Source: a virus. Taken from it: 45,794 nucleotides of DNA. Below are positions 1 to 45,794 of the stretch, piece by piece. A model generated the notes under the pieces. That model saw nothing but the letters and a program-made list of their open reading frames with translations. It was not told the DNA's origin and made no database searches. The stretch's first letter is position 1; the number at the start of each line of letters is the position of its first letter. The translations under genes and the position numbers were made by a program. Where the stretch lies: IMG/VR virus record IMGVR_UViG_3300009551_000065, positions 1 to 45,794 of that record; one strand, 5' to 3'.

Positions 1-75
1 GGTAATTACGCCCGCGTCGACAACCTAGTGGCTGGGCTGCCGGCTAGGTAAACGGCTCGGGTAACGGACAGGAAC
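1..75. other. Left terminus with 8-bp terminal repeat
   Basis: The first 8 bases (GGTAATTA) are identical to the last 8 bases of the window. Joined end to end, the junction gives an imperfect dyad around TAATTA, with CGACG and CGTCG on its outer sides. Further GGTAA words follow (GGTAAAC, GGTAAC). This fits either a circular molecule with a small assembly overlap or a cos region; terminase lying 2 kb away favours the second. There is no gene here apart from the leader of the first gene. Confidence 0.45.
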
Positions 76-945
76 ATGCCCATGGCGGATCAGGCGCCGA
101 TCGTTGGAACCCCCGAGCTGCAGATCGTCTACCGAGCCCCGGCCGAGCTGCGGCCTGATCCTCGCAACAGCCGCACGCATGATCCCGCGCAGCTGGCCAT
201 GATCGACGCCTCGATGGGCGAGTTCGGCTTCACCAATCCCGTGCTGATCGACGAGTTCGATCAGATCATCGCCGGCCATGGCCGCCAGGTCGTGGCCCTG
301 CGCCGCGGCATGCTGGCGATACCGACGATCACGCTGGCGCATCTGACGGACGCGCAGCGCCGCGCGTACGTGATCGCCGACAACGCGATCCCGTTGCATG
401 CGGGCTGGGACGAGGCGATGCTGGCCAGCGAGATGCGCGCGCTCGCCGCACTCGAGTTCGACCTCGGCGCGCTCGGCTTCACGGATACCGAGCTGGCGAA
501 GCTGATGGCCGAGGCGACTGGCGGCAAGGACGATGACGACGCCGGCGGCGACGATGCGGGCAGCGACGCCGGCAGCGAGCCCGGTGCCGGATCGCTCGCC
601 GATCGCTTCATGCTGCCGCCCTTCAGCGTCCTGAATGCCCGCGAGGGCTGGTGGCAGGCCCGAAAGCGAGCCTGGCTCGCGCTCGGCATTCGCAGCGAAG
701 AGGGGCGAGGGGGCACGGGGACGAATGGCAGCCATGGCCCGACCGTCACGCAGAACGCGGACGGGACGCTGGCCTACCGCGGCGCGGCGCGCGAGGCCTG
801 GGATCAGGCGGCGCCTGCGCCGGCGCGCAAGGCGGCGGCGCGGAAGAAGGCGCCGAATGCATCGCCGGGCGGATCGCCGAGGCCTGCGGCCGACTACAGC
901 AAAAGGAAGCGGGGGACGGGGGCAGGGGGCGCGATCGATGGCTAA
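76..945 (+). CDS. ParB/Srx-fold nuclease-like protein paired with a methyltransferase
   Basis: The 289-aa protein has an N-terminal ParB-like domain (about residues 18-140) with the GHGR motif at 67-70 and the typical IADN segment near 100-103. After an acidic linker (150-175), residues 173-210 (LADRFMLPPF..., then WWQARKRAWLALGI) resemble the piece that precedes the catalytic domain in phage ParB-methyltransferase fusions. No ParB helix-turn-helix is visible, so it is unlikely to be the partition ParB. The C-terminus is basic and alanine/proline rich. It overlaps the methyltransferase gene by 8 nt, so the two look like a split form of the fusion protein. Exact role (modification partner, nicking nuclease) is inferred. 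Confidence 0.82.
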   Translation: MPMADQAPIVGTPELQIVYRAPAELRPDPRNSRTHDPAQLAMIDASMGEFGFTNPVLIDEFDQIIAGHGRQVVALRRGMLAIPTITLAHLTDAQRRAYVIADNAIPLHAGWDEAMLASEMRALAALEFDLGALGFTDTELAKLMAEATGGKDDDDAGGDDAGSDAGSEPGAGSLADRFMLPPFSVLNAREGWWQARKRAWLALGIRSEEGRGGTGTNGSHGPTVTQNADGTLAYRGAAREAWDQAAPAPARKAAARKKAPNASPGGSPRPAADYSKRKRGTGAGGAIDG

Positions 946-1852
946 GACCGACGCTATACCGGGCGGCGGCTCGCCGATGCCGATGGATCGAGCCAGGAAC
1001 GACGGCGCGAGCGTCGACGCCGGCCTGGCCTTCAGCGACATCGACGGCTATACGCATCCGCGCGCTGCCTCGGGTACGTCGATTTTCGATCCCGTCCTCT
1101 GCGAAATCGCCTACCGCTGGTTCTGCCCGCCCGACGGCGTCGTGCTCGACCCCTTCGCCGGCGGCAGCGTCCGCGGCGTCGTCGCCTCGCGCCTGGGCCG
1201 GCGCTACGTCGGCTGCGAGCTGCGCCCCGAGCAGGTCGCAGCGAATCGCGAGCAGGGGGCGGAGATCTGCGGCGAGCCGATGCCGCAATGGCATGAGCGC
1301 GACTCGCGCGACATCGCCGGCCTCGGCGTGCGCGCCGACTTCGTCTTCAGCTGCCCGCCCTACGCCGACCTGGAGCGCTACAGCGACGATCCGCGGGACC
1401 TGTCGACGATGGACTACTCGGCCTTTCTCGCGGCCTACAGGCAGATCATCGGCGCGGCCTGCGGCATGCTGCGCCTCGACCGCTTCGCCTGCTTCGTCGT
1501 CGGCGATGTCCGCGGCCCCGACGGCGCCTATCGAAACTTCGTCGGCGACACGATCGAGGCCTTCCGCACGGCCGGCCTGGCGTACTACAACGACATCGTG
1601 CTGCTGACCTGCGTCGGCAGCCTGCCGATCCGCGTCGCTAAGCAGTTCGTCGGTAGCCGCAAGGTCGGCAAAACGCATCAGAATGTGCTCGTCTTCCTGA
1701 AGGGCGATGCCCGCAAGGCCGTGGCTGCGTGTGGCCCGGTAGCCGTCGACGCCGAGGCGCTCGATGCGGCCGAGGACCCGAATGCAGACATCGACGGAAA
1801 TGCAGACCCCGACGGGGGGGCGGGGCTCGCCCCGAGCGAGGCGCTGCAATGA
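938..1852 (+). CDS. DNA methyltransferase (N4-cytosine/N6-adenine type)
   Basis: This 304-aa protein has the two hallmark motifs of amino-methyltransferases: DPFAGG at residues 71-76 (AdoMet binding, motif I) and SCPPY at 138-142 (catalytic, motif IV). The segment VGCELRPEQV after motif I fits the ribose-binding acidic strand. The ATG at 938 was chosen because it overlaps the end of the ParB-like gene and starts the conserved region. Such enzymes modify phage DNA, probably to evade host restriction. No restriction endonuclease is adjacent, so it appears to be an orphan. Target specificity cannot be read from the sequence. Confidence 0.87.
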   Translation: MAKTDAIPGGGSPMPMDRARNDGASVDAGLAFSDIDGYTHPRAASGTSIFDPVLCEIAYRWFCPPDGVVLDPFAGGSVRGVVASRLGRRYVGCELRPEQVAANREQGAEICGEPMPQWHERDSRDIAGLGVRADFVFSCPPYADLERYSDDPRDLSTMDYSAFLAAYRQIIGAACGMLRLDRFACFVVGDVRGPDGAYRNFVGDTIEAFRTAGLAYYNDIVLLTCVGSLPIRVAKQFVGSRKVGKTHQNVLVFLKGDARKAVAACGPVAVDAEALDAAEDPNADIDGNADPDGGAGLAPSEALQ

Positions 1853-1859
1853 CGCGTCG

Positions 1860-2099
1860 CTACTCGGCCGACGGATACCGCTGCAGCAGCGCCCGCTGGC
1901 CCTCGGCCTTCAGCGTCTCGGCGTCCTTGCCGAGGCCCGCGATCCATCGCGGATTGGTGTACGCCGTATGCGCATCGAGGATCGCCGCGCGATGCGGGCC
2001 CAGCTGCGGGAATCGGGCAGCGATCGCGATCGCGCCGGCCCAGTCGCCGCGCGCCATGCAGGCGCGGACGGCGGCGAGTTTCGTTGTGGGGGTGGCCAT
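1860..2099 (-). CDS. Small conserved phage protein, unknown function
   Basis: This is a 79-aa protein on the minus strand between the methyltransferase and the small terminase. An in-frame ATG lies 36 nt upstream, but the ATG at 2099 is favoured because AAGGTGG sits a few bases before it. The sequence (ARGDWAGAIAIAARFPQLG, then TAYTNPRWIAGLGKD) resembles small proteins found near terminase genes in other phages; that is recalled, not searched. It has no membrane segment or known catalytic motif. It is convergent with the methyltransferase. Confidence 0.65.
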   Translation of the reverse strand: MATPTTKLAAVRACMARGDWAGAIAIAARFPQLGPHRAAILDAHTAYTNPRWIAGLGKDAETLKAEGQRALLQRYPSAE

Positions 2100-2164
2100 G
2101 CGAGCCACCTTGCCGAGCGCCGGCGCGCCGGCCAAGGCAAGACTCCGCAGCTTGGGGGGCGCCG

Positions 2165-2791
2165 ATGGCTGAGCGCGTATCGCTGTCGCAGCTGGCCAGG
2201 CTGCTCGGCCACAACAAGGGGTACATCCATAAGCTGAAAACCCGCGGCGTGCTCGTCTTCGACGAGGACGGCTTCATCGACGCGGACGTGGCTCGCGCGG
2301 CGATCGCCGACGCCCGCGATCCCGCGAAGCAGTACATGGCGCAGGTCAATGCCCGCCAGCGCGCCGCAGCGCGCGCGCAGCCCCCGGAGGCCGCGCCGGC
2401 GCCGATCGCGGCGCCTAGGCCTGTTTCCGGCCCGCCGGACGGGAATTCCAGCGGGGGCGGCGATCCGGATCAGCCGTCGGCGAATGCGACGTACAACAAG
2501 GCCAGGACAGCGAAGGAGGCGATCGGCGCACGGATTCTGGACATGGAGCTGAAGCGGCGCGCTGGCGAGCTGGTCGAGCGCCGCCTGGTCGAGCCGACCG
2601 TCTTCGAGGCCTTCCGCAGCCTGCGCGATCGCTGCTTCGCTGTCCCCGCCCTCTGCGCGCCGAATCTGCTCGGCCTGACGGACGCCCGCGAAATCGAGCT
2701 GGCGATCGCCGACGAGCTGCGCCTGGCCTTCGACGGCTTCGAGCAGCAGACGGCCGCGGCGCTGAATGCCCGCCTGGCGGTGCGCCAATGA
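2165..2791 (+). CDS. terS: Terminase small subunit (Nu1-like)
   Basis: The 208-aa protein starts with a winged HTH-like segment (SLSQLARLLGHNKGYIHKLK, residues 5-24) of the type used by Nu1 proteins to bind the packaging site. A proline/glycine-rich linker separates it from a helical C-terminal part (YNKARTAKEAIGARILDMEL..., residues 115-208) expected to mediate oligomerisation and contact with the large subunit. The ATG at 2165 follows a G-rich SD-like stretch; upstream in-frame sequence looks non-coding. It overlaps the large subunit gene by 4 nt (ATGA). Confidence 0.85.
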   Translation: MAERVSLSQLARLLGHNKGYIHKLKTRGVLVFDEDGFIDADVARAAIADARDPAKQYMAQVNARQRAAARAQPPEAAPAPIAAPRPVSGPPDGNSSGGGDPDQPSANATYNKARTAKEAIGARILDMELKRRAGELVERRLVEPTVFEAFRSLRDRCFAVPALCAPNLLGLTDAREIELAIADELRLAFDGFEQQTAAALNARLAVRQ

Positions 2792-4842
2792 ACGCCGACG
2801 GCTTCGCTGTGGTGATGGCTGCCGCGATGCGCGGCGCCAGGCCGGAGCCGGAGCTCCGCGTCGACGAGTGGTCCGAGGAATTCATGATCCTGCCGAAGTC
2901 GTCGGCGCGGCCAGGCGCGTACCGCATCTTCCGGACGCCGCCGGCGCGACGCATCCTGCAATGCCTCAGCCCGAGGCACCCGGCGAAACGCGTCGTTATC
3001 CGCGGCGCCTCGCAGATGCTGAAAACGCAGATCGGGCTGAACTGGATGTGCGCCTGCATCCATCGGGCGCCGGCGAATATCCTCGCGATCGAGCCTACCG
3101 ATCAGCTGGCGAAGCGGCTCAGCGCGCGATTGACGCAGACGATCCGCGATGTCCCGGCGCTGCGCGCCGTCATCGCGCCGCAGCGCAGCCGCGACAGCCG
3201 GAACACCGTCGGCGCGAAGGACTATGAGGGCGGGACGATCTACATCGTCACGGGCGGCAGCGCGTCGAATCTGGCGGAGATCCCGGCGCGGTACATCTAC
3301 ATCGACGAGGTCGATCGCCTGGAGGCGTCCGTCGATGGCGAGGGCGATCCCGTCGAAATCATCGAGGCCCGCGCGACGACGTTCGCCAACACCTGCAAGT
3401 TCCTGGAGGTGTCCTCGCCGACGATCGCCGGGGCGTCGAAGATCGATGCGCTGTACGCGATGGGCACGCAGGAGTATTTCGCAGTCCCCTGCCCTCATTG
3501 CGGGCATCGCCATGAGCTGGTCATCGAGAATTTCCGGTACCACCGCGACGATGACAGCGGCTTCATGACGCGCGCCTGGTTCGACTGCCCCCACTGCGGC
3601 GAGGAGATCGACGAGCGCCACAAAAAGCAGATGGTCGCCGACGCCGCGCTGCAGCCCAATCACGGCTGGGTTGCCCGCAGCGCCGGCGATGGCGAGACGG
3701 TCAGCTTCCACGTCAGCGCATTCCTCGCGCAGGCCGGCAGCATCACGTGGCTCGCGCTCGCCCGGCAGTACGCGCGGGCGAAGGAGCGGCTGCAGACCGG
3801 CGACGACGAGGCGATGAAGGTTTTCTATAACACGCGACTGGCGATCAGCTGGGAGGGATCGCTCGACAACACGACGGCGCAGGAGCTGCACAAGCGGGCC
3901 GAGCCCTACCCGCCGCGCGTCGTCCCCGATCGCGCGCTCGTGGTCACGCTGACCGTCGACACGCAGCTGACGCGCCTGGAGGTCCAGGCCGAGGCCTGGG
4001 GGCCTGGCCTGGAGCACTGGGTGATCGATCATCAGGTATTCATGGGCAGCCCGGCCGAGCTGCCCTCGACGCCCGGCAGCGTCTGGCAGCGCCTCGATGC
4101 ATACCGCAGGACGCCCTTCGTGCATGCCGCCGGCGCGCTGATCCAGGCATCGGTCTACGGCATCGACTCAGGCGGCGCGAATACGCAGGATGTCTACAAC
4201 TACGGCGCGGCGCGCGCCCGCGCGGGCTGCCTCGTCCTGAAGGGCGCCAGCAAGCCGAACCGGCCGATCATCCCCGGGGTCCCGTCGAAGGTGGACGTCG
4301 ACCATCGGGGCGAGAAGATCGCCGGCGGCGTGATGCTCTGGATGATCGGCACCGACGTGGCGAAGGACCATCTGCACAACCGCTGGAAGCTCGTCGACGG
4401 GCCTGGCGCGATGCATTTCCATCAGGCGCTGCCGATGGAGTGGTTCGAGCAGCTCGTCGCTGAGCGGCCGATCCTGAAGCGCATGTCGGGCGGATTCGCC
4501 CGACGCATTTGGGTGAAAGCCCCCGGCGATCGCAATGAGGCGCTGGACCTGAGCGTCTATAACCTCGCGCTCGCCCATCATCTGGGGCTGCACAAATGGT
4601 CCGAGCTGGACTGGCAGCGCCTGCGCGCGCGCCTGGTTAAGCCGACCGCCGATCTGTTCGCGACCGCGGCACTCGAGGATGCCGCCGCGGCCGTTCCCGA
4701 GGCCGCGACAGCCTGGGACGCGCCGCCGCCGGCGGCGTCCGATCCGGCGCCGCCGCCTCCCCCCGCCGCAGCGCCGGCCCTGCCGAGCGCTGTCCCTGCC
4801 GTCTACGGGCGGCGCATTCGATCCCGAGGGATTTCACGATGA
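2788..4842 (+). CDS. terL: Terminase large subunit, lambda GpA family
   Basis: The 684-aa packaging motor has an ATPase domain with a Walker A-like motif GASQMLKT (73-80), the ASNLAEIPAR segment (159-168), Walker B YIYIDEVD (169-176, catalytic Glu174) and a coupling motif near SSPT (209-212). Two CPHC pairs (Cys235/238 and Cys267/270) form the zinc-ribbon insertion typical of the GpA family. The nuclease domain shows Asp391 (VDTQ) and Asp460 (GIDSG). The C-terminal 60 residues are proline/alanine rich. The family cuts concatemers at cos, which fits the lambda-like head genes further right. It overlaps both neighbours by 4 nt. Confidence 0.95.
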   Translation: MNADGFAVVMAAAMRGARPEPELRVDEWSEEFMILPKSSARPGAYRIFRTPPARRILQCLSPRHPAKRVVIRGASQMLKTQIGLNWMCACIHRAPANILAIEPTDQLAKRLSARLTQTIRDVPALRAVIAPQRSRDSRNTVGAKDYEGGTIYIVTGGSASNLAEIPARYIYIDEVDRLEASVDGEGDPVEIIEARATTFANTCKFLEVSSPTIAGASKIDALYAMGTQEYFAVPCPHCGHRHELVIENFRYHRDDDSGFMTRAWFDCPHCGEEIDERHKKQMVADAALQPNHGWVARSAGDGETVSFHVSAFLAQAGSITWLALARQYARAKERLQTGDDEAMKVFYNTRLAISWEGSLDNTTAQELHKRAEPYPPRVVPDRALVVTLTVDTQLTRLEVQAEAWGPGLEHWVIDHQVFMGSPAELPSTPGSVWQRLDAYRRTPFVHAAGALIQASVYGIDSGGANTQDVYNYGAARARAGCLVLKGASKPNRPIIPGVPSKVDVDHRGEKIAGGVMLWMIGTDVAKDHLHNRWKLVDGPGAMHFHQALPMEWFEQLVAERPILKRMSGGFARRIWVKAPGDRNEALDLSVYNLALAHHLGLHKWSELDWQRLRARLVKPTADLFATAALEDAAAAVPEAATAWDAPPPAASDPAPPPPPAAAPALPSAVPAVYGRRIRSRGISR

Positions 4843-5369
4843 CTGATGCACTACGCAGCGCCCTGCGGCCGATCACGGCCGAGGACCTGATGCGCTCGGC
4901 TGCCCGCCCTGCAGCGCCAGCCAATGACGACGCCGAGCCGGCGCCAGGCGCGCCCTACGTCGAGCCCGACGGCGACGAGGTCGATCAATCGCTGCATGCC
5001 CTTTTCGAGGAGTGGGCGACGTGGACGCGCAATCGCCGGTACCGGGCGCTCATGCTGCCGGCGTCGCCGCCCGTCGCGCCGAGCGCCGAGGTCCGCGCGC
5101 TCGTCGCCGCGATCGCGACGCCGCCGGCGCAGCTGATGGCGCTGCATCTGGCGATCGTCTCGCAGCCGCCCGAAGCGCTCGACAGGCGAGTATTCGAGAT
5201 GCATTACATAACCCGGGTTATGAATGTCAAGGCCGCTGCGGCGGCAATGAAAATCAGCCGGAACCATTGGTATCGGCTTATCAGCGCATTCCGACGACGG
5301 GTATATACAATATCTCAGGATATATTAGAGGAAACCGAGGCATTAAAGCGCGGCAGCGACGTATCATAG
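4839..5369 (+). CDS. HTH protein resembling sigma-70 region 4 / antitermination Q-like
   Basis: This 176-aa protein overlaps terL by 4 nt. The first half is low complexity, followed by a helical region (LHALFEEWATWTRNRRY). The C-terminal part (FEMHYITRVMNVKAAAAAMK, then ISRNHWYRLISAFRRRV) looks like a sigma-70 region 4 type helix-turn-helix, as in Q-like antiterminators and small phage sigma-like regulators. The last 50 codons are clearly more AT-rich than the rest and run into the AT-rich island that follows. A role in late gene control is inferred only. Confidence 0.7.
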   Translation: MTDALRSALRPITAEDLMRSAARPAAPANDDAEPAPGAPYVEPDGDEVDQSLHALFEEWATWTRNRRYRALMLPASPPVAPSAEVRALVAAIATPPAQLMALHLAIVSQPPEALDRRVFEMHYITRVMNVKAAAAAMKISRNHWYRLISAFRRRVYTISQDILEETEALKRGSDVS

Positions 5370-5376
5370 AAACAAG

Positions 5377-5463
5377 AATACAGCTATCAATAATTGGTTT
5401 TAATATCATCAATATAGTATATATTCGCGAGAATATATTTTTTAATATATTGATAGCTGTATT
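5377..5463. repeat. AT-rich 16-bp inverted repeat enclosing a GCGA-capped hairpin
   Basis: AATACAGCTATCAATA at 5377-5392 is perfectly complementary to 5448-5463. Inside lies a second hairpin, ATATATTC (5419-5426) and GAATATAT (5431-5438), closed by the GNRA-type tetraloop GCGA and followed by six T. The whole 5370-5520 stretch is strongly AT-rich in a GC-rich genome. It could end the terminase transcript (hairpin plus T-run), act as a DNA-unwinding or protein-binding site, or form a structured RNA. The two nested stems are seen directly; the role is not. Confidence 0.7.
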
Positions 5464-5521
5464 TCTGAGATACTACCGGCCGCGCGGGATGCTATTTTAG
5501 TATTACTGCGAGGGCATTATC

Positions 5522-5764
5522 ATGAGAAAACTTGCCGATGAATGGTCGGATTACGAAAACAGGATTCTTTCGGCGCATGCCGGGCAAACGCAGCGCATAG
5601 AAACGCGCCGCGCTTTCTACGCTGGCGCTCATTCGATCCTGATGGGGCTGCTGGACGCGGCCAGCGAGTCGGGCGAGAGCGACGATATCGGGGCAACGAT
5701 GCTCGAAAACCTGCATCGCGAATGCCGAATATTCGTGCTCGACGTGGCTGAGGGGCGGGCATGA
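5522..5764 (+). CDS. Small conserved phage protein, unknown function
   Basis: The 80-aa protein (key segment QRIETRRAFYAGAHSILMGL, acidic middle, C-terminal LDVAEGRA) resembles a small family common in phages of proteobacteria; I recall this pattern but cannot search. It has no signal peptide, membrane helix or catalytic motif. It overlaps the next gene by 4 nt (ATGA), which supports both as real and co-translated. It is the first gene after the AT-rich hairpin island. Confidence 0.75.
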   Translation: MRKLADEWSDYENRILSAHAGQTQRIETRRAFYAGAHSILMGLLDAASESGESDDIGATMLENLHRECRIFVLDVAEGRA

Positions 5765-6060
5765 GCGCGCCATCCGGCGAGCTGCGATCGCAGCAAATGC
5801 TCGATGATTTCCTGCAGCGGCGCGATCGAGCGCTGATAACCCTCGATATCCAGTGGGGCCGCTGGCTGCTGCAGGAATATCACGGCATCCCGGCGGACAG
5901 GGTATCCGACCAGGCTGTGCTGGTCTCGCTGCATAAGGCGCGTTATCTCTGCAGCGAAATCAGCGCCGAGCTGCGCAGAGAAAGCGCCGCCTGGCTGCTC
6001 GCGAATGGCTTCGGCCAGACCGAGCGAGGCCGCATCCTGCCCGATGGCGAGCTGCCCTGA
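5761..6060 (+). CDS. Small conserved phage protein, unknown function
   Basis: This 99-aa, predicted mostly helical protein is coupled to its upstream neighbour by an ATGA overlap. The segments VLVSLHKARYLCSEISAELR and ESAAWLLANGF are consistent with a soluble helical bundle. The ending GRILPDGELP resembles a recurrent phage small-protein family. No enzymatic motif is visible. The 112 nt that follow contain an octad array and lead into the next gene. Confidence 0.72.
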   Translation: MSAPSGELRSQQMLDDFLQRRDRALITLDIQWGRWLLQEYHGIPADRVSDQAVLVSLHKARYLCSEISAELRRESAAWLLANGFGQTERGRILPDGELP

Positions 6061-6115
6061 CGCCCTCGCCCCATGGCCCGGCCTCTCGCCTCCATGTTCG
6101 CCCGTCCGCCCTGAT

Positions 6116-6155
6116 CGGCGCGAATTCGATCATTCGGACATTCGCGAATTCACAC
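6116..6155 (+). promoter_or_regulatory. Octad array 1
   Basis: Consecutive 8-bp words ATTCGATC, ATTCGGAC, ATTCGCGA, ATTCACAC (6124-6155), preceded by a more degenerate CGGCGCGA, give a 40-bp unit of five. It lies 17 nt before the start at 6173, with the SD-like GAGGGG between. It belongs to a family of arrays dispersed over the window. A protein-binding operator is inferred from the periodicity. Confidence 0.6.
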
Positions 6156-6172
6156 CTGATGAGGGGTACCCC

Positions 6173-6493
6173 ATGGACTGGAGCAACGTACTGTCGACCA
6201 TTCAGATGATCGGCGCCGGGACGGCCGCTATCACCGCCGCCGGCGCCGGCGGCGAGAAGGACAAGGAGCACGCGGCGGCGGCGCTGTCGGCGATTCAGAT
6301 CATTCTGCAGCTGCATGCGGCGCTGCAGCCCGCGCCGGCCAGGCTCGCCGGCGCCCTGCCCGACGGGCCGGCGTCGATCGAGTCGCCGCCAATACCGCCC
6401 GGCGCGCAGCGGATGGACCCGCCGAGGCCGGCCGGGGCGGTCCCCGATAAGGGGTTTACGCCGATGGACCCGCCGGCGCCGGCAAAAAAGTAG
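6173..6493 (+). CDS. Hypothetical protein with alanine/proline-rich tail
   Basis: The 106-aa protein begins MDWSNVLSTIQMIGAGTAAI; the ATG at 6173 is chosen because GAGGGG lies 8 nt upstream and octad array 1 precedes it. The N-terminal half is small and hydrophobic (AAITAAGAGG), then charged. The second half is proline-rich (PPIPPGAQRMDPPRPAG, PMDPPAPAKK). I do not recognise a family. A structural or anchoring role is possible but unsupported. Confidence 0.6.
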   Translation: MDWSNVLSTIQMIGAGTAAITAAGAGGEKDKEHAAAALSAIQIILQLHAALQPAPARLAGALPDGPASIESPPIPPGAQRMDPPRPAGAVPDKGFTPMDPPAPAKK

Positions 6494-6495
6494 CC

Positions 6496-6535
6496 ATTCG
6501 CGCATTCCGCCTTTCCTACTTTCGTACTTTCCAGA
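6496..6535 (+). promoter_or_regulatory. Octad array 2
   Basis: Five tandem 8-bp words: ATTCGCGC, ATTCCGCC, TTTCCTAC, TTTCGTAC, TTTCCAGA. The array ends exactly where the Shine-Dalgarno AAGGAAAC begins, 12 nt before the start codon at 6548. Array 9 has the same geometry. Confidence 0.7.
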
Positions 6536-6547
6536 AAGGAAACCGCC

Positions 6548-7144
6548 ATGTTCGAGCTACCCGAGCCGACGCGGGCAAAGATCAAGCACGTCAACGTGCG
6601 GACCGAGACGCATGGCGAGGACCGAAAACCCGCCGTGACGATCAAGCTGCGCATCGAGGCATCGAACATGCTGCTGCAGCATTTCGAGGATGACCTGCCG
6701 CGGCGGTTCTACCGCGCGCCGGCCCTGCCGCCCGCCCAGGCGGTGCTCGACGGCACGATGCACACGCAGCTGACCGAGCTGCTGTCGCAGGTCGTGGCTG
6801 CGGTCCTGATCAAGGGCGTCTATCAGGGCTGGACGCTGTTCATCGACTACGGCGCCAGCGCATCGAGCCATATCCTGATGGGCGGCTGCAAGGTCGACAA
6901 GATCAAGGCCGAGCTGCTGGCCGGCGGGACGATCGCGCTGACGCTGAGCGTCGGATCGAGCGACATCGATGACCGCAGCCTCGGGCGCATCTGCATGCTG
7001 CAGGACATCGAGGTCAGCATCACGCTGAAGGCGCCGAGGGCCGGCCTCGCTCAATCGGACAGCGACGACGAGCAGCCGCCCGCCAAAAGGCCCCGCGGCC
7101 GACCGCGCAAGATCGTCGCGGCGCTCGCCGGCGCGGATGCCTGA
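6548..7144 (+). CDS. Conserved phage protein with C-terminal AT-hook
   Basis: The 198-aa protein has a mixed alpha/beta body (about 1-165) resembling a conserved phage family of unknown function. Recognisable pieces are HVNVRTETHGEDRKP, KVDKIKAELLAGGTIALTL and GRICMLQDIEVSI. The C-terminus adds an acidic stretch and then KRPRGRPRK (about 181-189), a classic AT-hook core (GRP flanked by Arg) for minor-groove binding of AT-rich DNA. This is notable because the genome is GC-rich and the main AT-rich island lies only 1 kb upstream. It is expressed behind octad array 2 with a strong SD. DNA binding is inferred. Confidence 0.75.
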   Translation: MFELPEPTRAKIKHVNVRTETHGEDRKPAVTIKLRIEASNMLLQHFEDDLPRRFYRAPALPPAQAVLDGTMHTQLTELLSQVVAAVLIKGVYQGWTLFIDYGASASSHILMGGCKVDKIKAELLAGGTIALTLSVGSSDIDDRSLGRICMLQDIEVSITLKAPRAGLAQSDSDDEQPPAKRPRGRPRKIVAALAGADA

Positions 7145-7153
7145 CAGCGGGGT

Positions 7154-7176
7154 GGCCGGGGCAGTCGCCCCCGGCC
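7154..7176. terminator. Hairpin between convergent genes
   Basis: GGCCGGGG (7154-7161) pairs perfectly with CCCCGGCC (7169-7176) around a 7-nt loop. It occupies most of the 39-nt gap between two convergent genes. There is no T-run, so it is at best a weak or bidirectional terminator. Confidence 0.5.
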
Positions 7177-7183
7177 TCGGCCA

Positions 7184-7894
7184 TCAGGCCGCGTCGTCCT
7201 CGTCGGCAGCCTCGGGCTGCATGACGATGACGGGATGCGCTGCGTCCTCGTCGTCCTCGTCCTCGGCGTCGGCCGCGTAGCAGGCGCCGCAGATCAGCGC
7301 AGCCCCCGGCTTCGCCCAGGCATTCGCGCCGCAGGCCGGACAGGTGTACTTCGTCTTCGAGGCCTTCTTCGCCTTCGTCGCTGCGCTCGTCGGCGCGCTC
7401 TGCCATTGCAGCGCGAATCCGCGCGCCTCCAGGCGCGCATAGGCGCGGTTGAAGGCGCCGCCGTCGACGATGAAATGCGAGACCTTCTGCCCGATCTCCT
7501 TACCGCCTGGCGCGCCGGTATCCGACGGATGCAGTCCGACCTCGTGCATCTTCGCGGCCCACTGCCGATCGTGATACGCACGCCGCGGCGGGGTCCCGTG
7601 CGTCGCCTGCCAGACATGCGCCATCTCGTGCACCAGCGTCGAGATGATTTCGCGATCAGTACGGCCGGTGAAGTAATCCGGGTTCATCGCCAGCTCGTGC
7701 GCCGACTCGCCGCCGGCCGCGCCGCGAGCGGCGAATCGATTGCCTGCGAAGTAGCCTCGCGTATTGGCATGGCGCTGCAGCGTCACGAGGACATGCGGCA
7801 GGCTGCCGTCGAAGAGGGCGTTGTTCATGAAATCGTACGCGGTCTGAAAGGCGCGATACTGAGCTGGCGTGATGGCTGCGGCTGGCTTTTTCAT
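7184..7894 (-). CDS. SprT-like zinc metalloprotease
   Basis: This 236-aa protein carries the SprT domain with the zinc-binding HEMAH (residues 89-93, catalytic Glu90) and a downstream third ligand candidate His108 (RAYHDRQW). A C-terminal zinc ribbon uses CPAC (185-188) and CGAC (202-205), followed by an acidic tail. SprT/Spartan proteins act on DNA-protein crosslinks in other systems; phage and plasmid copies are frequent but poorly studied. The gene diverges from the non-coding origin-like region. Its leader shows no strong SD. Confidence 0.87.
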   Translation of the reverse strand: MKKPAAAITPAQYRAFQTAYDFMNNALFDGSLPHVLVTLQRHANTRGYFAGNRFAARGAAGGESAHELAMNPDYFTGRTDREIISTLVHEMAHVWQATHGTPPRRAYHDRQWAAKMHEVGLHPSDTGAPGGKEIGQKVSHFIVDGGAFNRAYARLEARGFALQWQSAPTSAATKAKKASKTKYTCPACGANAWAKPGAALICGACYAADAEDEDDEDAAHPVIVMQPEAADEDDAA

Positions 7895-8230
7895 AATTAA
7901 ATCAACGGGTTAGATGCGGCGAAATGAATCGTACGATACACATCCGCCCGCCCAGGAGGGCATTCTTGGCACCTTCCCCCTGCTTCGATGGCCGGCCTGC
8001 GTGCCCCCGAACTCGAGGTCGGACGCGATTTGAGGCAAAAAACGCCCCGCAGCCCCTATGCCCTAGGCGACGAGCCGATCGCGCCCTGTGGCTCGTTCGT
8101 GGGGGCTCGGCGGGGCCGTAGCGGGCCGACGGTCAACCCCCTTTTTGATAGCTGGCTGTTGGTTTTGTGATTCCCTCCGCCGTTAGGCGGCTGGATGAGG
8201 GGTCGCGTAGCGGCCCCTATCGATGGTTCT

Positions 8231-8252
8231 CGCCCCCGCCAAAGCGGGGGCG
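8231..8252. repeat. 9-bp stem hairpin in origin region
   Basis: CGCCCCCGC (8231-8239) and GCGGGGGCG (8244-8252) form a perfect stem with the 4-nt loop CAAA. No T-run follows on either strand. It may be a structured RNA or cruciform element. Confidence 0.5.
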
Positions 8253-8274
8253 CTGTTGCGACCTCCCCCGGTGG

Positions 8275-8383
8275 GGGTACGTAGGTTGGGTCCCGCCCTT
8301 GTTTCTGAGTAAAAACAATGGGTTGCTGGCGCTAGGCGCAGAGTGGCTCTGCGGCGAATAGCCGGGAGTCAAACTACGTACCC
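8275..8383. repeat. Inverted repeat GGGTACGTAG enclosing a 7-bp hairpin
   Basis: GGGTACGTAG (8275-8284) is repeated in inverse as CTACGTACCC (8374-8383). Between them CGCAGAG (8337-8343) and CTCTGCG (8347-8353) form a tight hairpin with loop TGG. The nested arrangement suggests a folded RNA or a protein-assembled loop near the origin. Confidence 0.45.
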
Positions 8384-8396
8384 GGGCGAACATCGC

Positions 8397-8426
8397 AAAG
8401 TTATCCCCTTAGAAAAAGTTATCCCC
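8397..8426 (+). repeat. Tandem DnaA-box-like repeats
   Basis: AAAGTTATCCCC occurs at 8397-8408 and again at 8415-8426, an 18-bp period. TTATCCCC(A) differs by one base from the classical DnaA box TTATCCACA. This placement upstream of rep supports an origin assignment. Confidence 0.5.
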
Positions 8427-8453
8427 AGGGGCCTGTCGCTCTTGGTAGGGCCA

Positions 8454-8516
8454 GCGAGTTGCCCACCCCCGCCCGCTGCCGAGGGGCTGCGCCCCGTGCG
8501 GGCGTGGACAACTCGC
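8454..8516. repeat. Imperfect long inverted repeat upstream of rep
   Basis: GCGAGTTGCCCAC (8454-8466) matches the reverse complement of 8504-8516 except at one position. The pairing continues with GCCCGC against GCGGGC after a 4-nt bulge. A small GGGGC/GCCCC hairpin sits in the loop. It could be a single-strand origin, cruciform or antisense-RNA target. Confidence 0.5.
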
Positions 8517-8581
8517 ACCCACCGCCGTCTAGTACCTTAAGAAGAGGACCGGCTGCGAACCCGCGCCAATGCTGGAAATCG

Positions 8582-8600
8582 TCGGACAATTTCTGTCCGA
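8582..8600. promoter_or_regulatory. Dyad upstream of rep, possible operator
   Basis: TCGGACA (8582-8588) and TGTCCGA (8594-8600) form a 7-bp dyad with a 5-bp spacer, about 100 nt before the rep start. The dimension fits a dimeric repressor site. Confidence 0.4.
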
Positions 8601-8700
8601 ATTCGGCCAGTTTCAGACCAAAAACTACAAAAACGCTGTTGCAATTTTTGTATGGTTCAGCAATCATGCCGCCGAAACGTACAAATTTTGAGGGGCAAAG

Positions 8701-9315
8701 TTGGCCACAAATGACAAGAAAGTCGAGCCCATCGGTACGCGCTACGGGCGTCCGATCTACCGAACGAACCCGTCGATCCCGAATGCCGGAGAGGTGCGTA
8801 CGCGCAGCCGGGTGGTCCCGCTGGTGAACGGCGATCGGGCGATGGTTGTCAACGCTACAGGCGAAATCCTCGGCAGCGCGCAGGCCACATACGCCTGGGC
8901 CGAGGAGGTCGATCAGACACGATTCGTGAAGCTGTTCCTCGATGGCATCAGGCAAACCGTCGGGCTGTCGAAGGCGGGGTTGGCTGTCTTCGAGCTGGTC
9001 TACATGCAGATGCGTTCGAATCCCGGCATCGATCGAATCGAGCTGAATCTATTCGACGCGAAGGATCGGGGTATCGTTGAGCGCACATTCCGGCGCGGCC
9101 TGGGCGAGCTGCTGGAACGAGAATTCCTCTATGCGAGTCCGACGGATGGCGTTTTTTTCGTCAATATTCGATACCTGTTCAACGGTAACAGGCTGAACTT
9201 CATCCGACAGTATTATCTGAAAGGCTCGCGCGACCCCGATACTGCGCAGGGCGCGCTAGATTTTGACGATCAACCGCCGATGCTCGGCAACAGTGACGAG
9301 CCAGGCGGGCAGTAA
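8701..9315 (+). CDS. Plasmid replication initiator, RepL-like
   Basis: The 204-aa protein has the layout of RepL-type initiators: a winged-helix core (GLSKAGLAVFELVYMQMRSN, about 81-100), a second helical unit (VERTFRRGLGELLEREFLYA) and the signature FFVNIRYLFNGNRLNFIRQY (about 153-172), comparable to the INPxxxFNGDR segment of that family. The start is a TTG at 8701 preceded by GAGGGG; no good ATG exists before the conserved region. It lies directly downstream of the structured non-coding region. With parA it makes plasmid replication of the prophage likely. Confidence 0.75.
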   Translation: MATNDKKVEPIGTRYGRPIYRTNPSIPNAGEVRTRSRVVPLVNGDRAMVVNATGEILGSAQATYAWAEEVDQTRFVKLFLDGIRQTVGLSKAGLAVFELVYMQMRSNPGIDRIELNLFDAKDRGIVERTFRRGLGELLEREFLYASPTDGVFFVNIRYLFNGNRLNFIRQYYLKGSRDPDTAQGALDFDDQPPMLGNSDEPGGQ

Positions 9316-9323
9316 GCGGCGTC

Positions 9324-9749
9324 CTACCCCTCCTGCCCTGCCATCTTGCGCGATCGGGCGCCCTCCTCTGCCAGCGCCTCTAAGTCCTGCCACGAGTAGC
9401 GACCCCAGCGCTCGGCGATTGCGTCAGCCCAGCCCGCATCAAGGCGCTGGAGAGCCTCGGGTATGGTGTAGCCGAGGCCTCGCAGCAGGCCGACGTTGCT
9501 GGTGGCCAGCGCGACGTACAGGCGCTCGCCCGTTGACATCGGATGAAAGCCGCCGAGGTTGCCGCGCAGAACTTCGTGCGCGACGGCGTCAAGGCGCTCC
9601 AGATGCTGGGCCGACGGCGCGCCGTGATACGCCAGCGCGAAATGGCCCAGGCGCGACGCGATTTCGTCAAAAGCCTCCGGGCCTACGTCGCCGCGCTCGC
9701 CGGCCAGCGCGAGGGCTTGAATACCGGCCAATTCCGCGCGGGCGCTCAT
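9324..9749 (-). CDS. Hypothetical protein, third gene of the partition operon
   Basis: This 141-aa, helical, slightly acidic protein overlaps the ribbon-helix-helix gene by 4 nt (ATGA) and is transcribed with parA. The sequence includes FDEIASRLGHFALAYHGAPS and GNLGGFHPMSTGERLYVALA. I do not recognise the family. Its position suggests an accessory to partition or copy control, but nothing in the sequence proves this. It converges on rep with only 8 nt between. Confidence 0.68.
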   Translation of the reverse strand: MSARAELAGIQALALAGERGDVGPEAFDEIASRLGHFALAYHGAPSAQHLERLDAVAHEVLRGNLGGFHPMSTGERLYVALATSNVGLLRGLGYTIPEALQRLDAGWADAIAERWGRYSWQDLEALAEEGARSRKMAGQEG

Positions 9750-9991
9750 GGATTCGCCGCCTTATAGGCATCGAATGCCGCGAATAGCAGCTCGTTCAGT
9801 TTCTTGCCCTCGGTAAACGCGCGCGTCCGAAACTCGCGATTGAAATCTGCGCTGACCTTAAATCCGAGGTTTTCGAGATTCTTGTCCGACGGCGGGGCGG
9901 CCGGCGCGACAGCGGCGACGGCGGGCGCCGCCTGGGCGCTCGGCCGTTTCGTGCGCACGTTGGCGCTGGTGAGCTGTGAGAATTTAGGCAC
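9746..9991 (-). CDS. Ribbon-helix-helix partner of ParA (ParG/omega-like)
   Basis: The 81-aa protein has an alanine/proline-rich flexible N-terminus (1-35) and a C-terminal ribbon-helix-helix domain: beta strand LGFKVSADF followed by two helices (REFRTRAFTEGKKLNELLFA). Size and plan match ParG-type centromere-binding proteins that pair with small ParA ATPases. The GTG start at 9991 follows AGAAAGGAG. It overlaps parA by 8 nt on one side and the next gene by 4 nt on the other. RHH dimers bind short tandem boxes, which makes it the best candidate binder of the octad arrays. Confidence 0.78.
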   Translation of the reverse strand: MPKFSQLTSANVRTKRPSAQAAPAVAAVAPAAPPSDKNLENLGFKVSADFNREFRTRAFTEGKKLNELLFAAFDAYKAANP

Positions 9992-10640
9992 GGGCCTTCT
10001 CCTTTCTGGTTACTTTACGGAATTCTGGAAAGCGCGAAATTACGAAATCGCGAAAGGCGACCATTTCGGCGGCGCCCTTCCCTGCCGGCTCGGCCTCGCT
10101 GATCGAGCGGCCGTCGATCATCGAGGCGGCATAGGCGACGCGATCGACGACGGCGACAGGCGCGACGTGGCCGTGCTCAGACAGCGCGCTGGCCGTCTGC
10201 AGGGCGATCCCGTTGGCCCCCTTCGCGGCGTTGAGCACGAAGACGTACGGGACGCCGGCGGCGGCGCACATGTCGATGGTGGCGCCGAGCGCCTCCAGAT
10301 CGTGCGGCGACGGCCGCGCCGGGATCACGACCAGGTCGGCCGCGGCGATCGCGCGTCGATTGATGTCGCTGACGGACGGGGGCGTATCGACGACGGCCCA
10401 GGCATAGCCATCGCTGGCCAGCGCTGCCAGGCGCGCCGGCAGCCCCTCGGGCGTGCTGTCGGCGAATGCCGGGTATTCCTGCTCGCGCCGATCCCACCAG
10501 CCCGCGAGCGTGGCCTGGGGATCGAGATCGAGCAGGACAACGGGGCCGCGTCCCGCCTGGTGCAGGCCGACGCCGAGGTGAGCAGCCAGCGTGCTCTTGC
10601 CGCTGCCCCCTTTCCGGCTGGCCAGGACGATTGTTTTCAT
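9984..10640 (-). CDS. parA: ParA-type partition ATPase
   Basis: The 218-aa protein begins MKTIVLASRKGGSGKST, the deviant Walker A motif of ParA/MinD ATPases (KGGSGKST, residues 10-17). LLDLDPQ (about 36-42) and VDTPPS (about 77-82) are the A' and B motifs. It lacks the N-terminal HTH of type Ia ParA, so it is the short type Ib that works with an RHH partner. The ATG at 10640 was chosen because it directly starts the ATPase fold; longer in-frame extension reads through octad array 4. It segregates the extrachromosomal prophage, by inference from family. Confidence 0.9.
   Translation of the reverse strand: MKTIVLASRKGGSGKSTLAAHLGVGLHQAGRGPVVLLDLDPQATLAGWWDRREQEYPAFADSTPEGLPARLAALASDGYAWAVVDTPPSVSDINRRAIAAADLVVIPARPSPHDLEALGATIDMCAAAGVPYVFVLNAAKGANGIALQTASALSEHGHVAPVAVVDRVAYAASMIDGRSISEAEPAGKGAAEMVAFRDFVISRFPEFRKVTRKEKARA
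10016..10055 (-). promoter_or_regulatory. Octad array 3, inside the 3' end of parA
   Basis: On the minus strand five words follow each other: TTTCGCGA, TTTCGTAA, TTTCGCGC, TTTCCAGA, ATTCCGTA. They encode part of the ParA C-terminus and end 24 nt before the GTG of the RHH gene, whose SD is AGAAAGGAG. The array thus sits in coding sequence but in the same position relative to the next gene as the intergenic arrays. Confidence 0.65.
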
Positions 10641-10676
10641 GCGATCGCTTTCAGTTATGGGCGCAATGATGTTAGA

Positions 10677-10716
10677 AATCGCGCTTTCGTACAAGCGCGA
10701 AAGCTCGATTTCGTAC
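10677..10716. promoter_or_regulatory. Octad array 4, upstream of parA
   Basis: On the plus strand the words are AATCGCGC, TTTCGTAC, AAGCGCGA, AAGCTCGA, TTTCGTAC. The array begins immediately after the stop of the preceding minus-strand gene and lies 36 nt before parA. GCTTTCG/CGAAAGC within it also forms a dyad. This is the expected place for an autoregulatory operator or parS. Confidence 0.65.
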
Positions 10717-10917
10717 CTACTCGACGATTTTGGTTTCGAACGAGGCCGCGAGCTGAGCGGCGTCGGCGGACCACTGTCCCTCGGTTTCACGGGCGGCGTT
10801 GCGCAGATGGCCAGCAGCGTCCGGCCAGCGGCCCTCGATGATGGCTTTCAGCGCGAGTCTGAGGCGGAGCTCCTGCCCTTCGGGGCATGACATGAGCAGT
10901 TCGTACGTAGTCGGCAT
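10717..10917 (-). CDS. Small hypothetical protein upstream of parA
   Basis: This 66-aa protein (ELRLRLALKAIIEGRWPDAA, then GHLRNAARETEGQW) is predicted helical. It is co-directional with parA and ends exactly at octad array 4. AAGGA lies about 12 nt upstream of the ATG. Its family is not recognised. It may share the partition transcript. Confidence 0.6.
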   Translation of the reverse strand: MPTTYELLMSCPEGQELRLRLALKAIIEGRWPDAAGHLRNAARETEGQWSADAAQLAASFETKIVE

Positions 10918-10984
10918 TTGGTAGACGCATCCTTGCGGGCTGTCGCGCTACGGGCTGCAGCGCATCGGCGCAAGCTTGGCGCGA

Positions 10985-11024
10985 ATTCTGCCTTTCGATC
11001 AAGAGCGATTTAGCGAATTCGTAC
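10985..11024. promoter_or_regulatory. Octad array 5 in a divergent intergenic region
   Basis: Words ATTCTGCC, TTTCGATC, AAGAGCGA, TTTAGCGA, ATTCGTAC occupy 40 bp between divergent genes starting at 10917 (minus) and 11087 (plus). Two words are degenerate in the first half. An ATG at 11036, 11 nt downstream, has no SD; the ATG at 11087 has one. Confidence 0.6.
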
Positions 11025-11086
11025 TTTTTCCCATCATGAAGCCTCTGGCAAGCTGGCGTCCTTTGGAAACGTGCGGAGTTACCGAC

Positions 11087-11317
11087 ATGACAGGTGGATA
11101 CCGAAGCCCGCCGCCGGCGGATGGCATGACGGCGGCTGCCCCGCTGTATGAGGTGCAGGCCGGCCCCAATATCGACGGCTACCGCGTGACGGAGATCGCC
11201 ACGGACAGCCGGATTGCGACCTGCTACGCGCGGGAGAACGCAGAGCTGGTGGTGGCTGCGCTGAATGCGTACGCGACCACGCCCTCACGCGCCCTGCCCC
11301 GGCATCCAGTCCAATGA
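11087..11317 (+). CDS. Small hypothetical protein
   Basis: The 76-aa protein starts at the ATG at 11087, which has GGAG 9 nt upstream. A longer form from 11036 is possible but lacks an SD. The sequence (YEVQAGPNIDGYRVTEIATD, then ARENAELVVAALNAY) suggests a compact alpha/beta fold. It overlaps the next gene by 4 nt. No family is recognised. Confidence 0.6.
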   Translation: MTGGYRSPPPADGMTAAAPLYEVQAGPNIDGYRVTEIATDSRIATCYARENAELVVAALNAYATTPSRALPRHPVQ

Positions 11318-11541
11318 AGCGCGAGGAGCGGTTCTACGCGATGCTGCCGGCCGGCCCTGGAAGAAAGAGCGGCAAGCCTTACCGCAGCACATGGCTGATG
11401 AGTCGGGAGGTCGCCGAGCAGATGGGGGGCACGGTCATCGAGTCGACCATGCAGGTCCTCATGGTCCCCGAAACAGAGGACGAGCGCGAGGCGCTTTCGC
11501 GGCGCCTGCGGGCGAGTTCGATTTTCGACGGGAAGGAGTGA
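11314..11541 (+). CDS. Small hypothetical protein
   Basis: The 75-aa, basic then acidic protein (FYAMLPAGPGRKSGKPYRST; VPETEDEREALSRRLRASS) is coupled to its upstream neighbour by an ATGA overlap. No membrane segment or catalytic motif is seen. A GC-rich hairpin follows its stop codon at once. Confidence 0.6.
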   Translation: MKREERFYAMLPAGPGRKSGKPYRSTWLMSREVAEQMGGTVIESTMQVLMVPETEDEREALSRRLRASSIFDGKE

Positions 11542-11566
11542 GCCCGGCCCCGGGTGGTGGCCGGGC
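11542..11566 (+). terminator. GC-rich hairpin after the 11.1-11.5 kb gene pair
   Basis: GCCCGGCC (11542-11549) pairs with GGCCGGGC (11559-11566) around a 9-nt loop, directly behind the stop codon. No T-run follows. It probably slows or ends transcription, but this is not certain. Confidence 0.5.
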
Positions 11567-11603
11567 CCGCTAGCATCGATCCCTCACACTTCTTGGAGAA
11601 CCT

Positions 11604-12071
11604 ATGAACGCGCCGACAAGATGGGTCTGCGACACGTGCAATCAGTTCATCAATTCGGTAGATGACGGCTGGGTCGAATGGCTCGGTCGCACTAGCGCCC
11701 CCACCAATCGGGGCCTTCGCCTCGTCCATGACCGCGCGTCGTCTCCGCAAGGGAAACGTGGATGTCAGTACGATGGCGACGCTGAGTTCGCCAAAGATCG
11801 TTCTTTGGTGGCGGACCTGCAGTTGGATGCCTTCGTGGGCCCTGATGGCCTGACGAGGATGCTGGAGTTCGCTTCGGACGAGCGCTTTCCGCTGGAAGAG
11901 ATCATCGAGATGATCAAGCGGCTTCAAACGCCGGGCTACGACCTTGCAAGGCGACATTTCCGCGCTGCCATCGCGGCGGGGGTATTCGAACCTAACTCCA
12001 AGCCCGGTTTCTACGACGTTGAGGAGATCCAGCGGGTTTTGGACTGGCAAGCCACGCAGCCGACCGATTGA
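11604..12071 (+). CDS. Hypothetical protein with N-terminal CxxC, atypical composition
   Basis: The 155-aa protein starts after a clear GGAG. An N-terminal CDTC motif (9-12) may bind zinc or act in redox. The C-terminal part is helical (LTRMLEFASDERFPLEEIIE...). Codon choice is visibly less GC-biased than in the phage genes, and the gene stands alone between a hairpin and a small gene. It looks like an acquired cargo gene. Function unknown. Confidence 0.65.
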   Translation: MNAPTRWVCDTCNQFINSVDDGWVEWLGRTSAPTNRGLRLVHDRASSPQGKRGCQYDGDAEFAKDRSLVADLQLDAFVGPDGLTRMLEFASDERFPLEEIIEMIKRLQTPGYDLARRHFRAAIAAGVFEPNSKPGFYDVEEIQRVLDWQATQPTD

Positions 12072-12091
12072 CCCCCGAAGAGAACTCACCC

Positions 12092-12316
12092 ATGCGACTG
12101 ATCATCGACAGCACCAGCAAGCTCGTAGAACTGAATGGCGTCCCGGCGCGGATTTGGGAAGGGCAGACCGACAGCGGAATCCCCGTGCACTGCTTCGTCA
12201 CGCGCGTCGCGGTTCACAAGGACGAGGACAGCGTGCAGTTCGATCGCGAGCTGCAGCAACACGCGGCGCCGAGCGCTGATGTCGCAGCCTATCCGCTGCG
12301 CTTGCTCATCGACTGA
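12092..12316 (+). CDS. Small hypothetical protein
   Basis: The 74-aa protein (LIIDSTSKLVELNGVPARIW, then GIPVHCFVTRVAVH) looks beta-rich. Similar short proteins occur on other mobile elements, as recalled. The ATG at 12092 with AAGAGA upstream is preferred to a TTG 24 nt earlier. It ends just before the GTCTCG-rich region in front of the resolvase. Confidence 0.6.
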   Translation: MRLIIDSTSKLVELNGVPARIWEGQTDSGIPVHCFVTRVAVHKDEDSVQFDRELQQHAAPSADVAAYPLRLLID

Positions 12317-12468
12317 TCCCCGTCTCGCAAACGACCGGTTTCGAGACGGCAGCCGGCGATCGCGCCGCCGATGCGCCCTCCCCTCTGGCGCCGAAATCTC
12401 GAAAACCTGTCTCGATTCAAAATCTCGATTGCGCCGAGTCGAGACGGGTTTTGCGACAATCCGCGGCC
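12317..12468. promoter_or_regulatory. Probable res site and promoter of the resolvase
   Basis: This 152-bp gap precedes the resolvase. CCGTCTCG (12320-12327) and CGAGACGG (12342-12349) form a 30-bp dyad whose inner bases AAAC/GTTT also pair. Further words of the same kind follow: TCTCGAAAAC and TGTCTCGATT at about 12397-12417, AATCTCGATT at 12421-12430, and CGAGACGGGTTTTGCGAC at about 12440-12456. Several inverted GTCTCG elements next to a serine resolvase gene are what a res site with subsites looks like. Confidence 0.6.
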
Positions 12469-13044
12469 ATGAGCATGACGATCGGCTATGCCCGCGTGTC
12501 GACCGACGAGCAATCGCTCGCGCTGCAGATCGACGCGCTGACGGCAGCCGGCTGCGGCCGAGTCTTCAGCGATACCGCCTCGGGCCGAGCAGCGACGCGG
12601 GCGGGGCTCGCCGACGCCCTCTCGCATCTGCGCGCTGGAGACACCCTGGCGGTCTGGAAGCTCGACCGTCTCGGGCGAAGCGTGGCCGGCCTGATCGCCC
12701 TCGTTGGCGATCTGGAAAAGCGCGGCGTCGCCTTTCGCAGCCTGACGGATGGCATCGACACGTCGACGCCGGCCGGGCGGTTCTTCTTTCACGTCATGGC
12801 GTCGCTGGCTCAAATGGAGCGCGAGCTGATCGTGGAACGGACGCAAGCGGGGCTGACGGCCGCGCGTCAGCGCGGGCGGGTCGGCGGACGCAAGCGCAAG
12901 ATGACGGCGGCGCGCATGGAAGCCGGCGCGCAGCTGCTGGCGGCTGGCCAGCCGGCCGGCGACGTGGCTGCAGCGCTTGGCGTATCGCGGGCGACGCTAT
13001 ACCGTTGGCTGCCGGCTGCGGCAGCTGTTGATGCCGACGAGTAG
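12469..13044 (+). CDS. Serine recombinase (resolvase/invertase family)
   Basis: The 191-aa protein has the catalytic domain of small serine recombinases: YARVSTDEQ with Ser11, WKLDRLGRS with the two active-site arginines, and the long E helix (FFHVMASLAQMERELIVERT). A C-terminal HTH (GDVAAALGVSRATLYRWLPA) binds the site. Proximity to parA and rep suggests that it resolves plasmid dimers into monomers. No invertible segment with flanking inverted repeats was seen next to the tail fibre genes, so inversion is less likely. Confidence 0.92.
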   Translation: MSMTIGYARVSTDEQSLALQIDALTAAGCGRVFSDTASGRAATRAGLADALSHLRAGDTLAVWKLDRLGRSVAGLIALVGDLEKRGVAFRSLTDGIDTSTPAGRFFFHVMASLAQMERELIVERTQAGLTAARQRGRVGGRKRKMTAARMEAGAQLLAAGQPAGDVAAALGVSRATLYRWLPAAAAVDADE

Positions 13045-13082
13045 GGCGTAAAGCGCGAATGATCGAATTCGCGAAATCCAGA
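13043..13082 (+). promoter_or_regulatory. Octad array 6
   Basis: Words AAGCGCGA, ATGATCGA, ATTCGCGA, AATCCAGA (13051-13082), preceded by a weak AGGGCGTA, form the array. As in arrays 2 and 9 it ends where the SD (AAGGGAAC) begins, 13 nt before the GTG start at 13096. Confidence 0.6.
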
Positions 13083-13095
13083 AAGGGAACCGACC

Positions 13096-13455
13096 GTGCA
13101 ATACGAACTCGAGGACGGGATCGCCGGCGTCATGGCGCGAGTGCGCGCGGCGGCCAAGTTCGCGGCGATGGGGGGTGAGGTCGATGCCTGCGAAAGCGGA
13201 TTCGCGTTGGTGGAGGCAAGTATCCGCGCGCTGCTTTCACGGCGCGACCACCCGAGTACTCCGCCGCTGTCCGGAGGCCTTCAGCTGCTTCCGTGCGCAG
13301 TCATGATGAACGACGCCAGCCCACAAAATGGCTGGCTGTTCGTCCCGCACGTCGACGGCAAGTGGGTGAGCCTCTGCAAGCTCGACGGCTTCAGCGGCAA
13401 GATCATCGAATACTGGATGGGCGAGACGGCGTCGCGCGATGCCAATCCGGCCTGA
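13096..13455 (+). CDS. Hypothetical protein
   Basis: The 119-aa protein starts at a GTG with the strong SD AAAGGGA. An N-terminal helix (GIAGVMARVRAAAKFAAMGG) leads to a beta-rich part (NGWLFVPHVDGKWVSLCKLD). It overlaps the HNH gene by 17 nt. No family is recognised. Confidence 0.6.
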   Translation: MQYELEDGIAGVMARVRAAAKFAAMGGEVDACESGFALVEASIRALLSRRDHPSTPPLSGGLQLLPCAVMMNDASPQNGWLFVPHVDGKWVSLCKLDGFSGKIIEYWMGETASRDANPA

Positions 13456-13786
13456 AAACCGCGGGCGCTACGGCGCCGACTGGCCCGAGTTCAGTCGGTA
13501 CGTCCGCTTCGAGCGCGCCGGCGGACGCTGCGAGTGCGCGGGGGAATGCGGACGCGGTACGCATCAGGGGCGATGTCCGAACGTCCATGGCGCAGCAGCC
13601 TACGGCAGCGGCTCGCGCGTCGTCCTGACGGTCGCGCATCTGACGCATGAGCCCGAGGATCGAGAGCAGGTCCGAGCCATGTGCCAGGGCTGTCACCTGC
13701 ACTATGACCGCGCGCATCATGCGCAAACGGCCTACGCGCGGCGTCGCGCTGAGGCTGCGACGCCCGATCTGTTCGAGGACGCCTAG
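13439..13786 (+). CDS. HNH-type nuclease-like protein
   Basis: This 115-aa protein has the pattern of small phage HNH proteins: WPEFSRYVRFERAGGRCECA, Cys pairs CECAGEC, then VLTVAHLTHEPEDREQVRAM and CQGCHLHYD. The His in VAHL and the CxxC-H of CQGCHLHYD would form the beta-beta-alpha metal site. HNH enzymes nick or cut DNA and in many phages assist packaging. Here the gene lies in the accessory block rather than beside terminase. Its stop codon shares the palindrome CTAG with the convergent gene. Confidence 0.75.
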   Translation: MPIRPENRGRYGADWPEFSRYVRFERAGGRCECAGECGRGTHQGRCPNVHGAAAYGSGSRVVLTVAHLTHEPEDREQVRAMCQGCHLHYDRAHHAQTAYARRRAEAATPDLFEDA

Positions 13787-14205
13787 CCGGCCGCGTTTGC
13801 GCCATCCAGGCGCGGGCTGGCCTGCGCCGTGCAGATGAACGGGCGATCCCAGCGGCCGATCTTGATCGACGTGTACCAGCCGACATCGAAATAGTCGGTG
13901 CTGCTGTCGCTGCGATTGTGGTTGCCCTTATCCATCGCGTCGTGGATAGCCAGGAACAGCCTGGTCAGCTCGGCGTCGTCGAAGGCATCGGCCAGGCTGT
14001 ACGTGTTGAGGTCGAAGTACTTGCGCTCGACGGCGCTGCTGCGCGTGCCCTTCCAGCTGCCGATGATGTCGGCCGGCGCCGCGCTGATCGTCAGCGTAAG
14101 CGTCGAATGGTGATGGATGCTCAGCGAATACTTCCAGCCGGCGGGGATGATCGCCTTCAGCGCGGCGGCGACGGTGCGTTTCCTGTCTTGATCGATGTAG
14201 GCCAT
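13783..14205 (-). CDS. LPD29-like conserved protein
   Basis: The 140-aa protein has conserved pieces I associate with the LPD29 type domain of mobile elements: IPAGWKYSLSIHHHSTLTLT, an Asn/Tyr/Phe stretch (YFDLNTYSLADAFDD) and GNHNRSDSSTDYFDVGWYTS. These make a compact alpha/beta domain common on plasmids and integrative elements; biochemical function is unknown. GGAAG precedes the ATG. It is divergent from the 14322 gene, with octad array 7 between. Confidence 0.7.
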   Translation of the reverse strand: MAYIDQDRKRTVAAALKAIIPAGWKYSLSIHHHSTLTLTISAAPADIIGSWKGTRSSAVERKYFDLNTYSLADAFDDAELTRLFLAIHDAMDKGNHNRSDSSTDYFDVGWYTSIKIGRWDRPFICTAQASPRLDGANAAG

Positions 14206-14265
14206 TTGCGTCTTCCGTTAGGGTAGGGGGCTACGTCGTGCAGCCCATGACGGAAGCTTGGCGGA

Positions 14266-14305
14266 AATCGCTAATTCGTCCAAGCGCGAATTCGCGAATT
14301 CGTAC
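14266..14305. promoter_or_regulatory. Octad array 7
   Basis: Five words: AATCGCTA, ATTCGTCC, AAGCGCGA, ATTCGCGA, ATTCGTAC. It lies between divergent genes, 16 nt before the ATG at 14322, with the SD AAGGA directly after the next 8 bases. Confidence 0.7.
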
Positions 14306-14321
14306 CTACAAGGACGCTCAC

Positions 14322-14552
14322 ATGAACAACTGGAAATGGCCAGGGCCGGCGCTGCTGTTCGAGCGCTCGGACGACAACGCTAACGGTATGGCCCTCTACC
14401 TGGCCAATCTTCATCGCTGGCTGGGGAACTTCTTACTCGGCGACAAGGCGCTCACGAACGAAGACGCCGAGTTGCTCTGGTGGGCCATCGCGAACACGCA
14501 TATGGCGGCGGCCAGGTGTGGGGCCGCGACGGAGCGGCCCCTGTCCCATTAG
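14322..14552 (+). CDS. Small hypothetical protein
   Basis: The 76-aa protein (NNWKWPGPALLFERSDDNAN, then LTNEDAELLWWAIANTHMAA) starts at an ATG with AAGGA upstream and directly follows octad array 7. It is tryptophan-rich and helical. It converges on the next gene with a 4-nt overlap. Not recognised. Confidence 0.6.
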   Translation: MNNWKWPGPALLFERSDDNANGMALYLANLHRWLGNFLLGDKALTNEDAELLWWAIANTHMAAARCGAATERPLSH

Positions 14553-14944
14553 ATCGGTAGTTTGACGGGCAGCGGGCGAACGCACCAGACCGGCCATATG
14601 TAGCTGAAGGCCGTCGCGTTGGTCTGCTCGAAGACGAGCATCCCCTTTGTGGTGATGATGAAGCGATAGAAACCCGTGTATCCGCCGTATGCGTTCTTTC
14701 CGTTGACCTCGCCGCAGAGCGCGGTCGCGTGGGGATCATCGGCCGGATCGTTCTCGCTCAAGAATTCGCCGCGAAACCGCGCAGCTGGTCCGTCCCTCAT
14801 CGCGTCGATGACGTTCGCGTGCATATCTCTGGCTATGCCGCGGTGATAGGCGAGCCACTCGTCCGTGTCCTTATTCGCGTGAGCGCAGACGCTGATCAAG
14901 GCGAGGGCGAGGGCGGCTGCGCGCCGAGCGGTACGGTTGGGCAT
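14549..14944 (-). CDS. Secreted protein with signal peptide
   Basis: This 131-aa protein begins with a classical Sec signal: basic MPNRTARR, hydrophobic AAALALALISVCA, then a cleavage site of the AHA|N type near residue 23. The mature part has ARFRGEFLSENDP and ALCGEVNGKNAYGGYTGFYR, a pattern seen in small periplasmic proteins of proteobacteria and plasmids. Two Cys may form a disulfide. A secreted, non-structural protein in a temperate phage is a good candidate for a lysogeny-expressed cargo gene. Its action is unknown. Confidence 0.72.
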   Translation of the reverse strand: MPNRTARRAAALALALISVCAHANKDTDEWLAYHRGIARDMHANVIDAMRDGPAARFRGEFLSENDPADDPHATALCGEVNGKNAYGGYTGFYRFIITTKGMLVFEQTNATAFSYIWPVWCVRPLPVKLPI

Positions 14945-15002
14945 GGGGGTAGGGTGGCTACGGGGGCTACGATGCGCCGCCCCTCGTCGCCAGCTTCGGC
15001 CG

Positions 15003-15042
15003 ATTCGCGAATTCCTACATGCGCGAAATCGCGAATTCGTAC
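15003..15042. promoter_or_regulatory. Octad array 8
   Basis: Five words: ATTCGCGA, ATTCCTAC, ATGCGCGA, AATCGCGA, ATTCGTAC. It fills the gap between two minus-strand genes: it ends next to the stop of the HTH gene and lies 58 nt upstream of the secreted-protein gene. Confidence 0.7.
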
Positions 15043-15043
15043 T

Positions 15044-15520
15044 CTAAACGGCAGTCGCAGGCGCCTTCCGGCCGAAATAGCGCCATGTCGCTGCGACCGA
15101 GACAGGCATGGTCCCGGGCGGGCAGGCGCTCTGCGCGGCCCTGAGCGCTGCGAGGCGCTGAGGCTCGGTCATGCCGTTCCACCAGGCCATGCCGCGCTCG
15201 TCGTCCGCCTCGGCAGCGGCCTTCGCAGCCGCGATGTCCAGGCAGCCCGGCGTCCCGTCGGGCGTGAGGTCCACGCTGGCCCCCCATGCGCGCATACGCT
15301 GCATGATCGCCTCCAGCTGCATGTCTGTCAGCTCGATGCGCGCGGCAGCGAGGAACAGCTGCGGCAGGCTCATCTCGCGCGCCTCGGCGCCGCCGGTGTA
15401 CTTGCGCCATTGCGTGTCGCTGGCCAGGAAGAACAGCTCGGCCATCTGGCGACCTGTCAGCCCGAGCCGAGCCTTCAGGTCGCGCATATCCGCCATTGAG
15501 GGGGGCTGATATGCGGCCAT
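15044..15520 (-). CDS. HTH transcriptional regulator-like protein
   Basis: The 158-aa protein has an N-terminal five-helix unit (MRDLKARLGLTGRQMAELFF, then ASDTQWRKYTGG) resembling an XRE/Cro-type HTH in which QMAELF and DTQWRKY would be the two DNA-binding helices. The rest (KAAAEADDERGMAWWNGMTE...) is helical. It could be a lysogeny or plasmid-copy regulator; no other repressor candidate of this kind is evident in the window. It sits 3 nt downstream of its operon partner. Confidence 0.62.
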   Translation of the reverse strand: MAAYQPPSMADMRDLKARLGLTGRQMAELFFLASDTQWRKYTGGAEAREMSLPQLFLAAARIELTDMQLEAIMQRMRAWGASVDLTPDGTPGCLDIAAAKAAAEADDERGMAWWNGMTEPQRLAALRAAQSACPPGTMPVSVAATWRYFGRKAPATAV

Positions 15521-15523
15521 TGA

Positions 15524-15760
15524 TCAGGGTCCGAAGAACAACTTGCCGATGGCGGCTGCGGCGCCGATGAAGGCTGCGCCGCCGCCGACGAAGGCCGCGA
15601 TGGCGACGAGCGGCGCATACCGAGCCTCGCGCAGGAACTTCGAGCGCTCGGCTTCGAGCTTCCCGCTTTCAGCGTTGAGCTTCGTCGACTCGGCGATCAG
15701 CTTGCTGATCTGCGCGTGCAGATGCTCGATTTCGAGCGGCGGGAAGGGGGGCTGAGACAT
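15524..15760 (-). CDS. Small membrane protein with coiled coil
   Basis: The 78-aa protein has a heptad-patterned helix (IEHLHAQISKLIAESTKLNA..., 10-45) in which KL-AES units repeat, followed by one membrane segment (APLVAIAAFVGGGAAFIGAA, about 49-68). AAAGGATG precedes the ATG. Similar short coiled-coil/TM proteins are common in proteobacterial mobile elements. It could be a membrane-anchored accessory; function unknown. Confidence 0.68.
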   Translation of the reverse strand: MSQPPFPPLEIEHLHAQISKLIAESTKLNAESGKLEAERSKFLREARYAPLVAIAAFVGGGAAFIGAAAAIGKLFFGP

Positions 15761-16116
15761 AAAAATTCATCCTTTCGGGCTACCGGGCGGCGCCCTATGC
15801 GCTGCCCATGCCATCAGTATATAGCCCGAAATGGGCTAGCGCGAGCGGCATGTGCCAAGAACTACGCGCGCGTAGGCAACGTCCGTGCGGCTGTCAAACA
15901 GGAAATTGCCACCCGATTTTTGGTGGCACTTTTTCGATTGCAGGCTGTCATCGCCCGGTCTTAAATCGCGGCTCTCGGGGCGGTCAGGATCGTTGTTGAT
16001 CGGGGCCGCGCCGGGATTGTTCCTAGCTCGTTGGCTTTTACGGATCGCTCGCCCCTCGGGGCGCAGGGCCCTGCTGTCGTTCGCGACATCGGGCGCCCTT
16101 TTTTTTGCCCGCGCGA
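15761..16116. other. Structured non-coding region between regulator and head genes
   Basis: This 356-bp gap holds, in order, a hairpin TAGCCC/GGGCTA with loop GAAAT (15822-15838), a perfect 14-bp palindrome CTACGCGCGCGTAG (15862-15875), a terminator-like hairpin (15907-15934), a CGCCC/GGGCG hairpin (16050-16063) and GGGCGCCC followed by eight T (16091-16106). No coding potential is convincing. It probably carries promoters for the leftward operon and the rightward head operon, and perhaps a small RNA. Confidence 0.5.
15907..15934 (+). terminator. Rho-independent terminator-like hairpin
   Basis: TGCCACC (15907-15913) pairs with GGTGGCA (15922-15928) around CGATTTTT and is followed by C and five T. 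There is no annotated plus-strand gene directly before it, so it may end a short untranslated RNA or shield the leftward genes. Confidence 0.55.
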
Positions 16117-16896
16117 ATGCAGATCACCGTCACGTCAGAGCTTCGCCAGATGGCCCGGGACATCCGATCCGTAGGGCGACAGGCCGCGTTCGCCCAGGTG
16201 GTCGCGCTGACGAGGACCGCGCAGGCGATGCGCGACGCCGAGCGGCGCGAGATTGACGACGTGTTCGATCGGCCGACGCCATTCACGCGAAACAGCGTCT
16301 ACGTCAGGCCGGCCACGCTGAAGAATCCCGAGGCCGTCGTTGGGCTGAAGGACGATCTGAATTCGCCGGCGGGCAGCGTGGCCCCGTCGACGTACCTCTC
16401 GGCGCAGATCGAGGGCGGGCGGCGACGCCTGAAGCGGTTCGAGATCGCGCTGCAGAAGGCGGGCGCCATGCCGCCCTTCAGCTTCGCGGTGCCGGGCCGT
16501 TTCGCGCGCCTGGACGCCTACGGAAACATCAGCCGCGGGCAGATCATTCAGATCCTGTCGCAGCTGCGCACGGGGACGCTGGCGGGCTCGACGCGCAATC
16601 TGCCGTATCGCGACGGGACGAAGGCCGTCGACCGAAAGATCGCCGCGGCCTACCGGCGCGCCGGCGGGCAGTACTTCGCTGTGCCGTACCGCCGCGGCCG
16701 GCTGGAGGCGGGCATCTATCAGCGCCGGGATTTCGCGCTCGGCAGCGCTGCCCCGCGGGCAGTCCTGCGATTCGTCGACAACGCCTCGTATGAGGCGCGC
16801 TTCGACTTCTTCTACGTCGCCGAGCGCGCCGCCGAGGGCTATTCCGCAGCCCTGGACGCGGCCCTGGCGCAATACGCCGGCCAGGCCGGGGGGTAG
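16117..16896 (+). CDS. Phage virion protein, probable minor tail or neck protein
   Basis: The 259-aa protein resembles a phage family with the segments FDRPTPFTRNSVYVRPATLK, YLSAQIEGG and LDAYGNISRGQIIQILSQLR, often found among structural genes. The ATG at 16117 has no clear SD and lies 10 nt behind a T8 tract, so the start is uncertain (a TTG at 16105 and an ATG at 16149 are alternatives). It is the first gene of the long rightward morphogenesis operon and ends 7 nt before the connector gene. The exact location in the virion is not known to me. Confidence 0.7.
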   Translation: MQITVTSELRQMARDIRSVGRQAAFAQVVALTRTAQAMRDAERREIDDVFDRPTPFTRNSVYVRPATLKNPEAVVGLKDDLNSPAGSVAPSTYLSAQIEGGRRRLKRFEIALQKAGAMPPFSFAVPGRFARLDAYGNISRGQIIQILSQLRTGTLAGSTRNLPYRDGTKAVDRKIAAAYRRAGGQYFAVPYRRGRLEAGIYQRRDFALGSAAPRAVLRFVDNASYEARFDFFYVAERAAEGYSAALDAALAQYAGQAGG

Positions 16897-16903
16897 GTAG
16901 CAG

Positions 16904-17116
16904 ATGGCGCTTCTTCAGGACCTGCAGACGCGCCGCGCGGCGTACGTAGCGGCCGAGGCCGCGATCCTGCAGGGGCAGGAATACCGCATCAGCGACGGGA
17001 TGATCAATCGCCTGATGCGCCGCGCTGATCTGGACGTAGTGCGATCGACGATCGCCGACCTGGACCGACAGATCGCAGCGCAGTCGATGCCGCGCCGCCG
17101 GTACCACATTCGCTGA
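16904..17116 (+). CDS. Head-tail connector, gpW-position protein
   Basis: The 70-aa helical protein (LLQDLQTRRAAYVAAEAAIL, then VVRSTIADLDRQIAAQ) matches the size and sequence style of DUF6148/gpW-like proteins that precede portal genes. In lambda the order is terminase A, W, portal B; here W and B are together but terminase is 12 kb away. It should act at the head-tail joint. Confidence 0.7.
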   Translation: MALLQDLQTRRAAYVAAEAAILQGQEYRISDGMINRLMRRADLDVVRSTIADLDRQIAAQSMPRRRYHIR

Positions 17117-17129
17117 TCGGGCCAGCCCC

Positions 17130-18770
17130 ATGAAGCTCAGCCTGATCGATCGCGCGGTGGCCGCCATAGACCCCGTCAGGGCCGCAGCAAGGATGAAGGC
17201 GAGGGCGCAGCTGCAGGTCGCGCAGCAGACCTTCAGCGCCTTCGCCGGCGATGGGATGGACCTGGAGCCCGTCGCGGGCGGCGGCTCGTCGCTGCTGCGC
17301 TGGTGGCGCCCCGGCAGTCGCGATGCCGCAGGCGATGCGCTGTATGCGCTGACGATGCAGCGCGGCCAGGTCCGCGAGCTGGTGCGGACCAACCCGATCG
17401 CAGGCGGCGCGATCGGGACGAACGTCGATCGCGTCGTGGGGACCGGCGTCGCCCTGGTGGCTCAGCCCGAGCGCTCGGTACTCGGCTGGACGGCGGAGCA
17501 GGCGCTCGCCTGGAAAAGCACCGTGCAGATGGAGTTCTCGCTCTGGGCCGACTCGACGGCCTGCGACTGGGAGGGCGAGCAGAATTTCTATGACAAGCAG
17601 GCGCTGACGCTGCGCAGCGCACTCGAGTCCGGCGACTGCTTCACGATCCTGCCGGACGGCACGCCGACGCCCTCGCAGCCTTACTCGCTGCGCCTGCAGA
17701 CGATCGAGGCGGATCGCGTCGGCAATCCGAACAACGCCAGCAATACCGCGACGATCGCCGGCGGCATCGATCGCAGCGCGGCCGGCGGCGTCAAGCGGTA
17801 CTTCGTCTATGACACCCACCCGGGCGCGATCTTCACGACGGAGGGCAAGGGGCGATACACGGGGACATGGATGGCCGGCATCGGGCCATCGGGCCGACGC
17901 CGCATCCTGCATCACTTCCGCCAGCTGCGGCCCGAGCAGCCGCGCGGCATCCCGTACCTCGCGCCTGTGATCGCCGCGCTGAAACAGCTCGGCCGCTACA
18001 CCGAGGCCGAGATTCAGGCCGCTGTCGTCTCGGCGCTTTTCACGGTCTTTGTCGAGACGGAAAACGCCAGCGCCGCGCCCGTATTCGGCATGCAGGAGTC
18101 CGAGGTCCCCGCGGATGACGAGCTGGAGATGTCGCCCGGGACCGTGCTGTCGCTGGCCAAAGGCGAGAAGGTGTCGTTCGCCGATCCATCGCGGCCGAAT
18201 ACGTCCTTCGATCCCTTCGTGCAGGCCATCATTCAGCAGATCGGCGTCGGCCTGGGCGTCCCGTACGAGCTGCTGATCAAGCGATTCAACGCGAGCTATT
18301 CGGCGTCGAAGGCGGCGCTGCTCGACGCCTGGATGTGGTTCCGATCGCAGCGCTCATGGCTCGCCCGCAGCTTCTGCCAGCCGACCTATGAGACCTGGCT
18401 GGCCGAGGCCGTCATGATCGGCCGCGTCAGCGCCCCGGGCTTCTTCGCCGATCCGCTGATGCGCTGGGCATACAGCCGCGCCTCGTGGCATGGCGACTCG
18501 ATGGGGTCGATCAACCCGAAGGACGAGGTCGCCGCCTACGCAGCCGCCGTCGACGCGCGGCTGATGACGCGCGAGCGCGCCGAGTGGGAAATGTTCGGCA
18601 GCGACTGGTACGAGACATTCGCGGCGAAGAAGACCGAGAACGACATGCTCGCCGCGGCCGATCTGCTGCCGGTACCGAAGGCCGGCGCCGCCGTCGCCGC
18701 GCCCGCCGCCGACGATGCCGCGCCGGCGCCCGCCCCCGAGCCGGCGCCCGCCGGCCTAGCCGAGGTCTAG
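17130..18770 (+). CDS. Portal protein, lambda gpB family
   Basis: The 546-aa protein has the features of lambda-type portals: RELVRTNPIAGGAIGTNVDR near residue 80, the VGTGVALVAQP stretch, TIEADRVGNPNN, and the C-terminal PYELLIKRFNASYSASKAAL signature (about 379-398), ending in an alanine/proline-rich tail. It forms the dodecameric DNA channel at one capsid vertex and docks the terminase. It is followed after 4 nt by the protease gene. Confidence 0.93.
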   Translation: MKLSLIDRAVAAIDPVRAAARMKARAQLQVAQQTFSAFAGDGMDLEPVAGGGSSLLRWWRPGSRDAAGDALYALTMQRGQVRELVRTNPIAGGAIGTNVDRVVGTGVALVAQPERSVLGWTAEQALAWKSTVQMEFSLWADSTACDWEGEQNFYDKQALTLRSALESGDCFTILPDGTPTPSQPYSLRLQTIEADRVGNPNNASNTATIAGGIDRSAAGGVKRYFVYDTHPGAIFTTEGKGRYTGTWMAGIGPSGRRRILHHFRQLRPEQPRGIPYLAPVIAALKQLGRYTEAEIQAAVVSALFTVFVETENASAAPVFGMQESEVPADDELEMSPGTVLSLAKGEKVSFADPSRPNTSFDPFVQAIIQQIGVGLGVPYELLIKRFNASYSASKAALLDAWMWFRSQRSWLARSFCQPTYETWLAEAVMIGRVSAPGFFADPLMRWAYSRASWHGDSMGSINPKDEVAAYAAAVDARLMTRERAEWEMFGSDWYETFAAKKTENDMLAAADLLPVPKAGAAVAAPAADDAAPAPAPEPAPAGLAEV

Positions 18771-18774
18771 ACCC

Positions 18775-20154
18775 ATGAAAGTCATCGACATCCTGACATC
18801 GCCCTGGGCGATCGAGCCGGCGAAGCTGCGCGAGATTCAGGAAATCTACGCGACGCATCTGCGCGGCGACAAGATCGACATCGAGGCGATCGAGGCGCGC
18901 CTCGGGCGCCCGCTGGCCAATGATCAGCAGGAGTATCAAATCCGGCAGGGCGGGGTGGCTGTGCTCGCCCTGCAGGGCGTCATCGTCCCGAAGGCGAATC
19001 TGTTTACGCGGATCAGCGGCGGGACATCCGCGCAGCTGTTCATGCAGCAGATCGACTCGGCCATGGCTGACTCGCGCGTCACAGGGCTCGTGATCGCATC
19101 AGACACGCCCGGCGGCAGCGTGCAGGGCCCTCCGTCCGTCGCCTCGGCGATCCTGGCGTACAGCGCCGAAAAGCCCATCGTGTCCGTGGCCGAGGGCCAG
19201 ATGGCATCAGCCGGATACTGGATCAGCAGCGCCGCCGCGCAGGTCTACATCGCCGAGCTGACGGCGCAGGTCGGATCGATCGGCGTCGTCGCGACACACG
19301 ACTATCAGCCGAACAACCGCTCGACGGAAATCACGGCGGGCAAGTACAAGCGGATCGCTACGTCGAATGCGCCGCTGAGCGCCGAGGGCGCGCAGTACCT
19401 GCAGCAGCAGGTCGACCAGATTTACGCAGTCTTCATCGACAGCGTCGCGCAGCATCGCGGCGTCTCGCCAGAGGACGTAGAGCAGCACATGGCCGACGGC
19501 CGTGTCTTCATCGGGCAGCAGGCAATCGATGCCGGCCTCGTGGACGGTGTCGCCACGGTGGACCAGATCGTCGAGCGCATGGCTGCCAACCCGCGGGCCT
19601 TCATGACGCGCAGCAAGGCGCGTTTCAAAGGCGCCGCGGGCAGGCGATCCGCGGCTGCCGGTGCTGCAGCAGAGGACGCAATCCCTACGGCGGTTGCCGT
19701 CGCCCCTGCACCCCTACCCATGAAAGGAAATGTCATGTCAGACCAACCGAAGGCCATGACGCGCGAGACGCTCGCGGCCGAAAACCCCGCGCTACTGGCC
19801 GAGCTGCGCGAGTCATTCCGCGCCGAGGGCGCGAAAGCCGAGCGAGAGCGCGTCGACGCCGTCCGCGCGCAGCTGCTGCCTGGCCATGAGGCGCTGATCG
19901 AGCAGCTCGCCGCGGACGGCAAGACGACAGGGCCGGAGGCGGCGATGGCCGTCAATGCGGCTGAGCGGGCGCAGCGCGCCGCTGCCATGTCTGCGCATCG
20001 AGCGGATGCCCCCAAGGCGGCAGCGTCGGCCGCAGCCAATGACGAGCGGCCCGTCAAGAGCAAGGCCGAGCAGACGGCCGAGGCGAAGGCGTACGCGGCG
20101 CAGCACAGGGTCGATTTCGTGACCGCGCTGAAGACCCTCGGCTTCGCCGCCTGA
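18775..20154 (+). CDS. S49-family head maturation protease with C-terminal scaffold
   Basis: The 459-aa protein has an SppA/S49 serine protease domain (about 55-280) with DTPGGS (110-115), nucleophile Ser145 in MASAGYW and the general-base Lys candidate at 190 or 192 (TAGKYKR). A linker leads to a charged, helical C-terminal region (about 321-459) that fits a scaffold. Like lambda C, it should process itself, scaffold and portal inside the prohead. An internal RBS and ATG at 19735 would give the scaffold alone. Confidence 0.9.
   Translation: MKVIDILTSPWAIEPAKLREIQEIYATHLRGDKIDIEAIEARLGRPLANDQQEYQIRQGGVAVLALQGVIVPKANLFTRISGGTSAQLFMQQIDSAMADSRVTGLVIASDTPGGSVQGPPSVASAILAYSAEKPIVSVAEGQMASAGYWISSAAAQVYIAELTAQVGSIGVVATHDYQPNNRSTEITAGKYKRIATSNAPLSAEGAQYLQQQVDQIYAVFIDSVAQHRGVSPEDVEQHMADGRVFIGQQAIDAGLVDGVATVDQIVERMAANPRAFMTRSKARFKGAAGRRSAAAGAAAEDAIPTAVAVAPAPLPMKGNVMSDQPKAMTRETLAAENPALLAELRESFRAEGAKAERERVDAVRAQLLPGHEALIEQLAADGKTTGPEAAMAVNAAERAQRAAAMSAHRADAPKAAASAAANDERPVKSKAEQTAEAKAYAAQHRVDFVTALKTLGFAA
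19735..20154 (+). CDS. Nested scaffold protein (Nu3-like), in frame within protease gene
   Basis: AAAGGAAA lies 4-11 nt before an in-frame ATG at 19735 (MSDQPKAMTRETLAAENPAL...), a clear internal ribosome site within otherwise GC-rich codons. The 139-aa product is highly charged and helical (AELRESFRAEGAKAERERVD), as expected for a capsid scaffold. Lambda Nu3 arises in the same way inside gene C. Independent expression is inferred, not proven. Confidence 0.65.
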   Translation: MSDQPKAMTRETLAAENPALLAELRESFRAEGAKAERERVDAVRAQLLPGHEALIEQLAADGKTTGPEAAMAVNAAERAQRAAAMSAHRADAPKAAASAAANDERPVKSKAEQTAEAKAYAAQHRVDFVTALKTLGFAA

Positions 20155-20201
20155 CCGCCCGCCCCTGCAACTGCATCCCCGAAACATCAGGAGCTATCCC
20201 C

Positions 20202-20543
20202 ATGCAAGCCTCAGTTTCCATTTGGGTCGGCAGCGTCACCGCCGCCGTCGCGCTCGCCGCCGCGCGCTGCGTCACGTTCGCCGGCGGCCTGCCCGCTGCC
20301 GGCGCCGCCGTCTTCGGCGTCACACGATCGGCCGGTCTGATCGGCGACCTGGTCCCCGTCGACGTGATCGGCAGCGCGCTGATCGAGTCGTCGGACGTGG
20401 TCACGGCCGGCGGGCCCGTCATGGTCGCCGCCGACGGCCGCGTGCTCGACAAGACGGGCGCAAACATCGCCGTGGGGCGCGCGCTGACCGGGGCCGCAGC
20501 CGCCGGGACGCTGTGCGAGGTCCTGCTGTTCCAGACCGCCTAA
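20202..20543 (+). CDS. Head decoration protein, DUF2190-like
   Basis: The 113-aa protein lies between protease and major capsid, the position of lambda gpD. Glycine/alanine/valine-rich beta segments (VDVIGSALIESSDVVTAGGP, then MVAADGRVLDKTGANIAVGR) are typical of DUF2190 proteins. It probably trimerises on the mature capsid surface and stabilises it. Confidence 0.78.
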   Translation: MQASVSIWVGSVTAAVALAAARCVTFAGGLPAAGAAVFGVTRSAGLIGDLVPVDVIGSALIESSDVVTAGGPVMVAADGRVLDKTGANIAVGRALTGAAAAGTLCEVLLFQTA

Positions 20544-20579
20544 CCGGCGTCGGACTAACCCCATTCCAAGGAGATCCTC

Positions 20580-21524
20580 GTGCCTCAACTTTCAAATTCC
20601 CAAGCGCGCGTCATCGATCCGATCCTGACAGAGGTCGCGCGCGGATACGTGAATAGCCTGCCCGTCGGGCAGCTGCTCTTTCCGCGCGTCCCCGTGTCGC
20701 AGCGCGGCGGCCGAATCATCACGTTCGGCAAAGAAGACTTCATGCTGTACAACAACCTGCAGCGGGCGCCTGGGCAGAACACCAAGCGCGTGCAATTCGG
20801 CTACGCCGGCGCCGCCTTCGCGCTGCTGGACTACAGCCTGGAGGGGCAGGTCCCGATCGAGACGCAGCAGGAGGCCGAGGCCGTCCCGGGCATCGACCTG
20901 GCGCAGCGGACGATCGTCGGCGTGCAGAACATCATGGCGAATCGCCTGGAAATCGCGCAGGCGGCGCTGGCCACCAATGCCGCGAACTATGCCGCCAGCA
21001 ACAAGGTAACGCTGGCCGGTACCGCGCAATGGTCGGATACATCGGGCGTCAGCGACCCCTTCGCCGACATCGAGGCCGGCAAGGAATCCATTCGCTCGCA
21101 GACGGGCCAGTACCCGACGACGATGGTCATCGGGCCGAAAGTCTTCAGCCGCCTGAAGGTGCATCCGAAGATCGTCGGCCGGCTGCAGTACACGACGACG
21201 GCGATCGCGACGGAGGAGATCCTTGCGGCGCTATTCGACATCCCGACGGTCAAGGTCGGCAGGGCCGTCTACGCGACGGACGCGGGCGTTTTCGTCGACG
21301 CCTGGGGCAAGGATGCGGTCATGGCCTATACGCCGATTGCGTCGCTGGCCAGCCAGGGGACGCCGTCGTATGGCTACACGTACCAGCTGACGCAGATGCC
21401 GCTGGTCGAGGAGCCGTACGCCGATCGCAACGCGAAGTCCTGGCTGTACCCCGTCGACGACGCCGTGGCCCCGGTCATCGCCGGCGCTGAGTCCGGCTAC
21501 GTCATCAAAGGCGCGGTCGCCTGA
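20580..21524 (+). CDS. Major capsid protein, lambda gpE family
   Basis: The 314-aa protein starts at a GTG with the strongest SD in the head region (AAGGAGAT). Gene order and sequence (FPRVPVSQRGGRIITFGKED, ERTIVGVQN-like AQRTIVGVQNIMANRLEIAQ, QYPTTMVIGPKVFSRLKVHP, KSWLYPVDDAVAP) match the lambda E-type capsid proteins. It forms the HK97-fold shell. The following 86 nt carry octad array 9. Confidence 0.9.
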   Translation: MPQLSNSQARVIDPILTEVARGYVNSLPVGQLLFPRVPVSQRGGRIITFGKEDFMLYNNLQRAPGQNTKRVQFGYAGAAFALLDYSLEGQVPIETQQEAEAVPGIDLAQRTIVGVQNIMANRLEIAQAALATNAANYAASNKVTLAGTAQWSDTSGVSDPFADIEAGKESIRSQTGQYPTTMVIGPKVFSRLKVHPKIVGRLQYTTTAIATEEILAALFDIPTVKVGRAVYATDAGVFVDAWGKDAVMAYTPIASLASQGTPSYGYTYQLTQMPLVEEPYADRNAKSWLYPVDDAVAPVIAGAESGYVIKGAVA

Positions 21525-21558
21525 CGGCCGCTTTGCATCGTACGTTACACAGGCGCGA

Positions 21559-21598
21559 AATCCGCCATTCGGAAATTCCGCCTTTCTGACATTCCCGA
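21559..21598 (+). promoter_or_regulatory. Octad array 9, inside the morphogenesis operon
   Basis: Five words: AATCCGCC, ATTCGGAA, ATTCCGCC, TTTCTGAC, ATTCCCGA. It ends at the SD AAGGACGA, 12 nt before the ATG at 21611, exactly as in array 2. It is the only array within the structural genes. The 13-mer ATCGTACGTTACA lies just upstream (21537-21549). Confidence 0.7.
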
Positions 21599-21610
21599 AA
21601 GGACGAAATC

Positions 21611-21796
21611 ATGAAGGTCACTGCAACCATGCCGGTACGGCTGGGCACGAAGGACGGTCCGGTCGACTACGCCGAGGGCGAGTCGTTCGAGGTCGACGAG
21701 AAGACGGCGAAGTCGCTGCTGGAGAGCGGCGCGATCAAGGAGGACGCGGCGCCGGCGGCGAAGAAGACGGGGGGCAAGACGGACGTCAACGGGTAG
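21611..21796 (+). CDS. Small acidic/basic protein after the capsid gene
   Basis: The 61-aa protein (TATMPVRLGTKDGPVDYAEG, then FEVDEKTAKSLLESGAIKED) resembles the small phage proteins with a single beta-strand/helix unit placed between capsid and head-completion genes (the FI position of lambda). It has a Lys/Ala-rich tail. Its role in DNA packaging or head completion is inferred from position only. Confidence 0.68.
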   Translation: MKVTATMPVRLGTKDGPVDYAEGESFEVDEKTAKSLLESGAIKEDAAPAAKKTGGKTDVNG

Positions 21797-21811
21797 GGCA
21801 GGGCGCGCATC

Positions 21812-22147
21812 ATGCCGATGATCGAGGACCTGAGCCTGTACCTCGCCGACTGGGGCGAGGAGGCGACGATCGATGGCGCGCCGGCCTGGGGCATCTTCTC
21901 GGCGCCCTACAGCAGCGGGCCGCTCGGCGATGTCGGTATGTCATCGGCCGTCCCGCGCTACCTGATGCAGACGGCTGCGGTACCCGATGGCCTGCAGGCG
22001 GCGCTGACGCCCCAGGACGATGACCCGGTGCTGGAGCTCGCGATGCCGCGCGCCGGCGTCTTCCGCTTCATCGTCCGCGAGGTCCAGCCCGACGGCACCG
22101 GCATGACGACGCTGATGCTGGAGCAGGCGCCGTCTCAGGCGGCGTAG
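21812..22147 (+). CDS. Head-tail joining protein (FII-position)
   Basis: The 111-aa protein (LADWGEEATIDGAPAWGIFS; MPRAGVFRFIVREVQPDGTG) matches the type of short beta-barrel proteins (lambda gpFII-like) that join head and tail. It lies between the capsid and tail-completion genes, as expected. Start may be the ATG at 21812 or 21818. Confidence 0.7.
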   Translation: MPMIEDLSLYLADWGEEATIDGAPAWGIFSAPYSSGPLGDVGMSSAVPRYLMQTAAVPDGLQAALTPQDDDPVLELAMPRAGVFRFIVREVQPDGTGMTTLMLEQAPSQAA

Positions 22148-22154
22148 GCGAGCG

Positions 22155-22616
22155 ATGGCGACCGACCCGACCGTCTTCGTTCGCATCGGCGCCGCAATGG
22201 CCGCGCTGCTGCAGGCTGATCCGCCGATCGCCGAGGGCCGCGTGTGGCGCGGGCGGCAATCGCCGATCGCGCAGCAGACGCCATCGGCCGTAGTCATCCG
22301 CATCGAGAAATCGGCGGGGCAGCGCGCTGACGTAGCGGACGGCCCGATCGACTGGGCGACGGATTACCAGATCGAGCTGTATGCGCGCGTCGCCTCGGGC
22401 GAGCCGCCGGAGGACACGGTCGATCCGCTGCTGCGCGAGGCCTTCGCCCGCCTGTCCGGCGCCGGCCCGGCGCTCGGCCTGGCCGTCGAGGACATCCTGC
22501 TTGATCCGCGCATCGCCTGGGACTACGCCGAGGGCTCGACGCCGCAGGTCGTGGCCACGCTCTCCGTCCGCGTCATCCATCGAACAAAGGCCAATGGCCT
22601 GGACCCCTGGACCTGA
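22155..22616 (+). CDS. Tail completion/terminator protein (gpU-position)
   Basis: The 153-aa protein (VFVRIGAAMAALLQADPPIA, IDWATDYQIELYARV, EDTVDPLLREAFARLSG) has the layout of tail-terminator proteins, which cap the tail tube and bind the head. It directly precedes the tube protein gene as in lambda (Z, U, V). Family assignment is by size, order and sequence style. Confidence 0.7.
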   Translation: MATDPTVFVRIGAAMAALLQADPPIAEGRVWRGRQSPIAQQTPSAVVIRIEKSAGQRADVADGPIDWATDYQIELYARVASGEPPEDTVDPLLREAFARLSGAGPALGLAVEDILLDPRIAWDYAEGSTPQVVATLSVRVIHRTKANGLDPWT

Positions 22617-22650
22617 TCCCTTACTCCCCATCACATCGAAGGAAATCGCC

Positions 22651-23625
22651 ATGTCCCGCAACGTCAGAAACGCAGTCGTCCTCGCGATGCCCGAGGCGGC
22701 ATACGGCAACGATCCGGGCCCGACCGGCGCGAATGCCATCCTGATCGCCAATCTCTCGGCGGTCCCGCTGAACGCGAACAACGTCGATCGAGCGCTGCTG
22801 CGCGCCTATTTCGGCGCCAGCGAGATGCTGCCCGGGACGCACTACGCCGAGGTCAGCTTCGACGTGGAAATCGTCGGCTCGGGCACTATCGGGACGGCGC
22901 CGGCCTGGGAATGCCTGCTGCTCGCCTGCGGCTTCGCCAGCACCGTCACGGCCGATCGCGTCGACTATCTGCCGCTGACGGACGCGCAGCCGTCGGCGAC
23001 GATCTACCTGAACGACAGCGGGGTACTGCACGAGCTGAACGGCGCGCGCGGGACCGTCACGTTCAAGCTGAACGCCGGCGAGAAGCCGGTGATGTCGTAC
23101 CACTTCCTCGGCCTGTACGTGCCGATCACGGCCGCGGCGCTGCCCGTCCCCGACTACAGCGGCTTCATGCAGCCGCAGATCCCGACGCATGGCAACACGC
23201 AGGTGCTGACGCTCGGCGCGACGCATGCCGACGCCGGCCCGCCGGCGCTGACTGGCGGGACCACCATCTCGTCTCTGGGTCTGGAAATCAACGTCGGCAA
23301 CAACGTCCAGTTCACCCCGATGATCGGCGCGGAAACGGTGGACATCACCAACCGCGAGGTCACCGGAAAGGTCAAGGTCGACGCGACTGCAGCGCAGGAA
23401 GTCGCGCGCATGGCCGACGTGCTCGCCGGGACGCTGTCGAGCGTCGGGATGATCCACGGCACAGTCGCCGGCTCGCGCGTCATGCTGTATCTGCCGACGG
23501 CGCAATTTCTGAACCCGAGCAAAGAGGAGCTGAACGGGCGGCGGCTCATTGGCTATGACCTGCGCGGCGTCCCGCCGGCGACGGCCGGGGGCAACAACGA
23601 GCTGCGCGTGGTCGTGTGCTTCTGA
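22651..23625 (+). CDS. Major tail tube protein
   Basis: The 324-aa protein starts at the ATG at 22651 behind AAGGAAA. It contains GTIGTAPAWECLLLACGF and a beta-rich body (GARGTVTFKLNAGEKPVMSY; GLEINVGNNVQFTPMIGAET) typical of gpV-like tube proteins with an extra domain. It polymerises into the tail tube. The stop codon overlaps the start of the chaperone gene (TGATG). Confidence 0.82.
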   Translation: MSRNVRNAVVLAMPEAAYGNDPGPTGANAILIANLSAVPLNANNVDRALLRAYFGASEMLPGTHYAEVSFDVEIVGSGTIGTAPAWECLLLACGFASTVTADRVDYLPLTDAQPSATIYLNDSGVLHELNGARGTVTFKLNAGEKPVMSYHFLGLYVPITAAALPVPDYSGFMQPQIPTHGNTQVLTLGATHADAGPPALTGGTTISSLGLEINVGNNVQFTPMIGAETVDITNREVTGKVKVDATAAQEVARMADVLAGTLSSVGMIHGTVAGSRVMLYLPTAQFLNPSKEELNGRRLIGYDLRGVPPATAGGNNELRVVVCF

Positions 23626-23990
23626 TGGCTGCCGCTGCCGTCTTCCGCCTCATCGATGCGCCGACGTACTGGTGGCCGGTCGAGTTCCGCACGCCCGCGG
23701 CCGAGCGCCCGGGCGAATTCGACGAGCACACCATCGAGGTGAAATACCGCTTCCTCGATGACGACGAGCATCGCGCGCTGATGGACGCCGTCGCCGCGGA
23801 AAGCCTGAAAGACCCGGCCTTCTGCCCGCGCGTCGTCGTCGGATTCCGCGGCATCGAGGACCCCCACGGCCACGAGCTGCTCTATTCGCCCGATGCGCTC
23901 GCGACGATCCTGCGCGTCCCGGGCCTGGCCACCGCGATCGCGCGGACGTACTTCGACAGCCGCGCGAAGGCCGCGGAAAAAAACTCATGA
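23625..23990 (+). CDS. Tail assembly chaperone G
   Basis: The 121-aa protein (FRLIDAPTYWWPVEFRTPAA; GFRGIEDPHGHELLYSPDAL) occupies the position of lambda G, between tube and tape measure. Its last codons are GAA AAA AAC TCA TGA and contain a canonical -1 slippery heptamer. Some ribosomes should slip and continue into the next frame, making a GT fusion. These proteins coat the tape measure during tail assembly and are absent from the virion. Confidence 0.82.
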   Translation: MAAAAVFRLIDAPTYWWPVEFRTPAAERPGEFDEHTIEVKYRFLDDDEHRALMDAVAAESLKDPAFCPRVVVGFRGIEDPHGHELLYSPDALATILRVPGLATAIARTYFDSRAKAAEKNS

Positions 23991-24019
23991 GCGCCGCCCT
24001 CGCATGGGCCCAGGGCGGC
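23978..24019 (+). promoter_or_regulatory. Programmed -1 ribosomal frameshift signal (G/GT)
   Basis: The heptamer A AAA AAC (23978-23984) is in the correct register of the G frame. After an 8-nt spacer, GCCGCCCT (23993-24000) pairs perfectly with AGGGCGGC (24012-24019) to give an 8-bp GC-rich stem. The -1 frame is open from there through the T gene. Slippery site, spacer and stem all match the textbook layout. The fusion product would be about 245 aa. Confidence 0.85.
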
Positions 24020-24361
24020 CCAGAGATCGATAGCGGCCCGCTCGACGATCTGCGGCTACTGGGGGCGCCCACCGCCGTCATTGACGCGCTGCAGGCCCGT
24101 TTGAGCGGCCTGGCGGCGACGATTGCATGCGAGGTCTGGCCGTCGCACTGGCACGCGCTGATGGTCTTCCTGGCGATGTCGACGCAATGGCGGGTCATCG
24201 CCGGCCTGCGATCGCTGATCTATCAGGGGCTCGATTACAGCTCGCTGCCGATCATCATCGAGGAGTACCGGGACCGCCCGTATTCGCAGCCGCTGGCGCA
24301 GCTGATGCCGCGGCTGCGGGCGCTGGAGGAATGCGCTCGCAGGGCGCTGGCGGCAGACTGA
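23987..24361 (+). CDS. Tail assembly chaperone T domain (GT fusion; DUF1799-like)
   Basis: The open frame (124 aa from its own ATG) lies in the -1 frame of G. The segment VFLAMSTQWRVIAGLRSLIY followed by QGLDYSSLP fits the DUF1799 type T domain that recruits tube protein to the tape measure. It is probably made mainly as the C-terminal half of the frameshifted GT protein. Its own ATG overlaps the G stop, so some independent translation is possible. Confidence 0.8.
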   Translation: MSAALAWAQGGPEIDSGPLDDLRLLGAPTAVIDALQARLSGLAATIACEVWPSHWHALMVFLAMSTQWRVIAGLRSLIYQGLDYSSLPIIIEEYRDRPYSQPLAQLMPRLRALEECARRALAAD

Positions 24362-24374
24362 CGGGGCGCAGACG

Positions 24375-27300
24375 GTGGCAGACAAGAGCTACACCTTCCG
24401 ACTGCGCGGCGACGCCGAGCAGCTCGCCTCGTCCGTCGCTGCTGCGGCGTCGTCTGTCGACAAACTGGCCGACACCACCGAGGCCTTCGCGCGGCAGCAG
24501 GCGACGAGCGCCGCCGCCGGCGATCGCTTTGTCGCCAGCCTGCAGCGCCAGATCGACGCGGCCGGAAAAACTGGCAGCAGCCTGCTGGCGCTGAAGGCGG
24601 CGGAGCTGGGCGTCAGCGATGCCGCGACGCCGCTGATAGCGCAGATCGACGCCCTCGCGGCCGGCCAGGCGCGCGAGCAGGCCGCGGCGCAGCGCGCGGC
24701 CGATACGCAGCGCCTGCTGACGACGGTACGGACGGCCGCGGCGAATGCCGAGCGCGAGCAGTACCAGGCTCAGCAGGCCTTCCTCGCAGGCCTCGAATCC
24801 GAGGCTGCTGCGCTCGGCAAAAGCCGCGCCGAGCTGCTCGCGATGCAGGCCGCGCAGCTGGGCGTTACCGCCCAGGCGCAGCCGCTGATCGATCGCGTCA
24901 CGCAGGCCGAGCGCGCCACGTCGCGGATGGGGGGCACGTCGAAGCTGACGGCGATGGAGCTGCAGCAGGTCGGCTATCAGCTGAACGACTTCGCGGTGCA
25001 GGTCTACAGCGGCGGCTCGGCGATGACAGCGCTGGTGCAGCAGGGCTCGCAGCTGTCCGGGACATTCGGCGGCGTCGGCGCTGCCGCGCGGGCGCTGGCC
25101 AGCCTGATCACGCCGGTAGTCCTCGGCCTTACCGCGCTGGCCGCCGCCGTCGTGGCCGTGGGGCTGGCCTACAAACAGGCTTACGACGAGGACGAGGCCT
25201 TTCGCAAGTCGATCGCGCTGACGGGCAATTTCGCCGGGCAGACGGCCGACAGCATGCGGACGCTGTCGCAGTCGATCGCCTCGGCCGCGGACACCACGAT
25301 CGGCAAGGCGCGCGACATCGCGCAGGCGCTGGTGGCGACCGGCCAGATCGGGCCATCGGCGATCGGCGCCGTCGGCGAGGCCGTGGCCCGGACGCAGAAG
25401 CTCACCGGCGAGTCGGCGGACAAAATCGTCGGCGACTTCGCCTCGATGTCCAATGGCGTCGCCGAATGGGCCGCGACGCATAGCCGCGTCTCGCATTTCC
25501 TGACCGATGCGCAGTACGCCTACATCCGCAGCCTGGAGGCGCAGGGAAGGGCGGAGCAGGCGATGACCGTCGCGGCCGGGGCGTACAACGATGCGATGGC
25601 CAAGCGCACTGTGCAGCTGGGCTATCTGGAGCGGGCCTATCAGGGGCTGGCCAGCGCCGCCAGTAGCGCCTGGAATTCGATGCTCGGCGTCGGCCGAGAC
25701 GAGACGAAGGGCGAGGAGCTGGAGCGCCTGACGGCGCATCTGGCGGCGCAGCGCGAGGCGCTGGAGTTCGACCGGACGCACGGCGCGTCGGAAAACCAGA
25801 TCGCCGGGCGGCTGCGCGGCATCGCCGCGGATGAGGCAGCGATCGCGCGCGTCCGGGGCGAGATATCAGCCACCGAGACGAAGGCGAAGAACGATGCGCA
25901 GCAGGCACTAAAGACGCAGCAGGACCTGGAACATCAATCGGCGACATATCAGTCCGCGCAGCGCGCCGTCAGGCAGGTCGGCATCGACGCCGCGCTGCAG
26001 CAGGCGCAGGAGTATCACGATCGCGAGCTGAAGATCCTCGATGACAGCTACGCGCAGCAGGCCATCAATCAGCGCGGCTACATCCAGGTCGCGTATTCGC
26101 TCGACCAGCAGCTGCTGACGGCGAAGGCAGCGGCCATTCAGCAGGAGATCGAACTCGAGAAAAAGAAGCCCGTCGGCAATGAGGCCGAGGCGCTGCAGCA
26201 GCAAGCAGCGATCGCGCAGCAGCAGCTCAAGCTGGCGGCCGTTCGCAATGAGCAGCGCGAGGCTGCCGACAGGCTCGCGCGCGGCCAGTACGCGCCGGCG
26301 GCGCGCAGCGTCGTCGAGGATGCGCAGACGACATTCCGCCAGTCCGAGCTGCAGGCGCAGCTGGCCGAGGGCGAGGCCTTCTACCGTCAGCAGCATGTCG
26401 CGCAGCTGGCGGCTGCGGCCGAGCTGGTGCAGACGAACAAGGGCCTGGCGATCGATCTGATCCGCGACGATCGTCAGCGCGGCGAGGCGCAGATCGCGGC
26501 CGAGGCCGAGCGGCTGCGCAGGACACTCGAGCTAGATACGCTGAGCGAGACGGATCGCGAGCGCGTATCGAACGACCTGGCGCTCTACATCGCCAATCGT
26601 CAGGCGCAGCTCAATCGCGAGCTGCAGCCGGAATACCAGCGGATGCTCGATGACTGGGCCGATACGCATCGGCTCATGAAGGAGGCGCATGACGAATTCC
26701 TGACCGACTTCATCAAGGGCGGCGAGGACGCCTGGGTCGAGATGTTCAAGACGGGGAAGCTGAACATCGGCAACCTCGCAGACATCGCGATCAGCGAGGC
26801 CGCGCGCGTCCAATACCGGCAGTCGATCGCGCCGCTCGTGGCCAAGGGCGGCGAGGCAATATCCGGCTGGCTCGGCTTCGGCGGGGCCGCGTCCGGCGGG
26901 AACAGCGCGACGGCCGGCGCGGCGGCGACAGCGCAGGGGACGAATACCGCGGCGGTGGCCACCAGCACGACCGCGCTGGGGCTGATGAATTCGGCCAGTA
27001 CCGCGGTAACGGGCGCGCTGACGGCGCTGACCAGCGCGGCGACATCCGCCGCGGCAGCGCTGCAGCTGGCGGCCGGCGGCGGCGGTAGCAGCGCGCTGGC
27101 CAAGGCCGGCGCGGGTTTCGACTGGGGATCGATCTTCGGCAGCAGCAGCGGCGGCAGCGGTACATCCGCGGCGCTCGATGCCGCAGCGGGCAGCTACGGG
27201 GATACCGGGCTGCTCAACGCCTTCGGCTTCGCCGGCGGCGGCTTCGCTGCAGGCCGCTCGCTGCATCGGATCAATGAGGACGGCCCCGAGGTCTTTTCGC

Positions 27301-27575
27301 AGGGCGGGCGCGACTACCTGATGACGGGCGCGAGGGGCGGATTCATCACGCCCAGCGGCAGCGATCGCGGGGCGCCGCAGCAGATCATCCAGAAGGTCGA
27401 CGTCCACAACAACCATCCGACGGCGCAGATCAGCACGCAGCAGCGCAGCGACGGCGGCCTGATGGTGATGGTCGACGCGGTCGAGCAGCGCCTGGGCAGC
27501 CGCATCGACATCGGCGTCGGCCTGGGCCGAAACATTCGCGGCCGATACGGCGTCAGCGACGTACTGGCGCGCTGA
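24375..27575 (+). CDS. Tape measure protein
   Basis: The 1066-aa protein starts at a GTG. It has long helical, Ala/Gln/Glu-rich regions, a gpH-like N-terminal domain (MELQQVGYQLNDFAVQVYSG, GGSAMTALVQQGSQLSGTFG, about 194-233), membrane-like segments (ITPVVLGLTALAAAVVAVGL, about 245-264) and a C-terminal glycine-rich part (FAAGRSLHRINEDGPEVFSQ). It sets tail length; at about 0.15 nm per residue the tail would be roughly 160 nm. Confidence 0.92.
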   Translation: MADKSYTFRLRGDAEQLASSVAAAASSVDKLADTTEAFARQQATSAAAGDRFVASLQRQIDAAGKTGSSLLALKAAELGVSDAATPLIAQIDALAAGQAREQAAAQRAADTQRLLTTVRTAAANAEREQYQAQQAFLAGLESEAAALGKSRAELLAMQAAQLGVTAQAQPLIDRVTQAERATSRMGGTSKLTAMELQQVGYQLNDFAVQVYSGGSAMTALVQQGSQLSGTFGGVGAAARALASLITPVVLGLTALAAAVVAVGLAYKQAYDEDEAFRKSIALTGNFAGQTADSMRTLSQSIASAADTTIGKARDIAQALVATGQIGPSAIGAVGEAVARTQKLTGESADKIVGDFASMSNGVAEWAATHSRVSHFLTDAQYAYIRSLEAQGRAEQAMTVAAGAYNDAMAKRTVQLGYLERAYQGLASAASSAWNSMLGVGRDETKGEELERLTAHLAAQREALEFDRTHGASENQIAGRLRGIAADEAAIARVRGEISATETKAKNDAQQALKTQQDLEHQSATYQSAQRAVRQVGIDAALQQAQEYHDRELKILDDSYAQQAINQRGYIQVAYSLDQQLLTAKAAAIQQEIELEKKKPVGNEAEALQQQAAIAQQQLKLAAVRNEQREAADRLARGQYAPAARSVVEDAQTTFRQSELQAQLAEGEAFYRQQHVAQLAAAAELVQTNKGLAIDLIRDDRQRGEAQIAAEAERLRRTLELDTLSETDRERVSNDLALYIANRQAQLNRELQPEYQRMLDDWADTHRLMKEAHDEFLTDFIKGGEDAWVEMFKTGKLNIGNLADIAISEAARVQYRQSIAPLVAKGGEAISGWLGFGGAASGGNSATAGAAATAQGTNTAAVATSTTALGLMNSASTAVTGALTALTSAATSAAAALQLAAGGGGSSALAKAGAGFDWGSIFGSSSGGSGTSAALDAAAGSYGDTGLLNAFGFAGGGFAAGRSLHRINEDGPEVFSQGGRDYLMTGARGGFITPSGSDRGAPQQIIQKVDVHNNHPTAQISTQQRSDGGLMVMVDAVEQRLGSRIDIGVGLGRNIRGRYGVSDVLAR

Positions 27576-27576
27576 C

Positions 27577-28503
27577 ATGGCCAGCGACATCGTCTATCCC
27601 GCTACCCTGCCGCCGCCTCTGGTCGAGGGCAACGCCTACGCCGCTGTCGCCCTGGCCGGGTCGACGCCGTACGAGGCTGGCCAGCCGCGCCGGCGCCGGC
27701 GCTATACCCGCGTCCCTCGGACAGTCAGCGTCCTCTGGCGCTGTACGCAGTCGGAATTCGACACCTGGTTCGACTGGCACGAGGACGTGCTGCAGGCGGG
27801 CAGCCTGCCCTTCGACGTGCTGCTGGCCGGCGAGGGCATCGAGGACCCGGTCTGGTGGACCGCGAACATCATCAGCCATTCATGGCAGGCGCTGCCCGGC
27901 AATCGGTACCGCATCAGCGCCTCGCTGCTGCTGCTCGACGGGCCGACGGCTGGCCAGCGCGTGGCTACGTCGCTGTACGCCAGCGTCGGCCTGTCGATGC
28001 GGCTGCGCGGGGCGCTGACGGGCAATCGGGCGACGATGCATGGCGGGCTCAGCATGGGCGCGCAGATGCGCGGCATCCTGACTGTCCCGTCATTCGCTAC
28101 CGCGACAGGTCTGCGCAGCGCGATCGCCATCGGCGCATCGCTGCGCGGGACGCTGACGACGGCGGCGCCCGAGACGCGCTCGATTCAATTCGCGACGCTG
28201 GATTTCGCGTACGGCGACGCGACGCCGGCGCCGCTCATGGTCGCCCGCGCCGGCTATCGCGTCGACGCGATCGAGGTCGACATCGACGAGGCCTTCGACG
28301 GCGCCGGCGCTGCGCTGACTGTCGGGCCCGCGGCTGATCCTGGCCAGCTGATCGAGGCCGGGCTGATCGATCCCGCGACGCCGGCCAGCTATGAGCTGTC
28401 GCCGCAGGTCATCTATGCGGTCGACACGCCGCTTTTCCTGTTCATCACGCCCGGCGCCGGGGCATCCGCCGGCCGCGGCGTCGTCTTCATTCAAACCCGA
28501 TAG
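27577..28503 (+). CDS. Minor tail protein (tail tip, gpM-position)
   Basis: The 308-aa protein directly follows the tape measure. Its N-terminal domain (about 1-130; YTRVPRTVSVLWRCTQSEFD, TWFDWHEDVLQAGSLPFDVL) is related to the C-terminal domain of the 32936 gene. The middle holds repeated MRLRGALTG/MRGILTV/LRGTLTT units; the end is beta-rich. It probably sits at the tail tip or baseplate. Confidence 0.72.
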   Translation: MASDIVYPATLPPPLVEGNAYAAVALAGSTPYEAGQPRRRRRYTRVPRTVSVLWRCTQSEFDTWFDWHEDVLQAGSLPFDVLLAGEGIEDPVWWTANIISHSWQALPGNRYRISASLLLLDGPTAGQRVATSLYASVGLSMRLRGALTGNRATMHGGLSMGAQMRGILTVPSFATATGLRSAIAIGASLRGTLTTAAPETRSIQFATLDFAYGDATPAPLMVARAGYRVDAIEVDIDEAFDGAGAALTVGPAADPGQLIEAGLIDPATPASYELSPQVIYAVDTPLFLFITPGAGASAGRGVVFIQTR

Positions 28504-28512
28504 GGGGATTCC

Positions 28513-29199
28513 ATGGGCATCTATAGCGACCTGCTCGGCACGCTGCGATCGGCGTTCAAGATCGGCGGCACTGCCGGCGTCCTGCTCAAAAACGCGGCCG
28601 GCCATCTGCTGGTGCGCAACACGGGGGACAGCGCCGACGCGAATGTCACCGCGGCGAAGGTCAGCGTTTCGGGCGACGTGATCGAGATCAACAGCGACGC
28701 CGCCGCCGCCGGCGCCGATTGGAAATACACGCTGCAGCGCCCGGCGGCGGGCATGGCCGGGGCGCTGACGATTACGCTGCCGCCAAACGCCGGCACGGCG
28801 GGCTTTGCAGTCGTCACCGATGGCGCAGGCAACTGGACCTATGCATCGGTCGGGTCGACCGCGTCATCCGACAAGATCGATACGACATCGCTGGCCTTCG
28901 GGACCGCCTCGCCGCTGGCGCTGTTTTCGACCGGCGCCGCCGATGTGGTTTTCGAGGTCGAGGTCATCATCGACACAGCGTTCAACGGCGCCCCGAGTCT
29001 GAGCATCGGCATCGCCGGCTCGACCAGCAAATACATGAGCGCGACAGACATCGATCTGACGGCCGCGGCGGGCACGGTTTTTACCGTGCATCCGGGCCTA
29101 CCTGCCGCCGGCGTCGAGGCGCTGATCGCGACCTATGCGGCGGGCGCCGCGTCGGCTGGCGCGGCGCGCATCCTCGTGCATTTCGCGACGCCGCAATAA
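28513..29199 (+). CDS. Tail-associated protein sharing its N-terminus with the tail fibre
   Basis: The 228-aa protein begins MGIYSDLLGTLRSAFKIGG, very close to the N-terminus of the next gene (MGYYADILGTLRPSFKVQA). The rest is beta-rich (ALTITLPPNAGTAGFAVVTD; FEVEVIIDTAFNGAPSLSIG), like a receptor-binding or capping domain. The shared start suggests a common attachment module to the tail. It may be an alternative or short fibre. Confidence 0.62.
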   Translation: MGIYSDLLGTLRSAFKIGGTAGVLLKNAAGHLLVRNTGDSADANVTAAKVSVSGDVIEINSDAAAAGADWKYTLQRPAAGMAGALTITLPPNAGTAGFAVVTDGAGNWTYASVGSTASSDKIDTTSLAFGTASPLALFSTGAADVVFEVEVIIDTAFNGAPSLSIGIAGSTSKYMSATDIDLTAAAGTVFTVHPGLPAAGVEALIATYAAGAASAGAARILVHFATPQ

Positions 29200-29209
29200 G
29201 GGGCGTCCA

Positions 29210-31729
29210 GTGGGCTATTACGCCGACATCCTCGGCACACTGCGGCCCTCGTTCAAGGTGCAGGCGGTCGCTGCGTCCGGGCTGATCACGAGCACGTCCC
29301 CCGAGGTGCTGCGCCTCGCGAGCGTTGCCGGGTTCCTGAGCGGCTACAACGCCGCGCAGACGGTGCGCACTGGCTACCTGCAGTTCAACAGCGGGGGCAA
29401 CGTGCTGCTGCGCGCCGAGCAGACGAACAATCTGCTGCTGCAGACCGTGGGCGGCTCGCTCTCGATCGACACGGGCGGCGATGCCGCCTTCGCCGGGGGC
29501 AAGCTCGGTATCGGCAAGACGCTCGGCTCGCTGACGGACGTGCTCGATGTGGTGTCCGCAGGCCGCGCCTACCTGGTGCTCACTGGCGGCGGTGTCGGCA
29601 CGACGAGCGGCATCAACATGACGGCGACCGCGGGCCCGGCGGGCTTCTCGATCGACATCGGTGCGGGCTCGACGAACAACTTTCGCATTCAGGACACGAT
29701 CAACGGCGCCGAGCGCTTTCGCATCGACAACGCCGGCAATGTCGGCATCAACTCGGCTACCCCGCAGGCCTACGGCGCGAGCTACATGACTCTCGAAGTC
29801 AAGGGCGGCACGACATCAACGGGCGGCGTCATTCAGAGCGTCAGCTCAGACTCCAGTGTCAAGGTCAGACTCTTCGTCGACAGCGGACTGGGCGTCGTGG
29901 GCACCAGCACAGCCAATGCCCTGCTGGTGCAGACCAATGGGGTCGAACGAGCGCGGTTCGATACGAGCGGCCAGCTCGGCATCGGTGTGACGCCGAGCTT
30001 CACGCTCGACGTGCAGGCCGCCTCGGCGAAGATCGTCGCAACGTCCACGACAGGCACCAACGTCGCCTATCTGCGCGCCACGAATACGGGCGGCAGCTTC
30101 TACCTCGGAATGGACAGTTCCATAGGCTCCATCACCGGCTCGGCCTATGCCGCGATGGTGTGGGAACTCGGCGGGACTGCCCCGATGGTATTCGGTCTCG
30201 GCAGCGGCGAGCGCATGCGCATCGACCCGGCCGGCAATGTCGGCATCGGCAACACGCCGCAGTCTTGGAACGCGAGCTTTGATGCGCTCGAAGTCGGGCC
30301 GAGCGGCGGTGCGGCGCTCATGGCCGGGGTGAACAACAGCTTCCTGCTGACGAACACCTACTACAACGCCGCCGGCTCCTGGGTGCGGACGACGGCGAAC
30401 CCAGTGGCGATCTACGAGCAGACGGGCGGCGCGCACATCTGGTTCGGCGACGTTACCGGCACCGCAGCCAGCACGTACACGCCGACCGAGCGCATGCGAC
30501 TCGACGCGGCTGGCAGAGTTGGCATCGGTATGGCGCCCAGCGGCCTGTTCGATGTCGCAGGCACCGTGCGCGCCCTGGGCGCCAGTACGGCGACGACGGG
30601 CAGCTCTGTCGAGCTGGAATTCACCGGGGCGACGGGCTACCTGACGGCGTACAACCGCACGGGCGCGGCCTGGTTGCCGCTGATCGTGCGCGGTTCGACT
30701 CTCGCCTTTCAGATCGCCGGCACCGCGGCTTTGTCGATCGATGCAAGCAGGAACGTCGGCATCGGCGTGGTGCCACAGGCTTGGAACACTGCCTACAAGG
30801 CACTCGAAATCGGCGCCAGCGGTGGCGGCGCGCTGTGGGCCGCACCGGGCAATACCGTGCTGTCGACGAACACCTACTACAACGCCACGCCCTCGTGGGC
30901 GCGCACGTTGACTGGCGTCACGATGGCCTACCAGCAAACGGGTGGGGTGCACGCTTGGCTGTCCGATGCGACCGGCGCGGCTGGAGCGTACACGCCCACC
31001 GAGCGCATGCGCCTCGACGCGAGCGGCAATCTCGGCATCGGCACAGTGCCCGGCGGCTCGGCGAAACTCGAAGTCGTACTTGCTACGGCGATTCACGCGC
31101 TGCTGCGCTCGACGACAGCCTCCGGCTACACGTCCCTGCGTCTCTACAACGACCAGAACAGTGCCACGCGGTCGCTGGAAATCGACTACACCGGCTCGAC
31201 TTACAGCGGTGGCGAAATGGCGATCCTCGCCACGACCGGCGCCTTCCCGCTGACGTTCGCCACGAACAATGTGGAGCGCATGCGCGTCGACTCGGCCGGG
31301 AACGTCGGCATCGGCAACACGCCGCGAGCCTGGAACTCGGCCTACAAGGCACTCGAAATCGGCGCCAGCGGCGGCGGCACGCTGTGGGGGGCTTCGGCCG
31401 ACTTCTACATCAGCTCCAACTCGTACTACAGCAGCACGCCGGCCTGGACGCGCATCAACACTGCCGCCACCTCCAGCTATCGGCAAAACGCCGGCACTCA
31501 TAGCTGGTTCACCGATGCGAGCGGCACGGCGGGAACAACCTTCACGCCGACCCAGCGCATGAGCATCTCGGCGGCCGGTGCTGTCTCGATCGTGGGAGCC
31601 CTCGGCATCAACAGCAAGACGCCGGTCGCGAACGTGGCCGCGCCGCCGGCGGCGACTGTGCTCGCCGACACCATCACGCTCGTGAACGACATTCGCACCC
31701 GATTGATCAACTTCGGCATCTACACCTAA
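29210..31729 (+). CDS. Tail fibre protein with repeated beta modules
   Basis: The 839-aa protein starts at a GTG with AAGGGGC upstream. It is built from repeats around ERMRIDxAGNVGIGNTPxxW, with three larger modules beginning near residues 340, 520 and 700 (AWNxAYKALEIGASGGGxLW; TNTYYNxxxSWxRT; TPTERMRLDASGxLGIG). Such repeats form trimeric beta-helical shafts. Its C-terminus (ADTITLVNDIRTRLINFGIY) is a short helix as in other phage fibres. Codon use is less biased than in neighbouring tail genes, suggesting recent exchange. It should contact the host receptor. Confidence 0.8.
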   Translation: MGYYADILGTLRPSFKVQAVAASGLITSTSPEVLRLASVAGFLSGYNAAQTVRTGYLQFNSGGNVLLRAEQTNNLLLQTVGGSLSIDTGGDAAFAGGKLGIGKTLGSLTDVLDVVSAGRAYLVLTGGGVGTTSGINMTATAGPAGFSIDIGAGSTNNFRIQDTINGAERFRIDNAGNVGINSATPQAYGASYMTLEVKGGTTSTGGVIQSVSSDSSVKVRLFVDSGLGVVGTSTANALLVQTNGVERARFDTSGQLGIGVTPSFTLDVQAASAKIVATSTTGTNVAYLRATNTGGSFYLGMDSSIGSITGSAYAAMVWELGGTAPMVFGLGSGERMRIDPAGNVGIGNTPQSWNASFDALEVGPSGGAALMAGVNNSFLLTNTYYNAAGSWVRTTANPVAIYEQTGGAHIWFGDVTGTAASTYTPTERMRLDAAGRVGIGMAPSGLFDVAGTVRALGASTATTGSSVELEFTGATGYLTAYNRTGAAWLPLIVRGSTLAFQIAGTAALSIDASRNVGIGVVPQAWNTAYKALEIGASGGGALWAAPGNTVLSTNTYYNATPSWARTLTGVTMAYQQTGGVHAWLSDATGAAGAYTPTERMRLDASGNLGIGTVPGGSAKLEVVLATAIHALLRSTTASGYTSLRLYNDQNSATRSLEIDYTGSTYSGGEMAILATTGAFPLTFATNNVERMRVDSAGNVGIGNTPRAWNSAYKALEIGASGGGTLWGASADFYISSNSYYSSTPAWTRINTAATSSYRQNAGTHSWFTDASGTAGTTFTPTQRMSISAAGAVSIVGALGINSKTPVANVAAPPAATVLADTITLVNDIRTRLINFGIYT

Positions 31730-31744
31730 TTTCAGGAGTCCCCA

Positions 31745-32104
31745 ATGCCCGACTACCGCGAAACCACCGAGGCCGGCACCAGTCACCGCCGCTCTTTCGC
31801 CGTGCACTTCCGCAACCCCTATGCGCACCTCGAAGAGAGCGGCGTCACTTTCGAGGAAGAGGACGTGCTCGTGCTCGCCGACCGCGTGATCAACATCGTC
31901 TCGGGCAGCATCACCGCGGGATTCACACCGACCGAGACGTTCCATCTGATGGACCCCGCCACGGGTCAACCGACTGGCGTGGTCGCGAGCCACATGGATG
32001 TGTACGTGATGCTCAACAGCCTCTACATCGACCTGGCGCTCAAGCGCGACGCTGCCGCTGCCGCTGCCGCTGCACCACCCCCCGAACCCCAACCCCAACC
32101 CTGA
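31745..32104 (+). CDS. Hypothetical protein downstream of tail fibre
   Basis: The 119-aa protein (SHRRSFAVHFRNPYAHLEES; DVLVLADRVINIVSGSITAG) ends in a low-complexity Ala/Pro/Gln run. It is probably co-acquired with the fibre, since it shares the same composition. A role as fibre assembly partner is possible but not supported by a motif. Confidence 0.6.
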   Translation: MPDYRETTEAGTSHRRSFAVHFRNPYAHLEESGVTFEEEDVLVLADRVINIVSGSITAGFTPTETFHLMDPATGQPTGVVASHMDVYVMLNSLYIDLALKRDAAAAAAAAPPPEPQPQP

Positions 32105-32115
32105 AAGACAGCACC

Positions 32116-32373
32116 ATGAACGAAGAACTTGCCCAAGCCACCGTCAACGCGCTCGCGCGGCAGCGCGACAACGCAATGAACGGCTGCGCGCAACTGGAGG
32201 CCCAGCTCGAACTGCTCAGCGCCGAGAACAAGGCGCTGAAGGAGCAGCTCGCCGCGCTGCAGCCGGTCGATGTCGACTCCGTCGGCCAGCCCATCAAGGT
32301 CGACGGCCAGGTGCGCGGCAATGGCCACGCCCAGGCCACGTCGTACCGACCCGCGCCTCCGCTGACGCCATAG
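32116..32373 (+). CDS. Small coiled-coil protein
   Basis: The 85-aa protein has a leucine-rich heptad helix (CAQLEAQLELLSAENKALKE, about 24-43) and a flexible tail. It follows the fibre accessory gene with its own SD-like sequence. It could be a fibre chaperone or a small structural adaptor. Confidence 0.58.
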   Translation: MNEELAQATVNALARQRDNAMNGCAQLEAQLELLSAENKALKEQLAALQPVDVDSVGQPIKVDGQVRGNGHAQATSYRPAPPLTP

Positions 32374-32384
32374 GACGCAGCCCC

Positions 32385-32939
32385 ATGGACGTATCCGCTG
32401 TGATCCTCTCGGCCGAGCCAGTAACGCGCGCGATCGCGGGCGTCGAGGTCGTGCCCTTCGTCAGTCAATTCCGCGATGCCGCGGGACTGCTGGACGCGCG
32501 GCTGGCCTCGCTGCGGGCTGTACGCACCAGGTGGTTTTTCTGGCTCGACGATGACGACGAGCTGCCCGAGGACTACGCCGACGTGCTGCGCGAATGCTGC
32601 GCAGTCGGGACGCCGCTGGCCTATACCGACGAGCTGGTGGCTGGGCGGGTACGCAAGTCCGAGCCGTACTCGCAGCAGGCCTTCATCCGCAATCCGCTGC
32701 TGATCCATCATCTCGCGGTCTGCGAGACGACAGCGGCGCGGCGCGCGGCGACGCTGATCCCGCGCGGGACATATGCGGTCGAGAACCTGCTGTTCTTTCA
32801 GGTCGCCAAGCAGGGCGCGACGTACGTCCCGCGCGTCGGGTACGTCTGGAATCGCGACAGTCGCGGCCTGCATCGTCATCCGAGCCTGCTGATCGGGCAG
32901 GTACAGAGCGCCAGCTGGGCGGCGAGGCATCTAGCATGA
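32385..32939 (+). CDS. Glycosyltransferase-like protein in the tail operon
   Basis: The 184-aa protein has a GT-A style core with DDDDELPEDY (Asp55-58), preceded by RTRWFFWL, comparable to the DxD metal/nucleotide-sugar site of family 2 enzymes. RGTYAVENLLFFQVAKQG and VGYVWNRDSRGLHRHP complete the pattern. It is shorter than typical glycosyltransferases. It might modify tail or capsid proteins, or be a degenerate structural relative. The gene overlaps the next one by 4 nt. Confidence 0.65.
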   Translation: MDVSAVILSAEPVTRAIAGVEVVPFVSQFRDAAGLLDARLASLRAVRTRWFFWLDDDDELPEDYADVLRECCAVGTPLAYTDELVAGRVRKSEPYSQQAFIRNPLLIHHLAVCETTAARRAATLIPRGTYAVENLLFFQVAKQGATYVPRVGYVWNRDSRGLHRHPSLLIGQVQSASWAARHLA

Positions 32940-34099
32940 CGACGGCGACGCCTGGATGGTGCGCGCTGGCCACCGATCCCACCACGGCCCCGACGCTCGG
33001 CATATCCGGCAGCGTGATCGACTCGCATGGCGCGGCCTTCTTTTTCGGCATCGTCGGCGATGTCACAGGGCCCATCGTCTGGAATCTGCAATGGACGCCG
33101 GTCGAGCCCGTCGCCGGCCCTGCGCCTTACGTCGCCGACTGGGATGGGGTCCTAGCGTACGCCGCTGGCAGCGCCGGCCCGTGGCCGACCGGCACGGCGA
33201 TCCTGACCGCCAAGATGGACGGCGTCGAGATTCCTGGTTATCTGCGCCTGGTCTTCAGCGCCGGCGGCTATGGCAGCTACGGCAGCGCGGCATGGGATGC
33301 GCCGGGGCTCGGCACTGGCCCCGGCTGGAACGTGCCCATCATGGGCAGTGGGAATCCGGTACCCGGATCGACGGGGACGCTCGATCGGTACGTCGACCCG
33401 GAATTCGGCCTGGCCTACGGCGCCGGCATCGCCGGCGAAATTACCGGGGCCGTCGTGTGGTCGTCGAGCTGGACGCCGATCGACGACGGCCCGGGGCCAT
33501 CGCTGACTTTCCCCGGCCCTGCGCTGGTCGTGGTGACGCTGCCGCCTCGCGGCGGCCTGTCCGTCTATGGCGGGACGCTGGTGCTGACGGCCACGATGGG
33601 CGGCGTCGGATTCGATCATGCGCTGCGCATGGCGATCACCGAGGGGGGCTTCGGCGGATACGGCGTGCTGGCCTGGGATGAGACGCCGCTGGAGGTCGAC
33701 CACGGGGGCGGCGATACCAGCAGCAGCTGGCCAGGCGTCGCGGGTTATCCGAGCGAGCTGCCCGGGCCGAAGACCTGGCAGGAAACGCCGGCGGAGCGCC
33801 GCGCGGGTAGCGGACTGCGCGAGTCCGGGCAATGGCGTCCCCGCAGCCGCGAGTACCACGCCGAGGCTTCGGCCGAATGGATTTACAGCGTCGCCGAAAT
33901 GGCGATCTGGAAAGACTGGTTCGAGGCCTCTGCCCTGGATGGACTGGCGTGGGTGGTGATGAGGTCGCCCGGCGTCGGCGGCCTGGCGCTGCGGCTTATG
34001 CGCTACCAGGACGGCACGGTCAAGCGGACCAACCTCGGCCGCGGGCTGTACGCGGTCAGCGCAACGATGGAGCTGGCGGCGCCGGCGCCGCGCTCCTGA
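32936..34099 (+). CDS. Tail protein with duplicated beta domains and minor-tail C-terminus
   Basis: The 387-aa protein has two similar beta domains (about 1-125 and 130-260; each with GIVGDVTGPIVWNLQWTPV-like and LRLVFSAGGYGSYG-like segments) and a C-terminal domain (275-387; RPRSREYHAEASAEWIYSVA, then WKDWFEASALDGLAWVVM) related to the N-terminal domain of the 27577 protein. It probably forms part of the tail tip. No enzyme motif is visible. Confidence 0.65.
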   Translation: MTTATPGWCALATDPTTAPTLGISGSVIDSHGAAFFFGIVGDVTGPIVWNLQWTPVEPVAGPAPYVADWDGVLAYAAGSAGPWPTGTAILTAKMDGVEIPGYLRLVFSAGGYGSYGSAAWDAPGLGTGPGWNVPIMGSGNPVPGSTGTLDRYVDPEFGLAYGAGIAGEITGAVVWSSSWTPIDDGPGPSLTFPGPALVVVTLPPRGGLSVYGGTLVLTATMGGVGFDHALRMAITEGGFGGYGVLAWDETPLEVDHGGGDTSSSWPGVAGYPSELPGPKTWQETPAERRAGSGLRESGQWRPRSREYHAEASAEWIYSVAEMAIWKDWFEASALDGLAWVVMRSPGVGGLALRLMRYQDGTVKRTNLGRGLYAVSATMELAAPAPRS

Positions 34100-34118
34100 G
34101 ACATGAAAGGCAGCAGCC

Positions 34119-34688
34119 ATGCCCGTCTACCTACCCCCCCGCGTCGGCATCAGCATCAGCGAGGCGCTCGCCGAGAGCTACGCGCATGCGTCCGTCGACG
34201 AGCCGGTGCTGGTCACGCTGGAGATCCATCATCCGGATTTCAGACTGCCGAATGGGCAGCCGACGGCAGCGCGCGTGGTCAACGACTGGGCGGATTTGAC
34301 GGCGACGCTGGAGGCGGATGCGCCGATGGATGCCGGCCAGGCCGTGCGCTTCAGCGCCTGCCCATTCGAGTACACCAAGCCAGAGCAGACCGACACCGGC
34401 GCGCCGGCGGCCGTGCAGATCGTCATCGACAATGTCTCGCGCCAGCTCACGCCGCTGCTCGACCAGGCCGTGGCCTCGATGGTCCCCGTACTGGTCATCG
34501 AGCGCATCTACCTGCCGAGCGACACAAGCGCGCCGCACGAGATGCCGCCGACGCGCATGTATCTCTCGGCGCCGCAGGTCACCAGTGCCAGCGTCACGCT
34601 GCAGGGGTCATTCGGCAACCTGACGAACCGTCGATTCCCTGCGGCTCGGTACAAGCGCAAGCAGTACGCTGCGCTGTCGACGAAATGA
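34119..34688 (+). CDS. Minor tail protein, DUF1833-like (gpL-position)
   Basis: The 189-aa protein contains RVGISISEALAESYAHASVD, VQIVIDNVSRQLTPLLDQAV, and a C-terminus (GSFGNLTNRRFPAARYKRKQ) typical of DUF1833 tail proteins that occupy the L position before the NlpC/P60 gene. It is a tail-tip component. It overlaps the next gene by 4 nt. Confidence 0.78.
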   Translation: MPVYLPPRVGISISEALAESYAHASVDEPVLVTLEIHHPDFRLPNGQPTAARVVNDWADLTATLEADAPMDAGQAVRFSACPFEYTKPEQTDTGAPAAVQIVIDNVSRQLTPLLDQAVASMVPVLVIERIYLPSDTSAPHEMPPTRMYLSAPQVTSASVTLQGSFGNLTNRRFPAARYKRKQYAALSTK

Positions 34689-35089
34689 GCGCCGGCATGC
34701 GTCATTGGGCGGCGCCGTACATCCATCTCCCGTGGCAGCTGGGCGCCGAGGGCCCGGCAGCCTATGACTGCTGGGGTCTCGTCCGGGCTGTCCAGCGCGA
34801 GCGTTTCGGGCGCGAGCTGCCGCCGCTCGATGCCGGGCTGCAGGCGATCATGGCCGGATGGCAGCAGGGCGTCAGCCCTGGGGCCGGCGAGGGCGACATC
34901 ATCGAGATGCGCAGCGCCCGCGGCCCGCATCTCGGCGTGCTGATCGTCGCCGATGGGCGCGATGGCGTCCTGCATGCCGTCGGCCATCGCGACGCGGACG
35001 GCCGCGATCATGGCGACGTGTGCTTTACGCCCATCGAGCAGCTAGGCGCGCTCGGCCTCGGGCGCCTGCGATTCTGGCGGCCGGTATGA
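34685..35089 (+). CDS. NlpC/P60 tail hydrolase (gpK-like)
   Basis: The 134-aa protein has the catalytic Cys29 in AYDCWGLVR and His82 in GPHLGVLI, with His97 as a third candidate. Such papain-fold domains in the tail tip cut peptide bonds of peptidoglycan during DNA entry. The ATG at 34685 overlaps the upstream stop. Position before the J-like gene matches lambda K. Confidence 0.87.
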   Translation: MSAGMRHWAAPYIHLPWQLGAEGPAAYDCWGLVRAVQRERFGRELPPLDAGLQAIMAGWQQGVSPGAGEGDIIEMRSARGPHLGVLIVADGRDGVLHAVGHRDADGRDHGDVCFTPIEQLGALGLGRLRFWRPV

Positions 35090-37947
35090 GCAGCATCGCG
35101 GACGCCCCTGCGCAGATTCGGCTGGCCGATCGCCCGCCGGTCTATGCGATCAGCGACGGCATCGAGGTCCATCCCGGGATGTTCAGACTCGTCCCGCCCG
35201 ACGCGACCTTTGCCGACCTCTGCCCGTCGGGCCCGTGGCTCTGCCATGTCAGCGGCGAATGGATCAGTCGCGCCGACTGGTGGCAGCCGCCCCGCGGCGG
35301 CGACGTGATCGTCTTCTGCCGCGTCCCCCATGGCAGGGATGGCCTGCGGACGCTGCTGACGCTGGCTGTCATCGTCGCGTCGGTCTACACCGGTGGCCTG
35401 GCGGGCGGCGGGTTCTACGGCGCGCTGGCCAGCGCGGCGGTGTCCGTCGTCGGCACGGCGCTGGTGAGTGCGCTGGTGCCTCTCGATGCCGAGAATCTGC
35501 AGAACAGCACCGACACGTCGTCAACCTACAGCGTCCAGCTGCAGGGCAACCAAGCCAAGCTCGAACAGGTGCAGCCCGTCCTCTACGGCTACAACAAGAC
35601 CTTCCCCGACTACGCCTGCCAGCCTTACTACCGCTACGCGAACGTCGTCGATCAGTACCTGTTCGCCTGCCTGCAGGTCGGCCTCGGGCAGTACAAGATC
35701 CTTCGCGTATCGATCGATGACACGCCGCTCGACGATTTCGAGAGCGTCGAGTACGCGATCGTCGGCCCGGGGCAGACGATCACCACGCTGAGCGGGCAGT
35801 CGCTGGTGCAGACCAACGTCATCACCGCCACCGAGGTCAGCGGCCAGACGATGGTCTACAACGTCTGGGTTGGCCCCTTCGTCGCGACCGCGCCGCAGCA
35901 GACCGCGACGGTCATTGAAATCGACATCGTCTTCCCCTACGGCCTGATGGGGCCGACGCCGAACTACAACGTCGGATGGCAGGTCCAGGCGCGTCCCGTC
36001 AACGACTTCGAGCAGGCCATCGGGCCATGGAAGACGCTGGCGCAGGAAAGCTACGCACAGGCCAACGACAAGCCGATCCGACTGACCTACACCTACAACG
36101 TGCCCGAGGCGCGGTATCAGGTACGGACGCGCCGGATCACCACGCGCACGACGAACCCGGCCGAGCCGCATGACATCGCCTGGGCAGGCCTGCGCTGCAC
36201 GCTCGCGCGGCCGGGCGTCATCAACAACGACGCGACCTTCGTCTGCGTAAAGATTCGCGCGAGCGAGCAGCTGAACAACCTCAGCGCGCGCCGCATCAGC
36301 GTCCTCAGCAGCCGCCTGCTGCCGGCCTGGTCAGCCGCCGGCGGATGGACGGCGCCGCAGGTCACGCGCAATCCCGCCTGGGCGGCGGCCGACGTGCTGC
36401 GCAACAGCGTCTACGGGCGCGCGATCAATGACGCCGAGCTCGACATCGCCATGCTGAAGTCGCTGGCCGATGAATGGGAGGCGCGGCAGGATCATTTCGA
36501 CTTCGTCTTCGACACCGACAACACCACGTGGGACGCCCTCGCGACTGTGCTGCGCGTCGGCCGCGCCGTCCCGCTGATTCGCGGTATGCGCTACACGGCC
36601 GTGCGCGACAGCCTGCAGACGCTGCCGGTGGCCGGCTACTCGATGACCAACATCAAGGGCGGCAGCTTCCAGCTGAGCTACACGCTGCCCGAGCCCGACG
36701 AGGTCGACTGCATCCGACTGGAGTACCAGGACCTGCGGCTATGGGATACCGCGCAGGCCGTCGCCCAGGTCGTCGGCGGGAACATCGTCGGCTATGCGCT
36801 GAGTCCGAACGCGGACACGCCTGCAGGCACGCCTGAGCCGGCGAATTCGCTGACGATTCAGATGCCGGGCATCCGCGGCATGTCGCATGCGCTGCGCGAG
36901 GCCGCCTATAGGCTCGCGGACCTGCGCTATCGGCGCCGCAGCGCGTCGTGGACGAGCGAGATGGACGGCCGTCTGCCGGCCTACGGATCGCTCGTCAGCG
37001 TCGCGCATGACGTGCCCGACTGGGGGCAGAGCGGGGCTCTGCGCGGATACGACGAGGCGACGCTAACGGCCTACACAACCGAGCCGCTGGACTGGTCCGG
37101 CACCGCCCCCTTCTTCATCCGCCTGCAGCTGCTCAATGGCGGGCTGACGCCGCCCATCGTCGCGACGCCGATCCCCGGCGTCGCCTCGGCCTGCCGCCTG
37201 GCGACATCGCCCGGCTTCAAGCCGGTGTCCGTGCCGTCGACGAAGGAGCCTACGCGGTACCTCTTCGGCCCGTCGACGGCCTATGGCGCCGACTGCCGCG
37301 TCAAGGCGCTGAAGCCGACGAATGCCGAGGAGGTCGCGCTGACGGTGGTGCTGGAGGACCCTCGCGTCCATGCGGCCGATGCCGCCTGGCTGCCGGTCGG
37401 CGGGGCGGTGCAGGACCCGATCAGCGATGGCGCGACCAACAACGGCGGCGGACCCGATCCGTTCGCGGGCGACCCGGGGGCGATCGTCACGCTGACGGCA
37501 TTCAGTCTGGGGGCCGAGGGCGAGCAGGACATTCCGACGAACCCGCGCGTCGAATTCACGCTGCGCTCGGACGGCGTCCTGGCTGTTCAGTCCTTCGGCG
37601 GGCATGGCGTTTTGTCGGCCAGCACCATCGCCGGGCAATGGCTCAATCCGCAGCCGATCGCGCCCGCGATCGCGGCGACGTACGAGGCGCGCGCGACCGC
37701 GCTGACCGTCATCGGCGATGCCCCGGAGGGCCCGATGAATACATGGCTGTCGCTCAGCACGAGCCGGACCTGGGCCATCGAGGGTTACCAGGCCATCGTC
37801 AGCGGCGGCGGGGGCGATAGCGGTTTCACCACCCTGTACTACCCGCACATCGTCATTCTGAAGATTGAGATCCGCGATCGGGACGGGATCGTCCAGGGCT
37901 CGGCGCGCGTCTCGATGGCCGTTTCGCCCGCGCAGGGCAGCAACTGA
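35086..37947 (+). CDS. Tail tip / host specificity protein (gpJ-like, with I-like N-terminus)
   Basis: The 953-aa protein has an N-terminal region (about 1-85) resembling the lambda gpI-type beta-grasp domain, then glycine/alanine-rich hydrophobic segments (TLLTLAVIVASVYTGGLAGG; about 86-130). The J-type body follows: QPVLYGYNKTFPDYACQPYY, FACLQVGLGQYKILRVSIDD and later fibronectin-like beta domains. It forms the central tail tip and may bind the receptor. I and J functions seem fused. ATG at 35086 overlaps the NlpC/P60 stop. Confidence 0.87.
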   Translation: MSSIADAPAQIRLADRPPVYAISDGIEVHPGMFRLVPPDATFADLCPSGPWLCHVSGEWISRADWWQPPRGGDVIVFCRVPHGRDGLRTLLTLAVIVASVYTGGLAGGGFYGALASAAVSVVGTALVSALVPLDAENLQNSTDTSSTYSVQLQGNQAKLEQVQPVLYGYNKTFPDYACQPYYRYANVVDQYLFACLQVGLGQYKILRVSIDDTPLDDFESVEYAIVGPGQTITTLSGQSLVQTNVITATEVSGQTMVYNVWVGPFVATAPQQTATVIEIDIVFPYGLMGPTPNYNVGWQVQARPVNDFEQAIGPWKTLAQESYAQANDKPIRLTYTYNVPEARYQVRTRRITTRTTNPAEPHDIAWAGLRCTLARPGVINNDATFVCVKIRASEQLNNLSARRISVLSSRLLPAWSAAGGWTAPQVTRNPAWAAADVLRNSVYGRAINDAELDIAMLKSLADEWEARQDHFDFVFDTDNTTWDALATVLRVGRAVPLIRGMRYTAVRDSLQTLPVAGYSMTNIKGGSFQLSYTLPEPDEVDCIRLEYQDLRLWDTAQAVAQVVGGNIVGYALSPNADTPAGTPEPANSLTIQMPGIRGMSHALREAAYRLADLRYRRRSASWTSEMDGRLPAYGSLVSVAHDVPDWGQSGALRGYDEATLTAYTTEPLDWSGTAPFFIRLQLLNGGLTPPIVATPIPGVASACRLATSPGFKPVSVPSTKEPTRYLFGPSTAYGADCRVKALKPTNAEEVALTVVLEDPRVHAADAAWLPVGGAVQDPISDGATNNGGGPDPFAGDPGAIVTLTAFSLGAEGEQDIPTNPRVEFTLRSDGVLAVQSFGGHGVLSASTIAGQWLNPQPIAPAIAATYEARATALTVIGDAPEGPMNTWLSLSTSRTWAIEGYQAIVSGGGGDSGFTTLYYPHIVILKIEIRDRDGIVQGSARVSMAVSPAQGSN

Positions 37948-37959
37948 GGACGAGGCCCC

Positions 37960-38421
37960 ATGAGCGATGCAACGAACTACGCCGAGAACCAGCTGATCGA
38001 CACCCTGTTCCGGGGCGGCTCGGGCAATTGGTACGTCGGCCTGCTGACTGCCATCACGGCTGCCGAAACGGGGGCGGTGACCGAGGTGGCCAGCGCCGGC
38101 GGCTACGCCCGCGTCGCGATACCGAAGACCACTGACGCGTGGGCCGGGACGCAGGGCGCTGGCACGACGGGCGCCAGCAGCGGGACGAGCGGGCAGACGA
38201 GCAATAACGCGGCGATCACTTTTCCCGCGCCCACGACGGACTGGGCGCCGGCGAGCGCGCCGCTCGTCGGGCTGGGCCTATGGGACGCCCCTGCGGGCGG
38301 CAATCTCTGGTTCGTCCATCAGCTGACGAACTCGTCCGGCACCGTCGTCTCGCGGACTGTCCTCGCCGGCGACGATCCCCCGTTCTTCGCGCCGTCTGCG
38401 CTGACGATGACGCTGGCGTGA
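37960..38421 (+). CDS. Tail fibre-like accessory protein
   Basis: The 153-aa protein (NYAENQLIDTLFRGGSGNWY, GGYARVAIPK, NNAAITFPAPTTDWAPASAP) matches a common phage family that follows J and is annotated as tail fibre protein. It is beta-rich with a Gly/Ser/Thr stretch near 65-85. It probably decorates the tail tip. Its stop overlaps the GTG of the next gene. Confidence 0.72.
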   Translation: MSDATNYAENQLIDTLFRGGSGNWYVGLLTAITAAETGAVTEVASAGGYARVAIPKTTDAWAGTQGAGTTGASSGTSGQTSNNAAITFPAPTTDWAPASAPLVGLGLWDAPAGGNLWFVHQLTNSSGTVVSRTVLAGDDPPFFAPSALTMTLA

Positions 38422-38918
38422 TCGCCGCCGCTGCAGCAGCTGCCCGGATGGATACCGACTGGCTCGAAACCATTGCGAAATGGGGCGCCGGCGCGATCGG
38501 CCTGGGCGGCGTCGGCGCGCTGATGCGCCGGCGTCTCTCGCGGGACAACACCGAGGTGGCCAAGGACAGGGCGGAGGCGCAGTTCGTCACGCAGCTGATG
38601 CAGGAGCGGGATCGGGCGCAGCAGCAGGCCCGCGACGCGCAGGCAGCCGCCTCGGCCGCGCTCGCGGATCGTCAGGACGATGCTGCAGTCATCGGCCGGC
38701 TGCGGGCGGAAAACGAGTACCTGATCAAGGAAATCGCGAGGCTGGACGACGAGCTGCAGTCGTTCAAACGCCGCGTAGCCAGGCTGTACCCCATCACGCG
38801 CCCCTTCGCGCAGTCCGACTACGTCCCGCCCGAGCTGACGCCCGAGCCGATACCGCCGCCGCAGGCGCCCTCGCCGCCCGCCCCCGCCCCCCGCCCGAAA
38901 AAGGACCCGAAGCCATGA
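38418..38918 (+). CDS. Membrane-anchored coiled-coil protein of the lysis cassette
   Basis: The 166-aa protein has one short hydrophobic helix (ETIAKWGAGAIGLGGVGALM) followed by RRR, a long charged coiled coil (DRAEAQFVTQLMQERDRAQQ...RLDDELQSFKRRVARL) and a proline-rich end. The GTG overlaps the upstream stop; the ATG at 38448 is an alternative without SD. TM plus coiled coil next to holin and endolysin recalls an inner-membrane spanin, but the positive residues after the helix argue for a cytoplasmic C-terminus. Function is open. Confidence 0.62.
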   Translation: MIAAAAAAARMDTDWLETIAKWGAGAIGLGGVGALMRRRLSRDNTEVAKDRAEAQFVTQLMQERDRAQQQARDAQAAASAALADRQDDAAVIGRLRAENEYLIKEIARLDDELQSFKRRVARLYPITRPFAQSDYVPPELTPEPIPPPQAPSPPAPAPRPKKDPKP

Positions 38919-39172
38919 GCACCGATGACCTGCCGCAGCCGCAGCCGACCCCGCGGACCTTCGGCCAGAATATCCGCCTGATGTGGCACCACATCAGCAC
39001 CTACGTCGCGCTCGGGTACGCGACAGCGACGGGCGCATGGATGGCGCTCGACCCTGCCACGCAGGCGATGGCGATCGCCGCCGTCCCCGGCCTGAAATGG
39101 ATTGCGCCGGTCACTGCCGTCGTCGCGTTCGTCGTGGCCAAGGGCATCCCGCAGCAGCAGCCGAAGGGGTAG
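38915..39172 (+). CDS. Holin-like small membrane protein
   Basis: The 85-aa protein has two hydrophobic segments (ISTYVALGYATATGAWMALD and WIAPVTAVVAFVVAKGI) with a polar N-terminus and the gene directly before the endolysin. Size and placement fit a class II holin that forms lesions in the inner membrane. It overlaps its upstream neighbour by 4 nt. Confidence 0.75.
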   Translation: MSTDDLPQPQPTPRTFGQNIRLMWHHISTYVALGYATATGAWMALDPATQAMAIAAVPGLKWIAPVTAVVAFVVAKGIPQQQPKG

Positions 39173-39176
39173 CGCG

Positions 39177-39755
39177 ATGCAGCTGACAGCCGACCAACTG
39201 ATCGCGATCCTGACCTGCCGGCCGGCGCGCGCCTCGATGTGGCTCGCCCCGCTGCAGATGACGCTGAGCGAGTTCCAGATCACGACGCCGCGGCGCATGG
39301 CCGCCTTCGTCGCGCAGATCGGGCATGAGTCCGGGCGACTGATCTACGTCCGGGAGATCTGGGGCCCGACGGCGCTGCAGCGAGCCTATGAGCCGCCCGG
39401 GCGCAAGGCGACGGAGCTGGGGAATACGCAGCCTGGCGACGGCATGCTGTATCGCGGGCGCGGGCTGATTCAGGTAACCGGCCGCGGGAATTACTGCCGG
39501 GCGCGCGACCAGCTGCGCAAGCGCTTCCCGTCGGCGCCCGATTTCGAGGCCTCGCCGCAGCTGCTGGAGCAGCCGCAGTGGGCCGCGCTGAGCGCCGGGC
39601 AGTATTGGGATGACCATGGCCTCAATGCGCTGGCCGACGCCTGCGTCAGCGCCCAGGCCGAGCAGTTCGAGACGCTGACGCGCCGCATCAATGGCGGCGT
39701 CGAGGGTCTGGCCGAGCGGCAGGGATTCTTCGCCGCCGGCCTGCGGATTCTCTGA
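39177..39755 (+). CDS. Endolysin, glycoside hydrolase family 19
   Basis: The 192-aa enzyme has the GH19 fold signature: AFVAQIGHESG with catalytic Glu51, a second acidic residue Glu60, and DGMLYRGRGLIQVTGRGNY (about 88-106). GH19 endolysins hydrolyse the glycan strands of peptidoglycan. It has no signal peptide, so it needs the adjacent holin. The ATG at 39177 lies 4 nt after the holin stop. Confidence 0.92.
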   Translation: MQLTADQLIAILTCRPARASMWLAPLQMTLSEFQITTPRRMAAFVAQIGHESGRLIYVREIWGPTALQRAYEPPGRKATELGNTQPGDGMLYRGRGLIQVTGRGNYCRARDQLRKRFPSAPDFEASPQLLEQPQWAALSAGQYWDDHGLNALADACVSAQAEQFETLTRRINGGVEGLAERQGFFAAGLRIL

Positions 39756-39758
39756 GCC

Positions 39759-40004
39759 ATGCCGACCAAGCTGACCCTGACGAACTACGGCCGGCGCGGC
39801 CAGCAGGTCGACATCGTGCTGATGGATCAGCAGGGCGTCCCGCGCCTGGACGCCGTCGTGTCGTCCGTCATCGTCGCGCCGCAGCAGATACACGAGGTTT
39901 CGCTGCTGCACGATCAGGCCCTGCTCGTGCGCCCGCTGCCGCGATCGGCGCCGCCGCCAGCCATCGCCCCGGCCAGGCCGCGAGGACGAGCTACGGGCGA
40001 TTAA
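39759..40004 (+). CDS. Small hypothetical protein after the endolysin
   Basis: The 81-aa protein begins 3 nt after the endolysin stop. It shows a beta-type segment (QQVDIVLMDQQGVPRLDAVV; QIHEVSLLHDQALLVRPLPR) and a Pro/Arg-rich tail. It has no lipobox or signal, so it is not an outer spanin. Function unknown. Confidence 0.62.
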   Translation: MPTKLTLTNYGRRGQQVDIVLMDQQGVPRLDAVVSSVIVAPQQIHEVSLLHDQALLVRPLPRSAPPPAIAPARPRGRATGD

Positions 40005-40073
40005 AACGGCGCAGTCCATACCCTGGCCTAGGCCTCCCTGTTTTTTTGCCTCAAAACGAAGGAGTCGATTGCC

Positions 40074-40376
40074 ATGCCCTGCCCTCGATGCGATAGCCGC
40101 GATTTGTGGGATGACAACCTCTGGTGGGGCTGCAACGTCTGCGGCTTCGCTGCCAACGACGAGGGGGGGACGATGCTGCTGGCGGCCGATTTGCCCGGCC
40201 TGCCGCGGACCGTCGCCGAGGTCGAGCAGCGCGCCGGCTGGACGCGCGCCGACTACCTGCCGCGGCTGATCCCGTCGGCCGTCTGCAGCTGCGATCTGAC
40301 GCTGACGCCGGACGAGCACTCGAGCGGGCGCTGCGCCAGCTGCGGCCTGCCGCTGCCAGGCCTGCGGATTTTCTGA
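40074..40376 (+). CDS. Small zinc-ribbon protein
   Basis: The 100-aa protein has four cysteine pairs: CPRC (3-6), CNVC (20-23), CSC (72-74) and CASC (87-90). These suggest one zinc ribbon at the N-terminus and another at the C-terminus. A clear AAGGAG precedes the ATG. Small zinc ribbons often bind nucleic acid or RNA polymerase; nothing more specific can be read. Confidence 0.68.
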   Translation: MPCPRCDSRDLWDDNLWWGCNVCGFAANDEGGTMLLAADLPGLPRTVAEVEQRAGWTRADYLPRLIPSAVCSCDLTLTPDEHSSGRCASCGLPLPGLRIF

Positions 40377-40379
40377 AAA

Positions 40380-40640
40380 ATGGATCGTACGTTACAGACG
40401 CCGCAGTCCGCGCTAGAGGCGCTGCGCGACAGCGTCATCAGCGCCGCGCTGGCCTACCGCGAGGCCTGGACAGCGCGCCAGGGGCTGCTGGAGTCAGCGC
40501 ACAGAGCGGGCGTTGGGCCGGATTTCCATTCGATTCTCGATGCGGACGCGCTGCGCGAGACGACGCACATGCTGCTGCTGGCTACGTCGGCTGAGCTGGA
40601 CGACGCCCTGGCCAGCGCCGTAACGCCGCGCAATACATAG
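40380..40640 (+). CDS. Small helical hypothetical protein
   Basis: The 86-aa protein (LEALRDSVISAALAYREAWT; ALRETTHMLLLATSAELDDA) is predicted all-helical. Its ATG lies 3 nt after the upstream stop, without strong SD. Codons 2-6 encode the 13-mer ATCGTACGTTACA that also occurs behind the capsid gene. No family is recognised. Confidence 0.6.
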   Translation: MDRTLQTPQSALEALRDSVISAALAYREAWTARQGLLESAHRAGVGPDFHSILDADALRETTHMLLLATSAELDDALASAVTPRNT

Positions 40641-40674
40641 ACGCGGATGACACAGGGCTATTTTTGTAACCAGA

Positions 40675-40710
40675 GGCAGGGGGGTAGCATTTCCAGCACT
40701 TTCCCCTGCC
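40675..40710. terminator. Hairpin before the HD-like gene
   Basis: GGCAGGGG (40675-40682) pairs with CCCCTGCC (40703-40710) around a 20-nt loop. CCCCAAAAGGAGG follows, so the hairpin ends just before the SD of the next gene. It could be a terminator without T-run or a translation control element. Confidence 0.4.
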
Positions 40711-40729
40711 CCAAAAGGAGGCGCCGGCG

Positions 40730-41344
40730 GTGGACAAGAGGGTAAAAAAAACGAGGGGCGCCGGGACGACGGCGACGCTGATCGATCTTGCCTGTCCTCA
40801 TGAGGACGACGTACGGATCAGCGACATCGCGCATCGGCTCGCGCTGATCAATCGATTCCAGGGCGGGACGCGACGCCCGTACAGCCTGGCAGAGCATGCG
40901 CTGCTGACGGTCGAAATCGCCGAGCGCGAGCAGGGGCTGCGCGCCCCGCAGGCGCTGCTGGCCTGCCTGCTATATCGCGCGCATGCGGCCTACCTGGGCG
41001 ATGACGACGCGCCGCTCTGGCAGCTGCTGAGCCCGCAGGCGGGGCCGACAGCCCGCATTCGGCTGCAGGGCGTCATTCAGCGCGCATTCGCGCTGCGGAC
41101 AGCCAGCGCGGCCTATGCGTCGGCCGTCGGTAGCGCCGACGGCCGCGCGCGAGCGACAGCGGCGCGCGATCTGATCGACGATGACATGCCGCGCGCTGCG
41201 GCGCTGGACGATGAGCAGGCCGTCGACTGGCTGAGCCTGCGCGAGCGCGACGGGCTGGGCTGGCTGGATTGGCGGACGGCGTTCCTGGACAAATTCGGCG
41301 AGCTGCAATTCGCTCGCGATGTCGTCGGTCGGGGGCAGCCATGA
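40730..41344 (+). CDS. HD-domain-like protein lacking the HD pair
   Basis: The 204-aa protein follows the pattern of phage HD phosphohydrolases (IAHRLALINRFQGGTRRPYS, LAEHALLTV, ALLACLLYRAHAAYLGD). In the family the last motif reads LLHDAHEAYLGD; here the metal-binding His-Asp is Tyr-Arg and the Glu is Ala. The enzyme is therefore probably inactive and may have become regulatory or structural. It starts at a GTG behind AAGGAGG and overlaps the next gene by 4 nt. Confidence 0.7.
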   Translation: MDKRVKKTRGAGTTATLIDLACPHEDDVRISDIAHRLALINRFQGGTRRPYSLAEHALLTVEIAEREQGLRAPQALLACLLYRAHAAYLGDDDAPLWQLLSPQAGPTARIRLQGVIQRAFALRTASAAYASAVGSADGRARATAARDLIDDDMPRAAALDDEQAVDWLSLRERDGLGWLDWRTAFLDKFGELQFARDVVGRGQP

Positions 41345-41844
41345 GCGTGCTGCCGCCGCAGCCCGCTGACATTCATGGCCGCATGGGGCGCGCCTGGCGG
41401 CTCGATGTCGACGCGATCGCCGCCCGACAGCGGCGCGTCGACGGCATCCCGCGCGAGCTGAGCCTGCCCTCGTGGCTCGTCTTCGCGCCCTGGGCGCACA
41501 CGGAATGGGACAGCTATCTGATCAGCGGAGTCAGCCTGCGCGACATGCCGGGGGCGCCGTCGGCCGCGTACCAGTTTCGCGGCGCGACGCATGAGGTTTT
41601 CGGGTACGCGATCGATCCGCACGGGCCGGCGCTGGCCATCGATGAGCGGCCGGCAATCCTGCAGCCCGTCAATTTCGTCGCGCAGCTCATCGCCGACAGC
41701 GACGCCGACGCCGCAGCGCGCATTGAGGCTGCTGTCGCGGCCGTCGTCGACGGCCGGCTCAGTCCCGATCAGGATGCCCGAGCGCAATGGCGCGCGCTCT
41801 TTGCCCCCTCGCCCCCGATCGCAGCATCCGCCGATGAACGATGA
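41341..41844 (+). CDS. Hypothetical protein co-translated with the HD-like protein
   Basis: The 167-aa protein (SWLVFAPWAHTEWDSYLISG, VSLRDMPGAPSAAYQFRGAT, EVFGYAIDPHGPALAIDERP) has an ATGA overlap with the upstream gene. It looks like a soluble alpha/beta protein. The middle segment resembles proteins common near phage replication genes, but I cannot assign a family. A parS-like site follows its stop. Confidence 0.62.
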   Translation: MSVLPPQPADIHGRMGRAWRLDVDAIAARQRRVDGIPRELSLPSWLVFAPWAHTEWDSYLISGVSLRDMPGAPSAAYQFRGATHEVFGYAIDPHGPALAIDERPAILQPVNFVAQLIADSDADAAARIEAAVAAVVDGRLSPDQDARAQWRALFAPSPPIAASADER

Positions 41845-41859
41845 GGGCGAGGCCGAGGC

Positions 41860-41875
41860 CGCTCCACGTGGAACA
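41860..41875. promoter_or_regulatory. Chromosomal-type parS-like site
   Basis: CGCTCCACGTGGAACA matches the bacterial parS consensus (TGTTCCACGTGGAACA form) at 14 of 16 positions, including the full CCACGTGGAACA. It lies in the 34-bp gap between two convergent genes, outside coding sequence. A host or element ParB could bind it and help segregation. This is a sequence match only. Confidence 0.5.
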
Positions 41876-41878
41876 GGC

Positions 41879-42118
41879 TCAGTGGACGTCGCTGCCTGGC
41901 GTGGACCGCGACTGCAGGTCGCCGAGCATGCGCATTCCCTGGGACAGGTCCTGAAGCATCGCGCGCGTTGCTGGTTCCAGGCTTTCCTCTGCGCCTGCGG
42001 CGTCCAGGGCGATCGACAGCACCCGCGGATTGATGCCGCCCTGCGATGCCAACGCCATCAGCACCGCACGCAGTGTCTGCTGCGTGATGTTCAGGATTTC
42101 GATTTGATCTTTCGTCAT
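41879..42118 (-). CDS. Small helical hypothetical protein
   Basis: The 79-aa protein (KDQIEILNITQQTLRAVLMA, LEPATRAMLQDLSQGMRMLG) is helical. It is the only minus-strand gene in the right part, divergent from the primase-helicase. The ATG at 42118 has no strong SD. It could be a small regulator of the adjacent replication gene; this is suggested only by the divergent layout and the palindrome between. Confidence 0.55.
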   Translation of the reverse strand: MTKDQIEILNITQQTLRAVLMALASQGGINPRVLSIALDAAGAEESLEPATRAMLQDLSQGMRMLGDLQSRSTPGSDVH

Positions 42119-42189
42119 GGGTCGCTGCTTAGCGCAACGCGGCAGGATTTCAGGGAGTAGGCACACACGGGGCTCTCAGCACAGGCGGC

Positions 42190-42203
42190 GCGACGTACGT
42201 CGC
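42190..42203. promoter_or_regulatory. 14-bp palindrome in front of the primase-helicase
   Basis: GCGACGTACGTCGC is a perfect palindrome in the 112-bp gap between divergent genes, 27 nt before the primase-helicase start. It is a candidate operator for control of either gene. Confidence 0.5.
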
Positions 42204-42230
42204 CCTAGGCCCTAATTAACTAAATGTCAA

Positions 42231-44732
42231 ATGATGGGTAATAAAACCCCCGTTGGGAAAGAAAGATTAGCCGAAATCGCGCGCCTCGAAGCATTGCCCG
42301 AGGGAATGCGGGTGCTGCCTCAGTGGCTACTTTGGAAATTTGAACATCGAGAGGGCGAGAAAAAACCGCGGAAGGTGCCGTTCTACGCTAACGGCGTTCG
42401 GCGGACCGGCGCGCAGGGTAGCGCGTCGGACCGGCAAAAGCTCGTGACTTTCGAGGCGGCGATGCAGCGGCTGCGCGATCGTGCGGATGTTTTCGCAGGC
42501 CTCGGCTTCGCCTTCCTGCCTGGCGACGCGCTGATCGGCATCGACATCGACCACGCGATCGATGCGGCGACGGGCGAGATCGATCAGCGCTGGCAGCGCG
42601 CGATCGCCGACTGCGACAGCTACACCGAATGGAGTGTCAGCGGCACCGGCGTCCACATCATCGTCCGCGGCGAGACGAAGCCGACGAAGAACGACGGCCT
42701 CGGGCTGGAGCTGTACCAGGGCAGCCAGTTCTTCGTCTGCTCGGGGCGCCTCTGGCCAGGCGCACCGGCCAGCGTCCGGCCGATCCGCGAGGACGTACTC
42801 GCCGGCCTGCAGGCGATGGTGGCTCAGGCCAACGAGAAGGAGAAGGCGGAGCGCGCCGCCGCCAAGGCAGCCGCCCGCGCCGCCGCCAGGGCCTCGGCGC
42901 CGCCCCCTGCCCCTCGTCCTGCGCAGACGCGCGCGCAGCCGCCGCAGCAGCCCGTCAACGACTTCCCGCGCGTCAATGCGGCAGCGCTGCAGCAGCTCGG
43001 CGCCTGGGTCCCCGAGCTGCTGCCCGATGCGATCTATCAGCCCGGGACAGGCGCGTATCGGGTAACCAGCGCGCAGCTGGGCCGCGATCTGGAGGAGGAC
43101 CTGTCCGTCCATCCCGACGGGATCACGGACTGGGGCACCGGCAAGACGATGACGGCGATCGACCTGGTCATCGAGCTACGCGGCTGTACAGCGCGCGACG
43201 CCCTCTGGTGGCTCGCCGAGCGCGTCGGCATAACGCTGTCGCGCCCGCTGCGCGTCGTCGGCGGGACGCATGCGCGCGCGCCGGCGCCGGACGACGCCGA
43301 GGCTGATCGCGAGGCCGTCGCCGGCGTCCGCGCTCGGCCGACGCGACGGCCGCGGCGCGAGGTCCCCGACGAGCTGATCGCGCGCCTGCGCGATCACTTC
43401 GCGCTGATCTACGGCAGCGACACGGTCTATGACTGCCGGACGCGGCTGATGATGCCGCTCTCGGCGATGGCGCATGCCTACGGGACCGACGCGGTGCGCA
43501 TCTGGAAGTCTCTTCCCCCTAGCCCAAGGCGCAGCGACGGCGGGCGCTGGACGGTTCTCCCGGAGAATGTTGTTTTCGACCCCGAGGGCAAACGCGATCC
43601 CGACACCCATGTCAACCTCTTCGCCGGGCTGCGAATGCAGCCCAAAAAGGGCGACGTGCAGCCGATGCTCGACCTCGTCACCTACCTGACCAGCACGGCG
43701 TCCGACAACGAGGACGAGTGCGAGGAGATCCGTCATCAGCTGCTTTGCTGGCTGGCCTACCCGCTCCAGCACATCGGTGCCAAGCTACGGTCCGCCGTCG
43801 TCATGCATGGCGACGAGGGCGCGGGCAAAAACTTTCTGACGGACACCATGACGGCGATCTATGGGGAATACGGCGCGACGGTTGGCCAGGACGAACTCGA
43901 GGACAAGTTCAACGAATGGCGCAGCAGGAAGCTGTTCGTCTGCGGCGACGAGGTCAGCACGCGCGCCGACCTGACGCACAACAAAAATCGGCTGAAAGGC
44001 CTGGTCACCAGCCCGACGGTGCAGATCAATCCGAAGAACATGCCGCGGCGCGAGGAGGAGAATCACATGAATGTGATGCTGCTCGGCAATGAGCTGCAGC
44101 CTGCGGCGCTCGACACCACGGATCGACGCTACCTGGTCATTCAAACGCCGGCAGCGCGGGAGTTCAGCTACTACAAGAACCTGGCGCGCTGGCGCGCAGA
44201 GGGCGGGACCGCCGCCTGGTTCGACTTCCTGCTGAGTTATCCGTTGGACGGCTTCGAGCCATTCGGCCCGGCGATGAAGACGCGTGCCAAGCAGGAGCTG
44301 ATCGAGATCAATCTGAAGTCGGCAGAACGCTTTTGGATCGAATGGTCCGGCAGCGAGCTGGGGCTGCCTTACCGGACCTGCGCGGTGGATCAGGCTTACT
44401 CGGCGTACAAAACCTATGCCGTGCGCATCGGCGATCGCTTCCCGGTGCAGAAGTACCTTTTCACGCGCCTCGTCCAGAACATCAGCCGGCAGCATCAGCG
44501 GCCATGCACGGTCAAGGTGATGAAGGTCGACCACGGGGTGGGCGGCTTCCGCGACGTGCGCAGCGTCCGCATGCTGCTCGTTATGCCGATCCCGCCGGAC
44601 GAGCCTCTCGGCGAGTTCGCCTCCGACGCCTACCGCCAGTTCATCGCGCCCCTGAACGCCTACAGGGGCATGCATGATCGGGACCACGACGACGATGACC
44701 AGCCAGGAAAGAAAAATGGGGAACGAACCTGA
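42231..44732 (+). CDS. Primase-helicase (PrimPol domain plus SF3 helicase)
   Basis: The 833-aa protein has an N-terminal primase-polymerase-like domain with GIDID (103-107) and SGTGVHI (137-143), an Ala/Pro linker (about 205-245), and a C-terminal superfamily 3 helicase: Walker A GDEGAGKN (527-534), Walker B CGDE with Asp573/Glu574 and sensor Asn620 in LLGNEL. It should unwind and prime DNA for phage or plasmid replication. No SD precedes the ATG at 42231; a second ATG follows directly. Its 3' end overlaps the next gene by 17 nt. Confidence 0.88.
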   Translation: MMGNKTPVGKERLAEIARLEALPEGMRVLPQWLLWKFEHREGEKKPRKVPFYANGVRRTGAQGSASDRQKLVTFEAAMQRLRDRADVFAGLGFAFLPGDALIGIDIDHAIDAATGEIDQRWQRAIADCDSYTEWSVSGTGVHIIVRGETKPTKNDGLGLELYQGSQFFVCSGRLWPGAPASVRPIREDVLAGLQAMVAQANEKEKAERAAAKAAARAAARASAPPPAPRPAQTRAQPPQQPVNDFPRVNAAALQQLGAWVPELLPDAIYQPGTGAYRVTSAQLGRDLEEDLSVHPDGITDWGTGKTMTAIDLVIELRGCTARDALWWLAERVGITLSRPLRVVGGTHARAPAPDDAEADREAVAGVRARPTRRPRREVPDELIARLRDHFALIYGSDTVYDCRTRLMMPLSAMAHAYGTDAVRIWKSLPPSPRRSDGGRWTVLPENVVFDPEGKRDPDTHVNLFAGLRMQPKKGDVQPMLDLVTYLTSTASDNEDECEEIRHQLLCWLAYPLQHIGAKLRSAVVMHGDEGAGKNFLTDTMTAIYGEYGATVGQDELEDKFNEWRSRKLFVCGDEVSTRADLTHNKNRLKGLVTSPTVQINPKNMPRREEENHMNVMLLGNELQPAALDTTDRRYLVIQTPAAREFSYYKNLARWRAEGGTAAWFDFLLSYPLDGFEPFGPAMKTRAKQELIEINLKSAERFWIEWSGSELGLPYRTCAVDQAYSAYKTYAVRIGDRFPVQKYLFTRLVQNISRQHQRPCTVKVMKVDHGVGGFRDVRSVRMLLVMPIPPDEPLGEFASDAYRQFIAPLNAYRGMHDRDHDDDDQPGKKNGERT

Positions 44733-45141
44733 TGACCAGACGGCCGCGCTGCGGCTCGATGAGCCTGAATGGCTGCGCATCCTGCGCGCCTTCAGTCGCC
44801 GCGCGGCCGTCGGGTCGAATGGTGAAAAGCTGGATTGGCAGAAATCCGACTTTCGCGAATTCGAGCATCCGCCGCCCGAGCTGCATCCGAACACGGCCGC
44901 GCTCGTCAAAGCATTCACCGCCGAGCTGGCCAGGAAGCTAGCCGAGGCCGAGCAGAAGTACGGTTATAGCGACGGCTGGGCGTCGCCCGACTGGATGGAC
45001 GAATGCAGGCGGCAGCTGCGCCTCCATGTCGACAAGGGGGACCCTCGGGACGTGGCTGCGTACTGCGCGTTCCTCTGGTACCACGGCGAGCGCACATCGG
45101 GGCCGCCCTCGCCCCCTGCGCCGCCCGAGGCCTCGGCCTGA
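44716..45141 (+). CDS. Conserved phage protein of unknown function
   Basis: The 141-aa protein starts at the ATG at 44716 behind AGGAAAG; ATGs at 44674 and 44695 are less well placed. The C-terminal half (AEQKYGYSDGWASPDWMDEC, RRQLRLHVDKGDPRDVAAYC, AFLWYHGE) matches a widespread phage/plasmid motif of unknown function. It is co-transcribed with the primase-helicase. Three octad words lie inside the gene (44843-44866). Confidence 0.75.
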   Translation: MGNEPDDQTAALRLDEPEWLRILRAFSRRAAVGSNGEKLDWQKSDFREFEHPPPELHPNTAALVKAFTAELARKLAEAEQKYGYSDGWASPDWMDECRRQLRLHVDKGDPRDVAAYCAFLWYHGERTSGPPSPPAPPEASA

Positions 45142-45161
45142 CATTGCATCGGAAAGACGGA

Positions 45162-45201
45162 ATGCTCGATTTCGATCATTCTTACTTTCGCGAAATCGCG
45201 A
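45162..45201. promoter_or_regulatory. Octad array 10
   Basis: Five words: ATGCTCGA, TTTCGATC, ATTCTTAC, TTTCGCGA, AATCGCGA. Unlike the others it is not followed by a gene but by the AGTTACG iteron cluster, 40 nt further right. Confidence 0.65.
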
Positions 45202-45240
45202 TGACTTTTCACGCCCCCTCGCTGCCCCCGCTCCCCCTGT

Positions 45241-45506
45241 CAGTTACGTACTCGGCACGCATCGGTTACGACGAGACCACGAGCAACGGCGCGGGAAGTT
45301 ACGCAGTTACGCAGTTACGAGCCCCTCGCGCTGCGCGCATGCCCGCGTAGGCCCGCGCGTGCATGCGCGTATGTACACACACACGTGCGCGCGCGGGCGC
45401 GCGCAGGCGCAGGAGCTGCCGTAACTCCGTAACTGCGTAACTCTCGTTATTCGGCGCGGCCCCTGTCTCTTGGCCACCTCGTGCCATCGTCGTAACTGCG
45501 TAACTC
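45241..45506. repeat. Inverted clusters of the 8-bp iteron NAGTTACG
   Basis: Plus-oriented copies lie at 45241-45248, in degenerate form at 45263-45270, and as three tandem copies at 45296-45319. Inverse copies (CGTAACTN) follow as three in tandem at 45420-45443 and two at 45491-45506. Nine copies of the AGTTACG core are exact. The two orientations face each other across a 100-bp GC-rich spacer. Tandem 8-bp spacing is typical of protein-binding iterons. Confidence 0.75.
45354..45395. repeat. 42-bp alternating purine-pyrimidine tract (Z-DNA-prone)
   Basis: Every step from 45354 to 45395 alternates pyrimidine and purine (CG runs, then TGCATGCGCG, a TACACACACA run and GTGCGCGCG). Such tracts readily adopt left-handed Z-DNA under negative supercoiling. 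It lies centrally between the two inverted iteron clusters. Confidence 0.75.
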
Positions 45507-45794
45507 CTCTCTCTCTTATGAGAAAAATAATTCATGCGGGAAAAGGGCCGAGCGACGTGACAAGCAGCCAGGGGCTGTGGTATTTATCGCCCTGCGCAGG
45601 GCCTCGTCAGCAGGCCCGCGCCGGCCCGACTGATCCCGGGCCATACGCGCTAGGAATGAGGACGACAGACAGGGCCGACGACGGCCGGCAGCGCTGCCCG
45701 TTTCGGGCGTTGCCGACGCCGGCGAGACGGCCGGCAACCCCGGCAACGGGGGGGCTGTAGGTACTTACGCGCGCCCCGGCGACGGGGGTAATTA

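Follow-up and report, generated by a model that had tools for sequence, protein, structure and literature searches.

Octad arrays at the gene starts of a putative phage-plasmid follow its plasmid-type ribbon-helix-helix partition partner

The viral sequence analysed here (IMG/VR record IMGVR_UViG_3300009551_000065, all 45,794 nucleotides, hereafter the window) carries a parA gene, an adjoining gene for a ribbon-helix-helix (RHH) protein, and ten arrays of an 8-bp box, or octad. We consider it probable, from comparison with related sequences, that these form a type Ib-like partition module of a phage-plasmid and that the RHH protein binds all ten arrays. Binding of the octads by this protein, as proposed in an initial annotation of the window, is strongly supported by the comparisons described below, in which the arrays track the RHH gene across unrelated replicons. 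The accompanying proposal that the arrays form a dispersed centromere is only plausible, and a function as operators or silencers is at least as likely.

The window appears to be a complete or nearly complete phage genome of 45.8 kb. Its first and last 8 bp are identical (GGTAATTA, at 1-8 and 45787-45794), the contig L176 begins exactly at window position 1, and in L177, a relative of 95% identity, the two ends are continuous with a single GGTAATTA at the junction, which suggests that these are the cohesive ends of a complete genome. A GpA-type terminase, capsid proteins and a primase are encoded, and homologues of the phage backbone are found in other phages. The parA and RHH genes are situated close to a gene for a RepL-like protein, and a search of the window for a tyrosine integrase (PF00589) found none. 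Because of this replication protein and the lack of a tyrosine integrase, the genome looks by gene content like that of a phage-plasmid. A serine recombinase gene lies near parA, and L005 and L007, two plasmid relatives, likewise have a recombinase there. When the first 25 kb of the window were compared with phages by megablast, no match was obtained, and scans with the RepL-like protein and with the RHH alignment matched only pieces of near-identical phages. A gene for a ParB-like nuclease, a protein of another type than the RHH partner, lies outside the partition pair at 76-945 and is overlapped in another frame by a DNA-methyltransferase-like gene (635-1852). An AT-rich island at 5361-5463 (about 20% GC in a genome of 67% GC) contains a perfect 16-bp inverted repeat, AATACAGCTATCAATA, around 55 nt that is predicted to form a strong DNA hairpin (z -5.0). 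This island is possibly an origin, a telomere-like site or a recombination site.

The ParA/RHH pair recognised in the initial annotation is present, and the two genes overlap (Table 1). ParA has a KGGSGKS Walker A motif at its N-terminus, starting from residue 10, and, as in the short ATPases of type Ib systems, no N-terminal helix-turn-helix extension; ParA families match it from residue 1. It is 49-59% identical to plasmid ParAs that have the same RHH partner. The RHH protein is predicted to consist of a disordered N-terminal tail, a beta strand (LGFKVS, residues 42-47) and two helices (48-61 and 65-79). The window protein itself matches no RHH Pfam model, and 24 of 31 members of its family match PF23807 (RHH_10). 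AlphaFold2 modelled residues 41-81 with confidence, as two helices after a strand segment, and residues 1-40 with low confidence. Foldseek matched the ordered C-terminal half of this model to CopG, ParG, Arc and AmrZ in the PDB, a consistent set of matches although weak in E-value. When the RHH profile was searched against PDB sequences, no homologue was obtained, and no ParG at E-values up to 10; likeness to the ParG/TP228 family proper is thus found at the level of the fold and not of the sequence. As in type Ib systems, then, parA adjoins a gene for a putative RHH DNA-binding protein, identified by RHH_10 in its family and by its predicted fold. The low-confidence residues 1-40 include a basic motif that is conserved around K15 (LVAxKGxA in relatives), and by analogy with the ParG tail (PMC7308502) this motif would be the natural ParA contact of the RHH protein.

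The box of the arrays is NGAAWKCN in either orientation, with a core of GAAW/WTTC. Forward and reverse boxes stand in a single register, so that GAATTC is the palindromic form. Cores on the same strand are 8 bp apart in 28 instances, against a mean of 0.7 and a maximum of 4 in order-2 Markov simulations, and spacings of 16, 24 and 32 bp are also raised. The window holds eight arrays with at least three same-strand cores, and 200 such simulations produced none. When either orientation is allowed, nine arrays of at least four boxes are found, and with a degenerate array (array 5, scoring 16.3 nats under an octad model from the contigs L008 and L009 against a null 99th percentile of 5.3) the total is ten, each having 4-7 box positions. 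This agrees with the count and the 8-bp period given in the initial annotation, to which we add a weaker three-box cluster inside a gene at 44841-44862. Arrays 3 and 4 lie where they had been reported, directly before the RHH gene and between parA and the gene upstream of it (10717-10917, minus strand), respectively. The distance from array end to the following start codon is 0-57 bp for all ten arrays, and at several of them the last box forms a Shine-Dalgarno sequence.

Table 1. Positions of the maintenance genes and octad arrays in the window
Feature	Position	Strand	Remarks
Array 1, four octads	6122-6151	.	21 bp before ATG at 6173
Array 2, six octads	6494-6539	.	8 bp before ATG at 6548; last box overlaps Shine-Dalgarno
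RepL-like plasmid replication initiator (maintenance module)	8701-9315	+	tblastn to plasmid replication proteins, several annotated RepL, 28-49%
RHH centromere-binding (ParB-type) candidate, 81 aa	9746-9991	-	GTG start behind AGGAG
parA, 218-aa Walker-type partition ATPase	9984-10640	-	ParA by Pfam, PHROGs (phrog_164, 1e-34) and NCBIfam
Array 3, five octads	10020-10057	.	within 3' end of parA CDS; 29 bp before RHH start
Array 4, five octads, third degenerate	10675-10712	.	upstream of parA; operator/centromere candidate
Array 5, degenerate octads GCGAATTC TGCCTTTC GATCAAGA GCGATTTA GCGAATTC	10984-11030	.	
Serine recombinase (resolvase/invertase)	12451-13044	+	
Array 6, four octads	13057-13086	.	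9 bp before GTG at 13096
Array 7, octads 2 + degenerate + 2	14264-14301	.	20 bp before ATG at 14322
Array 8, octads 2 + degenerate + 2	15001-15038	.	upstream of minus-strand gene 14549-14944
Array 9, seven octads	21557-21610	.	after major capsid gene; abuts next gene's ATG at 21611
Array 10, six octads	45152-45197	.	near right end

Two further features of the repeats were observed. Arrays 4, 7 and 8 are built alike, with two boxes on each side of a TACAAGCG-like element, as though the centre held a promoter element or a spacer octad. A second, different 8-bp repeat (AGTTACGC / CGTAACTS) occurs close to the right end in three clusters in inverted orientation (45297-45319, 45420-45443 and 45491-45506), is conserved in L177, and is perhaps a replication origin or a set of sites for another protein.

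In order to see what the arrays accompany, we compared loci that share different parts of the window. There are 133 confirmed relatives of ParA in the bacterial and archaeal genome set, and many relatives on plasmids; at 32 of the 80 best ParA genome loci the next gene belongs to the same RHH family. Arrays are present at 19 of these 32 loci and at only one of the 48 without the RHH family (Fisher 5e-9), and the idea that octads are a property of ParA alone was therefore rejected. Twelve of the 13 RHH loci scored as array-negative belong to a clade with another box core. At the RHH-partnered loci, period-8 arrays precede parA and often recur where parA and the RHH gene meet, the places of arrays 4 and 3, so that the window and its relatives have tandem repeats at or upstream of the operon as a candidate centromere, as type Ib systems do. 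A hidden Markov model given no motif and allowed periods from 6 to 12 preferred period 8 in all three RHH clades, with log-likelihood ratios against the next best period of 403 vs 325, 297 vs 275 and 73 vs 70. The contigs L008 (75.7 kb) and L009 (26.9 kb) have in common with the window only ParA (58-59% identity) and the RHH protein, yet bear four and three arrays of the same octad, and the model built from these two contigs alone recognised all ten window arrays (9.7-20.9 nats). Conversely, phages with the same terminase, portal, capsid and primase but no ParA/RHH have no octad arrays. The whole records G009, G013 and G017 share the phage core and lack both, and the absence of octads from these and from G010, G011, G016 and G021 led us to reject the arrays as a property of the phage backbone. 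A locus with a ParA of 45% identity and a different RHH partner (L003), which served as a contrast, has no octads. Taken together, the controls for backbone, module and partner indicate that the arrays follow the RHH protein. Relatives with the same RHH protein and no arrays, which would speak against binding, were looked for and not found among close relatives; in the more distant RHH clades 8-bp arrays are present but their core is shifted. Viral contigs were also scanned for three forward boxes in tandem, and 21 matches had no member of this ParA/RHH family on the DNA compared. One of them, L234, was set aside as unrelated: it has GAATGCGC-type octads within genes (3876-3913, 4509-4538 and 5540-5569), two of the three copies adjoin a CCCCTCGCCAGGGCGAGGC repeat, and they look like an inserted repeat family.

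The initial annotation suggested that RHH and octad sequences be compared for covariation, and the result is favourable in part. Known RHH proteins suggest, by analogy, that residues 43 and 45 of the beta strand face the DNA; the window, L008 and L009 have G,K here (LGFKV), and the plasmid clades have N,K or N,R (LNFKV and LNFRV). GAATTC boxes occur at 3/3 LGFKV loci, which are all that this clade comprises (17/81 boxes, those within a locus not being independent), vs 1/15 LNFKV loci, and the LNFRV clade favours ACGAAAGC/GTGCTTT. The summed fit to the ten window arrays was 157 nats for the L008/L009 model vs 110 for the LNFKV and 88 for the LNFRV model. For arrays 2, 9 and 10, however, the fit of the LNFKV model equalled or exceeded that of the model from the window's own clade, and we therefore regard the proposal that the octad consensus shifts with the predicted DNA-contacting beta strand as supported, not perfect. 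Substitutions in near relatives, although small in number, point to selection on the remote arrays as well: array 9 in L243 (94% relative) has one change, which is in a spacer, and array 10 in L177 has five changes, none of which destroys a GAAW/WTTC core and one of which turns GAAATC into GAATTC.

If the RHH protein does bind these sites, dimers of the 81-aa protein probably place their beta ribbon on consecutive 8-bp boxes and so coat each 4-7-box array. RHH ParBs bind short tandem boxes and repress overlapping promoters, and in pSM19035 ParA is fully activated only with four or more contiguous repeats (PMC9499535); since every array in the window has at least four box positions, coating would be expected at all ten, and by the same analogy it is plausible that the dispersed arrays act as one multi-site centromere. 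Arrays 3 and 4, beside the par genes, would be the ancestral operator and centromere shared with plasmids. The RHH protein bound there may repress the par operon, and its disordered tail may contact ParA, by which the prophage would be moved over the nucleoid. At the eight further gene starts its binding would label the entire prophage as cargo for segregation and cover the 5' regions of phage genes, so that the remote arrays could add centromere sites, gene control, or both. We put forward only tentatively, and as less likely than not, that a plasmid RHH segregation protein has been recruited by a temperate phage to regulate its whole genome; acting on all ten arrays, the protein would both segregate the prophage from many sites and repress phage genes. 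If so, partition loss and prophage induction would be coupled.

An alternative to which we give a nearly even chance is that the RHH protein binds all arrays but partition involves just the pair beside parA; the other eight would be operators or silencers that switch off or modulate phage genes in the prophage. The dispersed stoperators of cluster A mycobacteriophages are a parallel for such sites. The closeness of every array to a start codon, with Shine-Dalgarno sequences formed by some of the last boxes and one array placed between the capsid gene and the next gene, makes an operator or silencer function at least as likely as a centromere; array position is nevertheless weak evidence, because in a compact genome nearly every gap precedes some gene. 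A simple scan, uninformative in itself, recognised no sigma-70 promoters at the arrays. RHH ParBs do control promoters that overlap parS (PMC9499535), and the ParB of NAH7 acts at dispersed parS, of which there are six, near transfer genes (PMC12421886), but four or more box positions per array, as pSM19035 partition needs, are perhaps above what a minimal operator would require. Plasmid relatives that were examined have arrays at the par locus only, and partition thus does not need dispersed sites.

It seems to us quite unlikely that a different phage regulator occupies the remote arrays and that these resemble the par octads by coincidence or through common descent of operators. Possible DNA-binding proteins do exist among the small uncharacterised products of the window (one, encoded at 6548-7144, has a weak AT-hook match), and in some remote arrays G tends to be preferred at box position 6. 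Against this, the model from two contigs sharing only ParA and RHH recognises all eight remote arrays, register and period are identical in remote and par arrays, and phages of the same backbone without the RHH protein have none. Practically no weight is left for low-complexity or codon-driven repeats without function: array 3 does overlap the coding sequence for a basic ParA tail, but an 8-bp period is not a codon multiple, the spacing is about 40 times above Markov expectation, and cores are conserved where spacers change. The Markov excess and the conservation across replicons refute such an origin.

With binding by the RHH protein as the preferred reading, comparison alone defines the sequence to which a widespread RHH partition family, in which an RHH_10-type protein follows ParA, is likely to bind. 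For this family no solved structure was found by sequence search, and its members are annotated as hypothetical on the plasmids examined. Its octad appears to be undescribed in the literature searched, where, with incomplete coverage, ten RHH-type octad arrays at phage gene starts were not found either. The window offers a natural case of a plasmid centromere box at many gene starts of a phage, and it suggests that one RHH protein both segregates the dormant phage and touches many phage genes; on that reading, a single protein could be tested for roles in both segregation and the control of lysogeny. The connection of beta-strand residues with box sequence also opens RHH-DNA specificity to direct test.

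Several known systems resemble the window in part. N15, with which the initial annotation had drawn a parallel, is a phage-plasmid whose sop system has several separate sites, IR1-4 (PMC7205306), and the ten arrays of the window are candidate sites of comparable layout. Since N15 uses SopB, a different, spreading type of ParB, and inverted repeats, the parallel holds for layout only; N15 also has only four sites and a linear prophage, and the partner in the window is an RHH protein with octad arrays. RedRock, a mycobacteriophage with an extrachromosomal prophage, is likewise maintained as a plasmid, as we propose for the window, and its parABS system uses an 8-bp motif, with two parS loci of eight copies each (PMC7157519). 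It differs in having direct repeats only and no more than these two loci. The delta/omega system of pSM19035 shares an RHH protein and arrays of short boxes in either orientation, several of which overlap the promoters of parA, parB and a copy-control gene (PMC9499535), but its boxes are of 7 bp and of different sequence, its arrays number six, and it is not a phage. The type Ib ParF-ParG-parH system of TP228 has the same small ParA without a helix-turn-helix, adjacent RHH gene and tail-plus-RHH architecture, and ParG is among the PDB fold matches. Its centromere parH is an array of tetramer boxes with spacers, and the operon is autorepressed (PMC7308502). The window, in contrast, has a GAAW box core, a second array at the parA/RHH junction and ten arrays in all, and its RHH profile does not find ParG. 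The plasmid ParA + RHH_10-type modules (pXCV19, Methylococcus and small plasmids of E. coli) share with the window two adjacent genes, a ParA of 49-55% identity and 8-bp arrays at parA, and are set apart from it by arrays confined, in the plasmids examined, to the par locus.
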